Of a stretch of 56,523 nt of DNA, positions 1 to 56,523 are shown piece after piece (within the stretch, counting starts at the first letter, position 1; every line of letters begins with the position of its first letter). The notes under the pieces are model-generated. The model saw nothing but the letters and a program-made list of their open reading frames with translations. It did not search any database and had not been told where the DNA came from. Source of the DNA: Bacteroidota bacterium. GTDB lineage: Bacteria > Bacteroidota > Bacteroidia > Bacteroidales > Bacteroidaceae. The stretch lies in assembly GCA_023458215.1 (NCBI GenBank), contig JAEXAJ010000109.1, positions 1-56,523 of the forward strand, read 5' to 3'. Both the position numbers and the translations under genes were made by a program.

Positions 1-1510
1 TGATATAACGTGGATTAACCAATGTAGCATCAATCCCCCTTTGTTGTTTCAGTAGTTCAGCAACAGATTGTCCCAACTGGAAGAATGAGCCTAAGGCGAG
101 AATAGCCACTTTCGCTCCCTGCTCAACCACTTTATAACGGTTCAGTACACCGTAATCTTCTTCTACAGTCTGCCCAGTCATGACAACGCCATTGGCAGGT
201 ACCCTGATAGCTACCGGATGTTCATTCTGCCGCATTCCCCACTCCAGCATTGCCATATATTCTTCTTTACCGGTAGGTGCCAGATACACCATGTTGGGAA
301 TATTGCTGATAACCGGTATATCGAAGAAGCAGAGATGAGTAACATCGTTCATAGCCGTAAGCGAGCCCCAGAATACCAATATCACCGCAGGATTATTATT
401 GATGCATAGGTCTTGCGACAACTGGTCGTACGCACGCTGGATAAAAGTACTGTAAACCCCAAAAACAGGTTTACCACCGGCAGCTGCAATTCCCGAAGAC
501 AAAGCTACGGCATGCTCTTCGGCAATACCTACGTCCACAAATTGCTTTCCGGCTGCCGAACGAAGTGAAGGAGTGAAGCCCATAACCGTGGGTGTACCTG
601 CGGTAATGCCTACCACACGGGGATCTTCTTTCATCTTCCGGAGCAGATAACGGGCAGTAATGCCGGCATAATCTGCTTCTGCATCTGAATCAGCTTTAGG
701 CATACCCGCCTCAACATTGAACGGAGCGCAATAGTGATAACTCTCTTTATCCAGTTCAGCCGGAGCATACCCTTTACCTTTCACCGTATTGATATGAACC
801 ACAACCGGATGGCGGCTGTCTTTCACCGAAGAAAAGGCATCGATGAGCGCTTCTACGTCGTTTCCGTCTTTCACATACCGATAGTCAAGCCCCATCGCTT
901 TAAAGAAATTACATTCACATTGCCCGTCACTCTCGCGAAGCGCCTGCAAGTTCTTGTACAGCCCACCATGATTTTCGGCAATAGACATTTGATTGTCGTT
1001 GACAATGATAATCAGGTTACTATCCAACTCCGCCGCATAGTCCAGTCCTTCGAAAGCTTCGCCGCCACTTAAAGAACCGTCTCCGATCACTGCTATGATG
1101 TTGCCGCTGCCTCCATTCAAGTCGCGTCCCTTGGCAAGTCCGCTTGCCAGGCTGACAGATGTAGAGGTATGACCGATGGTAAAAAAGTCGTGTTCACTTT
1201 CCTGAGGTTCCGTATAGCCGGATACTTCTTCATACTTATCAGGATTGAGGAAAGCATCTTTTCTCCCGGTCAGCATTTTGTGTACGTAGCTTTGATGCGA
1301 CACATCGAATACTATTTTGTCTTTAGGAGACTCGAAGACGTAATGCAGGGCAATGGTTGCCTCCACCATTCCGAAGTTAGGGCCAAAGTGTCCGCCGCGT
1401 GTGCTGAGTTTCTTTAATAGGGTCTGGCGGATTTCGCCGCTCAAATCATTGAGTTCTCCCATTGATAGCTTTTTTATATCCATAGGAGAATTAATTTTCT
1501 CTAAATACAT
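1..1510 (-). CDS. 1-deoxy-D-xylulose-5-phosphate synthase-like protein, C-terminus beyond the left edge
   Basis: About 503 codons are visible; the 3' end lies left of base 1. The product resembles DXS, the thiamine diphosphate enzyme that joins pyruvate and glyceraldehyde 3-phosphate in the MEP isoprenoid pathway. Seen: GHTSTSVSLASG, the cofactor-binding GDGSLSGGEA followed by NDN, and EEHAVALSSGIAA with YSTFIQRAYDQL in the pyrimidine domain. The N-terminus (MYLEKINSPMDIKKLSMGEL) is shorter than in canonical DXS, so it could be a second DXS-type paralogue rather than the housekeeping copy. I chose ATG 1510; an in-frame ATG at 1483 is the alternative. A TATCTTTG box lies at 1555-1562. Family is secure; the exact reaction of this paralogue is inferred. 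Confidence 0.85.
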   Translation of the reverse strand, partial: MYLEKINSPMDIKKLSMGELNDLSGEIRQTLLKKLSTRGGHFGPNFGMVEATIALHYVFESPKDKIVFDVSHQSYVHKMLTGRKDAFLNPDKYEEVSGYTEPQESEHDFFTIGHTSTSVSLASGLAKGRDLNGGSGNIIAVIGDGSLSGGEAFEGLDYAAELDSNLIIIVNDNQMSIAENHGGLYKNLQALRESDGQCECNFFKAMGLDYRYVKDGNDVEALIDAFSSVKDSRHPVVVHINTVKGKGYAPAELDKESYHYCAPFNVEAGMPKADSDAEADYAGITARYLLRKMKEDPRVVGITAGTPTVMGFTPSLRSAAGKQFVDVGIAEEHAVALSSGIAAAGGKPVFGVYSTFIQRAYDQLSQDLCINNNPAVILVFWGSLTAMNDVTHLCFFDIPVISNIPNMVYLAPTGKEEYMAMLEWGMRQNEHPVAIRVPANGVVMTGQTVEEDYGVLNRYKVVEQGAKVAILALGSFFQLGQSVAELLKQQRGIDATLVNPRYI

Positions 1511-1554
1511 ACCTTATTGAATTATTAAATTAATATTGGATAAATTTCCGATTG

Positions 1555-1562
1555 CAAAGATA
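1555..1562 (-). promoter_or_regulatory. -7 box (TATCTTTG) of the DXS-like gene
   Basis: TATCTTTG on the minus strand, 44 bases before ATG 1510, fits the Bacteroides -7 consensus TAnnTTTG. No clear -33 element is seen. Upstream at 1593-1621 (plus strand) ATTACTGAA occurs twice, 21 bases apart, with ATTACCTA between them; this could be an operator. Confidence 0.5.
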
Positions 1563-1716
1563 TCGGCAGATAATGGATGCGGGATTATACAGATTACTGA
1601 ATATATTACCTATATTACTGAACATAAAATGAGAACCGACAAACTTGCCAATGGTTCACTGGCATAACAAGATTTATCGATCATAATAGTTTACATTTTA
1701 AGCAATAATTCTCCAT

Positions 1717-1826
1717 TTTACTAAAATTGCGTATGACAATTTAGTAAAACTCCACCGACGATTTACTAAATCTCCATCGACGTTTTAGTAAATCGTCGGT
1801 GGAGTTTTACTAAATCTTTTTCACCC
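1717..1826. repeat. 22-base phased palindrome array with a 32-bp hairpin
   Basis: Cores TTTACTAAA or TTTAGTAAA begin at 1717, 1740, 1762, 1784 and 1806, so the step is 23, 22, 22, 22. The bases between cores are variants of CTCCACCGACG or its reverse complement. Because the third full unit is inverted, bases 1739-1770 and 1784-1815 are a perfect 32-bp inverted repeat around a 13-base loop. No ORF is present. The array lies upstream of the DXS-like gene and downstream of the minus-strand hydrolase gene. Confidence 0.9.
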
Positions 1827-2090
1827 CCCTCTAGAAGGTATTCTGACGAGGGTTTTAATTCAAGAAAGTAAATGCTATTTATTGCAAGAAAAAACAAGAC
1901 AAATCATCATACATTCCGATTCACTATACAGGTAAGAGGAAGTTTTAATATCAATAACCATTGCACATTCTACTTCAATCATCCTACTTTTGCATTAGTA
2001 ATATAGAAGACATTCTATCTCATAGGGAAATTAAAACTTTGGAATGGCTGAAGAAAAACGCCGAATAAAAAGATAAGCAAGTGTTCACAA
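1827..2090. other. intergenic stretch with an orphan promoter
   Basis: Together with 1511-1826 this is a 580-base gene-free gap. Apart from the array and the promoter at 1961-1992 I see only AT-rich sequence. A ten-codon reading frame starts at the ATG near 2044 on the plus strand; nothing supports it as a gene. Confidence 0.6.
1961..1992 (+). promoter_or_regulatory. orphan Bacteroides promoter without an obvious gene
   Basis: TTG (1961-1963), a 21-base spacer and TACTTTTG (1985-1992) match the -33 and -7 pattern. It points right, into the convergent 3' end of the hydrolase gene at 2091. A transcript from here would be a small or antisense RNA. Confidence 0.45.
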
Positions 2091-3176
2091 TTAATAAAAA
2101 GTGACTTCGCCTATTGTCGGCATCAAGACATTCAGTGAATCCTTATCTCTCAGGCTCACGGCATTCTTTATCGGCTCGTCCCAAGGATGCCGTGCCAACG
2201 CATATTTAGAATGATGTACCGTCAGGTATTTCTTGGCTTGCAGGTCATTGGCTATGCGGCTCAGATACACCGGCATGGTATGGATGTACTTCCAGTCTTC
2301 ATTGTACTGTCCATTCTCCAGTATAGCCAGATCGATATCCGGGTATTTCTTACCTATCTCGGCAAAATGTGTATCATAACCACCGTCTCCACCCATATAT
2401 ATCTTCTGCGAAGGAGTCTCTATAAGGAAAGAAGCCCAAAGTGCCTGATTTGATTTCAAGAAACGACCCGAAAAATGACGGGCCGGCAAACAATGTATCC
2501 GAAAGCCCTCATTTAGTGCAGCATCTTCAAACCAATCCAGTTCTATTAACCGCTCTTTATCAAAGCCCCAGTATTCAAAATGCTCACCTACTCCCAGCGG
2601 ACAAATTACTTTCTCCACACGGTCTTTCAGTTGCATCACTGTATGATAATCCAAATGATCCCAGTGGTCGTGCGTAATGATAAGATAATCAATATCCGGC
2701 ATATCGGCAGGCTTATAAACGTCCGTCCCTTTGAAGGGCTTGTTTACAAACGAAACCGGAGCGCCCATACAGAAAACAGGGTCTACAAGAATGCGCTTGC
2801 CTTCTGCCTGAACAAGATAAGAAGAATGCCCGAACCATACCAGTAGATTTTCATCTTTATCCAGTTTCTTCAAGTCTGTTTTCACTACCGGGATCTCTTT
2901 TTCAGGACGCAAACCTTCTTGTTTCTTAAATATGAAGTCCCACATAGCCCCCATTCGTCCACGGCGGGCAGTCATCAATACTGTGTTATGCAGGTTCCTG
3001 AACTCTCCGTCTTTATAATGCGGAGACTTCTTTATCCGCTCCAACCGCTCGCCCTGCGGCGTTCTTCCAAAACTGGGTTGACTGACAAACATCCATCCTG
3101 CTATCGCCGCAAGGAGTATAATAGCTGCTATCATACCTATTATCATACGTACTTTTCTCTTTTTTAATAATCTCAT
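2091..3176 (-). CDS. membrane-anchored MBL-fold metal-dependent hydrolase (UlaG / NAPE-PLD-like)
   Basis: 361 aa. A hydrophobic segment at about residues 10-30 after a basic start (MRLLKKRKVR) suggests an N-terminal anchor or uncleaved signal. The metal-binding signature THDHWDH is intact, followed by LPARHFSGR and GGDGGYDTHF, which supply further ligands of the metallo-beta-lactamase fold. The layout resembles the UlaG/NAPE-phospholipase D-like branch, but the substrate cannot be read from sequence. It stands alone between a 580-base gap and the divergent PfkB gene. Start ATG 3176 gives a coherent hydrophobic N-terminus. Fold secure, substrate unknown. Confidence 0.85.
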   Translation of the reverse strand: MRLLKKRKVRMIIGMIAAIILLAAIAGWMFVSQPSFGRTPQGERLERIKKSPHYKDGEFRNLHNTVLMTARRGRMGAMWDFIFKKQEGLRPEKEIPVVKTDLKKLDKDENLLVWFGHSSYLVQAEGKRILVDPVFCMGAPVSFVNKPFKGTDVYKPADMPDIDYLIITHDHWDHLDYHTVMQLKDRVEKVICPLGVGEHFEYWGFDKERLIELDWFEDAALNEGFRIHCLPARHFSGRFLKSNQALWASFLIETPSQKIYMGGDGGYDTHFAEIGKKYPDIDLAILENGQYNEDWKYIHTMPVYLSRIANDLQAKKYLTVHHSKYALARHPWDEPIKNAVSLRDKDSLNVLMPTIGEVTFY

Positions 3177-3283
3177 ACTCTATAACAACAATCTTTGGAT
3201 AAAGATAGCACCACTACACAATAAATTAGTTTGCTATGTTTTCTATTCCGGATTTATATGCCCGCTCATTGGCTTTAAATCGT

Positions 3284-3291
3284 TATCTTTG
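3284..3291 (+). promoter_or_regulatory. -7 box (TATCTTTG) of the PfkB kinase gene
   Basis: TATCTTTG 49 bases before ATG 3341, in the divergent gap to the hydrolase gene. No convincing -33 TTTG at 19-21 bases. Confidence 0.5.
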
Positions 3292-3340
3292 CAGCAAATA
3301 TACAAGATTTACAATAAGAAAAGAAATATAACATACAGAT

Positions 3341-4219
3341 ATGAGCACACACAATTTATGCTGTATAGGGTATATTACTCAGGATAAAGTAGTTACTCCT
3401 CAAAATACCATATATATGCCCGGAGGGACTTCCTTCTATTTTGCACACGCCATCAAGCACCTCGATACGGATGACTTTTTGTTAGTAACGTCTTTGGCCG
3501 ACCGCGACATGGGGATAGTAGAAGATATCAAAAAAGAAGGGATAGATGTAAAAGCATTGCCTAGCACCCACTCCGTCTGTTTTGAGAATATCTACGGAGT
3601 AAACCAGAATGAGCGCACGCAACGCGTGACGGCAAAAGCCGACCCGTTCACCGTAGAAGGATTAAAGGATATCAACGCACAGATTATTCACCTGGGCAGT
3701 TTGCTTGCCGACGACTTCTCCTTAGAAATTATCAAATACCTATCCGGCAAAGGGCTTCTTTCCGTAGACGTACAAGGTTTCCTTCGCAAAGTAGATAATG
3801 AACAAGTTTTGCCGGTAGATTGGGAAGAGAAAAAGGTAGCCTTGAAATACATCCATATACTGAAAGCCAACGAGGCGGAAATGGAAGTCCTTACCGGATG
3901 CGCGGAACCGCACGAAGCCGCGTTGCTGATTGCAGACTGGGGAGTAAAGGAGGTGCTTCTGACGCTGGGAGACAAAGGTTCGCTGATATACTCCAAAGGA
4001 CAGTTCTACGAGATACCTGCTTATCCGGCACTCCGCATAGTAGATGCTACCGGATGTGGCGATACTTACATGGTGGGGTACTTGTATATGCGCAACAAAG
4101 GAGTGTCTTATAAAGAAGCAGGATGTTTTGCAGCCGCTATGTGTACCATCAAACTACAGTCACACGGCCCGTTTTGCGGTACGGAAGCGGAGATAAACAA
4201 GATTATAAACTTGAATTAA
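3341..4219 (+). CDS. PfkB-family carbohydrate kinase
   Basis: 292 aa, a normal length for the ribokinase/PfkB fold. The C-terminal signature reads DATGCGDTYMVGYL, with the catalytic-base aspartate in GCGD; the usual alanine before that glycine is cysteine here. The N-terminal part has a GGTSFYFA segment in the position of the sugar-binding glycine motif. Such enzymes phosphorylate sugars, nucleosides or related alcohols with ATP in the cytoplasm; the substrate cannot be assigned. It is followed after 37 bases by the Crp/Fnr regulator on the same strand, which has its own -7 box. Confidence 0.88.
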   Translation: MSTHNLCCIGYITQDKVVTPQNTIYMPGGTSFYFAHAIKHLDTDDFLLVTSLADRDMGIVEDIKKEGIDVKALPSTHSVCFENIYGVNQNERTQRVTAKADPFTVEGLKDINAQIIHLGSLLADDFSLEIIKYLSGKGLLSVDVQGFLRKVDNEQVLPVDWEEKKVALKYIHILKANEAEMEVLTGCAEPHEAALLIADWGVKEVLLTLGDKGSLIYSKGQFYEIPAYPALRIVDATGCGDTYMVGYLYMRNKGVSYKEAGCFAAAMCTIKLQSHGPFCGTEAEINKIINLN

Positions 4220-4231
4220 GCATATTATTCC

Positions 4232-4239
4232 TATCTTTG
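4232..4239 (+). promoter_or_regulatory. -7 box (TATCTTTG) of the Crp/Fnr gene
   Basis: TATCTTTG ends 17 bases before ATG 4257, which implies a leader of only about ten bases. Confidence 0.5.
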
Positions 4240-4256
4240 TCTGACAATTAAATGCT

Positions 4257-4946
4257 ATGGAGAAGATTTCACTGAATGAAACATACGAACAATTATTGTT
4301 TCGCATCCCCTTATTCCGCGATCTGCCGCAGAACATTAAGCAATCATTGCTTGACAAACTGGATTATTCGGTCTATGATGTCGAGAAGAAAGACATTGTT
4401 GCCTATCAAGATACACCCTGCAAAAAACTATATGTACTGCTGGAAGGCAAATTGCGTGTAGATATCATAGACGGCTTGGGCAACAAAGTGATGGTTGAAT
4501 ACATTGTTGCCCCCCGTGCTTTTGCCACTCCTCATTTATTCGGTTCCAACACTACGCTGCCGGCAACCTTTACAGCTATTGAAAACTGTACCTTGTTCAC
4601 TGCCACCAAGGAGTCTACTTTCAAGCTTATCAGCCAAGATTCCCAAGTGCTGCATAATTTTCTTTGTGTAAGCGGCAATTGCAACGCTTGCACAGTATCC
4701 CGTCTGAAAACGCTCTCCCGCAAAACTGTGCGTGAAAGATTCGTTGTCTATTTGCTGGAAAACAGAAAGTCTAACGCTACCAGTTTCACCATCGCCCACA
4801 CACAGTCCGAACTGGCGGAATACCTCAATGTGACTCGCCCGGCTCTCTCCAAGGAGATCAATAAGATGATTAAAGAGGGCATCATCCTGATGACAGGAAA
4901 GAAAATTGAGGTATTGAACGAAGCTGCGTTGAAAGAATATACTTAA
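4257..4946 (+). CDS. Crp/Fnr-family transcriptional regulator, possibly HcpR-like
   Basis: 229 aa. Residues about 15-125 form a cyclic-nucleotide-binding-like beta barrel; about 150-229 contain the winged helix-turn-helix (HTQSELAEYLNVTRPALSKE is the HTH core). There is no FNR-type N-terminal cysteine cluster; three cysteines occur together around CVSGNCNAC just before the dimer helix. It ends one base from the stop of the convergent nrf operon. In Bacteroidales, HcpR proteins of this size control nitrite and NO stress genes, so regulation of the neighbouring nrf operon is a reasonable inference, supported by the dyad at 10590-10603. Family secure, HcpR identity tentative. Confidence 0.85.
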   Translation: MEKISLNETYEQLLFRIPLFRDLPQNIKQSLLDKLDYSVYDVEKKDIVAYQDTPCKKLYVLLEGKLRVDIIDGLGNKVMVEYIVAPRAFATPHLFGSNTTLPATFTAIENCTLFTATKESTFKLISQDSQVLHNFLCVSGNCNACTVSRLKTLSRKTVRERFVVYLLENRKSNATSFTIAHTQSELAEYLNVTRPALSKEINKMIKEGIILMTGKKIEVLNEAALKEYT

Positions 4947-4947
4947 A

Positions 4948-6219
4948 CTACCATTTCACGAATAAGATTCTCGGGTTGATATTCAAAGATACCCAGCCCC
5001 AGTCTTGCCAACGTTTATGATCGCCGCCTTTCAAGATATCCATTGACTTCGTGCCCAGCATAAACGAATAACCGGCAGAGAGTTTCACGTCTTTCATCAC
5101 ATTCCAGTCGAGTTGATAATCGACTTCCGATCCTAAGCCTTTCTTTACATCGTCCAGCTTGGCGGCAGTGGCGAAGTAGTGGTAGTTCAACTGCATGCTC
5201 ACCTTCTTGGAAGTTTTGAAGTTTACGCCCAGCTGTGCGTCTTGCAATCCCGGAGCCGCGCCCTGCCAGGCAGAAGCATAGAAATAATCCATCGCTCCGT
5301 AGAACTTATGATGTGTTCCGTAAAGAGGATCGAAAGCTTTGAACTTATCCCCTTTCCCATCATTGCCGCTTAAATAGTCGTAGCCCAGACTTACGCTCCA
5401 TTGCTTGTCTAGCGCATAGGCTGCCTTCACACTTGCCATAAAAGCGGATACGCTCTGTGCTGACTTATTCTTTCCGGTCTGGTAATAGAAAGCACCTTGC
5501 AGATCCCATGACTGAGGCTTATAAGTAACGTAAGTTCCGAAAGTCTGCAAATAGCGGGTATGGGATGTCTCCGTCGCAGCCTCACCTGTCTCAAAACCCA
5601 GATTCAAAAAAAGCAAAGAAGCATCCAACGGAAGCCCGTCGGCTGTATAATGATACCACAGAGTTTGCATGTTCTTGTAAGGTTGCGCACCATCATAATA
5701 ATAAGTACCGCCCTTTGTCTTTTCCTTATTCTGATTAAATGCCAGGATTAAATGCAACTGGTTTACCTTATCGGCATAACCCAACTTCAAAGCATCGTGG
5801 TAACGGCCTGCCACGTTCCAATCCAGTCCTCCCAAGATGCGTTCGTCATCGTAGGACAATGTTTGGCGTCCCAGCTGTGCAAAGAATCCGGTGCCGAAGT
5901 TCAGTTTCGCCCAAGCTTCGTTCATGATAAAACGACCGTTCGTATCAATCTGCGGATCTTGCCCCCAAACTCCGACGTGCTGTGCCGAAAGCTTCATGCT
6001 CAAATCCGAACGCTTGTATTCCATAGACAGACGGGCACGATTGTTAATGAACGAGGCAGCTTCATCTCCCTCAAAGCGCGGAAACTGTGCCCCGTTGCGG
6101 TACTCTGCACGAGGTCTGATTTGCATAGACATCGTAAATTCATTCTCTTTCTCCGAATTTTGCGCCCACGACATGCCGGGCAATAGCAATAGACCTAATG
6201 CCAAATAAACTGTTTTCAT
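4948..6219 (-). CDS. outer-membrane beta-barrel of the alginate-export type, last gene of the nrf operon
   Basis: 423 aa. Signal peptide MKTVYLALGLLLLPGMSWA with cleavage near AQN, then a barrel-like pattern of alternating aromatic strands ending in a C-terminal tryptophan (FVKW), as outer-membrane barrels do. RPRAEYRNG, NEAWAKLNFGTGFFAQLGRQ and GGLDWNVAGRYHDALKLGY resemble the alginate_exp porin family. It starts 7 bases after the ccsA stop, so it belongs to the nitrite-reduction operon. I infer a diffusion channel, perhaps for nitrite or for an organic donor; no sequence feature proves the solute. It ends tail to tail with the Crp/Fnr gene. Confidence 0.75.
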   Translation of the reverse strand: MKTVYLALGLLLLPGMSWAQNSEKENEFTMSMQIRPRAEYRNGAQFPRFEGDEAASFINNRARLSMEYKRSDLSMKLSAQHVGVWGQDPQIDTNGRFIMNEAWAKLNFGTGFFAQLGRQTLSYDDERILGGLDWNVAGRYHDALKLGYADKVNQLHLILAFNQNKEKTKGGTYYYDGAQPYKNMQTLWYHYTADGLPLDASLLFLNLGFETGEAATETSHTRYLQTFGTYVTYKPQSWDLQGAFYYQTGKNKSAQSVSAFMASVKAAYALDKQWSVSLGYDYLSGNDGKGDKFKAFDPLYGTHHKFYGAMDYFYASAWQGAAPGLQDAQLGVNFKTSKKVSMQLNYHYFATAAKLDDVKKGLGSEVDYQLDWNVMKDVKLSAGYSFMLGTKSMDILKGGDHKRWQDWGWVSLNINPRILFVKW

Positions 6220-6226
6220 AAATATT

Positions 6227-7018
6227 TCAATTTAAGTTATACGTATGTACACTCACTCCTTGTGCCGAGGGCAGATAGTTGATGCCATACCAGCACATTT
6301 GTAATAATAAGAAAGATACGAGTAATCCGACTAATGCTTTACGATATACCCCGGGACGTCCCAAACGAAAATGGATATATCCCAAATAGGAGAACCAGGT
6401 AGCTGCCGCCCAAGTCTCCTTGGGGTCCCAAGCCCAATAATGTCCCCATGCCGATTTTGCCCAAACAGCACCGGATAGCATTCCCAAAGTCATGAATGCC
6501 AGTCCTACACAAGCCAGATTGTCGCATAAATCCATCTCACGGCGTTCGATGCCTTTCTTCTTGAACCAAAGCAGATAGACTGCCATCACCGCAGCAGCAC
6601 CCAGCATGGCGTATGCAAACATATACACAATGACATGAGGCGTAAACCACGGACTTTGCAAAGCAGGCATCAACGTCTTGTTATGTATTTCGGGCTTAAA
6701 AAGGTTGATGCAGATAAACACCAACGATAAAATAAAACTGAAACTGAGTATCCACTTATACTTCCAGCGGCTATATGTAATAATTCCCGCCAACGGAAGG
6801 AAAAACGAATACCACAAACGGGTTTCACCCATCGTGCGCATCGGAGGACGTTCCAAAGAAATCCACATGGCAACAATAAAGCTGAAAAATACAGCCAGCC
6901 CCAACAAGGTAAAACCATAAACCACGCTCTTGTGCTTTCCGCTCCAAGCGGCAAATGCCCCTACGCCCCAGCAAAGCAAAGCAGCAATGGCAAACAGGAT
7001 GAAATAATCCCAACTCAT
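6227..7018 (-). CDS. ccsA: cytochrome c biogenesis protein CcsA-type (haem handling)
   Basis: 263 aa, with about eight hydrophobic segments. The tryptophan-rich haem-handling loop is present (WGHYWAWDPKETWAA), and conserved histidines lie in the flanking helices. CcsA with ResB/CcsB forms the system II synthetase that moves haem across the inner membrane and attaches it to CXXCH motifs. It overlaps resB by four bases (ATGA, 7015-7018), so translation is probably coupled. Its place after nrfHA shows its job: maturing the multihaem cytochromes encoded just upstream in the same operon. Confidence 0.92.
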   Translation of the reverse strand: MSWDYFILFAIAALLCWGVGAFAAWSGKHKSVVYGFTLLGLAVFFSFIVAMWISLERPPMRTMGETRLWYSFFLPLAGIITYSRWKYKWILSFSFILSLVFICINLFKPEIHNKTLMPALQSPWFTPHVIVYMFAYAMLGAAAVMAVYLLWFKKKGIERREMDLCDNLACVGLAFMTLGMLSGAVWAKSAWGHYWAWDPKETWAAATWFSYLGYIHFRLGRPGVYRKALVGLLVSFLLLQMCWYGINYLPSAQGVSVHTYNLN

Positions 7019-8319
7019 ACCGTAACCTCCTTTCCTTCTTTTTCTGCAGACGATTGTTTTTCATCAGCAGACGATTCCTCTTCGTCCGGTGTCCTGCCTT
7101 TTAACGTCTGAGCATTTACAAACAGACAAATCGCTCCGAGCATCATCATGACGATGCCTGCATAAACAAACGGTAACCAAGGATCACGCACCAACTCGAA
7201 AACACTGACATCACTCCACTTGCCTTTCGTTTCATCATAACTTAATTGATAAATATTCCAACCGGCTATTTTCAAAGGGTGATTCACTTCAATCGTATCT
7301 TCCCGCACGTCACCTTCCTGAGTATATACTCTAACATCCGAAACGAAGCGTTGGGGTTCACGTTCAGGCATAATCAGACTTGTCCGCTCGTCCAGGCGCA
7401 AAGCTTTATATGGAAACAGGAAACTGCCGCAACTTGCCCAACCTTCTTTGGTTAGTCCGCTTCGGGTATTCGTTGCTTTCAAGTAAACAGCGTATGCAGC
7501 TCCCATCGAGTGAAATTCGGTAAACTTCAACGTATCTTCCGTAGCTACGGAAGCTGCCATCGGAATGGATTGGAGAATGGAAATTTGCCAATCCAGCAAC
7601 CGCCCTCCCTTTACTTGGTCTTCGAGCAAGAGATGTTCCGGTGTATCTTTAGGAAGTGCTTGCCCCGTTTCGTTATCAATCAACATCAGTTTAGGCGGAT
7701 ATTCGTCGATAGTGAAGTCTTTCAGTTCGATAGCAAGAGGCAGTTCCGTCATCTTGCCGTTATCATCGGTGCCGCGCCATTCGGTTTTTCCCATTTGGGT
7801 AATCATTTTAAGGCGTTGCATGTCCGCATTGCCCAATGTAGCGGTTAATAGGGCTATAAACAAACCCACATGATTGAGGATAAAAGGGATTTTCCGTGCT
7901 TTCAGAGGAAAAGTAGCCCGAAGAATGGTCAGCCCCAAAGCCGAAACCAACCAGATATAAAGCAACACAAACGGCCAGAAAGAAAGCATCTTTGAAAAAC
8001 CAATAACATCTACCGGTGATTGGGTGGACGGAACCTGCCGCACCAAGCCCATAATCACTGTAATAACCGCTACACAGACAAGAGAAGAAACCGCAGCCGT
8101 ATAATGACTAAGCCACTCGAAGCAATAAACCCGTTTGCGTAGCCCGTACATAACCGATAGAAGAAACAGATACAACACTAAGACTATAATATTTACCGGC
8201 CATGCAAACAAATCCCAACTGACGCCGCCAATAGTCCACTGTAACAACAGTCCCGTTATAAACAGTCCTGCTCCACAGATGAACCCTTCTTTATACCCCC
8301 ACGGTTTCTTCCACAACAT
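7015..8319 (-). CDS. resB: cytochrome c biogenesis protein ResB-like (CcsB)
   Basis: 434 aa. Four hydrophobic segments in the first 200 residues, a long extracytoplasmic domain (about residues 185-385), then a final membrane helix near 388-408 and a charged C-terminal tail rich in E, S and K. This is the ResB layout. It partners CcsA in system II haem attachment. The start ATG 8319 lies just 6 bases after the arm of the repeat element at 8328-8440, so the element occupies almost the whole gap between nrfA and resB and may influence resB translation or mRNA stability. Confidence 0.88.
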   Translation of the reverse strand: MLWKKPWGYKEGFICGAGLFITGLLLQWTIGGVSWDLFAWPVNIIVLVLYLFLLSVMYGLRKRVYCFEWLSHYTAAVSSLVCVAVITVIMGLVRQVPSTQSPVDVIGFSKMLSFWPFVLLYIWLVSALGLTILRATFPLKARKIPFILNHVGLFIALLTATLGNADMQRLKMITQMGKTEWRGTDDNGKMTELPLAIELKDFTIDEYPPKLMLIDNETGQALPKDTPEHLLLEDQVKGGRLLDWQISILQSIPMAASVATEDTLKFTEFHSMGAAYAVYLKATNTRSGLTKEGWASCGSFLFPYKALRLDERTSLIMPEREPQRFVSDVRVYTQEGDVREDTIEVNHPLKIAGWNIYQLSYDETKGKWSDVSVFELVRDPWLPFVYAGIVMMMLGAICLFVNAQTLKGRTPDEEESSADEKQSSAEKEGKEVTV

Positions 8320-8327
8320 CTGAAAAT

Positions 8328-8440
8328 AGTGATTAGTGATTAGTGATTAGTGATTTGTTATTAATGATTAGTGATTTGTATTAATGATTAATGAACATCA
8401 GCAAATCACTAATCACTAATCACTAATCACTAATCACTAA
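8328..8440. repeat. heptamer-arm hairpin element E1 between nrfA and resB
   Basis: The plus-strand left arm 8328-8357 is four-fold GTGATTA-type repeats ending in TTTG; the right arm 8402-8440 is about five-fold ATCACTA repeats beginning CAAATC. The arms are complementary over about 30 bases. Between them is a degenerate inner copy of the same repeat. The right end lies 3 bases from the nrfA stop codon and the left end 8 bases from the resB ATG. Confidence 0.92.
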
Positions 8441-8443
8441 CTC

Positions 8444-9925
8444 CTATTTTTGTGCCAAACGATTGTTAGCTTTCGCTTTCTCCAGCCACGCCGGTACAGT
8501 AGTTTTCAAGAACTTATCTTTTGCAGCTCTTTCGGCATCCATATCCAAACCGATATATTCTTGTGCTTTCTCCTTCGTGGAGATATCGGGCATGGGTACA
8601 TTATCCGTATATCCATGCTTTGCCAAGACTTTGGAAACTGCCAGTCGGGCTTGCATGGCTCTGTCCAAACCATGAGACAAGATACGCTGGATTTCTTGCG
8701 GCGCATGGAAAGAACCACCATGAGAAGCCACCCCAAAGTCCCAACGCCATTGTGCCTGACGGATCAGTGCCAATACATCTTTCATCTGGTCTTCTGTTGC
8801 TCCTTTATCCCATGCAAACTTAGCTTCGATATGGGCTTTTGCCAATTCTTGTTCCAAGCGATTACGGATTTCGTTTGCCTTGCGCTGACGTTCGTAAACA
8901 TTGTTACGCAGAGTTGCTTCACTTTCGCGGTGGCACGTCTGGCAAGTACGGTCTATCATAGCCAACGGACTTTGTATGTGATGGTCGCTGAACTTCACGC
9001 CGCCCTCAGTCTTATAAGGCATGTGGCAATCGGCACAAGACACACCACGCTGGGCATGAATACCCATTTGAGAGATTTCATAATCAGGATGTTGTGCTTT
9101 CAAGATACGGGCACGGCTCAGTTTGTGGGTATAATCCGCAAAGTCAGCCTCATCATAGTAGGCTTCCATATCTTCTACGGTAAAACCTTTGTCCCACGGG
9201 AAAGTCAGATACTTGCCGTCGCCTTTGAAGAAATATTCCACATGACACTGCGCACATACCAAGGAACGCATTTCCTGCGGAGTAGCTTTTGTGATATCCT
9301 TGCCTTGACGCTGGAATGCTTCGATCAGAGCCGGACGGCTGATATGCAAATTCATATTTTCGGGTTCGTGGCAATCGGCACAACCAATGGGATTGACAAT
9401 CTCATCGCCGAAAGCTCCCCACTTATTATTATAGAAAGCATCTACACCAACAGCCTCCATCATACGGGGGACATCCGGACTTTTACAAGTCCAGCAGGTA
9501 GAAGGTTGCGGGCCATCGGTAGCAGTAGCAGGCGCACCGGTACGTAGACTTGCCGTGATATCCTCGATAGCATGCATGTGTCCGCGAGGAGTAGAGTAAT
9601 CTTTAGAGAAAGCATAGCCTGCCCACAACACAACCATTTCCGGACGTTGTGCCAGTACATCGACTGCAACGTTTCCGTTGAACTCACTTTGGAAATCAGT
9701 CTTGGCTGTTTCAGTCCACGTCTGGTATTCACGGGGAAAGTCGTCTTTAAAAACTTCGTTGCGTGCTTCAATTCCTTCAATCACTGTTTTACGGTTATTG
9801 AATACACTCGCCAATTCGGCTCTACGCTCCATCAAAGCCGAGACGCATAAACCCAAGACAAATACAACAACCATTGAACCACCGAACAACAGCCATCCTT
9901 GCCACGATTTTAGTTTCTTTTCCAT
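8444..9925 (-). CDS. nrfA: ammonia-forming cytochrome c nitrite reductase, catalytic subunit NrfA
   Basis: 493 aa from ATG 9925. Five c-haem sites: CWTCK (144-148), the lysine-ligated catalytic haem that defines NrfA, then CADCH (182-186), CAQCH (224-228), CADCH (297-301) and CQTCH (328-332). Residues about 10-31 are a membrane anchor or uncleaved signal. The enzyme reduces nitrite to ammonium with six electrons in the periplasm, fed by NrfH. The reading frame stays open upstream to 10096 inside nrfH, but that extension is arginine-rich out-of-frame sequence; the hydrophobic N-terminus fixes the start at 9925. It lies 25 bases after nrfH. Confidence 0.98.
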   Translation of the reverse strand: MEKKLKSWQGWLLFGGSMVVVFVLGLCVSALMERRAELASVFNNRKTVIEGIEARNEVFKDDFPREYQTWTETAKTDFQSEFNGNVAVDVLAQRPEMVVLWAGYAFSKDYSTPRGHMHAIEDITASLRTGAPATATDGPQPSTCWTCKSPDVPRMMEAVGVDAFYNNKWGAFGDEIVNPIGCADCHEPENMNLHISRPALIEAFQRQGKDITKATPQEMRSLVCAQCHVEYFFKGDGKYLTFPWDKGFTVEDMEAYYDEADFADYTHKLSRARILKAQHPDYEISQMGIHAQRGVSCADCHMPYKTEGGVKFSDHHIQSPLAMIDRTCQTCHRESEATLRNNVYERQRKANEIRNRLEQELAKAHIEAKFAWDKGATEDQMKDVLALIRQAQWRWDFGVASHGGSFHAPQEIQRILSHGLDRAMQARLAVSKVLAKHGYTDNVPMPDISTKEKAQEYIGLDMDAERAAKDKFLKTTVPAWLEKAKANNRLAQK

Positions 9926-9950
9926 AATATATGAAGATTTATTGTTATTA

Positions 9951-10541
9951 CTATTTCTGTACCAATTTCTGCAACCATTCCGGTACGGGTGACTCCGGAT
10001 AAGGCACCAACGCGGTAGGCGTAGACGAAAGACTGTTCTTTCCGCCATGCGGCACATCACGATGGCAATCCCAACAAGCCTTGCCATCGCCCACAAGGGT
10101 CATCATGTAATCAATTTTTCCGGCATCTACAAACTCGGCAGTGAGCTGTGTATGGCAGCGAATGCAGTTATTCATAATAACTTGCGAACTGGCTTCTTGT
10201 GCCTGGATAACTTGCGGCTCGCTCTTGGTGAGGAAAGCGGCTACATGCTTCATGCCGTCCATGCCTTTGAAGGTCCATTTCTTAACCGCATTTTCATGAG
10301 GGACATGGCAATCATTGCAAGTGGCGTCCCGACTGTGGGAACTGTGAAACCACGTTGCATAATAAGGAGCCATGATGTGGCAGTTGACACATGCCGAAGG
10401 GTCGTCACCTAGATAAGTGTGCGCCCGCAGAAGATACATAAATAAGCCCCCTCCGCCAACGAGCACACCACATACAACAAGTGCCGTCACTTTCCATTTA
10501 TAAGATGGAAATAGTTTACTTAAGATAGATAGCTTCGCCAT
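9951..10541 (-). CDS. nrfH: tetrahaem quinol dehydrogenase NrfH (NapC/NirT family)
   Basis: 196 aa. One membrane helix at about residues 18-38, then four haem sites: CVNCH (51-55), CNDCH (75-79), CIRCH (126-130) and CWDCH (156-160). NrfH takes electrons from menaquinol and passes them to NrfA, making a membrane-bound ammonifying complex. It is the first gene of the operon nrfH-nrfA-resB-ccsA-barrel. A -7-like TATTTTTG at 10560-10567 and a dyad at 10590-10603 lie upstream, suggesting activation by a Crp/Fnr-type factor. Confidence 0.97.
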   Translation of the reverse strand: MAKLSILSKLFPSYKWKVTALVVCGVLVGGGGLFMYLLRAHTYLGDDPSACVNCHIMAPYYATWFHSSHSRDATCNDCHVPHENAVKKWTFKGMDGMKHVAAFLTKSEPQVIQAQEASSQVIMNNCIRCHTQLTAEFVDAGKIDYMMTLVGDGKACWDCHRDVPHGGKNSLSSTPTALVPYPESPVPEWLQKLVQK

Positions 10542-10559
10542 AGGAACTAATATTTTTTA

Positions 10560-10567
10560 CAAAAATA
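10560..10567 (-). promoter_or_regulatory. -7 box (TATTTTTG) of the nrf operon
   Basis: TATTTTTG on the minus strand fits TAnnTTTG. No -33 TTTG is found, which is usual for promoters that depend on an activator. Confidence 0.45.
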
Positions 10568-10589
10568 AGTAGCTCTATTTAAAAAGAGT

Positions 10590-10603
10590 GTAATATTGAT
10601 TAC
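10590..10603. promoter_or_regulatory. 14-bp dyad upstream of nrfH, candidate Crp/Fnr-family operator
   Basis: GTAATATTGATTAC has perfect 5-bp arms around 4 bases, the geometry of Crp/Fnr sites. Its centre is about 41 bases upstream of the start site predicted from the -7 box, the class II activator position. The likely regulator is the Crp/Fnr protein encoded at 4257-4946; this is inferred. Confidence 0.5.
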
Positions 10604-10628
10604 TATTCTCTTTTTATTTCTACGAATT

Positions 10629-11501
10629 TTATCCTTCTATCCCCGTAAATGTCTTCAATAAATAACCGATCAGAAAGCTGATGGCAGCTACCGAGAAACT
10701 AAGTACCGCCATTTCAGTAAACCGGCGCTTGAAACTTTCGTTACGGGCTACAGAGTAGTAATAGTTAAAGAAAGCTATGATAAGCAGTGCCATCATAAGC
10801 ATAACGCACAGAGCTATCACCGGACTGGAGATCAATACGAATGGTGTGACCAAGGCCACTACCGTAATGACGTATGCAATGCCTGTATATATGGCCGCCT
10901 TCACCGGGTGCTTATCGGGATCTTTATCCGATTTGGTGGAAAGATATTCGGAAGAAGCCATAGAAAGTGCAGCGGCAATACCCGTAATGCTTCCTGTCAA
11001 CGCTATCAGTTTAGAGTCGTTCAATGCCAGGGCAAAACCGGCAAGGGCACCGGTAAACTCTACTAATGCATCGTTGAGTCCAAGTACAACCGAACCCATA
11101 TATTCCAAGCGTTCTTCGTTAATCATGCTGATGAGTTGCTGTTCGTGCCGCTCCTCATCGGCCGCCATCTCTGCAAGATAGTGTGTATCGGGAAATTCTT
11201 TATAAATCTCACTAAGATCTTTTTCGTTCAACTCCATCTGGCGGACCACAAACGTAATGCCCAATAAACGAACCAATGTCATATAAAAGATGATAAGTAA
11301 GCGATTGGGGGCTACATCCTGCTTGGTATAGCTACGCAATGTTACATAATGATTCCTCTCTTCGGCCGAGATATTCGATAGTATCTGACTGTTATGAGGA
11401 TTCTTTTCTCTTTTTGCCAACTTCTGATAGACAATGCAGGAAGTCAGTTCGCCCCGTTGCAACTGGAGCATGCTCTTTATCAAAAGATCTTTCTTGTTCA
11501 T
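10629..11501 (-). CDS. ferritin-like domain fused to a VIT1/CCC1-type iron/manganese transporter
   Basis: 290 aa from ATG 11501. Residues about 1-130 are a rubrerythrin/ferritin-like helical domain with paired metal motifs EERNH and DEERHEQQ. Residues about 135-290 carry the VIT/CCC1 membrane domain (GLNDALVEFTGALAGFALAL, SMASSEYLSTKS), with about five helices. VIT/CCC1 proteins export Fe2+ or Mn2+ from the cytosol; the ferritin-like domain probably senses or delivers iron. An upstream TTG at 11522 would overlap the DUF418 gene, so I prefer ATG 11501, 8 bases after that gene's stop. Its place next to a siderophore-uptake block fits iron homeostasis. Confidence 0.88.
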   Translation of the reverse strand: MNKKDLLIKSMLQLQRGELTSCIVYQKLAKREKNPHNSQILSNISAEERNHYVTLRSYTKQDVAPNRLLIIFYMTLVRLLGITFVVRQMELNEKDLSEIYKEFPDTHYLAEMAADEERHEQQLISMINEERLEYMGSVVLGLNDALVEFTGALAGFALALNDSKLIALTGSITGIAAALSMASSEYLSTKSDKDPDKHPVKAAIYTGIAYVITVVALVTPFVLISSPVIALCVMLMMALLIIAFFNYYYSVARNESFKRRFTEMAVLSFSVAAISFLIGYLLKTFTGIEG

Positions 11502-11509
11502 ATAATTCT

Positions 11510-12628
11510 TTATTTTAACCAAGTAATTCTATGCCAAATAGATTCTAGTGGACCTTGTTTGTGCTTTTTAAGCCACCAACTACAGAATTGGATTTGAGCA
11601 GACATTACTATAAGTCCTACTATGAGGCTCCACGCGATGCCAAGCGTCGAAGCCAATCCTAGTGCATAGGGAAAGAAAATCAGACTACCGATAATGGATT
11701 GGCTGACATAATTGGTCAGGCTCATGCGACCATAAAAACGGAGACCATTAGTCATTCTTTGGAATACATTACTTTGATAGAGTATCACAAAGATTGAAAC
11801 CAGCAAAGCTGTAAAAGCAATGTTATACCACATTGTAAGAATGATCTGCAATGAATCGGTAGAAGAAGTTTTGGCTACGTATAGCACAAAACTTGCGATG
11901 AATCCCGCAACGAAGGTTTTTATCCAAAACTCTACGCCACGACTGAAATAATCGCCACGAGCCAATATCATACCCAGAATAAAAAGTCCCGGAGCTTGCA
12001 ACAATCGTCCCGCATCAATCGCCCAAAACAGACTTGCAAGTTGACCGGTAGTGATATTTGCCACTATCATAGGCCAAAACTCGCCGGAGTCGGTAATGGT
12101 TTTTAATGTAGGATAGTAAGACTCGTTCAGCATGGTAGGCATGAAATTGATTCCCAAGCACTCTAATAGTTCGATAGGTTGAATTAAAAAAAACAAAGCA
12201 ATTGCCAATAACCATCCTTGCGATAGTTTGCGTAACGGTATCATCACGAATCCCATCACTGCAAAAAGCATCAACACATCTCCTCCCGGAAAGAAGGCAG
12301 CATTGAGAGTAGCAAATAACATCAATATGACCAATCGCCACGCAAAGCGTCCTCCAAAATCTCTACCTTTTGCCTCTTGATTACGCTGCTGAACAATAAA
12401 TGTAAAGCCAAAAAGTAGAGCGAAAATAGTATAACTCTTCCCTGCGAAGATAAAAAACAAACCGTCCCAAACACTTTGATTGAGAAGTTTTGCTGTTTCG
12501 GAGGTTGCTTCGGGGTAAACACTATAAATAAAATGTTCGATAAAGTGCAGCAACATAATTGCCACTACAGCAAAACCACGAAGTGCGTCGACTGAGTCAA
12601 CACGGTTCATTTTTAATGTCTGATTCAT
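11510..12628 (-). CDS. DUF418-family polytopic membrane protein (YeiB-like)
   Basis: 372 aa with about nine or ten hydrophobic segments. The N-terminus RVDSVDALRGFAVVAIMLLHF and the C-terminal part (FYGRMSLTNYVSQSIIGSLIFF) are typical of DUF418/YeiB proteins. The function of this family is not established. It lies 87 bases downstream of the XusC-like gene and 8 bases upstream of the ferritin-VIT gene, all on the minus strand, so it may be co-transcribed with one or both. Confidence 0.85.
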   Translation of the reverse strand: MNQTLKMNRVDSVDALRGFAVVAIMLLHFIEHFIYSVYPEATSETAKLLNQSVWDGLFFIFAGKSYTIFALLFGFTFIVQQRNQEAKGRDFGGRFAWRLVILMLFATLNAAFFPGGDVLMLFAVMGFVMIPLRKLSQGWLLAIALFFLIQPIELLECLGINFMPTMLNESYYPTLKTITDSGEFWPMIVANITTGQLASLFWAIDAGRLLQAPGLFILGMILARGDYFSRGVEFWIKTFVAGFIASFVLYVAKTSSTDSLQIILTMWYNIAFTALLVSIFVILYQSNVFQRMTNGLRFYGRMSLTNYVSQSIIGSLIFFPYALGLASTLGIAWSLIVGLIVMSAQIQFCSWWLKKHKQGPLESIWHRITWLK

Positions 12629-12715
12629 ACTATTACTTTAAATGATTTCTTTTGTGTTATGGCTGCAAAGATATAAAAAGTAACGATTTGATTTCATGGT
12701 TTATAAAAATAGTAA

Positions 12716-13855
12716 TCACTTCGCCATTGTCTTGCCTCTACGCATCAACCGACGTAGCCATAAATAGTATCCGGTTAAGGGTAAGGTGGCGCCAAGCAAA
12801 GCGGCAATGAAAGTCAGAATGCGAGTAAACATACCGCCCCAACTGCCCACATGTACCGAGTAGATCCAACCACGAAGTTTTCCTGAGAGTTCGGCATCTT
12901 TATATAAGGTGGTTTCTGTGATTTCACCGTTACGGGGATTAAAAGCATACCGGTCTGTGGCACGCAGATTACCCAAGCGATTGACTGCTACCGTTGCCGA
13001 ACCTTTAGAAATGGTGATTAGTTTATTATCCGGATTGCGGTCTTTCAGTGCGTCGTACACTTGTTGCCAGTGGGCATAAGGCGAATGTCCGTGAGCTCTG
13101 TTGCCGGATTTACCTTCAGGTTTGCCATGACCGTTGGTTGCAGGTTTGCCATGTGCGCTGCCTTGTGGCACTTCTGCTCCGAACACTTTATAAAAGCCGG
13201 TACGATACCAGGAGAAAGACCAGGTAAGTCCGGTGAGTGCTATTGCCAAAAGGAAGACAAGGGTGTATATGCCACCCGCTACATGCAGGTCGTACCAAAA
13301 ACGTCGCCAGCCTTTGTTTGTTGCAATCTTCAGGCTGCTTTTGAAGATTTTCTTTGTGCGAGGCCACCAGATTACAATCCCCGATATCAAGACGAACACA
13401 AACATCAGTGTACTGACGCCTACAATCATCTTTCCCCAAAAGATGCCTCCGTCAGGTTTCATACTATCCAGCAACCAGCGGTGCATGCGAAACATGGTAT
13501 AGAAGAACGGGATTCGTTCGCTTTTCCCTTTTATCTCGCCGGTGTACTGGTCTACGTAGATAGCGCTCCGGCGTCCTGGAGAAACACTGACCTGATAGGC
13601 GCGTTCAGGGTCGGAAGTTACGCTTACACCGGTAATAGACATGCTGTCCGGCAGAGCTTTGGTTACTTTGACAAGCAAAGAGTCCATCGGAAGCGGAGAT
13701 GCTTCTACCTGCCGCACATAGTAAAGATCGGGACGGCACATCTCTGTTATTTCGGTTTCGAATACCAAAGCAGCACCCGAAAAACAAATAAGGGCTATGA
13801 TTAGTCCGAATGGTACAGACAACCATAAATGTATTTTACGAAAGGTCTTTTTCAT
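12716..13855 (-). CDS. PepSY-associated membrane protein, XusC-like
   Basis: 379 aa. A first helix at about residues 10-32, a periplasmic PepSY-like region (to about 140), helices near 145-170 and 195-220, a His- and Gly-rich loop around 235-262, and a last helix near 345-370. This is the PepSY_TM layout of iron-siderophore uptake proteins, often thought to be inner-membrane reductases. In B. thetaiotaomicron the gene after the siderophore receptor and DUF4374 lipoprotein is xusC, a PepSY protein; the order here is the same. It is separated from the DUF4374 gene by 433 bases of repeat arrays, unusually long for an operon. Confidence 0.82.
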   Translation of the reverse strand: MKKTFRKIHLWLSVPFGLIIALICFSGAALVFETEITEMCRPDLYYVRQVEASPLPMDSLLVKVTKALPDSMSITGVSVTSDPERAYQVSVSPGRRSAIYVDQYTGEIKGKSERIPFFYTMFRMHRWLLDSMKPDGGIFWGKMIVGVSTLMFVFVLISGIVIWWPRTKKIFKSSLKIATNKGWRRFWYDLHVAGGIYTLVFLLAIALTGLTWSFSWYRTGFYKVFGAEVPQGSAHGKPATNGHGKPEGKSGNRAHGHSPYAHWQQVYDALKDRNPDNKLITISKGSATVAVNRLGNLRATDRYAFNPRNGEITETTLYKDAELSGKLRGWIYSVHVGSWGGMFTRILTFIAALLGATLPLTGYYLWLRRLMRRGKTMAK

Positions 13856-13881
13856 TATAATTAGTTTATAATCAAGCTTTT

Positions 13882-14010
13882 CAAGAAGTTAATTTCGTGT
13901 CGGCAAGATATTAATTTCGTGTTTGCAAGAAGTTAATATCTTGTAGTACATCTTATTAATATATTGTAGTACAAGATATTAATATGATTCCCGGCAAGAA
14001 GTAAATTACA
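13882..14010. repeat. 22/23-base phased palindrome array A between xusB- and xusC-like genes
   Basis: TTAAT cores at 13889, 13911, 13933, 13956 and 13979, with a degenerate sixth near 14002, a step of 22-23 bases. The consensus unit contains the dyad CAAGATATTAATATCTTG. Bases 13933-13945 and 13970-13982 form a perfect 13-bp inverted repeat. No ORF is supported. Confidence 0.88.
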
Positions 14011-14040
14011 TTCTATAGAAAAGTTTAAAATGATTTTTAT

Positions 14041-14143
14041 CTATCACGCTATCACGCAACAGGTCATATTCTTCTGATAAACAATAAATTAAAGCGTGAT
14101 AGATATGCGTGATAGATGTGTGACGGATATTAGTATCCGTCAC
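14041..14143. repeat. nested inverted repeats B
   Basis: CTATCACGCTATCACGC (from 14041) is complementary to two copies of GCGTGATAG (14094 and 14107). Next to it GTGACGGATA (14120-14129) and TATCCGTCAC (14134-14143) make a perfect 10-bp hairpin with a TTAG loop. It lacks the 22-base step of its two neighbours. Confidence 0.8.
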
Positions 14144-14150
14144 GCTTCCG

Positions 14151-14282
14151 GTTTCAAGCTTCGAAACCTCCAGTTTCATACCGTGGAACTGCAAGTTTCA
14201 ACGGTTGAAACTATCGGTTTCAATGGTTGGAACTGTTGGTTTTGACGGTTGAAACTGTTGATTCGGATGATTGAAACTTCTT
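14151..14282. repeat. 22-base phased palindrome array C
   Basis: GTTTCA or a variant begins at 14151, 14173, 14195, 14217, 14239 and (degenerate) 14261: a step of exactly 22. The clearest unit is GTTTCAA, three bases, TTGAAAC. The array ends 7 bases from the stop codon of the DUF4374 gene. Confidence 0.92.
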
Positions 14283-14288
14283 TCAGCC

Positions 14289-15692
14289 TTAGTTTAACTG
14301 ACTCAACTTACCGATACCTGTAATTTGAGTAGCGTCTACAGTAACTCCTTTGGTAGCTTGTGCAGTAACCGGATCTATTTTATAAACAGCAGGAGTACCT
14401 TCGGTCAGCGTCACTGCCATGTAAGCAAAGCCGTTATCGGAATAGGGTGCGTTGCCATAACCCGAAATCAAACTGGTATCAGGAAGACCTGTCACAAAAG
14501 TAAGCTTCTTGGTGCTTGCCTTGAATATGGCCAGCTGATTGGCAGTATAGCCGGTTTCGCTTAAAGGACGGTCGTACATCAGCATCAGGAAGTAATCGTC
14601 CGAAATATGCCAGCAACGCATGAAGGATTTTCCACCGGCTTGCTCTTCGAGGTTACAGTAGTAATCATCAAAATCGGTCTTTCCGCTGGGGATGCGCACT
14701 ACACCGGCGGGTAAAGTAGTTTGTTGGCGGGCATCGGTCATAGTCTTGGCAAAACTCGGAGAGAATACATATACGTCACCGTTGTCGGCAGCCCAAATGG
14801 TTTGGTAATACTGGGATTTATTACGGCCGCAGGCATAGCTGATTTTATCGGTCTTGACAAGCTTCTTGGTTTTGAGTGTAGCATCGTCGAAGATGGCTAC
14901 CCAGCATTCGTTAGGGTATTGCGTCCATTGCAATTCGCCTTTCTTATAACTGCTGCTGTTAGTGCCGCCGTCTTCGGTCTTCACCAGACTTTCATTACCC
15001 GGCAGAATATACTTACCACCTTCCACGGCAGCACCATATTGACTCAAGCCCATGGGTACGGCTGCACTGAACAACTTGCCGCTACGTTCAAGAATACCGG
15101 CAAGGGTTACGTATTCACCATTGCCCAGGAAGTTCTCCGACAAATAAGTTTTATCCTTCGTATCATTGGTCGTGTAAGTCTCTGCCGCTACATCCAAGTA
15201 AGAAAGCAGGAAGGATTTAGGCAGATAGCCGTTTGCGTCTGCATAATCGGTGCTGCCATCACCGGTGGAAGAAGTAATGATGTATTTGTCGAAGATACCA
15301 AAAGTAGTAAATCGCTTGATGGCAAATTCATTGGAACGAGCTTGTACTTCATTCGCGGCGTTGAGTATATAGGAACGGGTAATACCGGCATTTCCCTGAT
15401 TGTAGGTCAGGGCATAGAGGTACCGGTCTTTATAGAATACCCACTGCGTGGCACCATCGTTCAGAGTACCGTTGTTTTTTACCGATATGCTGCCGCCGTC
15501 CAATGCTTCGGAAGTAACCAATACATTGGTTGTGTTGCTTCCTGAACCGGTAGTAGATGTGGCGAGAACGAACTCACCTTTACCTTTATCACTGCCGCCA
15601 CCGGTCACGTCGTCAGAGTCCGTACAAGCGGTCATTGCCAAACTTGCCAATGCAGTGGCAATCATTCCTGTTAAAAAGAAATTCTTTTTCAT
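14289..15692 (-). CDS. DUF4374 surface lipoprotein, XusB-like siderophore-binding protein
   Basis: 467 aa from ATG 15692. The lipobox LAMTAC puts the lipid-carrying cysteine at residue 23; it is followed by TDSDD, an acidic tract of the kind linked to surface export in Bacteroides. The rest is a single repeat-rich beta domain without membrane segments. DUF4374 proteins are predicted beta-propellers; in B. thetaiotaomicron XusB is such a protein and binds siderophores at the cell surface. It lies 37 bases after the TonB receptor gene. A longer frame starting at 15761 lacks a signal peptide and overlaps the receptor gene, so I rejected it. Family secure; ligand inferred. Confidence 0.85.
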
Positions 15693-15729
15693 GTTGGTTT
15701 TTACCTTTATATTTAAAACTATTGATTTA

Positions 15730-18105
15730 TTAATTCCCAAAATACACACGTACTTTTCCATAGAATGCCCGTCCGGCTTTCTGAAGGCTGAAGTTGTCGT
15801 ATAGCTTTTCGTCCGTCAGGTTGCGGCACTCGAAGGACACGTTGTAACGTCCGTTCTTCAAGCTATAAGAGAGCGCCAGGTTGTGCGAGAACTGGCCGGG
15901 CACTACATACTCTCCTTTATTCGAACCGAAGATGGCTGAGTAATAGGTGAAACTATGCAGATATTGATTATCGTAAGTCACCGTCAGTGTATTGCCTTTT
16001 CTACCAAGGTTGCGGTAATAGAAAGTCACATCCGAGTCGGCAAAAATATAGGGCAAGTTCGGCATGCGTTCGCCGTAAGCCAGGTTGTCGGCATTACCGG
16101 AGATGGACTTCTTCATGTTGTCACGCACATTCATCTGCGTAAAGTTACCTCCCACGCTGACCCAACGGGCAAAGCTGTAACGTGCCGAGAAGTTGAAGCC
16201 TTTGGTCAGCACCTTGCCGTAGTTGATGTAAGTGGCGGCATACTTGCCTCCGCTCAGGTCGGCAATGTTACGCTGGATGTAGTCTTGTGTATTGCGATAC
16301 ACCAATCCGCCTTCCACATAAACGGAGTGCTTGCCGAAGCTGCGTGTATAACTCAGATTGAAGTTCACGTTGTCGCTGTTTTCAGGCTTGATGCCGATAT
16401 CACCCATTTCGAGGTCTTCGTCACCGAACATTTCTTCGATGGTGGGCAGACGGTAAGCCTTTTCGTAGGACAACTTGGCTTGCAAGCCGGGCAATATGAA
16501 GTAAGTTCCGGCAGCGCCATACCCCATCGAACTTACACTACGGGTGGTACGTTCATAGTTATCCTGATTGGTATTCGTAGCAATCGGACCTGCCACATAC
16601 TGATTGTAGAGTTTACCGAATACAGAGAAGTTCCAGTGCTCGGACGGCATTAGTCGATAGGACAAACCGGAGATATTCTTGCGGGTTTCCTTGGCAATGG
16701 CATCTTCAGTAGCTTCTTTGGCAAGCAAAGAAGTATTGGAACGCCTGAAAGCATTCAGCACATGATTGAAGGTGAAAGTATGCGCACGACCGAGGCGGTA
16801 GTTGGCGGTAAAGGTACCGTTCCAATTGTTATTATTCGCCTCGGAATACTGATAAGACTGCTCGCCGGGAGAGTTCATCAACTTCTTGTCTCCAAGCCAG
16901 TTGTATTTATAAGAAGCGGTATCGACGTTGGTTGTCAAGTTCTTGTTGTAATTGGCTGTCAGCACCACGTCCAGCCCTTTGGTAAAAAGATTGCGTTTGC
17001 CATACTCTAAAGAAGGCATCAGCGAGTGCCCTTTGCGGTGCTTCTCTCCGTAGACGATGGTTTGGCGGACACCCGTCTGAATGTCCTGATACATATTAGA
17101 ATAGGTGAACCCCAACATCAGGCGGTCTGCCCACGATTTGTCCAGTATCCCTATCTTTCCGATGATAGCTTCGTTGTGGAACGTATCGTTGAAACGCTTC
17201 ACACGCTCCTTTTTGTCACGGTTTATCTGCCCCGTCTCGAAATTCTCTACGGGAGAGTAAACATGATAATCGTTATCCGAGTAGTTCTGGAAAGCATTGA
17301 TCTCGTAAGTGAAACCGTTCTTGAAGGTCTGCCCGAAGTTTACGTATGACTTGTGGGTATTGAACGAACCGTAAGAATAGGAAGCATCCAAAAACCAGCG
17401 GCGACGCTTCTTATTAGTCACAATGTTGATGACTCCGCCGATGGCATCGGTGCCGAAACCAACCGGAACGACTCCTTTATATACCTCGATGCGGTCGGCA
17501 AAGTTAACGGGAATGTTATTCAGTCCGAAAGAACTGCCTACGCCTTCCTGCGGCACGCCGTCAATAAACACCTTGACATGCTTGCCGCTAAACCCGTCCA
17601 GCATCAGTTGCATGTCCGATCCTACCCCACCCGATTCGCGGAGCTTCATGCCCGGCGCTTTGGTCAGGGCGTCACTCAGGTTTTTGGTCGTATTCTGTAA
17701 TTCCTTGGTATCTACCGCAACGGCGTTGAACGGAGAACGTTTCACCCGGCTTACACCGGTGGAGACGATGGTTACTTCGTCCAGTTGCTGGGTTTCGGGG
17801 GTAATGGTCAGGTTTTGTTTTACCCGGCTGCCGGCAGTGAGTGCTACCGCTTTTTCCACCGTTTTATAGCCTACTGCCGATACAACTAAGGTATAGTTGC
17901 CGGCAGGCGCATGGAGATGATAAATACCCTCGTGGTTCGTCGTTCCGCCATAGCTGGTACCTTTCAGATAAACGGTTGCGAAATCTACGGTTTCTTTTTC
18001 TGTAGATAGGATTCTGCCCGAAATCATTCCTTTCTCTTGTGCCGAGGCACAGACGGAGAAGAAGGTCAGCAGCAGAAGAGAGATTTTTAATGTAGTTGTT
18101 TTCAA
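15730..18105 (-). CDS. TonB-dependent siderophore receptor, XusA-like
   Basis: 791 aa. Signal peptide ending SVCASAQ (about residue 22), a carboxypeptidase-regulatory-like domain (about 25-105), a TonB-box-like segment near [14 protein letters not shown], a plug domain ([21 protein letters not shown]), then a long barrel ending VRVYFGN. It imports a ligand across the outer membrane using TonB energy. The gene order receptor, DUF4374 lipoprotein, PepSY protein matches xusABC, which takes up enterobacterial siderophores, so iron import is the likely role. A TTG-N20-GAACTTTG promoter and four spaced AGGT-containing repeats lie upstream. Confidence 0.9.
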
Positions 18106-18142
18106 CTTTAGATAACTGTTATGTGATTACTTTTACCGGATG

Positions 18143-18173
18143 CAAAGTTCACAATAAGCAGTCATCTGTACAA
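18143..18173 (-). promoter_or_regulatory. promoter of the xusABC-like operon
   Basis: On the minus strand, TTG (18173-18171), 20 bases, then GAACTTTG (18150-18143), a near match to TAnnTTTG. The start site would lie about 30 bases before ATG 18105. Confidence 0.5.
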
Positions 18174-18184
18174 TCGCCTATTCT

Positions 18185-18245
18185 AGGTAATTCTCAATCG
18201 AGGTTACCCAATATATAGGTAGTATGCAATAGCTATTGATAGGTA
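18185..18245. promoter_or_regulatory. spaced direct repeats upstream of the receptor promoter, candidate operators
   Basis: AGGTA or AGGTTA begins at 18185, 18201, 18217 and 18241 on the plus strand (steps 16, 16, 24), three of them preceded by CAAT-like bases. The block begins a few bases upstream of the -33 element, a position suited to an activator or repressor. Confidence 0.4.
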
Positions 18246-18280
18246 TATTCATTATCTCGAATGGTAGAATTAATCACGAA

Positions 18281-18949
18281 TCACTGCCCTTTATAGTTTT
18301 TCACAAACGTATTCATCGCCTCCTTGCTCTCCGAGTATTTCAAAGACCCAATCAGACTGAAGAATGCTTGTTTATCTACTAAATAGGGATACATTTTTCT
18401 CATGATAATCATCTTGTCACCATCAAAACGGAACAAGTCTGTCAGACGCAAACACTGAGCACACGTAAAGTTGGTAGTACCTATCACAGAGTCAATCACC
18501 TTGATGCGATTGGCATCATTTGTTTCTCTCTGCGCAGTTTTATAGAAAGCGTCAAACACTCTTGCGCTCATCACGTCGTCATCTTCTTCATAATCGGAAT
18601 AATTCCCACCTTGATTGGGTCTGTTTCCCGGGCGGGAACTTCCATTATTACCCACATAAATATCTTTCACACCCGATCCATTGAAATACACCCGGTCGCT
18701 GTAAAGTTTCTGCCCCCTCGATGCGCGTTCTCCCTGACGAACAATGCGGCTTGAATACACCTCAATTTGATAATATCCCGCCTTCAGGTTAGCCACAAAG
18801 CAACTAGTGGTAGGCAGACACATCTGGGTACCTCCAATGTATACAATTATCACATCATTTCCTCCGTCAATACGAATACCACTGATCGTCTGTGCTTTCA
18901 CGGATATGGCAACAAACAGAATAAAGATGCTTACTAAAATCTTACGCAT
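18281..18949 (-). CDS. DUF4476 secreted protein of unknown function
   Basis: 222 aa. Signal peptide MRKILVSIFILFVAISVKA, an N-terminal small beta domain (about 20-95), a glycine- and asparagine-rich linker (about 100-120) and an acidic run (YEEDDD), then a helical C-terminal domain of the DUF4476 type with a CAQC pair. It is probably periplasmic or surface-bound. It stands alone, with TACTTTTG 33 bases upstream of the start. I know no function for the family. Confidence 0.75.
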   Translation of the reverse strand: MRKILVSIFILFVAISVKAQTISGIRIDGGNDVIIVYIGGTQMCLPTTSCFVANLKAGYYQIEVYSSRIVRQGERASRGQKLYSDRVYFNGSGVKDIYVGNNGSSRPGNRPNQGGNYSDYEEDDDVMSARVFDAFYKTAQRETNDANRIKVIDSVIGTTNFTCAQCLRLTDLFRFDGDKMIIMRKMYPYLVDKQAFFSLIGSLKYSESKEAMNTFVKNYKGQ

Positions 18950-18981
18950 AGCAATATGTGTTTTAATTCATAAAATCTGTG

Positions 18982-18989
18982 CAAAAGTA
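18982..18989 (-). promoter_or_regulatory. -7 box (TACTTTTG) of the DUF4476 gene
   Basis: TACTTTTG on the minus strand; a TTTG lies about 22 bases further upstream, slightly more than the usual spacing. Confidence 0.45.
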
Positions 18990-19147
18990 CTATTTATTCT
19001 GCTCGTTCGTACAAAAATTGGAACAATATAGCGGGGGATTTACAAAATAAATGGTATGTTTGTACAAACAACAGAATAAAGCAAACTTGAAGCTACCGAT
19101 GAAGAAGCGCATATAGATTACACCCCCGTACGCTAAACATCCGCCAC

Positions 19148-19600
19148 TTATTCCCTGTTCATCAGCCGGTGTTCCGCCATCTGCTCGAACTTAGTTCCGG
19201 GGCGGCCGTAATTGGCGTAAGGATAAATAGAAATCCCGCCACGCGGTGTAAAGATACCGGTAACTTCAATATATTTAGGATTCATCAAACCGATAAGGTC
19301 TTTCATGATAATGTTTACACAGTCTTCATGGAAAGCTCCGTGATTGCGAAAGCTGAAAAGATAGAGTTTCAGACTCTTGCTCTCCACCATCTTAATATCG
19401 GGAATATAACAGATACGAATTTCTGCAAAGTCCGGCTGACCGGTAATAGGACACAGACTGGTAAACTCAGGACAATTGAAACGTACCCAATAATCGTTAT
19501 CGGGATGTTTATTATCGAAAGCTTCCAATACCTCGGGAGCATAATCTTGCTTATATTCAGTAGTTCTTCCTAATAAGGATAATTGTTCTTCTAATTTCAT
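19148..19600 (-). CDS. queF: NADPH-dependent 7-cyano-7-deazaguanine reductase
   Basis: 150 aa from ATG 19600, the short unimodular QueF type. The catalytic cysteine is C50 in [13 protein letters not shown] with D57 behind it; the family motif ESKSLK follows at 73-78 and [11 protein letters not shown] supplies further conserved residues. It reduces preQ0 to preQ1, a step of queuosine synthesis. It is the last gene of the block transporter-queC-queF. A TTG 18 bases upstream could extend it, but the ATG form matches the family N-terminus. Confidence 0.96.
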
Positions 19601-19650
19601 AAGATATATTTTTATCAACGTTTATAAAGAATCATCCCGCCCCCCACACA

Positions 19651-19693
19651 CAGCGCAGCCAATTCTTCATTCTTCATTTTTCATTCTTCATTA
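19651..19693. repeat. AT-rich repeat element E2 spanning the queC stop codon
   Basis: ATTCTTCATT-type repeats at 19661-19693 contain the last codons and the stop of queC. They are preceded on the plus strand by AGCGCAGCC (19652-19660), which resembles the GCGCAGCT of elements E3 and E4. Confidence 0.75.
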
Positions 19694-20336
19694 ATAAGTA
19701 TTTCTCCAACCCTTCCCGGCGAAGCGTACAAGCAGGACAATGTCCGCACCCATCACCTTGAATACCATTGTAGCAAGTAAGCGTTTCATTGCGCACAAGA
19801 TCGAGTACTCCCAATTCATCTGCCAATGCCCACGTTTCTGCTTTATCAATCCACATCAACGGAGTGTGGAGGACAAATTGCTCATCCATTGCCAAGTTCA
19901 GCGTCACGTTGAGCGACTTGATAAAGGTATCCCTGCAATCGGGATAACCGCTAAAATCAGTCTGAGAAACTCCCGTTACAATATGATTGATACCACGTTC
20001 GCGGGCATAAACGGCCGCAATACTCAGAAAAAACAAGTTACGTCCGGGCACAAAAGTATTCGGAACACTAGCTTCCGGCTTCTCTTGATCCATAACGATA
20101 CTGGTATCGGTCAATGAGTTTTGTCCCAGTTTACCGATGAATGACACATCCATCACCTCGAACTCCACTCCTGCCTTCACTGCAATCTCCCGTGCCAGTT
20201 CCACTTCCTTCTGATGCTTCTGACCATACAGAAAGCTCAGGGCACACACCTTCTTAAATTCACGCTTTGCCCAATAAAGGCAAGTCGTTGAGTCCTGCCC
20301 ACCGCTGAATACGACCAATGCTGTATCTCGATTCAT
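19674..20336 (-). CDS. queC: 7-cyano-7-deazaguanine synthase
   Basis: 220 aa. The ATP-binding PP-loop is SGGQDST (residues 11-17); the zinc site is [14 protein letters not shown] near the C-terminus. QueC converts carboxydeazaguanine to preQ0 using ATP and ammonia. The start ATG 20336 is 7 bases from a run of eleven heptamers (E3). The last codons, LLMKNEK, lie inside element E2, so the natural C-terminus may have been altered by that repeat. Confidence 0.96.
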
Positions 20337-20343
20337 GATAAAA

Positions 20344-20485
20344 TAGTGATTAGTGATTAGTGATTAGTGATTAGTGATTAGTGATTAGTGATTAGTGATT
20401 AGTGATTAGTGATTAGTGATTAGCTGCGCTACCATTCCGCATGGCACACCAACAAATAACTTATAACTAATAACTTATAACTAAT
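20344..20485. repeat. element E3: heptamer run, core and a second repeat type between the transporter gene and queC
   Basis: About eleven perfect TAGTGAT heptamers (20344-20422), a core containing AGCTGCGCTACCATTCCGCA (20422-20441), then AACTTATAACTAATAAC-type repeats to 20485. Unlike E1, the arms are of different repeat types and cannot pair. One end is 1 base from the transporter stop codon, the other 7 bases from the queC ATG. Confidence 0.93.
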
Positions 20486-20486
20486 T

Positions 20487-21167
20487 TCAAAGTTCTTTGA
20501 TTTTTAATACATTATAAGAAATTCCTTCGTCGTAGACATCGCTCCCGTCTATCTTTTTGATAGCCTTTACTACCCGAATGGTTACAGGCAATATCAGCAC
20601 TTCATACAAAGACTTCAAGACAACCTGCACACACATCATGATCATCAGTTCCCGCCAGGCAATGATTCCGCCGAAGGCTACCGGGAAGAATATCAATGAA
20701 TCCGCCGTCTCCCCCACTACCGTGGACCAAATGGCACGGGCCGAGAAATTACGACCGCCACTTGCCACCTTCATACGGCTCATTACGTATGCGTTCAAGA
20801 ATGAGCCCACCAAAAATGCCATCAGACTGGCAGCCACGATACGCGGCGCCATACCAAAGACGAAATTAAAGTGGGGCGCACCTTCCCAAAAAGGTGCAGC
20901 AGGCAATGCTACGGCAATCAACCCCAACATCACCACAAAGAAGTTCATAGCAAAACCACTCCAGATAATGAGACGTGCTTTGCGGAAGCCCCACACTTCG
21001 GCGATACAATCATTAATGATATACGAGATAGGAAATACAATCAATCCGGCAGTCACGGTAATACCGAAAACCTGGATCACTTTGGTTTCAAGAAGATTTG
21101 CCGCTATCAGACAGACATTAAATAGAATGCCCAGCAGCATAAAAGGTACAGATACTTTTTGCTTCAT
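20487..21167 (-). CDS. queuosine precursor transporter (YhhQ/QPTR, DUF165)
   Basis: 226 aa with about six hydrophobic segments. The family segments are visible: CLIAANLLETKVI, FPISYIINDCIAEVWG near the start and GETADSLIFFPVAF later. Members import preQ0, preQ1 or queuine through the inner membrane. It heads the block with queC and queF and has a candidate preQ1-I riboswitch just before its start. Having both synthesis and import genes in one block suggests the cell can switch between making and salvaging the precursor. Confidence 0.92.
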   Translation of the reverse strand: MKQKVSVPFMLLGILFNVCLIAANLLETKVIQVFGITVTAGLIVFPISYIINDCIAEVWGFRKARLIIWSGFAMNFFVVMLGLIAVALPAAPFWEGAPHFNFVFGMAPRIVAASLMAFLVGSFLNAYVMSRMKVASGGRNFSARAIWSTVVGETADSLIFFPVAFGGIIAWRELMIMMCVQVVLKSLYEVLILPVTIRVVKAIKKIDGSDVYDEGISYNVLKIKEL

Positions 21168-21170
21168 AAT

Positions 21171-21202
21171 CCTGTTTTTTACGTGGTGTTCTAGAATACA
21201 CG
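21171..21202 (-). promoter_or_regulatory. candidate preQ1-I riboswitch upstream of the queuosine block
   Basis: Reading the minus strand from 21202: stem CGTG (21202-21199), loop with UUCUAGAACAC, stem CACG (21185-21182), then the A-rich tail UAAAAAACAGG. This parallels the known class: short P1 hairpin, UUCUAG-type loop, six A's and a 3' tail that pairs back. The tail CAGG lies only 3 bases before the ATG, so ligand binding could hide the ribosome site. The pseudoknot pairing (loop C and G with tail G and C) is weaker than in the Bacillus example. By eye only. Confidence 0.55.
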
Positions 21203-21284
21203 ACCGCTATTCACGGCATCATATTATTTACAATTCAACTTTGTACAAAACGCTATTTGAAATTTGTAATAGTTAAATCGGGCG

Positions 21285-21316
21285 CAAAGATACGTTTTCT
21301 TCCACTCTCCACAAAA
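21285..21316 (-). promoter_or_regulatory. promoter of the queuosine block
   Basis: On the minus strand TTTTG (21316-21312), 19 bases, TATCTTTG (21292-21285): an almost perfect Bacteroides promoter. It predicts a leader of about 110 bases that contains the riboswitch candidate. Confidence 0.75.
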
Positions 21317-21366
21317 CCATTTTGAAATTAAGTTGTTGAAAGCACATTCACTAAAACCTAACTTAA

Positions 21367-22650
21367 ATGAAAACAATCTTAAAAACAGTGTTTCTAGCGT
21401 GTGGCTTGGGACTTGCAACATCCGCAGCACACGCACAACAGAAAGTGATTATTGAAGACGATGCGCCTAATGGTGTAGTCCTGGTTACTATTGACAAGGC
21501 AGGTGATGAAATTATCCGCATCATGAACGAGACACAAATACCCTACTTCCATGATCCTAAAGCTCCACGCTTCCTATTGATGGATAAAAAGGGAAAGTAT
21601 GCACTTGGTATTGGTGGCTACGTACGTGGTACGGCAGAGTATGACTTTGGTGGAATTGTAGACAATATCGACTTCTACCCTTCACTGATACCCAATTCAA
21701 GCAAAATAAAGAACCAGTTCCAGATGGATGCCACTACTTCCAGAATCTTCCTCAAATTGGTAGGACACTCCAAGATATTGGGCGATTTCGTAGTATACAC
21801 CGCCGGTGACTTCCGTGGTGGCGGCAGCAAGTTTTTCCGTTTGGTCAATGCGTACGTTTCTTTCCATGATATAACCGCAGGTTATACTTACGGCAGTTTC
21901 ATGGACTTAGGTGCATTGCCCCCTACCATCGACTTTGCAGGTCCCAATGGAAGTACTTTCTATCGTTCTACCCAAGTAGGTTATACTTTCAACAAGATAA
22001 AGAACTTCAAGCTTCACGGGTCTATTGAAGTCCCCACCGTACAAGGAACAACCAACAATGATCTTAACATTGGCGCACAGCGTATGCCCGACCTTGTGGC
22101 TTATGCCGAATATGACTGGAACAGTACCAGCCACTTCCGTTTGGGAGGCATGTATCGCAACATGACCTATACAAGCTCAATGAGCGACAAAGCGCATTCC
22201 ACTTCCGGCTACGGCGTACAAGCTTCTACTACCTTCACACTGGGTAGCAAATGGCAATTCTACGGTCAAGCTACCTACGGAAAAGGTATTGGCGAATACT
22301 TTAATGACTTGAGCAACCTGAATGTAGACTTAGTGCCCGATCCTGAAAAAGAAGGAAAGATGCAAGCATTGCCCATGATGGGATGGTTTGCCGGAATACA
22401 ATATAATATCTGCCCCAAAATGTTTGTATCAACCAGTTACAGTGCATCCCGGCTTTATTCGGAGAATGGTTATCCAAACAATCAACCGGGCTATTACAAA
22501 TACGGACAATATCTTGTAACCAACCTCTTCTGGAATGTGACTTCTAACATGCAGGTAGGAGCTGAATATTTGCGCGGGTGGCGTACGAACTACGATAATA
22601 CAACGAACCACGCTAATAGATTGAATCTACTGGTGCAGTATTCGTTCTAA
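21367..22650 (+). CDS. DcaP-like trimeric outer-membrane porin
   Basis: 427 aa. Signal peptide MKTILKTVFLACGLGLATSAAHA, a short N-terminal region that may form a coiled segment, then a barrel (about residues 75-427) ending LLVQYSF with a terminal phenylalanine. GIGGYVRGTAEYDFGG, SRIFLKLVGHSKILGDF and FRLVNAYVSFHDITAGYTYGSF resemble DcaP-type porins. The solute is unknown. It is transcribed away from the queuosine block and ends at a strong bidirectional terminator. Confidence 0.82.
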   Translation: MKTILKTVFLACGLGLATSAAHAQQKVIIEDDAPNGVVLVTIDKAGDEIIRIMNETQIPYFHDPKAPRFLLMDKKGKYALGIGGYVRGTAEYDFGGIVDNIDFYPSLIPNSSKIKNQFQMDATTSRIFLKLVGHSKILGDFVVYTAGDFRGGGSKFFRLVNAYVSFHDITAGYTYGSFMDLGALPPTIDFAGPNGSTFYRSTQVGYTFNKIKNFKLHGSIEVPTVQGTTNNDLNIGAQRMPDLVAYAEYDWNSTSHFRLGGMYRNMTYTSSMSDKAHSTSGYGVQASTTFTLGSKWQFYGQATYGKGIGEYFNDLSNLNVDLVPDPEKEGKMQALPMMGWFAGIQYNICPKMFVSTSYSASRLYSENGYPNNQPGYYKYGQYLVTNLFWNVTSNMQVGAEYLRGWRTNYDNTTNHANRLNLLVQYSF

Positions 22651-22672
22651 TCCAACCTAATATAAAAAGGAG

Positions 22673-22706
22673 AAAGCCGTCTCAACACAACATTTGAGAC
22701 GGCTTT
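22673..22706. terminator. bidirectional terminator between porin and FadL genes
   Basis: Perfect 13-bp stem: AAAGCCGTCTCAA (22673-22685) with TTGAGACGGCTTT (22694-22706), 8-base loop. It serves both convergent genes. Confidence 0.9.
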
Positions 22707-22730
22707 CGCTTTATATAAAGGATTGTGAAA

Positions 22731-24062
22731 TCAGAATCTATAATCAAGACTTACACCGAATACCTTGTTGGTACGGCTATATACATTCGTACCACTCAGT
22801 CCGGTGCCATTATAGTTTTTAGAGTTTTTAGTATAATCTTCATAAGTGGTCCACATATAACCTACATTCAGATTAGCCCTTTCACTCAACATTACCTTTG
22901 CACCGAAACCCAGTGTATAGGAATCACAAGAAAAACTGGTATCACTCTGATAGTCATCAGACAATCCGTAGTCAGTAAACTGAACGCCACCACTCAGCGT
23001 CAGTCGCTTGATTATGTCCCATTCGATACCTGCTAAATACTCGTTGGTTCCTTTTGTTAAGAACTTCTGCTTGCCATTAGCCATTCCGGCACTCTTGTCA
23101 TCATAGAAGTGATATTCTACAGAAGCACGCAACACCGGCAGAAATTCGTAAGCAGCAGCTACAGACAGCATTGAAGGAATGTCGTTCGGAGTATTCACAC
23201 CATGCTTGTAGTCCTCCAATTCGCTTTCAGGAGCACCTATCATACGAAGTGAGTTAGCTTTGGTATCATTCTCAATGTTCAGGTTAGCTTTGAACTCATA
23301 TTTTACACCAATATTCAGTTTACCCAACTTAGCATCCAGGCCGATTACCGGAGTAAATCCCCATCCAGTCTGGCTACAATCCAAGTCAATACCGATAAGT
23401 TCAGTACCAACAGGTAACGTTCCTCCGGCAGGTGAAGGCAAAATGGTGGCAGAGCTGGCATTCAATGCACCTTGGTAACCACCTGTGAAATAATTCATGC
23501 GACCACCGGCAAAAGCAGAAAGCCAATCCGTTACTTTATAAGTCAAGCCCAATTGCAGCGAATAGATGTACTGCTTGCCATCCATGTAACTATTCAGCGT
23601 ATAAGCATTACCCGGAATACCTTTAGATCCCAATCCGCCTATTACCATAGCATCGAACATGGGAAGACCGTCATTAAATGAAGCCTTTCCTCCACCACCG
23701 GTAATACCGAAAAAGCCGGAGATCGTCCAGTCACCTTTTTTATAAGCAGCAAATGCACTGGGAATGATCGGCGCAGATGCCTTACCCTCATAATATTTGT
23801 TCAGCCCCAGCCCCTCACATGAGGCGTCGATATTCCTTGTCTGGAAAGCACTCTGAATACTCAGAGCCGCATAGAAACCATCCTGCGGCAAGAAAGCCAA
23901 ACCGGCAGGATTGGACAAAGCTGCATCTATTTCAGTTGTGGCACCACGTGATAACATACGAAGGAAGGCTGCATGTTGATTTGTATTCGTCAAGAGACCT
24001 CCAGCAAAAGTTGGAATTGAAACGATCAGCATCGCAATGCCAATCAACGAAAATTTTCTCAT
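22731..24062 (-). CDS. FadL/OmpP1-family outer-membrane transporter
   Basis: 443 aa. Signal peptide MRKFSLIGIAMLIVSIPTFAGG, then the FadL N-terminal hatch region (GGLLTNTNQHAAFLRMLSRG, a typical start in Bacteroidetes members) and a barrel ending GVSLDYRF. FadL proteins pass hydrophobic molecules such as fatty acids or aromatics across the outer membrane. A TACCTTTG box lies 29 bases upstream of the start. It stands as a single gene. Confidence 0.9.
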   Translation of the reverse strand: MRKFSLIGIAMLIVSIPTFAGGLLTNTNQHAAFLRMLSRGATTEIDAALSNPAGLAFLPQDGFYAALSIQSAFQTRNIDASCEGLGLNKYYEGKASAPIIPSAFAAYKKGDWTISGFFGITGGGGKASFNDGLPMFDAMVIGGLGSKGIPGNAYTLNSYMDGKQYIYSLQLGLTYKVTDWLSAFAGGRMNYFTGGYQGALNASSATILPSPAGGTLPVGTELIGIDLDCSQTGWGFTPVIGLDAKLGKLNIGVKYEFKANLNIENDTKANSLRMIGAPESELEDYKHGVNTPNDIPSMLSVAAAYEFLPVLRASVEYHFYDDKSAGMANGKQKFLTKGTNEYLAGIEWDIIKRLTLSGGVQFTDYGLSDDYQSDTSFSCDSYTLGFGAKVMLSERANLNVGYMWTTYEDYTKNSKNYNGTGLSGTNVYSRTNKVFGVSLDYRF

Positions 24063-24090
24063 CTAAATCTTTTTTAATTGTTTTCGGGCG

Positions 24091-24098
24091 CAAAGGTA
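24091..24098 (-). promoter_or_regulatory. -7 box (TACCTTTG) of the FadL gene
   Basis: TACCTTTG on the minus strand. A TTG lies about 23 bases upstream, slightly longer than the usual spacer. Confidence 0.5.
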
Positions 24099-24311
24099 CA
24101 ACAATACGGCACATAAAAAAGCAATTTGTGCAGAAAATAACAAAACGAGAATACTTTAATTGAAAAATTAAATAGTTTCTATTGAAACAAACTACCGGAA
24201 GTACATCCATACAAGAAGCCACAAAAAAACTTATCTATTCCATAAAAGCGAACTTTATAAACCTTACGCTTGTTTTTTTCTTTTTTAGTAGTACTCTAAA
24301 ATTATACAATT

Positions 24312-25316
24312 ATGGCATCATACACCATCGCATTTTTTGGAAGCAAGCCTTATGACGAGGCATCATTCAATGAAAAAAATAAGGAATTCGATTTTGAACT
24401 TCGTTATTACAAAGGTCACCTCAACAAGCATAACGTTATATTAACACAAGGCGTACATGCAGTTTGTATTTTTGTAAACGATACAGCTGATGCCGAAGTT
24501 ATCCGGCTCATGGCAGCCAATGGCGTGAAACTTCTGGCTTTACGATGTGCGGGATATAACAATGTCGATCTGCAAGCTGCTGCCGAAAACGGGATAACCG
24601 TGGTTCGCGTTCCTGCCTACTCCCCCTATGCTGTGGCAGAATATACCGTAGCACTCATGTTATCACTCAACCGGAAAATCCCACGTGCCACCTGGCGTAC
24701 CCGCGACGGTAACTTCTCACTCCACGGATTATTAGGTTTTGATATGCATGGCAAAACAGCAGGTATCATCGGTACCGGAAAAATCGCCAAGAAGTTAATC
24801 AACATCTTACGGGGATTCGGAATGAATATTCTGGCTTACGACCTTTATCCCGACTATAATTTTGCCCGTGAGAATCAGGTTGTTTACACCTCTTTGGACG
24901 AGCTTTACCATAATTCAGACGTTATCTCCCTGCACTGCCCCTTGACGGAACAGACCAAGTATCTTATAAATGACTATTCCATCAGTAAAATGAAAGACGG
25001 TGTGATGATTATAAACACCGGACGTGGACAACTGATTCATACCAATGCATTGATAGAAGGTTTAAAGAACAAGAAGATCGGTTCGGCAGGATTAGATGTA
25101 TACGAAGAAGAAGGTGAATATTTTTATGAAGATCAGTCCGATAAGATTATAGATGACGATACGCTGGCTCGCCTGTTATCATTCAATAATGTAATCGTTA
25201 CTTCACACCAAGCCTTCTTCACTCGTGAAGCGTTGGCTAATATTGCATCGACCACTTTGCAGAATATCAAAGATTTTATGAACCATAAACCTCTAGAGAA
25301 TGAAGTGAAGCACTAA
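24312..25316 (+). CDS. ldhA: D-2-hydroxyacid dehydrogenase, probable D-lactate dehydrogenase
   Basis: 334 aa, the normal length. The NAD-binding Rossmann motif GIIGTGKIAKKL lies near residue 154; catalytic arginine in NTGRGQLI, glutamate in DVYEEEGEYF and histidine in TSHQAFFTRE are all present. The enzyme interconverts pyruvate and D-lactate with NADH, a fermentation end step. The start is ATG 24312. Element E4 begins immediately after the stop codon. Family certain; the D-lactate assignment rests on the LdhA-like C-terminal motifs. Confidence 0.92.
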   Translation: MASYTIAFFGSKPYDEASFNEKNKEFDFELRYYKGHLNKHNVILTQGVHAVCIFVNDTADAEVIRLMAANGVKLLALRCAGYNNVDLQAAAENGITVVRVPAYSPYAVAEYTVALMLSLNRKIPRATWRTRDGNFSLHGLLGFDMHGKTAGIIGTGKIAKKLINILRGFGMNILAYDLYPDYNFARENQVVYTSLDELYHNSDVISLHCPLTEQTKYLINDYSISKMKDGVMIINTGRGQLIHTNALIEGLKNKKIGSAGLDVYEEEGEYFYEDQSDKIIDDDTLARLLSFNNVIVTSHQAFFTREALANIASTTLQNIKDFMNHKPLENEVKH

Positions 25317-25409
25317 AATAGTTATGAGTTATAAGTTATGAGTTATTTGTTTGTGTTTTTCCTGCGGTATGATGGCGCAGCTCTATATATAAGCAAATAA
25401 CTTATAACT
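25317..25409. repeat. element E4: inverted AT-rich heptamer arms around a GC core after ldhA
   Basis: Left arm of GTTATGA/GTTATAA repeats (25321-25349), core TGCGGTATGATGGCGCAGCT (25363-25382), right arm CAAATAACTTATAACT (25394-25409). The arms pair over 16 bases with one mismatch. The core matches the reverse complement of the E3 core at 17 of 20 positions. It starts directly after the ldhA stop. Confidence 0.88.
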
Positions 25410-25478
25410 TTTTATTAAAACTTTACGGCTATAGAAATGTTATTCAAAGATAAACCAATAATAAAGGAATATTAAATC

Positions 25479-26183
25479 ATGAAAAAGGTATTAGACAAAG
25501 CAGAAAGCAGGGGACGCTCCCTATACGACTGGCTGGATAGCCATCACACATTCAGTTTCGATGAATATTATAATCCACGCCGCATGAATTTCGGAGCTTT
25601 GCGCGTGCTCAATGACGATCGTGTAGCACCGGGCAAAGGTTTCGGCACTCATCCGCATAAGAATATGGAAATCATATCCATTCCTCTAAAAGGGAAACTT
25701 AAGCATGGAGACAGCCATCAGAACAGCCGTGTCGTCACCGTAGGAGACATTCAAACAATGAGTGCCGGCTCCGGAATCTATCACAGCGAAATGAACGCCA
25801 GTGAAACAGAACCAGTAGAATTTCTGCAAATTTGGGTTATGCCGGAAAAACTAAATACACCTCCTGTATACAAGGATTATGATATCCGCCCATTTCTGCA
25901 CAAAAACAGAATGGCACTTATCGTATCTCCCGATGGTGATGCACCGGCCCAATTGCAGCAACAGACTTGGTTCTCCATAGGTGAAATTGAAGCTGGCAAA
26001 AAGATTGAATATCACATGCATCAATCGCATGCAGGTGTTTATATATTCCTCATCGAGGGTGAAGTAAAGGTTGACGATACCGTGCTTTCACGCCGTGACG
26101 GTTTGGGGATATACGAAGCACGCAGCTTTGAATTGGAAACATTAAAAGACTCTCATATACTCTTTATCGAGGTCCCAATGTAA
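25479..26183 (+). CDS. pirin family protein (bicupin)
   Basis: 234 aa. The N-terminal cupin motif GFGTHPHKNMEIISIPLKG provides the usual metal-binding histidines, with KHGDSHQNS and HSEMNAS further on; a second cupin half follows (IEYHMHQSHAGVYIFLIEGEV). Pirin-like proteins bind iron; some have quercetinase activity and many are stress-linked, so no single role can be given. It lies 162 bases after ldhA, mostly filled by E4. Confidence 0.92.
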   Translation: MKKVLDKAESRGRSLYDWLDSHHTFSFDEYYNPRRMNFGALRVLNDDRVAPGKGFGTHPHKNMEIISIPLKGKLKHGDSHQNSRVVTVGDIQTMSAGSGIYHSEMNASETEPVEFLQIWVMPEKLNTPPVYKDYDIRPFLHKNRMALIVSPDGDAPAQLQQQTWFSIGEIEAGKKIEYHMHQSHAGVYIFLIEGEVKVDDTVLSRRDGLGIYEARSFELETLKDSHILFIEVPM

Positions 26184-26262
26184 ACCTTTGACATAAAATA
26201 ACAGCTTAAACGGAAGTTTGTGTAGCGTTTTTTGTAATATTGCGCTATAATTCAATCTGTAT

Positions 26263-26997
26263 ATGAAACTTGATTATATATATCATAGCGGTTTCGCGAT
26301 TGAAGCGGACGGCGTGACGGTCATTATCGATTACTATAAAGATTCCTCGGAAGAGGTTTATAATAAAGGCATCGTGCATGACTATCTCTTGGAAAAACCG
26401 GGCGTACTCTATGTACTGTGCTCTCATTTCCACCCCGACCACTTTAACCGCGAAATTCTTTCTTGGAAGACCCGGCGTCCCGATATCCGATATGTTTTCT
26501 CCAAAGATATCCTGAAGCATCGCCGTGCATCGGCAGACGATGCCACATTCATCAACAAAGGTGATATCTATGAAGACGAGAATATTCGTATCGAAGCATT
26601 CGGTTCCACCGACGTGGGTATCTCCTTTCTTATCGACTTGCAAGGCAAACGCATTTTCCACTCCGGCGACCTGAATAACTGGCATTGGAGCGAAGAATCT
26701 ACTCCCGAAGAAATATGTAAAGCCGAAGGTGACTTTCTTGCAGAAGTAAAAACGCTCCAACAAACAGCTCCTACGCTAGACTTGGCCATGTTTCCGGTAG
26801 ATAGCCGTATCGGAAAAGATTACATGCGCGGGGCGGAACAATTCGTAGAACGGATAAAAACCGCTATCTTTGTACCGATGCACTTCAGTGAAGACTATCA
26901 GGGAGGTAACGCTTTCCGGCAATTCGCCGAAAGCAATGGATGCCGCTTTCTGACTATCACCCACCGGGGGCAAAGTTTCAACATTGACAATCAATAA
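26263..26997 (+). CDS. cytoplasmic MBL-fold metallohydrolase
   Basis: 244 aa without a signal peptide. The metal site HFHPDHFNRE is present, then HSGDLNNWHW and MHFSEDY, consistent with a two-metal UlaG-type hydrolase. The N-terminus MKLDYIYHSGFAIE is typical of small bacterial proteins in this branch. Substrate unknown. It is followed after 26 bases by the DUF4468 gene on the same strand. Confidence 0.85.
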   Translation: MKLDYIYHSGFAIEADGVTVIIDYYKDSSEEVYNKGIVHDYLLEKPGVLYVLCSHFHPDHFNREILSWKTRRPDIRYVFSKDILKHRRASADDATFINKGDIYEDENIRIEAFGSTDVGISFLIDLQGKRIFHSGDLNNWHWSEESTPEEICKAEGDFLAEVKTLQQTAPTLDLAMFPVDSRIGKDYMRGAEQFVERIKTAIFVPMHFSEDYQGGNAFRQFAESNGCRFLTITHRGQSFNIDNQ

Positions 26998-27023
26998 TTA
27001 ATCATTTAATAAGGCATACTATT

Positions 27024-28202
27024 ATGAAAAATTTAACACAACTTCTTTTTGTACTTTTCTGTTTCTGCCTGCCTGCTATGCTGCAAGCGCAAAATAAAGA
27101 CAAAGATGATGAGAAAGATGACAGTGAGTACTTAGTCGGCGCCGTGCCCGAGATAGACGGCAAAGTGGTATTTACCAAAGAATTCAGCATCCCCGGAATG
27201 TCGCAGAATGAAATCTTCGACCGTGTCATCAACTGGATGAATGGCCGTCTGAAAAAGAATGAGAACAATAGCCGCGTGGTATTCTCCGACAAAGAAAAAG
27301 GACAGATTGTAGGCACCGGCGACGAATGGATTGTCTTCAGTTCGAGTGCTTTATCACTGGACCGTACCAAAATTCTTTATCAACTCACCGTCACCTGCCA
27401 GCCCGAGAAGTGTACGCTTGAAGTTGAAAAAATACGCTTTAACTACCGCGAAGGAAAAGAGAAATATACCGCTGAAGAATGGATCGTAGACAAGTATGCG
27501 TTAAACAAAGCTCAGGACAAACTTGTACGCGGTCTTGCCAAATGGCGTAGAAAAACTGTGGATTTCGTAGACGATTTAGCCGAAGGAGTAACCGGCGCAC
27601 TTAGTGCAACTACCATCAAAGCTGCCGGAGAAGAGAAAAAAGAAGAAAAGAAAGTAGAAAAAACAGTAGTTGCTTCCGGCCCTATCGTGATTACTCCGAA
27701 ACAACAAGTAACCGTGGAATCTCCAAAGGCTCAGGAAACAGCTCCTACACAACAAGCAGCAGTGGTTATTCCGGCAACTCCAATTACTCCGGCAACTCAG
27801 GTTGAGAAACCCGCAGCAACTTCTGTTCCGGCAACTGCCAGTCAGGCACAAGGATACAAGCAAGTAGCTCCGGCACAACTGTCTGCCGATGTCATCCAAA
27901 CCGGTGCAGGAAAACTAGTAATCGTAATTGGTGAAGAACCGTTCAATATGACTATGATGACTGCTAATTCAGGTGGTTCGCTTGGTAAAGTCAGCGGAAA
28001 ACCGGTAATATTCAGCATCTTATCGCCCGATCAGCCGTATGAACAAATAGAGAAAGCAGAAAAATATACCATTCGCTTCTATCCTACCGGTCAGACTGAG
28101 CCTTCTGTTATTCTGGAGTGCAAAAAGCTCCCTTCACCTGCCGCTATGGAAGGTATGCCGCGTACTTATGTAGGAGAAATCCTGAAAGCAATGGTAAAAT
28201 AA
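27024..28202 (+). CDS. DUF4468 secreted protein with a Pro/Ala/Thr-rich linker
   Basis: 392 aa. Signal peptide MKNLTQLLFVLFCFCLPAMLQA; a DUF4468 domain at about residues 40-170 (VVFTKEFSIPGMSQNEIFDRV, WIVFSSSALSLDRTKILYQL); a Lys- then Pro/Ala/Thr/Gln-rich low-complexity linker (about 200-285); and a C-terminal beta domain (about 290-392). DUF4468 has a TBP-like fold and no known activity. It probably acts in the periplasm or at the outer membrane. The next three genes follow closely and may be co-transcribed. Confidence 0.8.
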   Translation: MKNLTQLLFVLFCFCLPAMLQAQNKDKDDEKDDSEYLVGAVPEIDGKVVFTKEFSIPGMSQNEIFDRVINWMNGRLKKNENNSRVVFSDKEKGQIVGTGDEWIVFSSSALSLDRTKILYQLTVTCQPEKCTLEVEKIRFNYREGKEKYTAEEWIVDKYALNKAQDKLVRGLAKWRRKTVDFVDDLAEGVTGALSATTIKAAGEEKKEEKKVEKTVVASGPIVITPKQQVTVESPKAQETAPTQQAAVVIPATPITPATQVEKPAATSVPATASQAQGYKQVAPAQLSADVIQTGAGKLVIVIGEEPFNMTMMTANSGGSLGKVSGKPVIFSILSPDQPYEQIEKAEKYTIRFYPTGQTEPSVILECKKLPSPAAMEGMPRTYVGEILKAMVK

Positions 28203-28229
28203 AAAAGTATAAACTAAACAATTAACAAA

Positions 28230-28607
28230 GTGGAAGTAAAAAGTAAATTCGATCATTTTAATATTAATGTCACCAACTTGGAACGTAGCATCGCATTCTA
28301 CGAAAAAGCATTGGGACTGAAAGAACACCATCGAAAAGAGTCGTCCGACGGCTCTTTCACCTTGGTATATCTTACGGATGGAAGTACCGGTTTCTTATTG
28401 GAACTGACTTGTTTAAGAGATCATACCCAAGCTTACGAATTGGGAGAAAATGAAAGCCACCTCTGCTTCCGTGTAGCCGGTGACTATGATGCCATACGCG
28501 AGTATCACAAAGAAAATGGCTGGGTATGTTTTGAGAATAAGGCCATGGGGCTGTACTTCATCAATGATCCGGATGATTATTGGATTGAAGTTCTCCCGGT
28601 AAAATAA
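28230..28607 (+). CDS. VOC-family (glyoxalase I-like) metalloenzyme
   Basis: 125 aa, one VOC domain pair. The four metal ligands of glyoxalase I are in the expected places: H9 (FDHFNI), E58 (LLELTC), H77 (ESHLCF) and E120 (DYWIEVLP). It may detoxify methylglyoxal or act on a related substrate. The start codon is GTG at 28230; no ATG is available before H9. It lies 27 bases after the DUF4468 gene. Confidence 0.88.
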   Translation: MEVKSKFDHFNINVTNLERSIAFYEKALGLKEHHRKESSDGSFTLVYLTDGSTGFLLELTCLRDHTQAYELGENESHLCFRVAGDYDAIREYHKENGWVCFENKAMGLYFINDPDDYWIEVLPVK

Positions 28608-28626
28608 CAACTATCAACTGAATAGA

Positions 28627-28812
28627 ATGAGTATAGAAGAAGCTATAATGGGCGGCATTGTTTTCAAAGGCAAAAAAGACAAGCCTAAAGAAGAAAACAA
28701 AGTGAAGACCAAAGCCAAAAAGAAAACTTACATCACCGGACAACATGGCTCCGGTGCAGCTAAAATGAAGGCGGAGATTCGTCGGAAACGTGCCAACAGA
28801 CATAAGAAGTAA
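28627..28812 (+). CDS. small lysine-rich protein of unknown function
   Basis: 61 aa. The first 15 residues are mildly hydrophobic (MSIEEAIMGGIVF); the rest is extremely basic, with KGKKDKPKEENKVKTKAKKK and a C-terminal EIRRKRANRHKK, and a GQHGSGAAK segment between. I do not recognise it. The charge suggests nucleic-acid or ribosome binding. Its stop overlaps the start of the methyltransferase gene by one base (TAATG), so the two are probably translated together. Good reading frame and operon position support a real gene. Confidence 0.7.
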   Translation: MSIEEAIMGGIVFKGKKDKPKEENKVKTKAKKKTYITGQHGSGAAKMKAEIRRKRANRHKK

Positions 28813-29546
28813 TGATAAGTACCAATTTATTGTCTGCTGACAAAGATCCCATGGGAGCTGCTATAGCCGATTACTTCGAGCATCATAGAGCCGACCGTCT
28901 ACGGGTTTTCTCTTCACAGTTTGATGAAGACGAAATTCCTGTCAAAGAGTTATTCCGTGCAGAGAAGCAAATGCCACTATTGGAACGTACAGCGCTCAGC
29001 ATGGCAACAGGTAGGATACTGGATGTCGGAGCCGGAAGCGGTTGTCATAGTCTTGCTCTTCAAGAGGCTGGTAAGGAGGTACATGCTATTGATATCTCTC
29101 CGCTCTCTATCGAAGTAATGAAACGTCGTGGAGTACAAAACGTTGCTCAAATCAATCTCTTTGATGAACGGTTTTGCGAATCCTTCGACACCATTTTAAT
29201 GCTAATGAACGGCTCCGGTATTATTGGTAAATTAGAGAATCTACCCGCTTTCTTCAAGAAAATGAAGCAACTGCTCCGACCGGGTGGATGTGTTCTCATG
29301 GACTCCAGCGATTTAAGCTATCTGTTTGAAGAGGAAGACGGAAGTATCGTTATCGACCTTGCCGGTGATTATTACGGAGAAGTTGATTTCCAGATGCAAT
29401 ATAAAGAAGTAAAAGGAGATTCGTTTGATTGGTTGTATATTGATTTCCAAACTCTGAGCCTCTACGCTACTGAAAATGGTTTCAAAGCGGAACTAGTAAA
29501 AAAAGGTAAGCACTATGACTATCTGGCTAAATTGACCCTTCAATAA
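28812..29546 (+). CDS. class I SAM-dependent methyltransferase
   Basis: 244 aa. Motif I is ILDVGAGSGCHSLAL (SAM glycine loop), followed by VHAIDISPLSIEVMKRRG (acidic loop) and the later motif LMLMNGSGIIG; a final strand pair near LLRPGGCVLMDSS is typical. Substrate unknown. It overlaps the small basic protein gene by one base and ends at a strong terminator. It could modify a small molecule or a product related to its neighbours; nothing in the sequence decides. Confidence 0.88.
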   Translation: MISTNLLSADKDPMGAAIADYFEHHRADRLRVFSSQFDEDEIPVKELFRAEKQMPLLERTALSMATGRILDVGAGSGCHSLALQEAGKEVHAIDISPLSIEVMKRRGVQNVAQINLFDERFCESFDTILMLMNGSGIIGKLENLPAFFKKMKQLLRPGGCVLMDSSDLSYLFEEEDGSIVIDLAGDYYGEVDFQMQYKEVKGDSFDWLYIDFQTLSLYATENGFKAELVKKGKHYDYLAKLTLQ

Positions 29547-29566
29547 AAGAAGATACTGTTTCAAGA

Positions 29567-29607
29567 AAATGCCCCCAAAAGTTTAGATAAAACATTTGGG
29601 GGCATTT
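29567..29607. terminator. bidirectional terminator between methyltransferase and TlpA genes
   Basis: AAATGCCCCCAAA (29567-29579) pairs with TTTGGGGGCATTT (29595-29607), a perfect 13-bp stem with a 15-base loop between convergent genes. Confidence 0.9.
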
Positions 29608-29612
29608 CTAAT

Positions 29613-30143
29613 TTATTTCGCAAGTAGTTGGTCTATCTTCTTCACTAATCCTGCAAACTCTTCAGGATTGTACAAGCGGGTCAGTAATACGATACGTCCT
29701 TCTTTATCGATTAATACATTACGAGTTATACCAGCCTTTCGCAATGCATACTTGGCAAAAATGTCGGCACCGGGATCAAGTCCTAAAGGATAAGTCACCC
29801 CCGTTGATTTGCCAAAAGCTATTACTTTATCCAGCGGTTCGTCACGATCAATACCTATCAACATGAAATCCGGATTAGATTTATGCTTCAACCAAATATC
29901 TTTTTCTATGAAAGGCATTTCTTTGCGACAAACACCACACCAACTTGCCGTAAACTGTAACATCACAACTTTACCGCGAAGTTCTGAAAGAGTGACACTT
30001 TTACCATCAGTCAATTTCACTGTAAAATCAGGAGCCATATCTCCTACTTTCACAATATAGCCTGTATCATCGGCTTCTTGTGCCATACCTGCCATGCTCA
30101 CTAAAGCAAAGAGGCATAAAATCATTACTTTTACTTGTTTCAT
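29613..30143 (-). CDS. TlpA-like periplasmic thioredoxin-fold protein
   Basis: 176 aa. Signal peptide ending VSMAGMAQ, then an AhpC/TSA-TlpA fold with the active site WCGVC in FTASWCGVCRKEMPF. It is a thiol-disulfide oxidoreductase, probably reducing periplasmic disulfides or apocytochrome cysteines. It has its own good promoter (TTG-N19-TACCTTTG). Start ATG 30143. The partner protein is not evident from context. Confidence 0.9.
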   Translation of the reverse strand: MKQVKVMILCLFALVSMAGMAQEADDTGYIVKVGDMAPDFTVKLTDGKSVTLSELRGKVVMLQFTASWCGVCRKEMPFIEKDIWLKHKSNPDFMLIGIDRDEPLDKVIAFGKSTGVTYPLGLDPGADIFAKYALRKAGITRNVLIDKEGRIVLLTRLYNPEEFAGLVKKIDQLLAK

Positions 30144-30201
30144 CTTACTTAATCTATATTATGTGCATAAATAAAGAAAATACCTGGCAGCATTTTCCTC
30201 A

Positions 30202-30231
30202 CAAAGGTAACAATTTCATTTATTCTGTCAA
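30202..30231 (-). promoter_or_regulatory. promoter of the TlpA-like gene
   Basis: Minus strand: TTG (30231-30229), 19 bases, TACCTTTG (30209-30202). Confidence 0.65.
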
Positions 30232-30264
30232 TATGAACTATATGAATTCAATAAGCAAATATTC

Positions 30265-31611
30265 TTAAAAGCTACTTGTTGCACCACCACCGCCACTACG
30301 TCCACCGCCAAAACTGCCTCGCCTACTGCCGCCACCACTACGCCCATGCCCTCCACTACTGCTAGTGCTACTGGTGTTTCGTACTTTACGTGCAATCATT
30401 TGTTTAGCTTGCTTTTTATCGCCACACATCTGACAAACGTAGTCTGCCACTTCTAAACCGTTGTCAGTATAGGTCGGCTCTTTAATTGTAACCCATGGAC
30501 CTACCTGCTTACGAGCAATAGTATGGCACTGATTACACATCTTATATTCACTCGTGACGGCAGAATTGAATCGCAATGTCCATTCGCAAGAATTACACCG
30601 ATAGATACGATGGATGGCAGATTTCAGATGGTTTTCCATTCGTTCGGAAGCTGAAAACAAAGGCTCTGCAAGTTCATTGGGCAATAGTTGTAGAGCTACA
30701 GCTTTGCAAGAATCACAAGTTTTACTCTGCAAAACAACACGCCGGTACTGGCAATATTTATACCACAACGATACTACGACAAGTGCAGGCCAAACAGGAA
30801 AAAAGAGAATGAGGCATCCACATCCAAAAGGTCTATAATGTGTCAAAACATGGATTGCGGCTGATGCAGTGTTGTTTTTAGGACGAGCTCCATTAACCTT
30901 CACAATGCCAACAATGACATTCAACAGTATCAGCACAAAACCAAATATAAGTTGCGGAACCAGCGGTATGTCTGCCCAAAAATCCCGGAACACCTCAACA
31001 ACCTCCTCCCAATAGCTACTCCAAGTATTCTGAGAAGCAGACTCATAATCGCTTCCATAAAGCGTCAACGTTACCGCCTCAACTCCTTGTACCATTCCTT
31101 CATTAAAGTCCCCTTTTTTAAACCATGGCACCATTGCTTTTTGCTGAATACGAAAACATATCGCATCAGGCAGCACTCCTTCTAGGCCATATCCGGTTTC
31201 AAAAGTGACTTTCCTCTGATCAAGCACTAAAAGAATCAGCAAACCGTTATCATCCGCCTTTTTACCTATCCCCCAATGTTCAAAAAGCTTGTGGGCAAAC
31301 TCGGTCGGAGTATCTTCTCCAATAGACGGGAGCGCAACAACAGCGACTTCAATACTCAATGAATCTTCCAGTTGAGACAACATATTGTTCACCTTCTGCA
31401 CAGAGTTTTCATCAAGTATATGGTCTGGATTACAAACCCAATTGAAAGCGCTTTCATTACGAGGGTTAGGGACATCCGCTACACGATAAGTACTCAATAA
31501 TCGTTCAGGCTCTGATGCCGAAACAAAAGGATTACTTCCAATAACATAACAGAAAACAAGAAATAATACTCGAATAGTCAGTCCGTTGCTTTTTTGTGTT
31601 TTATCTTTCAT
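30265..31611 (-). CDS. TPM-domain (YgcG-like) membrane protein with zinc-ribbon-like region and Gly/Ser tail
   Basis: 448 aa. A signal-like helix at about residues 13-33; a TPM domain (about 60-200) with EVAVVALPSIGED and FETGYGLEGVLPD; two membrane helices (about 215-240 and 262-285); a cysteine-rich region with several CXXC pairs (CDSCK, CNSCEW, CNQCH, CQMCG) that looks like zinc ribbons; and a C-terminal Gly/Ser/Arg-rich tail. TPM proteins have been linked to phosphatase activity and photosystem repair in plants, but the bacterial role is unclear. The cysteine clusters between helix and tail are notable. Confidence 0.85.
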   Translation of the reverse strand: MKDKTQKSNGLTIRVLFLVFCYVIGSNPFVSASEPERLLSTYRVADVPNPRNESAFNWVCNPDHILDENSVQKVNNMLSQLEDSLSIEVAVVALPSIGEDTPTEFAHKLFEHWGIGKKADDNGLLILLVLDQRKVTFETGYGLEGVLPDAICFRIQQKAMVPWFKKGDFNEGMVQGVEAVTLTLYGSDYESASQNTWSSYWEEVVEVFRDFWADIPLVPQLIFGFVLILLNVIVGIVKVNGARPKNNTASAAIHVLTHYRPFGCGCLILFFPVWPALVVVSLWYKYCQYRRVVLQSKTCDSCKAVALQLLPNELAEPLFSASERMENHLKSAIHRIYRCNSCEWTLRFNSAVTSEYKMCNQCHTIARKQVGPWVTIKEPTYTDNGLEVADYVCQMCGDKKQAKQMIARKVRNTSSTSSSGGHGRSGGGSRRGSFGGGRSGGGGATSSF

Positions 31612-31666
31612 TTTTATATAATTTACCGGTCATCTTTCTAAATTAAACCTGCACTCATACTATATT

Positions 31667-31685
31667 TATATTTGCAGCAAAGGTA
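31667..31685. promoter_or_regulatory. overlapping divergent -7 boxes of the TPM gene and susC
   Basis: TATATTTG (31667-31674, plus) and TACCTTTG (31685-31678, minus) are only three bases apart. They point to susC and the TPM gene respectively; the predicted start sites overlap. Neither has a strong -33 at the usual spacing. Confidence 0.4.
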
Positions 31686-31800
31686 ACACTTTGAAGATTA
31701 CCAAAAAGATTAATTAGAGAAATAAGATGCTAGAAAGGAATAATTTATATACCTTTACCTTCTAATACTTTAAACAGAGTGAACTCTTAAAATATTTTTT

Positions 31801-34800
31801 ATGAAACAAAGAAAACTACTATCCTTCCTGATAGGATTGATGTCGATTATGTTTCTTTATTCGCCGGCAATTATAGCACAAACCATGTCTATTACAGGTA
31901 AAGTTATCGATAAAAACAATCAAGAACCTATCATTGGCGCCAGCATATTAATTGAGGGAACCAACAATGGTACAATTACTGATACAGAAGGCCGGTTTGA
32001 ACTAAGTAACATTCCAGATACTGCAAATTTAGTTATCTCTTATATAGGATACACCACGCAGGCACACCCCGTTAAAGGTAAAACAAATTTCAATATAGCC
32101 TTAGTCGAGGAATCCGAAGCTTTGGACGAAGTAGTCATTGTAGGCTACGGTGTACAGAAGAAAGTAAACCTGACCGGTTCTGTTTACTCCGTAAAAGGAG
32201 ATGCTTTAGAGCGTCGTCCGGTATCTGATGCCACACAAAGCTTACAAGGTATGGTACCGGGCCTGATAGTTACCAATTCAAGTGCCGGGCGCCCGGGAGC
32301 TACCGGAACACTGACTTTACGCGGACAAGGTAACCTAAACAACAACGCCAATCCTTACATCTTGGTGGATGGTATAGAAATGAACCTTTCAGATGTAAAT
32401 CCGAATGATATTGAAAGTATTTCCGTATTGAAAGATGCTGCCGCTTGTGCCATCTACGGTGCACGCGCTGCCTACGGTGTTATTTTGGTAACCACCAAGA
32501 AAGGTGAAGATGGCAAAATGCGTATCAATTATCAGGGAACTGTGGGATGGAATGCACCTACTATATTGCCGGATATGGTTGATTCTTATGAGTTTGCCAA
32601 GTTCTGGAATGCAGGGTGCACCAATACAGGTACTCCCCGCTTGTATAGTGATGAAAAGATGGCGCTATTGCAACAATATGTGAAAGATCCAAGTAGTATT
32701 GATCCTTGGTTTGAACTTTCGAAAGACGCGAATATGAACCCTGCTTTTGAAAACTCAGAGTTGGGTGTTGGCAATACTAATTATTTCGACCTCCATTATA
32801 AAGACTGGGCGTTCAAGCAAAATCATAACATCAGCTTAAGTGGAGGCGGTAAAAAAGCACAATACTATATTTCAGGAGGCTATTATTCCGAAGATGGTGC
32901 TCTCCGCTATGCAGATATGGATTTCAGCCGTTACAATTTCGCTTCGAATGTTACATCTCAGATCACTAACTGGTTGAAGCTGAAGGTAAATACCAAATTC
33001 ATACATTCTGATAATAATACTCCCTTTGGCGACGGTGGACTCAGCGAAGGTTTCTATCATTCACTGGCACGTTTTCGCCCGACCGTGTCTCCTGTAGACC
33101 CGAACGGTAACTTTACCGAATTAAGTTTGATTCCTTATTTACAGAGTGGCACGTACACCAATACACAACGTGACCGCTTTAACTTTATTACGGGATTAGA
33201 GATACAACCTTTGAAAAACTGGTTCATCTTCTTTAATTATACTCATGAACTGATGAATATAGAATACCAAGCATTGAATACGAGTCCGCTTATCTATGGA
33301 GCAGACGGAGTAAGTACTTCAAAGGGAATACGTGCCGAGTTAGATGTGTATCCCGATGGAAAATTTACCCGTAGTTACGAGCGCACCCGTTATCAATCTA
33401 TCAGTTTATATACAAATTATCTTTTCACGTTAGCAGATAATCATAACTTCACACTAATGGGAGGTTATCAGGAAGAAGATAACTCTTATAGTTATATGAA
33501 AAACTCAACCACCGGACTCTATTCTACTTCGAATCCCAACCTAGGAATGGGAGAAGGTGACAAAACAGTAGTGGACACCCGCAATGGTTGGGCCACCCGC
33601 GGTTTTTTTGGCCGTATCAATTATGACTATGACGGACGCTATCTAGTGGAGTTTAACGGACGCTATGACGGTTCTTCCCGCTTTGCCAAAGACAACCGGT
33701 GGGGATTCTTCCCGTCAGCATCATTAGGATGGAATATTATACGTGAGAAATTCATGATACCAATAACTAATGTCATTTCTAACTTAAAACTTCGTGCCTC
33801 TTATGGTCTGCTTGGCAATCAGGCAGGTGCAGAACTTTATACATTTGCTGCTACAATAAACCTGAACGATCAGGGTTTGGGAAAATATATATTCTCAGAT
33901 GGCCGACACATCTACTCCAAGGCTCCGCGAGTAGTGAATCTGAATACCACTTGGGAAAAGGTAGAAAGCAAAAACATTGGTTTGGACTTTGGCTTCTTTA
34001 ATAATAGGTTGACTGGCTCGTTCGACCTTTTCCAACGTGATACGAAAGATATGCTAGGCCCTGCCGTAGACTTTCCCGACTTCTTTGGTGCGAAAGCTCC
34101 CGATACCAATAATGCCAGCATGCGTAATCGTGGTTGGGAGCTGGTGTTGAACTATCATGGAAGAATTGGAAAAGATATTGAATATAGTATCGGCGGATCA
34201 CTTTCGGATGCAACTGCAGTAGTCACAGCTTATGAAGGTGGCAATACAAACCCCAAGGATAACTGGTATAAAGGTAAAAAAGTCGGCGAAATCTGGGGGT
34301 TCCGTGCCGATGGTCTGATTCAGACCCAGGAAGAAGCTGATGAATATAACAAAACCTACGATCTGACTTTCATCAGTGGCAAAGCTTGGACACCGGGAGA
34401 CGTGAAATACCGCAATCTGGACGGCAACAACAAAATTGATAACGGACTCAATACACTTGAAGATATGGGTGATATGACTGTAATAGGTAATAACACTCCC
34501 CGTTATCAATATACCATCCATGGTTCAATCAACTGGAAAGCTTTGACAATTAGCGCTATGTTCCAAGGCGTGGCTAAGCGCGATTGGAATCCAAACGGAA
34601 CTTACTTCTGGGGAAGTGATTCTTACGCGCAAGTGACTGTTTTCAAAGAACATTTGGATTATTGGAGTGAGACAAACAAGGATGCTTATTACCCGAAGCC
34701 TTATATTCATACACTCAATGGCGTAATACCTTTCGCCAACAAAACGAAGACTACTTGTGACAGATATCTTCAAAACGCAGCATATTGCCGTCTGAAGAAT

Positions 34801-35022
34801 CTGACTATCAGCTATGACCTACCTGCCACATGGCTGAAAAAGGTAGGATTGCAAAAAACACAGGTATATTTTTCGGGTGAGAACTTACTGACATTCACCC
34901 CACTAATAGGCATGTTCGACCCAGAAGCGGTCTTCACAAAGAACTCTTCTACTTGGGATGAAGCTGGTAAGAATTATCCTATGAACAAGGTGATATCTTT
35001 CGGCGTAGTTGTTGACTTATAA
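31801..35022 (+). CDS. SusC/RagA-type TonB-linked outer-membrane transporter
   Basis: 1073 aa. Signal peptide to about residue 26, carboxypeptidase-regulatory-like domain (about 30-105), TonB box region ALDEVVIVGYG, plug domain (RRPVSDATQSLQGMVPGLIV, LRGQGNLNNNANPYILVDGI), then a large barrel ending VISFGVVVDL. It forms the membrane channel of a SusCD complex that imports glycans or peptides with the SusD lid. The SusD gene follows 12 bases later. No glycoside hydrolase, protease or sigma/anti-sigma gene is adjacent, so the substrate is open. Confidence 0.95.
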   Translation: MKQRKLLSFLIGLMSIMFLYSPAIIAQTMSITGKVIDKNNQEPIIGASILIEGTNNGTITDTEGRFELSNIPDTANLVISYIGYTTQAHPVKGKTNFNIALVEESEALDEVVIVGYGVQKKVNLTGSVYSVKGDALERRPVSDATQSLQGMVPGLIVTNSSAGRPGATGTLTLRGQGNLNNNANPYILVDGIEMNLSDVNPNDIESISVLKDAAACAIYGARAAYGVILVTTKKGEDGKMRINYQGTVGWNAPTILPDMVDSYEFAKFWNAGCTNTGTPRLYSDEKMALLQQYVKDPSSIDPWFELSKDANMNPAFENSELGVGNTNYFDLHYKDWAFKQNHNISLSGGGKKAQYYISGGYYSEDGALRYADMDFSRYNFASNVTSQITNWLKLKVNTKFIHSDNNTPFGDGGLSEGFYHSLARFRPTVSPVDPNGNFTELSLIPYLQSGTYTNTQRDRFNFITGLEIQPLKNWFIFFNYTHELMNIEYQALNTSPLIYGADGVSTSKGIRAELDVYPDGKFTRSYERTRYQSISLYTNYLFTLADNHNFTLMGGYQEEDNSYSYMKNSTTGLYSTSNPNLGMGEGDKTVVDTRNGWATRGFFGRINYDYDGRYLVEFNGRYDGSSRFAKDNRWGFFPSASLGWNIIREKFMIPITNVISNLKLRASYGLLGNQAGAELYTFAATINLNDQGLGKYIFSDGRHIYSKAPRVVNLNTTWEKVESKNIGLDFGFFNNRLTGSFDLFQRDTKDMLGPAVDFPDFFGAKAPDTNNASMRNRGWELVLNYHGRIGKDIEYSIGGSLSDATAVVTAYEGGNTNPKDNWYKGKKVGEIWGFRADGLIQTQEEADEYNKTYDLTFISGKAWTPGDVKYRNLDGNNKIDNGLNTLEDMGDMTVIGNNTPRYQYTIHGSINWKALTISAMFQGVAKRDWNPNGTYFWGSDSYAQVTVFKEHLDYWSETNKDAYYPKPYIHTLNGVIPFANKTKTTCDRYLQNAAYCRLKNLTISYDLPATWLKKVGLQKTQVYFSGENLLTFTPLIGMFDPEAVFTKNSSTWDEAGKNYPMNKVISFGVVVDL

Positions 35023-35034
35023 CTAGGTAATCGT

Positions 35035-36855
35035 ATGAAGAAAATAAATATATTATGGGGGATCGCAGTATTATTCAACCTTACTGCTTGTTTTGATCTA
35101 AATAAGATGCCCGAAGGCGTACTTTCAGCCGACAATCCGTTTCAAACTACTGGAGAAATAAGAATATATTTAGATCAGTTCTATGAAGATGGCTTGCGCC
35201 TGCAAGACTTTGACACCGGTGGCGGAAGATTCATTGCCGGAGCAGATACACATAGCGATAATATGACATCCAGTTCAGTAAGTACTCTTTTGGCAGGAGA
35301 AACAAGCCTCGGGAGCGCTGTCAAGTTAGAAAACTATACACTAATTCGTAACTTGAACTTCTTACTGAACCATTTGAACAATTGCACCGAAAAAGGTTCC
35401 ACCCTCTTTAATCACTATGTAGGCGAAGCTTATTATTTTCGTGCATGGTATTACTATCAGATGTTTGTCAGCTATGGGCAGTTGACGTGGGTAAGCACTC
35501 CACTAGATCCTAACATTGAAGCGATGAAATCACCACGTGCCAACCGTACTGTCATTGCCGATAGTATTTTGGCGGATTTAGATAAAGCAATCTTGCATCT
35601 TAACACTGAAAACAGCTGTGCCGGAATGCGCATACACAAAGATGTGGCTCGTGCCTTGAAAAGTGAAGTGGCACTTTTTGAAGGAACTTGGGAGAAATAT
35701 CACAAAGCAAAAAGCGACAAGTTCTTCGATCCTACCGTAACCGATGAAAAGATTCATAATTATCTGACTCAAGCTGCCGCTGCCGCCAAGGATGTGATGG
35801 ACCGGAGCATTTGGAAAATATATAATACCGGCAATAAGCTGAATGATTATCGTGTACTATTCCAGACGACTAATTTATCAAGCAACCCTGAAGTGCTTTG
35901 GTTCAAACAATATGACGGCGACCAAATAGGTAACAATGTAGACCGCTACTTAAACCAAGGTGGTGGCGGCGTTGGCATTGACGCTTCTTTAGTCGATGAT
36001 TATCTGACGATTGATGGTAAGCCATTCATCGGCGAACAACGGATAGAAGCAAAAAAGATTTTCGGCAATGAACTGAAACCCACTCTGCGCGACCCACGTT
36101 TAGGGCAAACGGTTTGCATGCCCGGACAACAGCTTCGCCCGGACGACAAAGCACCTTATTATCAAGTTCCACCACTAATCGGCAGTTCTGCTTATAATCA
36201 GAATATGACCGGTTACTCTTTGCTGAAGCACGTTCAGATTGATTATACAGGTAGCCTGGATGGCTTGGATAAAGGTGCCACACCTGCCATCCAGTTTCGT
36301 TATGCCGATATTCTATTAAATTATGCCGAAGCTTTGGCCGAATTGGACGGCGCTGCCAATGCACAGAAAATAGTGGAAGCTTTACAGCCTTTGCGCGATC
36401 GTGTAGGAATGCCCGCTGTAAACTTTGACCGAGAATATAATACGGAAACCGATTATGCTTTCCGAACTTTAAACAAATATATTCAGGCGGTGCGGCGCGA
36501 ACGCCGCATTGAAAAAGCGTGTGAAGGACGTCGCCAGGAAGATATATTCCGTTGGGCTGCTGCTGACGAACTGATCGTGGGCAAATGGCCGAAAGGTGCG
36601 CTCTTTATCGGTAGTAATCTGGAAAATCATCCGGCGTATGATAATAGGTTAGTTTACGACAAAACTTCCGGCAATAATCTTGCCTTAAGCGGTAAACCGG
36701 GTGATGCACTTCGTTATATTGTCCCTTTGAGTACGGCAGAATATAAAGACGGATGGAAATTTAATGTAGAGCGTGATTATCTATTGCCCATTCAGCCTCG
36801 CATGCTTAGCGAAGAAATGACCGGGGGCCTTTGGAAACAAAATCCGGGATGGTAA
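35035..36855 (+). CDS. SusD/RagB-type surface lipoprotein
   Basis: 606 aa. Lipobox FNLTAC with the lipid cysteine at residue 19. The TPR-like SusD core is visible: ILVDN-type segments are absent but YYFRAWYYYQMFVSYG, IQFRYADILLNYAEALAEL and RRERRIEKACEGRRQEDIFRW are standard. It binds the nutrient on the surface and closes the SusC channel. It forms an operon with the upstream susC-like gene. It ends 34 bases from the convergent sensor kinase gene. Confidence 0.94.
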   Translation: MKKINILWGIAVLFNLTACFDLNKMPEGVLSADNPFQTTGEIRIYLDQFYEDGLRLQDFDTGGGRFIAGADTHSDNMTSSSVSTLLAGETSLGSAVKLENYTLIRNLNFLLNHLNNCTEKGSTLFNHYVGEAYYFRAWYYYQMFVSYGQLTWVSTPLDPNIEAMKSPRANRTVIADSILADLDKAILHLNTENSCAGMRIHKDVARALKSEVALFEGTWEKYHKAKSDKFFDPTVTDEKIHNYLTQAAAAAKDVMDRSIWKIYNTGNKLNDYRVLFQTTNLSSNPEVLWFKQYDGDQIGNNVDRYLNQGGGGVGIDASLVDDYLTIDGKPFIGEQRIEAKKIFGNELKPTLRDPRLGQTVCMPGQQLRPDDKAPYYQVPPLIGSSAYNQNMTGYSLLKHVQIDYTGSLDGLDKGATPAIQFRYADILLNYAEALAELDGAANAQKIVEALQPLRDRVGMPAVNFDREYNTETDYAFRTLNKYIQAVRRERRIEKACEGRRQEDIFRWAAADELIVGKWPKGALFIGSNLENHPAYDNRLVYDKTSGNNLALSGKPGDALRYIVPLSTAEYKDGWKFNVERDYLLPIQPRMLSEEMTGGLWKQNPGW

Positions 36856-36889
36856 ACTTTGTTTCATCCATCAAAAAATGCCATATATG

Positions 36890-39190
36890 CTACTGCACCG
36901 GTTCAACAATAGGAATTGTAAACCAGAACGTACTTCCTTTGCCTAATTCCGATTCCACGCCAATCTTACCGTGCAAGTGCTCGATAATCGTTTGGCTGAT
37001 TGACAAACCTAGCCCGGTCCCCTGAGTGAAGGTATCACATTTGGCAAAACGTTCGAATACATGCGAGATGTTTTCGGCAGAGATGCCTTTCCCTGTATCT
37101 TTGACATAGAAATAAAGCCCTTCTTCGACCGGCCTGTATCCCACATGAATGGAACCTTGAGTTGTGAATTTACAAGCGTTGGTCAGGAAATTCGTGATGA
37201 CTTGGGTCAGCCGGTTCTTTTCAGAGTAAATCACAAAAGGTTGTTCTGGCACTTCACAATGCAATGTCACCCCCTGTTTAAGACGGAGTTTAAACATCTG
37301 TTCCAAATTATGGAAGAGGGGGGATACATTAAATTCGGAATAATTAAACTCCATTTGATCGGCCTCAATAGTAGACAGATCCAAGATATCATTCACCAAT
37401 TGTAGCAACAGCTCGTTGTTTGTCTCAATGAGTACACAAAACTCTTGGACTTCCTCATTGAGAGACATCTGAGCAATCAAGCTTGAAAATCCGACAATCG
37501 CATTTAACGGAGTACGGATTTCATGGCTCATATTGGCAATGAAGGCCGATTTTAGTCGGTTAGCCTCCTCTGCTTTCTCTTTATCCCTCAATTCTTGTTC
37601 CATCTTTTTGCGCTGGTTGATAATAACAGCTCCACCGGTAAGCAGAACAGGGGTTCCGTGAGGATCCCTAGCGCCAATCGTTGCAACCATTTGTATCCAT
37701 TCATAACTCCCGTCTCCTTTGTTCGACAAGAACCGCACCTCCTCATCAATGGCTTCGATTTCACCACGGATTAATTTCTGTATATCATCTTTAAACTTAT
37801 CTACTTCGTCCGGATGTACACCTGAATATGCTTCCTCGGCTGTGATGTTAAATGAATCGTCTATTTCTTTCTTCCACACCAACCTTTCCGTCATATATAC
37901 ATTATTGCATTCAAGTATCTGAGTCTGAAGATTCCAAGTCCAAGTCAACATACGGCTGGCTTTTAAAACGAGCTCGTATTTATTGCTTAATTCTTGTGCT
38001 TTAAGAGCATTCTTCAGTTTTTGCTTCTGAACAATAAAGCGGACACGGAGAACCAGAATCATTATTAACAGGCTAAAAATAATAGCAGTACTGATAATAT
38101 GTACTTTGTACTTCTCAAAAAATGGAGGAGGAGCCTGAAAATAGGTCGCATTTTCAGGATACAAATTAGGGCTGATATTATGTTGCAATAAATGTTGGTA
38201 GTTTAAAAACAGCTTTGCCGTAGTAATCTGAGGCGGCGGAATATCATGAGGCTCTTTCCCGTTCAATACTTGCTGAAGGGTCTGTTCCACAGCTTCCTGA
38301 TATGCCTGTGAAGGTATATAATAACCTCCGGCGAAATTACCGGACTCCATAGGAAAATCCTGAATAATGAAAACGGGAGGAACAGAAAAGCTATTGGTCA
38401 TTTTTTGTACATTATCACTTAGATAATTGTTGTCATTGTCCTCTTTCATTCTATACCAGGAGTTGTAGATAAGACCTGTGCGATAGTCTAAAGAAGATAA
38501 AACGTCCAATAGTTGTTCCGTAGTGAGTGTTTCGGTAGAGAGTGATTCAAATTGAATTTTAGGATAATATTTTTCGACAGCTTCCCGCACTGCATCCCGG
38601 TTTCGGACACCGGCATAGCGTTGGTCATGAATAAATGCAATTTTATTTAACTCGGGCTGAAATTTCTGCATCATGTCGATCGTTTCCTTTAAAAAGAACG
38701 GATACTCAATGTATGTGAGGTTGTACCCTCTAGTCATCTCACCGGTAGGAATCAACACGTCATTGTCTGTTCTGTACTTTGGTATGAGTGACTTCTCATC
38801 TTCATACATAATATCTCGGGCATAACAGATGATAGTCGGGACTCCTTTCCATTCATTATCAAACAGAGGTTTAGTAACCAGCCAAGCCGGATCTCCCACA
38901 CATATAACAGCCGTAGGAGGTGTGGGATAGTTAGCACGCAGTTTTTCTCTTTTCTCTTCGAAATCATCGATAGAAATAGCTCCTGGTGTCTGTAAGGCAA
39001 TACCGTCAACCGTATATCCCTTTTTTCCAAAATTATCTTTTATGTATTCAAAAGTATGTTTTGTACCACTGTCTTCGAAATTTATGGCACTCAGGACCAC
39101 AATGTGTTTGTCCGGATTCCTTTGTTGCGCGTCGGCTAACCCGGGACAAATGCAGATCAATAGTAACAGAACCAAAAGGTGCTTTTTCAT
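36890..39190 (-). CDS. sensor histidine kinase with a periplasmic ABC-substrate-binding-like domain
   Basis: 766 aa. Signal peptide (about 1-21); a periplasmic domain (about 30-345) resembling the ABC substrate-binding/TRAP-like fold (GIALQTPGAISIDDFEEKRE, VCVGDPAWLVTKPLF); one membrane helix (about 370-392); a PAS domain (about 410-525); HisKA with ANMSHEIRTPLNAIVG; and HATPase with NFLTNACKFT, DTGKGIS and GTGLGLSIS, all intact. It has no receiver or DNA-binding domain, so it must signal to a separate regulator not seen nearby. Its position beside SusCD suggests sensing of a small periplasmic ligand related to that transporter, but this is inference. TATATTTG lies at 39234-39241. Confidence 0.9.
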   Translation of the reverse strand: MKKHLLVLLLLICICPGLADAQQRNPDKHIVVLSAINFEDSGTKHTFEYIKDNFGKKGYTVDGIALQTPGAISIDDFEEKREKLRANYPTPPTAVICVGDPAWLVTKPLFDNEWKGVPTIICYARDIMYEDEKSLIPKYRTDNDVLIPTGEMTRGYNLTYIEYPFFLKETIDMMQKFQPELNKIAFIHDQRYAGVRNRDAVREAVEKYYPKIQFESLSTETLTTEQLLDVLSSLDYRTGLIYNSWYRMKEDNDNNYLSDNVQKMTNSFSVPPVFIIQDFPMESGNFAGGYYIPSQAYQEAVEQTLQQVLNGKEPHDIPPPQITTAKLFLNYQHLLQHNISPNLYPENATYFQAPPPFFEKYKVHIISTAIIFSLLIMILVLRVRFIVQKQKLKNALKAQELSNKYELVLKASRMLTWTWNLQTQILECNNVYMTERLVWKKEIDDSFNITAEEAYSGVHPDEVDKFKDDIQKLIRGEIEAIDEEVRFLSNKGDGSYEWIQMVATIGARDPHGTPVLLTGGAVIINQRKKMEQELRDKEKAEEANRLKSAFIANMSHEIRTPLNAIVGFSSLIAQMSLNEEVQEFCVLIETNNELLLQLVNDILDLSTIEADQMEFNYSEFNVSPLFHNLEQMFKLRLKQGVTLHCEVPEQPFVIYSEKNRLTQVITNFLTNACKFTTQGSIHVGYRPVEEGLYFYVKDTGKGISAENISHVFERFAKCDTFTQGTGLGLSISQTIIEHLHGKIGVESELGKGSTFWFTIPIVEPVQ

Positions 39191-39343
39191 CTTTGCAGGT
39201 TATAGAGTCGTCATTGTTTGTTTTATCACTGCACAAATATATGAATTAGAGCTTAATAATCTTACATTAATGTTACAATAAAATCGGGCGTTTTCAAAAT
39301 AACAGTTCTTTTATCAGAAGAGCATAGATACATATATAAAGAG

Positions 39344-39376
39344 AAAAGGATTAGAAATTACCTTTCTAATCCTTTT
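39344..39376 (-). terminator. terminator after tRNA-Cys
   Basis: Perfect 14-bp stem AAAAGGATTAGAAA (39344-39357) with TTTCTAATCCTTTT (39363-39376), 5-base loop, 7 bases downstream of the CCA end on the minus strand. Confidence 0.9.
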
Positions 39377-39382
39377 TCACTT

Positions 39383-39457
39383 TGGAGGTTCCTGGCGGAT
39401 TCGAACCGCCGTACACGGTTTTGCAGACCGCTGACTAAGCCACTCATCCAAGGAACC
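39383..39457 (-). tRNA. tRNA-Cys (GCA) with encoded CCA
   Basis: Acceptor arms GGTTCCT (39457-39451) and AGGAACC (39393-39387) pair; anticodon loop CTGCAAA holds GCA; T-arm GGCGG-TTCGAAT-CCGCC is standard. The discriminator U (39386) is followed by CCA (39385-39383). It has its own promoter and terminator. Confidence 0.97.
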
Positions 39458-39493
39458 AATCTTTCAAGAACGCTTTATTCTCGTTTGCGGATG

Positions 39494-39523
39494 CAAAGGT
39501 AGTACATTTTTTGAAACCACCAA
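39494..39523 (-). promoter_or_regulatory. promoter of tRNA-Cys
   Basis: Minus strand: TTG (39523-39521), 19 bases, TACCTTTG (39501-39494). The -33 element touches the stop codon of the Cys-rich gene. Confidence 0.7.
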
Positions 39524-39739
39524 CTATCCACAGCAATTTTTCTTAGTTTCTTTTCGTGCTCCACTGCACTCCGTACGCTTCTTGTCGTACAATTGTTTTA
39601 ATTCACAGCCAGTTGCACAATTTGCACAGGGATTATTTTTATCTTTTGTCCTACGAAAAAAAGTGTAAACATTCTGGCCAATACGAATTGCACACAACAG
39701 CAGCAGCAGACCAACTACCCATTCTTGCCAATTACTCAT
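39524..39739 (-). CDS. FeoB-associated Cys-rich membrane protein
   Basis: 71 aa from ATG 39739. One membrane helix at about residues 6-22, then a basic cytoplasmic tail with CANCATGC, a later CSG and a final NCCG: six cysteines in about 40 residues. Such small proteins regularly follow feoB in Bacteroidetes and Firmicutes and are presumed to assist ferrous iron transport or receive the metal. Its ATG overlaps the feoAB stop (ATGA), so translation is probably coupled. A longer frame to 39829 lies inside feoB and is not favoured. Confidence 0.88.
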   Translation of the reverse strand: MSNWQEWVVGLLLLLCAIRIGQNVYTFFRRTKDKNNPCANCATGCELKQLYDKKRTECSGARKETKKNCCG

Positions 39740-42207
39740 AGAAACAGTCCTCCTATTCGATAAATACCATAAGACATCACCCATGCAAGCAAAGTGGTAT
39801 AGACCGCCGTAAACAACGCCCACTTCCAACTACCGGATTCTTGTTTAATAGCTACCAACGTTGCCATACAAGGGAAGTATATCAACACAAATACCATATA
39901 ACAGAATGCCACCAATGGTGTAATCGGAATACGCTCAGCAAGACTAACCGCATCCACATCGGCATCATTCGTATATAGAACTCCCAATGTACTTACTACC
40001 AACTCCTTGGCACCAACACCCGAAAGCAATCCGATACCTAGTTTCCAATCAAAACCCAAAGGCTTGATGACCGGTTCAATGGCCTTGCCTATCTGCCCGA
40101 TGTAAGAATTTTCCTGTTGTTCGGCAACCGTCTCGTATGCGTTATGATCCGGATAATAGCCGAGTGCCCATATTACAATAGAAGCCAGCATAATGATTCC
40201 TCCCATCTTACGAAGGTATTGCGCACCTTTTTCCCATGTATGACGGAAAATAGATTTGGCCGTCGGCATACGGTAGGGGGGCAATTCCATCACGAATGGA
40301 GTATCATCTCCTTTCACTAGAAAACGAGTGAAAAGACGGGCCATCACCACTGCCAAAATAATGCCTGTCGCATAGATAGCCAACAAAACCAAGCTTGCAT
40401 TGTTCGGGAAGAAAGTACCCACGAGTAACAGATAGATAGGCAGACGGGCGCTACAGGACATCAGCGGATTAACGAGCATCGTAATGAGCCGGCTTTTACG
40501 ATTTTCGATCGTGCGCGAAGCCATTATAGCAGGAACATTGCAACCAAATCCCATAATCAGCGGAATGAAGGATTTGCCATGCAGTCCCATTTTATGCATA
40601 ATCTTATCCATTATGAAAGCCGCACGGGCCATATAACCCGAATCTTCCATCAGAGAGATACAAAAATACAGAATGAGAATATTGGGCAAGAATACAATGA
40701 CCCCTCCTACCCCACCTACGATTCCATCTACCAGCATATCTTTCAGAGGGCCTTCCGACATCGTATCGCGTATCAGATTGCCTATTGCATCTACCAGCCA
40801 TTCGATGGCTTGCATGGGATATTCTCCGAGCACAAAAGTACCCTGAAACATAAGGTACATGAAAAGGAAGAAGATGGGATATCCCCAAATGCGATGTGTC
40901 ACAATAGAGTCGATAACACGCGTGGTATGCTCCGTATCCCGATGATTGTCGACAAATGTCTCCTTCAAGGCGCCGGATATGAAACCATATTTAGCATCGG
41001 TAATAGCTTGTTCGCTATCCTCACAGATCGAGTTACGAAGGCGTTGTTTTTCATGATCGCGCACCTCCAATATCTCACCGCCATTGGGCAATTCTTGAAT
41101 AAAGCGTTCAAGTTCTTTGTCATTCTCCAGCAGTTTTATGGCCAGAAAGCGAGTAGAATACTTATGACGGATATTCTCATTAATACTAATCACCCGTTTG
41201 ACCTCTTCGATGCTTCGTTCCAGTTCCGGACCGTGATTGATATGAATATGGCGATAAAAGCCACGCGGGCGTTCCCCTTCTTCTTTATGGCTGCCAAAAC
41301 CATGATCGGGAACGTATTCCTGATGCCAGTTACGCAAATCATTCAGAACCTCGGCGTGCACTTTTCCTTTTTGATCCAGGAAATCGCCACCCTCATAGAT
41401 ATTGATAATCAAATGAAAAAGTTCGTCGATACCTTTCCCCGTCCGGCTGACGGTAGGCATCATCGGTACACCAAAAAGTTGTCCCAACTTGACATAATCC
41501 AAGGTATTGCCACTAGCCTCCAGTTCATCATACATATTGAGCGCAATGACCATGCGCACATTCATGTCGATTAGTTGGGTGGTGAGATACAGGTTGCGTT
41601 CCAGATTGGAAGAGTCTACCACATTGATAATGATATCGGGCGTTTCGTCAATGATGTGGCGGCGTACATAGATTTCTTCGGGAGAATAAGCTGAAAGTGA
41701 ATAAGTTCCGGGAAGGTCGACAATGCGGAAGTGATAGCCTTGAAAGTCGAAATAACCTTCTTTGGCATCTACCGTGACGCCGCTATAGTTGCCTACATGT
41801 TCGTGCGAACCGGAAGCGATATTAAAGAGAGATGTTTTACCACAATTGGGGTTACCTACCAGCGCTACATTGATTGTACGGCGCTTACCTAGTGCGAGAC
41901 GCTTCAAATGCTCTTCGCCCAAATGAATGTCTTCACTAAACCCTTTGTGAAATCCGGGTTGGGCAACCTGTTGCTTTATTTCCTCCTCGCTGACTACCTC
42001 AATCATTGCAGCCTCTTGCCTACGCAACGAGATTTCATACCCCATCACTTTGTATTTGATCGGATCTTTCAGCGGAGCATTCAATAAAACCTCTACATTC
42101 TTTCCTTTGATAAATCCCATCTCCACAATCCGTTTACGGAAACCGCCGTGTCCCAACACTTTTACGATTACACCCTTCTCACCGGTTTTCAATTCGGACA
42201 AACGCAT
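39736..42207 (-). CDS. feoB: ferrous iron transporter, FeoA-FeoB fusion
   Basis: 823 aa from ATG 42207. Residues about 1-75 are a complete FeoA (SH3-like) domain starting MRLSELKTGEKG; the FeoB G domain begins near 110 with G1 GNPNCGKT (118-125), then DLPGTYSLSAYSPEE (G3 region) and ALNMYDE (G4). A helical linker leads to about ten membrane segments with the paired gate motifs (FGCNVPAIMASR; GVGAKELVVSTLG). It imports Fe2+ through the inner membrane. The fusion is common in Bacteroides. A strong promoter lies 29 bases upstream. Confidence 0.97.
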   Translation of the reverse strand: MRLSELKTGEKGVIVKVLGHGGFRKRIVEMGFIKGKNVEVLLNAPLKDPIKYKVMGYEISLRRQEAAMIEVVSEEEIKQQVAQPGFHKGFSEDIHLGEEHLKRLALGKRRTINVALVGNPNCGKTSLFNIASGSHEHVGNYSGVTVDAKEGYFDFQGYHFRIVDLPGTYSLSAYSPEEIYVRRHIIDETPDIIINVVDSSNLERNLYLTTQLIDMNVRMVIALNMYDELEASGNTLDYVKLGQLFGVPMMPTVSRTGKGIDELFHLIINIYEGGDFLDQKGKVHAEVLNDLRNWHQEYVPDHGFGSHKEEGERPRGFYRHIHINHGPELERSIEEVKRVISINENIRHKYSTRFLAIKLLENDKELERFIQELPNGGEILEVRDHEKQRLRNSICEDSEQAITDAKYGFISGALKETFVDNHRDTEHTTRVIDSIVTHRIWGYPIFFLFMYLMFQGTFVLGEYPMQAIEWLVDAIGNLIRDTMSEGPLKDMLVDGIVGGVGGVIVFLPNILILYFCISLMEDSGYMARAAFIMDKIMHKMGLHGKSFIPLIMGFGCNVPAIMASRTIENRKSRLITMLVNPLMSCSARLPIYLLLVGTFFPNNASLVLLAIYATGIILAVVMARLFTRFLVKGDDTPFVMELPPYRMPTAKSIFRHTWEKGAQYLRKMGGIIMLASIVIWALGYYPDHNAYETVAEQQENSYIGQIGKAIEPVIKPLGFDWKLGIGLLSGVGAKELVVSTLGVLYTNDADVDAVSLAERIPITPLVAFCYMVFVLIYFPCMATLVAIKQESGSWKWALFTAVYTTLLAWVMSYGIYRIGGLFL

Positions 42208-42235
42208 AGTCTTCTGCCTTTTTGGTTTTTGCGTG

Positions 42236-42267
42236 CAAAGATACGATTTATGTTCACAAGCCACAAA
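42236..42267 (-). promoter_or_regulatory. promoter of feoAB
   Basis: Minus strand: TTTG (42267-42264), 20 bases, TATCTTTG (42243-42236), a consensus promoter. Confidence 0.75.
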
Positions 42268-42398
42268 TAATTTAGAACGTTTTTAAATAAGAAGAAGAAA
42301 TAAGATGCAAACAGCCTTCCTGCACTATCCTCTCAGCAATACTTCATAAGATTGCTTGCCACTGTTTGGTATAAACTAATTATTACGATGCATGAAAT
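42268..42398. other. remaining gene-free sequence between feoAB and tilS
   Basis: The divergent gap 42208-42717 is 510 bases. Outside the feoAB promoter, the array and the tilS -7 box I see only AT-rich sequence here, with no ORF, hairpin or RNA gene I can support. Confidence 0.6.
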
Positions 42399-42618
42399 TA
42401 TTCGTTCATGTACTAGAAAGTAATTTCTTCCTGCCTAACAACTATTCGTTCGACATCTGTTCTCTATTCGTTCGACAGTTGTCGCACGAATAGAGAACAG
42501 ATGTCAAATGAATAAACAACATATATCGCACGATTAATTGTTAGGCAGGAAAAAATTAGTTTCTAGCGAATGAGAAAACTAATATCAGGCAAGTAGATAT
42601 TAGTTTTATAGAAAAGCC
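42399..42618. repeat. 22-base phased palindrome array between feoAB and tilS
   Basis: TATTCG at 42399, 42443 and 42465, its inverse CGAATA at 42487, then TGAATA (42509) and CGATTA (42531), all on an exact 22-base grid; 42421, 42553, 42575 and 42597 hold degenerate units. Bases 42452-42471 and 42486-42505 are a perfect 20-bp inverted repeat whose loop itself holds CGACA-GT-TGTCG. An outer pair, 42413-42441 and 42538-42566, matches at 27 of 29 bases and spans 154 = 7 x 22 bases. A further 12-bp hairpin is at 42575-42607. No ORF. Confidence 0.9.
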
Positions 42619-42705
42619 TCATCAGGGTACAAGCGAAGCATACTTCTGCACAAACCTTCCATAAATTGCAGCAAGTATCAACACGAGTAATCACAAAACT
42701 TATTG

Positions 42706-42713
42706 TATCTTTG
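42706..42713 (+). promoter_or_regulatory. -7 box (TATCTTTG) touching the tilS start codon
   Basis: TATCTTTG ends 4 bases before ATG 42718. A start site at the usual distance would fall on or next to the ATG, giving a leaderless or nearly leaderless mRNA. No clear -33 TTTG. Confidence 0.5.
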
Positions 42714-42717
42714 CAAA

Positions 42718-43992
42718 ATGATTGTGCAGAAAACATCGCAATACATCCATCTAGCCAAGCTCTTCTCTCGTGAAGATAAGATACTTGTGGCGCTGAGCGG
42801 AGGAGCTGACTCAGTAGCTTTATTGCGCCTGCTCCTGACATTAGGTTATACTTGTGAAGCTGCCCATTGCAACTTTCACCTCCGCGGGGAAGAATCCAAC
42901 CGGGACGAAGCTTTCGTACGAGAACTTTGCAAAGACTTGGGGGTACAACTGCACGTCATTCACTTTAACACAGAAAAAGAAGCAGAAGAACGGCATATTT
43001 CAATTGAAATGGCCGCAAGAGAATTGAGGTATGCTTGGTTTGAAAACATACGAAGAGAATGCGGTGCAAATGTGATTGCCGTAGCACATCACCAAGATGA
43101 CAGCGTTGAGACATTATTGCTCAACCTTATCCGAGGCACCGGAATCAATGGGCTACGAGGCATTCAACCTCAAAATGGATATATCGTCCGTCCCCTGCTC
43201 GGCCTGGACCGGAAAGAGATTATTGATTATCTACAAGATATCAAGCAAGATTATGTAACCGACAGTACTAATCTTCAGGATGAATACACCCGTAACAAAA
43301 TCCGCCTGAACCTGCTCCCTATGATGCAGGAAATCAATCCTTCCGTCAAAGAGAGCATACTCAGAACCTCGCAAAACCTGAATGAAGCCGCCGCTATATA
43401 TAATAAAGGTGTAGAAGATGCCAAACAGCGAGTGTTAACCGAAGAAGGAATAAACATCCGTGCCCTGCAACAAGAACCGGCACCGGCAACAATCTTGTTC
43501 GAGATTTTATATCCACTCGGATTCAATGCCGCCCAAGTGAAAGATATCTATCGTGCTTTAGACGGACAATCGGGAAAAGTATTTGCCAGCCCCGGCTTTC
43601 GCGTCATAAAAGACCGTGACCTGTTACTGATATGCCCTATTCACGAGCCAACCAAACCCGTCTTGAAAATAACCAAGCAGCCATATAGCCAGGACTTCAT
43701 TATTCCCCGCGACAAAAACACGGCCTGCTTCGACGCAGACAAACTAAAACACCCTCTCTCCTTACGCCTGTGGCAACAAGGAGATACTTTTGTCCCTTTC
43801 GGAATGAAAGGCACAAAAAAAGTAAGCGATTACCTCACCAACCGCAAATTCTCCCTTCCAGACAAAGAACAACAATGGGTACTTTGCTGTGGCAAAGACA
43901 TCATCTGGCTGATAGGAGAACGAACAGACAACCGCTTCCGCATAGACGAAGACACGAAGCAGGTGACAATAGTTATGAGTTATAAGTTATAA
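42718..43992 (+). CDS. tilS: tRNA(Ile)-lysidine synthase
   Basis: 424 aa from ATG 42718. PP-loop ATPase motif SGGADS (27-32) in [45 protein letters not shown] and the C-terminal substrate-binding domain ([19 protein letters not shown]). TilS converts cytidine 34 of tRNA-Ile(CAU) to lysidine and is usually essential. A TTG at 42703 could extend it by five residues but would lie upstream of the -7 box end. The last codons, VMSYKL, are encoded by repeat element E5. Confidence 0.97.
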
Positions 43993-44067
43993 GTTATTGC
44001 CATGCGGTATATATGAATAATTAATATCAGCATAAATAACAAATAACTTATAACTCATAACTTATCA
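43973..44067. repeat. element E5 across the tilS stop codon
   Basis: Left arm of AGTTATGAGTTATAAG repeats (from 43973) contains the tilS stop; a core GCCATGCGGTATATATG follows (from 43999); the right arm CAAATAACTTATAACTCATA ends at 44067, directly before the stop codon of the convergent gene. GCCATGCGG is also in the E3 core. Confidence 0.88.
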
Positions 44068-44901
44068 CTAAACAATAATCCTATCCTCCTTCTGCCTTTT
44101 GAAGCAATCGGCCAATAGTACCGCGAAGGGGGTATCATAAGTACGGGCTTTCTGCGGACACCTTTTCACACATGCGCAACACTTGATGCACTTTTCTGCA
44201 ATTGTATTACATTCATCATCTTTCAAGATGGCTCCTGTAGGACAATGCTTCACACAGATTCCACAATGAGTACAAAGTTCGGCATCCACCTTCGGAGTGC
44301 GAGGAAAGGGTACACCACTTTTACGCAACTTCATAATTTTGCGCATAAACCGTAATAAAGGAAAGAACGGTTGGCGGGGACGCTGGATACGTGTTACGTC
44401 TACCCCGTACAATTTGTCCATATCAGCCGCATTTGCAACCTTAGCAAGCACTTTCTGACCAAACAACTCTGCAAACTGCAAATCCTCCGCATCCGGGCGT
44501 CCGGCGGCTACAGGGTATTTCGCACTGCTATAAGAATGTTCTCCTACAAATGTAGCCCCCGCAATTACCTTAAAGCCGAGACCGGAAGCGAAAGCATCCA
44601 AATCAATCAACGCCTTTTCATAAGCACGGTTGCCATAAACCACCACCAAAACTACGGGAGAACCGTTAGCATGAATTTTCTTCATCCGCTCCAATGCCAA
44701 CGGAGCCACATGCCCGCCATAAACCGGAACGGAAATAACAGTCAACGCATCCTGAGGAATTTCAAATCCTTCAATAGCGCTTAATGTTAAATCAATATTT
44801 GTCACTTTTGAACAACCAATGCCGCGAACAATTGCAGCTCCAACTTGTTTAGAAGTGTGGGTAGGCGAAAAAGTGACTAAACAAACCTCGTGTATATCCA
44901 T
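44068..44901 (-). CDS. EFR1-type flavodoxin-ferredoxin protein
   Basis: 277 aa from ATG 44901. The N-terminal half is a flavodoxin-like domain (LVTFSPTHTSKQVGAAI for the phosphate loop, SVPVYGGHVAP later). The C-terminal part has two 4Fe-4S clusters, CTHCGICVKHCP and CIKCCACVKRCP. This is the EFR1 layout: an electron carrier or flavin-dependent reductase of anaerobes. Partner unknown. An upstream TTG at 44925 gives an extension unlike the family start. Its stop codon abuts element E5. Confidence 0.9.
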   Translation of the reverse strand: MDIHEVCLVTFSPTHTSKQVGAAIVRGIGCSKVTNIDLTLSAIEGFEIPQDALTVISVPVYGGHVAPLALERMKKIHANGSPVVLVVVYGNRAYEKALIDLDAFASGLGFKVIAGATFVGEHSYSSAKYPVAAGRPDAEDLQFAELFGQKVLAKVANAADMDKLYGVDVTRIQRPRQPFFPLLRFMRKIMKLRKSGVPFPRTPKVDAELCTHCGICVKHCPTGAILKDDECNTIAEKCIKCCACVKRCPQKARTYDTPFAVLLADCFKRQKEDRIIV

Positions 44902-44982
44902 AATTTTATCTTGATAATACAGCAAAGATAAAGTTTTAAATTTAAAAAAAGGCGAATTATTTATGAAACCAAAAATATTTAT

Positions 44983-44990
44983 TACCTTTG
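44983..44990 (+). promoter_or_regulatory. -7 box (TACCTTTG) of rho
   Basis: TACCTTTG about 190 bases before the rho ATG; it predicts a leader of about 180 bases. No clear -33. Confidence 0.5.
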
Positions 44991-45091
44991 CGCCGTTGAA
45001 ACATTCTGCAACCCCTTACTGAGGTGAAGGCGGTTAAACAGATTTCCGGTTCAATAAATAAATATCCCAATAATCATAAATCAAAAAGGTA

Positions 45092-45128
45092 AACTTGCAA
45101 AAGTTGCTGCGAACAACGAGCGCAACTT
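45092..45128 (+). promoter_or_regulatory. mutually exclusive hairpins in the rho leader
   Basis: AAGTT (45101-45105) can pair either with AACTT (45092-45096) or, as AAGTTGC (45101-45107), with GCAACTT (45122-45128). Such alternatives are typical of leaders that regulate expression; Rho is autoregulated in other bacteria. Confidence 0.35.
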
Positions 45129-45177
45129 CGTATGTATGCCTTCTCAAAACATATTAAACCATTCACACATATACTGT

Positions 45178-47274
45178 ATGTATAATATCATTCAATTGAA
45201 CGACAAAAATTTGTCGGAATTGCAAACTATTGCCCAGGAACTGGGTATCAAAAAAACGGACTCACTTAAGAAAGAAGAACTTGTTTACAAGATACTTGAT
45301 GAACAAGCCATTGCCGGTGCCACTAAGAAGGTAGCAGCCGATAAACTAAAGGAAGAACGCAAAGGAGATAAACAAAAACGTTCGCGAGTAACTGTTAAGA
45401 AAGAAGGCGTAGACAAAGTATTTACCGCTAACAAAAACGGCGACCTGACAAAAGCAAAAGCAGAAGAAAACGCGGTAGCCAAAGAACAAACCAAAGCAGT
45501 AGAACCTGCCAAAGCACAAGTTACCGCTCCCACTACTCCTGCCGCAGCTGCACCCGCAACTACCGCAACTCCTGCCATTACGACTCCTGCTACTACCGAA
45601 GCACCCGCAGAAAAGAAATCAACTTCACCCAAGCGTAAGCCCGGACGTCCTCGTAAAACAAAAGAAGAGGAAGAAGCAGAAACTCCTAAAACAGCGGAAG
45701 TTCGCAAAGAAAAAGAGCCGGAACCGGAAGTTGAAGCTAAAACACCGATCGCTGCACCCAAAACTGTAGTCAAGAAAGCGGATAAAAATGTCGTAAAGGA
45801 CGAAAGCCCTATCCTGACAGAGCCGGAAGACGACTTCATTCCCATCGAAGACCTTCCGACTGAAAAAGTAGAACTGCCTTCCGAACTTATAGGCAAATTC
45901 GAAGCAACCAAGACAGAAACTCCGGTACCTGCCGAACAGCCTATACAGCGTCCACATCTACGTCCGCGCGACAACAACGCTCCTTATAATAACAATAATA
46001 ACGGAAGCAATAATAACAACAACAATAATCGTCCCGCTTATCAACCGCGCCCTGCCGCACAACAACCTCGTCCTGCACAGCCATATAATAACGGTGACAA
46101 CTATCCTGCCGCCCCTGAGCGCAAACCTATTGAGCGTGAAAAGGCTTACGAATTCGATGATATCCTCACCGGCACCGGTGTATTGGAGATCATGCAAGAC
46201 GGATACGGATTTCTTCGCTCCTCTGATTACAACTACCTTTCATCTCCGGACGACATCTACGTATCTCAGTCTCAGATCAAGCTATTCGGTCTTAAAACCG
46301 GTGACGTAGTAGAAGGCGTAATTCGTCCGCCCAAAGAAGGCGAAAAATATTTCCCGTTAGTAAAAGTAGCCAAAATCAACGGACGCGATCCGGCTTTCGT
46401 ACGCGACCGTGTTCCATTTGAGCACCTTACACCCCTCTTCCCCGACGAGAAGTTCAAACTTTGCAAAGGAGGATATTCCGATTCCATGTCCGCCCGCGTG
46501 GTCGATCTTTTCGCCCCGATTGGTAAAGGCCAACGTGCTTTAATCGTAGCACAGCCCAAAACCGGTAAGACCATCTTGATGAAAGATATCGCCAATGCCA
46601 TTGCCGCCAACCATCCGGAAGTTTACATGATTATGCTACTCATTGACGAACGCCCGGAAGAAGTAACCGACATGGCCCGTACCGTTAATGCAGAAGTCAT
46701 AGCTTCTACCTTCGACGAACCCGCCGAACGCCATGTAAAAATTGCCGGTATCGTTCTTGAAAAAGCCAAACGAATGGTAGAATGCGGACACGACGTTGTG
46801 ATCTTCCTCGATTCTATTACACGCCTTGCTCGTGCATACAACACTGTTTCTCCGGCTTCCGGCAAAGTACTTTCCGGAGGTGTGGATGCAAACGCACTGC
46901 ACAAGCCCAAACGTTTCTTCGGTGCTGCACGTAACATTGAAGGCGGAGGCTCATTGACTATCCTTGCTACCGCATTAATCGACACCGGCTCTAAGATGGA
47001 CGAGGTTATCTTTGAAGAATTCAAGGGTACAGGTAATATGGAATTGCAACTCGACCGCAACTTGTCCAACAAACGTATCTTCCCGGCCGTTAATATCGTT
47101 GCATCCAGCACTCGCCGTGACGACTTACTGCAAGACAAGCAGACATTGGATCGTATGTGGATTCTCCGCAAATACCTTGCCGATATGAATCCGCTGGAAG
47201 CCATGGATTTCGTAAAAGATCGCTTGGAAAAGACCAAAGACAACGACGAATTTCTATTGAGCATGAACAGCTAA
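45178..47274 (+). CDS. rho: transcription termination factor Rho with a large disordered insertion
   Basis: 698 aa from ATG 45178, against about 420 in E. coli. Residues 1-40 are the Rho N-terminal helix bundle; about 45-320 are low-complexity: Lys/Ala/Pro/Thr/Glu-rich, an AT-hook-like [14 protein letters not shown], and an Asn-rich run near 265-285. The RNA-binding cold-shock-like domain follows ([15 protein letters not shown]), then the ATPase with AQPKTGKT near residue 455, [12 protein letters not shown] and [11 protein letters not shown]. Core secure. In B. thetaiotaomicron the disordered part of Rho drives phase separation; the same is likely here. An in-frame ATG at 45136 is possible but less conserved-looking. 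Confidence 0.98.
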
Positions 47275-47300
47275 AAACTTAGAAAATAAAATAAAGCAAT

Positions 47301-47338
47301 AAAAAGAGCAGAATAAATAACATTATTCTGCTCTTTTT
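47301..47338 (+). terminator. terminator of rho
   Basis: Perfect 16-bp stem AAAAAGAGCAGAATAA (47301-47316) with TTATTCTGCTCTTTTT (47323-47338), loop of 6. Confidence 0.92.
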
Positions 47339-47341
47339 GAT

Positions 47342-47349
47342 TACATTTG
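47342..47349 (+). promoter_or_regulatory. -7 box (TACATTTG) of the tandem kinase operon
   Basis: TACATTTG three bases after the rho terminator and 47 bases before the TTG start at 47396. The -33 region would lie inside the terminator stem. Confidence 0.45.
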
Positions 47350-47395
47350 TAGCAAATTATCATGTCTCTTCAAAAAGGAATAGAAAGGAAAGGAA

Positions 47396-49246
47396 TTGAA
47401 AATCAGTAAAGCAAACATACTGTTGATATCCTTATTGTTTGGAATGTATTCATGGGCTTTTTCTTCAGAAAAAGAAGTGGATAACAAACACCTTCGCCTC
47501 ATAGAAACCTTAATGGAGGACAATTTCAGCTATTCTCAAGCCGTATCCATAAACGACATTATTCAATGGGAGGATGAAATAGTAACTCATTACCAGAATA
47601 ATAAGGATTACAAACGCATGTTTCTTATGAAACAAATGGCTGTATATGCCAATTCGTTCAATGGTCGAATTACCGAAGCACTAAATAAAGCCAATGCCAT
47701 GCTGGCACAAGCACAGCAGATGGACTACGACGCCGGAATTGCTTTATCATACCTTGCACTCGGAGATACATACATCAATGCCGGAATGATGTCCGAAGCC
47801 GTCGAAGAATACCGGATAGCCATCAATATCATATACCGGATAAATGACTCCGAAAAATTACAGGAACGAGTGTTTATCCAGCTGGTACCTACCCTCATCA
47901 GGTTACGGCGGATGGAAGAAGCACAAGTTTATCTGGAAAGGATGAGCATTATCTATGCACACACCCTATTGAATCCCTTCTTACTCCACGCCTACCAGGC
48001 CTACTTTAATATCTACAATGGAGATTTTAACAAAGCCCGTCAGAGTATTATTGCAGCCGAGACAGCCAATAAAGCGAAGCCTTCTTTTCTCCACACTACC
48101 ACATTGAAATATATACAAGCTGAATATGCCAAGCAAACCGGAAACTTAGACTTGGCTATTCAACTTTATAAAGATTTGACTAACTTCAGCAGAAATAGTT
48201 ATATATATACCGACTATCTGAGAATCAAAAAATCAATAGCCCAAATATATACTCAATTAGGACGTGACAAAGAAGCATGCGAAGTATATCAAAGCATCAA
48301 TACAAACCGTGATTCTATCAATGCACATGCCTATACCGCCCAAATTAATTTACTGCGTACCATTTATCAAGTAGACCGCCTCGACATGGCAAACCAAAAG
48401 CAATGGAACCGCATGTTATCTTACTTGATTATAGGCGGTAGTCTCATTTTAGCGATGTTCATTCTGTTCGTTATCCATATCAAAAAGGAGAACAAACGTC
48501 TTGCCGCCTCCAAAATCAAGCTGACCCAAGCAAAAAGTAGCGCAGAAAACTCGATACGAACCAAAAGCCTGTTCTTGTCAAATATGAGCCACGAAATACG
48601 AACTCCGTTAAATGCGCTTTCCGGTTTCTCCGCCATACTGACAGACAGCAATATAGATAAAGAAATTCGCCAACAATGCAATGATATTATCCAGCAAAAC
48701 TCTGACTTGCTTTTAAAGTTGATTGACGATGTTGTCGATTTGTCGAGTCTCGAAAAAGGTAAAATGCAATTTTCGCTTGGCACTTATGAAGCAGTTTCAT
48801 TATGTCGGAATGTTATCGATACTGTAGAAAAGATCAAGCAAACGGCCGCTAGCGTTACTTTTCAAACATCACTTGAGCAATTGGAACTTTATACAGACGA
48901 AGCCCGCTTGCAACAACTGCTTATAAACTTGCTAATCAACGCAACCAAATTTACTTCTGAAGGAAGCATCACCCTTTCATTGGAGCTGCAAGAAGACATG
49001 GCATTATTTTCAGTAACTGATACCGGCTGCGGTATCGCCCCCGAGAAGCAAAGTAAAATATTCAACCGCTTTGAGAAATTAGACGAGAATGCTCAAGGCA
49101 GTGGATTAGGATTATCCATTTGCCAACTGATTGTAGAACATTTAGGAGGCAAAATATGGATTGATACAGAATACAAAAATGGTTGCCGTTTTCTTTTCAC
49201 CCATCCCCTTCATTCCAACACCCAAAATAAGGAGGTAGAGAAATGA
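47396..49246 (+). CDS. TPR-containing sensor histidine kinase, catalytically intact
   Basis: 616 aa. Signal peptide (about 1-22), TPR-like helical repeats in the periplasm (about 55-325), a membrane helix near 343-365, a HisKA domain with SNMSHEIRTPLNALSGF (phospho-acceptor about H402), and HATPase with NLLINATKFT, DTGCGIA and GSGLGLSICQ, all complete. No receiver or output domain. The start is TTG 47396, preceded by a purine-rich AGGAAAGGAA; the only nearby ATG (47362) is out of frame. It overlaps the second kinase gene by four bases (ATGA). The TPRs probably bind a protein or peptide signal. Confidence 0.88.
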   Translation: MKISKANILLISLLFGMYSWAFSSEKEVDNKHLRLIETLMEDNFSYSQAVSINDIIQWEDEIVTHYQNNKDYKRMFLMKQMAVYANSFNGRITEALNKANAMLAQAQQMDYDAGIALSYLALGDTYINAGMMSEAVEEYRIAINIIYRINDSEKLQERVFIQLVPTLIRLRRMEEAQVYLERMSIIYAHTLLNPFLLHAYQAYFNIYNGDFNKARQSIIAAETANKAKPSFLHTTTLKYIQAEYAKQTGNLDLAIQLYKDLTNFSRNSYIYTDYLRIKKSIAQIYTQLGRDKEACEVYQSINTNRDSINAHAYTAQINLLRTIYQVDRLDMANQKQWNRMLSYLIIGGSLILAMFILFVIHIKKENKRLAASKIKLTQAKSSAENSIRTKSLFLSNMSHEIRTPLNALSGFSAILTDSNIDKEIRQQCNDIIQQNSDLLLKLIDDVVDLSSLEKGKMQFSLGTYEAVSLCRNVIDTVEKIKQTAASVTFQTSLEQLELYTDEARLQQLLINLLINATKFTSEGSITLSLELQEDMALFSVTDTGCGIAPEKQSKIFNRFEKLDENAQGSGLGLSICQLIVEHLGGKIWIDTEYKNGCRFLFTHPLHSNTQNKEVEK

Positions 49247-51201
49247 AAAGAATCGTTTGTATAATAATAATGGCTAGTCTGTATGTCCTGTACGTATTTG
49301 CGGGCAATGCATCCGTAACCGACAGTTTATTGAATAAACTAAAAACAACCCCGCATGACACCACGCGTTTGCAACTATTAGAAGAGTTGGCCATCAATGC
49401 CCAAAATACTTCTAACCCGCTCGAATACGCCGCTCAGTTATATAAAGAGGCAAAATTGCAAAACAATAGTCACTACATTTGTAATGCCGCCTATTTCCAC
49501 ATTATACATTACTATAATAATGAAGGCGATCTGGATAGCATTGCCAAATGGGTTAACTTGGTTGACCCCATTGCCCAAAAGATTAAATACTGGAAAGTTT
49601 ATTTCAATTCGAAAAAGCTACTTATCAATATATACATCTACAAGCGGCAGTACGAATATGCCTATAATGAAGCTATGAAAATGCTCGAAAAGGTTAAAAG
49701 TACTAATGACCTAAATGGGAAAGTAGCCGTCTACCAATGCCTGGCAAATATTTATCATGAAACGAATCGCTGGAAAGAAGAAGGAGAAGTATTAGAAAAG
49801 CTTTATGCTTTACTGCCTCAACTTTCCCATCCGGGTGCTCAAATCAATATTTTATGCCAGCTGGTTGCTTACAGCGAACAAAAAAAGAATTATGCCAATC
49901 TGAAAATATATCTGGACAAGATGGACCATGTGCTGAACGACATGGAAAGCAAGAATCCATTAACTCAAAAACCTATTTATGACCAGCGTTTATTCCTTGA
50001 AATATTCTATACTCGTCTTTATATGGGTACCAATGATTTGAAAATGGCCGAAGAGCATTATGAAAAAGCACAAACTTACATAACCTCCCAACCTTATCTG
50101 CCTTACCTGGCAGCCTACATGAATGTAGGTATCGAGTATTACCTTAAAATAAAGGAGTACAATACAGCTTTGTCAATAGCCGACAGTGCCATACATTTTG
50201 TAAACAAGTACGACTTCGGAGAATCGGACTTTGCTAAAGAAACCACCTACAAAGCCGATGTTTTGAAAGCAATGGGGAGATATTCTGAGGCATTGCCCCT
50301 TTACGAAAGAGTCACGCAATTACAAGATTCACTAAGTACCGCCGTATCCAATCAGCAACTTGATGAAATAAAAGACACCTATCAACTGAACCAACTACTT
50401 TTGGAAGAAAGCAGACTAAAAGGCTATATACAAACCGTCATACTGGTGATGGTAGGCATCATATTAGTATTATGCATTACCTACACCTTGCGCATCATTC
50501 GAATAAGAAAAGCATTGCGATTGTCTGAAAAAGAGACAAAAGAAGCCGTACTCAAGACTGAAGAAGCCAACGAAGTAAAGAACCATTTTTTATCTAATAT
50601 GAGCCATGCCATCAGGGTGCCACTCAATAGTGTAGTCGGCTTCTCACAACTGATGGCTTCTGATGCGGAAATCAGTGAAGAAGCTCGCGTGGATTATTCA
50701 AATATCATACAGCTAAATACGGAGAAATTAATGCTATTGGTCAACAATGTGTTAGACCTTTCCCGGTTGGAAGCCGACATGATGAAATACCAATTAGCCG
50801 ATTACGACATCGTTCAGCTTTGCAACGATGCAGTCAGCACTGCCTGCATGCAAAATCCGAATCTACAAATCGATTTTCAAAACAGTGTAGAATTATATAA
50901 CGTCCATACTGATTGCAACCGACTGATGCAAATGATTATCAGCACATTCATGGGACCATTTTCTGCGTCAAAAGAAGCGCGAAACATTCAATTTTCTTTA
51001 GACAAGAATGGTGAAATACTGTGCTTTAAGGTAATAAACAGTCCGCTGGCTGCTAAGAAAAATTCGGGTCAGGAAGTATCTATACGCCATGAAATCAACC
51101 GTTTATTGTTAAAGCATTTCGGGGGTACGTATCAGGTTATATCCGATGCATCGGCAGGGCCTACCATTCTTTTCACCTATCCTGCTATAATCTCTCTATA
51201 A
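49243..51201 (+). CDS. TPR-containing histidine-kinase-like protein with a degenerate ATPase domain
   Basis: 652 aa, same layout as the gene before: signal peptide (about 1-22), TPR helices (about 30-385), membrane helix near 396-418, HisKA. The H-box reads SNMSHAIRVPLNSVVG: the histidine (about 455) is kept but the usual glutamate after it is alanine. The ATPase part has lost its motifs: STFMGPFSASKEA in place of the N-box, NSPLAAKKNSG in place of DTGxG, and no GLGL. It is likely a pseudokinase that pairs with the upstream kinase, perhaps as a phospho-acceptor or sensor subunit. The frame is intact, so it is not simply a decaying gene. Confidence 0.82.
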   Translation: MKRIVCIIIMASLYVLYVFAGNASVTDSLLNKLKTTPHDTTRLQLLEELAINAQNTSNPLEYAAQLYKEAKLQNNSHYICNAAYFHIIHYYNNEGDLDSIAKWVNLVDPIAQKIKYWKVYFNSKKLLINIYIYKRQYEYAYNEAMKMLEKVKSTNDLNGKVAVYQCLANIYHETNRWKEEGEVLEKLYALLPQLSHPGAQINILCQLVAYSEQKKNYANLKIYLDKMDHVLNDMESKNPLTQKPIYDQRLFLEIFYTRLYMGTNDLKMAEEHYEKAQTYITSQPYLPYLAAYMNVGIEYYLKIKEYNTALSIADSAIHFVNKYDFGESDFAKETTYKADVLKAMGRYSEALPLYERVTQLQDSLSTAVSNQQLDEIKDTYQLNQLLLEESRLKGYIQTVILVMVGIILVLCITYTLRIIRIRKALRLSEKETKEAVLKTEEANEVKNHFLSNMSHAIRVPLNSVVGFSQLMASDAEISEEARVDYSNIIQLNTEKLMLLVNNVLDLSRLEADMMKYQLADYDIVQLCNDAVSTACMQNPNLQIDFQNSVELYNVHTDCNRLMQMIISTFMGPFSASKEARNIQFSLDKNGEILCFKVINSPLAAKKNSGQEVSIRHEINRLLLKHFGGTYQVISDASAGPTILFTYPAIISL

Positions 51202-51241
51202 TATTCTGACTCCAAAAGAAGGCAGTTACAAGGATTTTTTG

Positions 51242-51249
51242 TACTTTTG
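51242..51249 (+). promoter_or_regulatory. -7 box (TACTTTTG) of ffh
   Basis: TACTTTTG 47 bases before ATG 51297; no clear -33. Confidence 0.5.
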
Positions 51250-51296
51250 CGCCTCAATAAGAGTAATTTGTAATTTAGTAATTGTAATTAGATACT

Positions 51297-52619
51297 ATGT
51301 TCGATAATTTAAGCGAAAGACTTGACAGGTCGTTTAAAATTCTGAAAGGTGAAGGAAAGATCACCGAAATCAATGTTGCAGAGACCCTGAAAGATGTACG
51401 TAAGGCTCTTTTAGACGCCGACGTGAACTATAAGGTTGCCAAAAATTTCACTGATACCGTAAAGGAAAAAGCCTTGGGACAAAACGTGCTCACTGCCGTA
51501 AAGCCCAGCCAGTTGATGGTAAAGATTGTGCATGATGAGCTAACCAATCTGATGGGTGGCGAAACTGCTGAAATCAACATTGACTCTAAACCTGCCGTTA
51601 TCTTGATGTCCGGTTTACAAGGTTCAGGTAAAACCACCTTCTCCGGTAAGCTGGCACGCATGCTGAAATCCAAGAAAAATCGTAAACCTCTGTTAGTTGC
51701 TTGTGACGTATATCGTCCTGCGGCTATCGAGCAGTTGCGTGTATTGGCAGAACAGATTGAAGTACCTATGTACTCCGAACCGGATAGTAAAGATCCGGTA
51801 TCTATTGCTCAAAACGCTATTCTCGAAGCTAAAGCGAAAGGTTATGACCTGGTCATTGTCGATACCGCCGGTCGTTTGGCTGTAGACGAGGAGATGATGA
51901 ACGAAATCGCCGCCATCAAGAAAGCCGTAAATCCGAACGAAATCTTATTCGTAGTGGACTCTATGACCGGTCAGGATGCCGTGAATACTGCCAAAGAATT
52001 TAATGAACGACTTGACTTTAATGGAGTTGTACTGACTAAGTTGGATGGCGATACCCGTGGTGGTGCCGCTCTTTCAATCCGCTCGGTTGTTAACAAGCCG
52101 ATCAAGTTTGTGGGTACAGGTGAAAAGCTGGATGCAATCGACCAGTTCCACCCCGCCCGTATGGCCGACCGTATCTTAGGCATGGGTGACATCGTATCAT
52201 TGGTAGAACGTGCTCAAGAACAATACGACGAAGAAGAAGCCAAACGTCTGCAAAAGAAAATCGCCAAGAATCAGTTCGACTTCAACGACTTCCTGAGCCA
52301 GATTGCGCAGATTAAGAAGATGGGTAACCTGAAGGATCTTGCTTCAATGATACCGGGTGTGGGCAAAGCTATTAAGGATATAGATATTGACGACAACGCT
52401 TTCAAGAGCATAGAAGCCATCATCCATTCCATGACCCCCGCAGAGCGCAGCAATCCTGAAATACTGAACGGTTCACGTCGCCAGCGCATCGCTAAAGGTA
52501 GCGGTACCAATATTCAGGAAGTAAATCGCTTGCTGAAACAGTTCGACCAGACCCGCAAGATGATGAAAATGGTAACCGGCAGTAAAATGGGTAAGATGAT
52601 GCCCAAAATGAAGAAATAA
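51297..52619 (+). CDS. ffh: signal recognition particle GTPase Ffh
   Basis: 440 aa. N domain (1-90), G domain with GLQGSGKTTFSGKLA (P-loop), DVYRPAAIEQL, DTAGRLAVDEE and TKLDGDTRGGAAL, then the methionine-rich M domain (from about 300) with GSRRQRIAKGSGT and the tail MMKMVTGSKMGKMM. It binds signal sequences and SRP RNA and delivers ribosomes to the membrane. Single gene with its own -7 box and a strong terminator. Confidence 0.98.
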   Translation: MFDNLSERLDRSFKILKGEGKITEINVAETLKDVRKALLDADVNYKVAKNFTDTVKEKALGQNVLTAVKPSQLMVKIVHDELTNLMGGETAEINIDSKPAVILMSGLQGSGKTTFSGKLARMLKSKKNRKPLLVACDVYRPAAIEQLRVLAEQIEVPMYSEPDSKDPVSIAQNAILEAKAKGYDLVIVDTAGRLAVDEEMMNEIAAIKKAVNPNEILFVVDSMTGQDAVNTAKEFNERLDFNGVVLTKLDGDTRGGAALSIRSVVNKPIKFVGTGEKLDAIDQFHPARMADRILGMGDIVSLVERAQEQYDEEEAKRLQKKIAKNQFDFNDFLSQIAQIKKMGNLKDLASMIPGVGKAIKDIDIDDNAFKSIEAIIHSMTPAERSNPEILNGSRRQRIAKGSGTNIQEVNRLLKQFDQTRKMMKMVTGSKMGKMMPKMKK

Positions 52620-52636
52620 AGAATTTATTCAAATAT

Positions 52637-52679
52637 AAATCCCGCTAATTTCATGAATGGAATGAAGTCAGCGGGATTT
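52637..52679 (+). terminator. terminator of ffh
   Basis: AAATCCCGCT (52637-52646) pairs with AGCGGGATTT (52670-52679), followed by T's. The T-tract merges with the -33 box of the next promoter. Confidence 0.88.
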
Positions 52680-52710
52680 TTGCTTTATTCGGTTATTTGC
52701 TCTACATTTG
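52678..52710 (+). promoter_or_regulatory. promoter of the DUF4369-TlpA gene, overlapping the ffh terminator
   Basis: TTTTG (52678-52682), 20 bases, TACATTTG (52703-52710): a near-consensus promoter whose -33 lies in the terminator's T-run. Confidence 0.7.
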
Positions 52711-52736
52711 CGAAAAACTATTATAATCTATCAGAC

Positions 52737-53819
52737 ATGAAATACTACTTATTACTAACCGCTTGTTTATTTGGCATACTAGCCCATGCACAAACCACCT
52801 ATCCTTATAAAGTAAAAGGGGAATTAAAAGACAACTCACTTGACGGGCAAACACTTTACATTATGCGGTATGATGATCAAAAAATAATAGATAGTACCCA
52901 AGTTATAAATCAAAATTTTGTGTTCGAGGGACAAACAACCAGTCCTTATTTTTGCAGAATTGATGCAGGAAAAGACTATACCAATTTTATATTGGATAAA
53001 GGAACTACAATTGTAAATGTTTACACATATAACTCAGCAGGAACTATTTTGAATGATACCCTTAAATATACTATGGCTATATCAGATAGTATTATAAAAG
53101 TTGGAAATGAATATTCAAAAGAACTTGAAAATAAAATACCAGACCTCAAAGAACGGCAAGATATATGGACTACTTATTTTAGAAATAAACTTCGACCTTC
53201 TCTTCTCAATTTTCTAAAAAAACAATTATTAGCCAATAAAGACAATGGCGTAGGAGAATATGCTTTTAGACACTATAGCATGATGTGCAAACCTGAAGAG
53301 ATGAATCTCCTATCTAGTGAGATAGGTGATTGGTTACATTCATTGAAGACCGTGAAAGAAATTATCAAACGCTTTGAAGCATTGAGTAATACTGCAGAAG
53401 GTAAACCTTTTGCCGATATGCAAGGAGAAAGCGTGAATGGGAAAGATATTTATCTTTCAGATTTTGTTGGCAAAGGAAATTATGTATTGGCTGACATGTG
53501 GGCAAGTTGGTGTGGTCCATGCCGTGATGAAATACCTAATTTAGCAGAAATCTATAACGAATACAAAGATAAAGGCTTAATTGTATTGGGTATTGCCACA
53601 TGGGATAAGCCGGAAAGAATCCTTAAAGCAATCAAAGATCTAAACATAACCTGGCCTCAACTGTTGGACACCCAGGAACAAGCAATGAAACTGTACGGAA
53701 TTAATGGCATTCCACATATTATATTGTTTAGTCCTGATGGTACAATTTTGGCAAGAGACCTTAGAGGCGATAATATGAAGTTGAAAGTAAAAGAAGTAAT
53801 GCAGAATAATAATAACTAA
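52737..53819 (+). CDS. DUF4369 and TlpA-type thioredoxin-fold protein
   Basis: 360 aa from ATG 52737. Signal peptide [19 protein letters not shown], a DUF4369 beta domain (about 22-110), a helical middle, and a C-terminal TlpA domain with active site WCGPC in [14 protein letters not shown]. It is a periplasmic thiol-disulfide protein of a type very common in Bacteroidetes. A longer frame from 52653 begins inside the ffh terminator and is rejected. The gene looks more AT-rich than its neighbours ffh and folD. Confidence 0.9.
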
Positions 53820-53832
53820 AATAATACTGAAT

Positions 53833-54714
53833 ATGACATTAATTGACGGAAAAGCAATCTCGGAACAAATGAAACAAGAGATTGCAGCAGAAGTGGCCGA
53901 GATTGTAGCTCGTGGAGGTAAACGTCCTCACTTGGCAGCCATCCTTGTAGGACACGACGGAGGTAGCGAGACATACGTTGCCGCCAAAGTAAAAGCATGC
54001 GAAGTTTGCGGATTTAAATCATCCCTCATACGTTATGAGGCAGATGTTACAGAAGAAGAATTACTAGCCAAGGTACGTGAGTTGAACGAGAATGCTGACG
54101 TAGATGGCTTTATTGTACAATTACCCTTACCCAAACACATATCAGAGCAGAAAGTGATTGAAACAATTGATTATCGTAAAGATGTTGACGGCTTCCACCC
54201 TATCAATGTGGGTCGTATGTCCATCGGACTCCCCTGTTACGTATCTGCTACTCCCAACGGCATTCTTGAACTATTGAAACGTTACCAAATAGAAACCTCC
54301 GGCAAGAAATGCGTCGTATTAGGACGCAGTAATATTGTTGGTAAGCCGATGGCAGCCTTAATGATGCAAAAAGCTTACCCGGGTGACGCAACTGTAACCG
54401 TTTGCCACAGCCGTAGCCGGGATTTAATAAAAGAGTGTCAGGAAGCGGATATCATCATAGCAGCTTTGGGCCAACCTAACTTCGTAAAAGAAGAAATGGT
54501 GAAAGAAGGCGCCGTTGTTATCGACGTAGGTACTACCCGTGTACCGGATGCCAGCAAGAAATCAGGCTTTAAGTTAACCGGTGATGTAAAATTTGATGAG
54601 GTTGCTCCAAAGTGCTCATTTATTACTCCGGTACCGGGCGGTGTAGGCCCGATGACTATCGTCTCTTTAATGAAGAATACTTTGTTAGCCGGCAAAAAAG
54701 CTATTTACCAATAA
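53833..54714 (+). CDS. folD: bifunctional methylenetetrahydrofolate dehydrogenase/cyclohydrolase FolD
   Basis: 293 aa. Catalytic [13 protein letters not shown] (Tyr and Lys four residues apart), [31 protein letters not shown] (NADP loop) and the C-terminal signature [11 protein letters not shown]. It converts methylene-THF to formyl-THF for one-carbon metabolism. It lies 13 bases after the TlpA gene and 7 bases before capA. Confidence 0.98.
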
Positions 54715-54721
54715 TAAATGC

Positions 54722-55864
54722 ATGAAAACGCTCATTGCATTTATCACCTTATTATATAGCGTAAACCTTTCCGCGCAGGAAAGGATTACGCTATTATTCG
54801 TGGGTGATTTAATGCAACACCAAGCACAAATAGATGCGGCGCATACACCTGATGGCAAGTATGATTATTCCCCCTGCTTTTCACTCGTCAAAGAGCAGAT
54901 AACCCGCGCTGACATTGCAATCGGCAACCTGGAAGTAACGCTAGCCGGCAAGCCTTATCAAGGTTATCCGGCTTTCAGTGCTCCCGACGAATATCTTCAA
55001 TCTATTAAAAGTGCAGGTTTCGATGTATTACTAACAGCAAACAATCATTGCCTGGATCGTGGCAAGAAAGGATTGGAACGTACAATAGCTATGTTAGATT
55101 CCTTATCGATTCCGCATGCCGGTACTTATAAAAATATCACTGAACGTAAACAACGTTATCCTCTGTTTATTAATAAGAATGGCTTCAGAATTGCGTTGCT
55201 CAACTATACCTATGGTACGAATGGAATAAAACCAGGTTCCACTAATATTGTAAACTACATTGACAAAGACATCATTTCGCAAGACATTCTCAGCGCCAAA
55301 GCGCGACGCCCGGATGTTATCATCGCCTGCATACATTGGGGGATAGAATATCAATCACTCCCCAATAAGGAACAACGTGAACTTGCGGACTGGTTGTTAG
55401 AACAAGGGGTGACCCATATTATAGGATCTCATCCACACGTCATTCAGCCCATGGAGTTGCGCACAGAGGGTACTCAACAAAATGTAGTAGTCTATTCTCT
55501 AGGAAACTTTATTTCCAATATGAGTGCAACTAATACTGACGGAGGGCTTATCTTCACCCTGCAACTCGAAAAGTATCCGCTTCCCAAACCTGTTCCTCCT
55601 AGACTTTCTGAAGCTAGTTACTCTCCTCTCTTAGAATCGGACTCTCTTCGTTTCCCCTATTGCCGGGTAGTGAATTGTGGATATGATCTCGTTTGGACTG
55701 TCCTTCCCAAACTCTCCGGTAGAAAAAACTATATTCTTTACCCGGTCAATTACTCTGCGGATAGTTTGCCACAAGAAGCCCGTAATCGCCTGAATATCTT
55801 TACAGAAAACTCCCGAAAGCTCCTTCAACAGTACAATGTAGGAATTCATGAGAACAAAAAATAA
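54722..55864 (+). CDS. CapA-family (poly-gamma-glutamate synthesis type) putative metallophosphatase-fold protein
   Basis: 380 aa. Signal peptide MKTLIAFITLLYSVNLSA, then LLFVGDLMQHQ, IGNLEVTLAGKPYQGYPAF, TANNHCLDRGKKGLE, CIHWGIEYQ and GSHPHVIQPME, the conserved metal-site segments of the PGA_cap/CapA fold. In Bacillus such proteins take part in polyglutamate capsule synthesis; here no other capsule gene is near, so the role is uncertain. The 7-base gap to folD suggests one transcript. It has no evident own promoter. Confidence 0.88.
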   Translation: MKTLIAFITLLYSVNLSAQERITLLFVGDLMQHQAQIDAAHTPDGKYDYSPCFSLVKEQITRADIAIGNLEVTLAGKPYQGYPAFSAPDEYLQSIKSAGFDVLLTANNHCLDRGKKGLERTIAMLDSLSIPHAGTYKNITERKQRYPLFINKNGFRIALLNYTYGTNGIKPGSTNIVNYIDKDIISQDILSAKARRPDVIIACIHWGIEYQSLPNKEQRELADWLLEQGVTHIIGSHPHVIQPMELRTEGTQQNVVVYSLGNFISNMSATNTDGGLIFTLQLEKYPLPKPVPPRLSEASYSPLLESDSLRFPYCRVVNCGYDLVWTVLPKLSGRKNYILYPVNYSADSLPQEARNRLNIFTENSRKLLQQYNVGIHENKK

Positions 55865-55896
55865 TGCAGATTATGCAAAAAATAATTGCTCCTTTC

Positions 55897-55927
55897 TTTG
55901 CAATATTAAAGATTATCTCTATCTTTG
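55897..55927 (+). promoter_or_regulatory. promoter of tRNA-His
   Basis: TTTG (55897-55900), 19 bases, TATCTTTG (55920-55927), ideal spacing. Confidence 0.75.
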
Positions 55928-55954
55928 CACCGCATTTAAGAAATGCACTAACAT

Positions 55955-56032
55955 GGTGACTGTAGTTCAGTTGGTTAGAGCGTCAGATTGTGGTTCTGAA
56001 TGTCGTGGGTTCGAGTCCCATCAGTCACCCCA
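55955..56032 (+). tRNA. tRNA-His (GTG) with encoded G-1 and CCA
   Basis: Acceptor GTGACTG (55956-55962) pairs with CAGTCAC (56022-56028); anticodon loop TTGTGGT gives GTG. G at 55955 is the extra 5' base of tRNA-His, opposite discriminator C (56029); CCA follows (56030-56032). Confidence 0.97.
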
Positions 56033-56070
56033 AGAAATCCTTAATAATCAATAGATTATTAAGGATTTCT
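56033..56070 (+). terminator. terminator of tRNA-His
   Basis: 16-bp stem AGAAATCCTTAATAAT (56033-56048) with ATTATTAAGGATTTCT (56055-56070), then CTTTT. It begins directly after the CCA. Confidence 0.9.
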
Positions 56071-56163
56071 CTTTTGTAACAGACTGGCTTTGGTACCTAG
56101 ATTGGGATCAACGTAAGAATCATACCGAAATTTTGAGAAAGGTTCAAGGATCAATGTAAAAAC

Positions 56164-56201
56164 AAGTCCTATAAACCATACATCATCGGTTTATAGGACT
56201 T
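56164..56201 (-). terminator. terminator downstream of the rhamnosidase gene
   Basis: Perfect 14-bp stem AAGTCCTATAAACC (56164-56177) with GGTTTATAGGACTT (56188-56201), 24 bases after the minus-strand stop codon. Confidence 0.85.
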
Positions 56202-56224
56202 ACCAAACTGATATCAAACGTTTC

Positions 56225-56523
56225 TTACTTATTCCAGTTCATCATAAAGGAGAAATTATAAGTGCCGGCTTGCAGGGTTAATGATAAAGGTCCCGGCAGC
56301 ACATCAGGTAATTTCAAAACAGCCGTACTATTGGCAGGTATCACAACTTCTATTTGCAACTGATCGGATTTCACACTCCAATTGGAAACAATATCTCCAT
56401 ACATGGAGTTGTAATGCGCACGTACTTGTTTCGGACCATCTTTCGTTATCCAAGGAGCGATAACAAATTGGTTATATCCCGCCTCCGGTCGCCGGATACC
56501 TCCTAATGCTTCAATAAACCAAC
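56225..56523 (-). CDS. alpha-L-rhamnosidase (GH78) C-terminal end, N-terminus beyond the right edge
   Basis: The last 98 codons plus stop TAA (56227-56225) are visible. WFIEALGGIRRPEAGYNQFV and HYNSMYGDIVSNW, then EVVIPANSTAVLKLP, match the end of the GH78 catalytic barrel and the C-terminal beta-sandwich of bacterial rhamnosidases. The protein would remove rhamnose from plant polysaccharides or flavonoids. Partial, so length and signal peptide cannot be judged. Confidence 0.85.
   Translation of the reverse strand, partial: WFIEALGGIRRPEAGYNQFVIAPWITKDGPKQVRAHYNSMYGDIVSNWSVKSDQLQIEVVIPANSTAVLKLPDVLPGPLSLTLQAGTYNFSFMMNWNK

What the first reader, a model, noticed from the sequence alone, without database searches (positions are those of the whole stretch)
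42399..42618. A class of intergenic arrays with a fixed 22-base grid but locus-private sequences
Four loci (1717-1826, 13882-14010, 14151-14282, 42399-42618) share no sequence, yet each is built of short palindromic or near-palindromic cores placed every 22 bases (23 in a few steps). Units occur in both orientations. A conserved period with an unconserved sequence suggests selection on spacing: 22 bases is about two DNA turns, so every core faces the same side of the helix, as expected for cooperative protein binding; alternatively a copying mechanism that makes 22-base units. I know of no named element with this description, though I could not search.
Basis: partly seen in the sequence, partly recalled or inferred. 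Interest (0 to 1): 0.78.

Follow-up and report, generated by a model that had tools for sequence, protein, structure and literature searches.

The report
Bacteroides arrays with 22-base pitch
Gut Bacteroides carry many short intergenic arrays, often of about four mirror-symmetric sites set 22 bases apart; the sites come in several sequence families, and at one well-sampled place the sites and their spacing are kept across species while the DNA between them changes, as expected for docking platforms of a protein not yet identified.

Summary
The four arrays are real: each has a lag-22 signal that none of 1000 shuffles reached. They belong to a class common in Bacteroidaceae: about 38 arrays/Mb in sampled Bacteroides, where 38 of 50 intergenic repeats of unit 9 or longer lie at lag 22 or 23; none in 0.4 Mb of phylum-wide Bacteroidota or 0.2 Mb of E. 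coli. 'Locus-private' is wrong: arrays 1, 3 and 4 have relatives in other Bacteroides; array 2 has only weak hits. With spacers of 2-32 bases allowed, 74 of 75 listed TTTASTAAA pairs and 44 of 44 TCGTYCGACA pairs have a 22-base pitch.

Four units is the commonest size. At one site read in 30 genomes, 17 show lag 22; in 16 aligned species five of six core-end positions differ by 0.03-0.20, spacers by 0.49, flanks by 0.42-0.55. One species has an unrelated 22-base array there.

Best reading: helically phased, multi-dimer DNA-binding platforms in several specificities, dispersed like REP/BIME repeats but without RAYT genes in 9 of 12 genomes. The protein and function are unknown.

The parts
1717..1814 (.). 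Array 1, TTTASTAAA family: cores start at 1717, 1740, 1762, 1784, 1806 (steps 23, 22, 22, 22). 1739-1770 and 1784-1815 form a 32/32 inverted repeat with a 13-base spacer. Intergenic; both flanking ORFs as called on -.
13882..14010 (.). Array 2, core around CAAGAWRTTAATWTC; pitch 22 then 23. Only weak possible relatives found.
14147..14278 (.). Array 3, core GTTTCAANNNTTGAAAC and degenerate versions, about six units at pitch 22.
42399..42618 (.). Array 4 (the finding): half-cores ATTCGTTC at 42400, 42444, 42466 and inverted ones at 42485, 42506, 42529; best lag-22 stretch 42475-42537; imperfect inverted-repeat arms about 42415-42477 and 42502-42564. Family TCGTYCGACA.
39736..42264 (-). Left neighbour of array 4: fused FeoA-FeoB ferrous iron transporter
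42703..43992 (+). Right neighbour of array 4: TilS-like PP-loop tRNA lysidine synthetase
12716..13855 (-). Neighbour of array 2: PepSY_TM protein
14289..15761 (-). Neighbour of array 3: DUF4374 protein
2091..3176 (-). Neighbour of array 1: metallo-beta-lactamase-fold protein (Lactamase_B_2)

Best explanation
The arrays belong to several dispersed families of chromosomal DNA elements in Bacteroidaceae. An element is most often about four dyad-symmetric cores on a 22-base pitch (23 in some families), about two helical turns, so the cores face one side of the DNA. Shown: the pitch, the typical size of 3-5 units, dispersal, sharing between species, and, for the TTTASTAAA family, conservation of core ends over spacers at one orthologous site. 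Inferred: each family is bound by dimers of a sequence-specific protein; neighbouring dimers join into a finite two-fold symmetric assembly (compare multi-site Lrp/AsnC operators), which fixes pitch and number while each protein fixes its own core. Arrays lie mostly between tandem or convergent genes, some inside likely operons, and less often between divergent genes, so a BIME-like role in nucleoid or transcript-boundary structure is more likely than promoter control. Arrays spread by copying; units are re-copied within arrays, sometimes inverted.
For: Exact pitch: 74 of 75 listed TTTASTAAA pairs (the tally has 167 forward pairs in 8 genomes; the rest were not listed) and 44 of 44 TCGTYCGACA pairs, with spacers of 2-32 allowed. 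Size: rounded unit number 4 in 20 of 56 arrays (3: 17, 5: 10, 2: 6, 6: 2, 9: 1). Of the 34 TTTASTAAA copies, 16 have exactly four perfect cores, and 26 have four grid positions if cores with up to two mismatches count (orthologous copies included). Footprint: 16 aligned orthologous intergenic regions, mean pairwise difference core 0.299 (core ends 0.03-0.20 except one position at 0.39, centre 0.53-0.61), spacer 0.486, flank 0.424, or 0.547 away from genes. Across families arms are conserved and dyad centres vary: lag match 0.75-0.87 at 2-6 bases from a dyad, 0.53-0.57 at 0-1; this is partly built in, since dyads were found by pairing outside the centre. In six MITE copies of G118 the array differs at 5 of 1125 base comparisons, against 139 of 891 on the left and 64 of 1350 on the right. 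Overall two-fold symmetry: core centres first C and last G in 18 of 28 arrays, the reverse in 2. G.U against A.C mismatches on the sense strand of arrays between tandem genes are 39:36, giving no sign of RNA pairing. Published Lrp sites: 13-17 bp imperfect inverted repeats, centre-to-centre two or three turns, octamers (PMC2995911, passages).
Against: No protein was identified and no binding was tested. Neighbours show no regulon: thiG|thiC, ftsL|PBP, aminotransferase|DAHP synthase, crcB, gcvT, sua5 and others. Many core families would need many proteins. The Lrp-type operators in the passages read have spacers of 15-17 or 27-29 bases (PMC10201364), longer than the 13 here. At the aminotransferase|DAHP site the cores shifted together to TTTTTAAAAA-like sequences in the ovatus-like clade, and G004 holds an unrelated array there; concerted re-copying explains that as well as a change of specificity. 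10 of the 30 orthologues have short intergenic regions (20-107 bases) without an array, one of them with a single core left. The unbiased conservation test covers one locus only. Over all strands as given, G.T outnumber A.C mismatches 76:52, which I cannot explain. The headline array itself lies between divergent genes.
Confidence: 0.45

Rival explanations
1. Nucleic-acid hairpins: the array acts as a self-pairing structure in RNA or extruded DNA, so that sequence is free to change as long as the arms pair; it would work like REP hairpins in operons (mRNA stability, termination, supercoil buffer).
For: Many arrays contain long inverted repeats (15 of 72 score 20 or more, against 2 of 150 control intergenic pieces of 200 bases). 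The feoAB-tilS array of three related species keeps near-perfect arms (29/29 in G155), with matching changes on both sides at several positions. Arrays are scarce between divergent genes: 0 of 16 in G155, 3 of 31 TTTASTAAA copies with both neighbours called, 8 of 51 against 12.9 expected by length. Spacers 1 and 3 pair more than in a global shuffle (211 against 171 +- 9), also without the four near-perfect arrays (160 against 143 +- 8, P 0.02).
Against: Sense-strand G.U and A.C mismatches are about equal (39:36). The excess pairing of spacers 1 and 3 is not significant in a within-species shuffle (211 against 202 +- 8, P 0.16, low power); only 4 of 28 arrays pair at 12-13 of 13. Spacers are not self-complementary (196 against 224 +- 10 shuffled). 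No Rfam family reaches its gathering score in the window apart from two tRNAs.
Confidence: 0.25
2. Selfish or neutral copying: an unknown copying process (template switching, or an unrecognised transposase) makes and spreads 22-base units, and the pitch reflects the enzyme, not function.
For: Dispersed families: one family is at 10 sites in 400 kb of B. ndongoniae. The TTTASTAAA array rides in a multi-copy MITE-like element in G118, and G154/G014 share a longer element around another array. Perfect inverted copies occur. Different arrays occupy the same intergenic site in related species.
Against: Conservation of core ends over spacers in 16 species at one site and of the array over flanks inside MITE copies. 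Flanks are not shared between most arrays compared. Y1 transposases (RAYT type) are absent from 9 of 12 genomes, in all nine of which arrays were seen.
Confidence: 0.25

Closest known systems
BrickBuilt minisatellite/MITE of Porphyromonas gingivalis (PMC4596501; abstract, sections 5 and 8, and part 1 of 2 of section 7 seen)
   Same: Same order (Bacteroidales); intergenic; 23-nt tandem unit with conserved and variable positions; predicted stem-loops; the paper also cites 22-, 23- and 41-nt repeats in strain W83. The array-bearing repeats of G118 and G154 resemble it.
   Different: BrickBuilt is one sequence family with 1 to 22.8 units, with leader, tail and IS5-like terminal repeats; here there are many families, typically 3-5 units, and mostly no shared flanks. 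The paper reports full BLASTn matches only in P. gingivalis and homologues in P. gulae.
REP/BIME elements with RAYT transposases (PMC3733652, passages; other REP papers by search listing only)
   Same: Short palindromic extragenic units, several families per genome, both orientations; placement between tandem and convergent genes and inside operons is recalled for E. coli BIMEs.
   Different: Fixed 22-base pitch, a typical number near four, and no RAYT-type gene in 9 of 12 genomes; the GTAG/CGTC end tag was not tested.
Lrp/AsnC multi-site operators (PMC2995911, PMC10201364, passages)
   Same: 13-17 bp dyad sites, regular helical phasing (two or three turns centre to centre), 3-5 sites, octameric assembly that wraps DNA.
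   Different: The operators in the passages have spacers of 15-17 or 27-29 bases, not 13; arrays here lie partly where no promoter is expected and next to unrelated genes; no Lrp protein has been linked to them.
CRISPR arrays (features recalled)
   Same: Regular spacing of short, partly palindromic repeats.
   Different: The whole unit is 22 bases, cores are degenerate, and units occur in both orientations.

Membership tests
REP/BIME with RAYT | Short palindromic extragenic unit, in clusters with both orientations | tested here: met
REP/BIME with RAYT | Same unit dispersed at many chromosomal sites | tested here: met
REP/BIME with RAYT | RAYT/Y1 transposase gene in the genome | tested here: not met
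   PF01797 in 3 of 12 Bacteroides genomes; the control search finds it in E. coli
REP/BIME with RAYT | GTAG or CGTC tag at one end of the unit | not tested
   defined in PMC3733652
BrickBuilt MITE | 22/23-nt tandem unit in intergenic DNA | tested here: met
BrickBuilt MITE | Shared leader and tail around the repeats | tested here: not met
   46 arrays compared with arrays masked: apart from same-locus copies, neighbouring arrays and two segmentally duplicated pairs (L054/L058, L055/L058), shared flanks only for L074/L075/L076 and one 38-base match of L052 to L060; an embedding element also in G118
Lrp/AsnC operator array | Dyad sites of 13-17 bp at two or three helical turns | tested here: met
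   GWTTTASTAAAWC at 22 bp; the spacers are shorter than those in PMC10201364
Lrp/AsnC operator array | Bound by an Lrp/AsnC protein | not testable with these tools
   needs pull-down or ChIP
Lrp/AsnC operator array | Located at promoters of regulated genes or of the regulator | tested here: inconclusive
   10 of 31 TTTASTAAA copies lie between convergent genes, 3 between divergent genes, 18 between tandem genes, which may hold promoters; neighbours are mostly housekeeping genes, one TetR-type gene among them
CRISPR array | Near-identical repeats of roughly 21-48 bases with unique spacers of similar length (recalled) | tested here: not met
   core plus spacer together are 22 bases; cas genes were not searched

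The most novel reading that the evidence does not exclude
A Bacteroidaceae-wide set of four-site, 22-base-pitch DNA platforms for a previously unrecognised family of oligomeric architectural proteins: assembly geometry fixes pitch and number, while each paralogue and its cores change sequence specificity together, so spacing outlives sequence at the same genomic sites.
Probability: 0.3. Interest if true: 0.88.

Novelty: new variant of a known kind. Interest (0 to 1): 0.7.

Why it matters
Bacteroides are dominant gut bacteria. A class that makes up most of the longer-unit intergenic tandem repeats in the sampled Bacteroides, with a pitch kept while its sequence turns over, points to a widespread protein or copying machine that I could not find named. 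It can be tested with pull-downs, pitch changes and array deletions in laboratory strains. It also warns against calling repeat arrays 'locus-private' from a single window.

Tried and rejected
RAYT/REP membership: rejected, since 9 of 12 genomes lack Y1_Tnp. RNA hairpin selection: no G.U excess on the sense strand and no significant spacer covariation within species. A promoter-regulon reading: neighbours are mostly unrelated housekeeping genes (30 proteins from part of the loci). A shared MITE for all arrays: flanks are not shared for most. Presence in phages or a plasmid: no intergenic 22-base array in three phage stretches and one plasmid (about 14 kb of intergenic DNA, so weak). Literature: no paper describing the general class came up in the search listings (open-access PMC only), nor in the passages of PMC5771137, PMC4060949 and PMC3733652.

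Biases: the Bacteroides sample includes related strains at the same loci, so counts are not all independent. The orthologue groups were found through the core pattern; one search was run to avoid that for one locus only. One search kept 16 of 30 orthologues, by intergenic length 200-220. Searches used 27 of the 36 arrays (9 dropped as duplicate, overlapping or orthologous) plus the window's; a few orthologues remain. Lag-22/23 hits in 'coding' calls: 7 in Bacteroides, 4 in other Bacteroidaceae, 1 in other Bacteroidales, some of them probably spurious ORFs. The reversed-pattern control gave 8 hits in four other genomes; that gave one hit on each strand in G045.

Full report
What is there. The window is judged to be from a Bacteroides species (nearest TilS 78% in B. 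rodentium); its genome is not held. All four stretches have a self-match at lag 22 far above shuffled sequence. Tandem Repeats Finder also gives period 22 in each of them, with 23 for one piece and 44 for another.

How general it is. I scanned ungapped self-matches at lags 5-79, resolving overlaps by score. In 1.01 Mb from Bacteroides (124 kb intergenic) the intergenic hits at score 16 or more are 31 at lag 22 and 7 at lag 23, against 12 at all other lags of 9 or more (3 of these at 44), plus 21 arrays at lags 7-8; dinucleotide shuffles of the same intergenic DNA gave none. Other Bacteroidaceae: 12 at lag 22 in 0.50 Mb. Other members drawn from the order: 1 at lag 23 in 0.39 Mb. Twenty genomes drawn from the phylum (0.40 Mb) and E. 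coli (0.20 Mb): none. A further 400 kb of G155 gave 9 at lag 22 and 3 at lag 23 at the same threshold.

Anatomy. Units are palindromic: 0.65 dyads per 22 bp against 0.13 for column-permuted arrays, in 62 arrays. Of 110 steps between successive dyads, 59 are 11 or 11.5 bases. Arms are conserved and dyad centres vary. Arrays are typically 3-5 units, four being commonest. Some hold long perfect inverted repeats, such as 43/43 in L025 and 32/32 in array 1 of the window.

Not private. Searching 157 Bacteroides genomes with array 1 and its flanks gave array matches in 13 genomes at E below 1e-3, mostly at several unlinked sites, and with the flanks unmatched. The pattern TTTASTAAA N{2,32} TTTASTAAA has 11-41 forward matches in each of eight genomes (reversed-pattern control 0-1), and 74 of the 75 listed pairs span 31 bases, which is pitch 22. 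The core of array 4 behaves the same: 44 of 44 pairs at pitch 22 in 9 of 157 genomes. The core of array 3: 4 of 157 genomes, pitches 22, 22, 22 and 44. In B. ndongoniae one family recurs at 10 sites in 400 kb. Families also recur between species, for example CTCAGTATACGACTGAG-like units in B. ndongoniae, the ovatus-like strains and G155.

Conservation. TTTASTAAA arrays sit at the same intergenic sites in several species, in seven groups of 2 to 7 loci; these were found through the pattern and so are biased. To avoid that, I took the aminotransferase|DAHP-synthase site of G155 and read the 30 best matches to its 831-base stretch, the query's own included (147 of 157 genomes match). Of these 30, 17 show lag 22 among their best three lags. 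Sixteen with intergenic length 200-220 were aligned: core 0.299 mean pairwise difference (TTT end 0.09-0.20; AAA end 0.15, 0.39, 0.03), spacer 0.486, flank 0.424, or 0.547 away from the genes. In the ovatus-like clade the cores have become TTTTTAAAAA-like on the same pitch; G004 carries an unrelated array of pitch 22 at that site; ten genomes have only 20-107 bases there and no array, one of them with a single core. G037 lacks the array that its close relative G099 has at this site. At feoAB-tilS, 19 of 29 distinct intergenic regions printed are 120 bases or shorter (my count), while several of the longer ones carry arrays of different sequence.

Where they lie. Array contexts: 27 tandem, 16 convergent, 8 divergent, against 27.5, 10.6 and 12.9 expected by intergenic length; in G155, 12 tandem, 4 convergent, 0 divergent. 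Some are between genes of likely operons such as thiG|thiC and ftsL|PBP. The window's array 4, between feoAB and tilS, is one of the divergent exceptions.

Mechanism. Conserved core ends on a rigid two-turn pitch, a usual number of about four and an overall two-fold symmetry suggest a finite assembly of dimers on one face of the DNA. Published Lrp/AsnC operators have a similar geometry, though those in the passages read have longer spacers (PMC2995911, PMC10201364). That is a likeness only; no protein was tested. RNA hairpins are less likely because G.U and A.C mismatches are about equal on the sense strand, and spacer pairing is not significant in a within-species shuffle. Copying clearly happens: dispersal, perfect inverted copies, and arrays inside multi-copy elements in G118 and G154. 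In G118 the array is far better conserved than the rest of the element (5 of 1125 differences, against 139 of 891 and 64 of 1350).

Known relatives. BrickBuilt (23-nt repeats in a P. gingivalis MITE) is the nearest named element (PMC4596501; abstract, sections 5 and 8, part 1 of section 7). REP/BIME elements are similar in placement, but RAYT-type genes are absent in 9 of 12 genomes. I found no description of the general class in the searches listed under Tried and rejected.

Noticed in passing
window 8327-8440 and 20344-20423: Heptad arrays (TAGTGAT)n; at 8327-8440 the array is followed by its inverse complement (AATCACT)n, so heptads too occur in both orientations. Lags 7-8 are the second commonest intergenic repeat class in Bacteroides.
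   Followed up: no
window 43971-44069: Inverted AGTTATA/ATAACTT heptads between the 3' ends of tilS and the converging ORF 44068-44925.
   Followed up: no
L194-L199 (G118): A MITE-like element (matches of about 250-370 bases) in at least six copies that carries a TTTASTAAA array; the right end of the match is at the same position in 4 of 5 comparisons.
   Followed up: partly
L117, L120, L121, L126, L131: Other Bacteroidaceae have intergenic arrays with periods 21, 11 and 42, also near multiples of the helical turn.
   Followed up: no
L244 43698-43757 (phage B124-14): A 22-base repeat inside a phage ORF region.
   Followed up: no
L080 1710-1797 and L001 1-54: B. muris and B. fluxus arrays of the same family as the window's array 4; the B. 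fluxus one is next to tilS at a contig end.
   Followed up: partly
arrays: Over the strands as given, G.T mismatches in dyads outnumber A.C 76:52 although the strands are arbitrary; unexplained.
   Followed up: no
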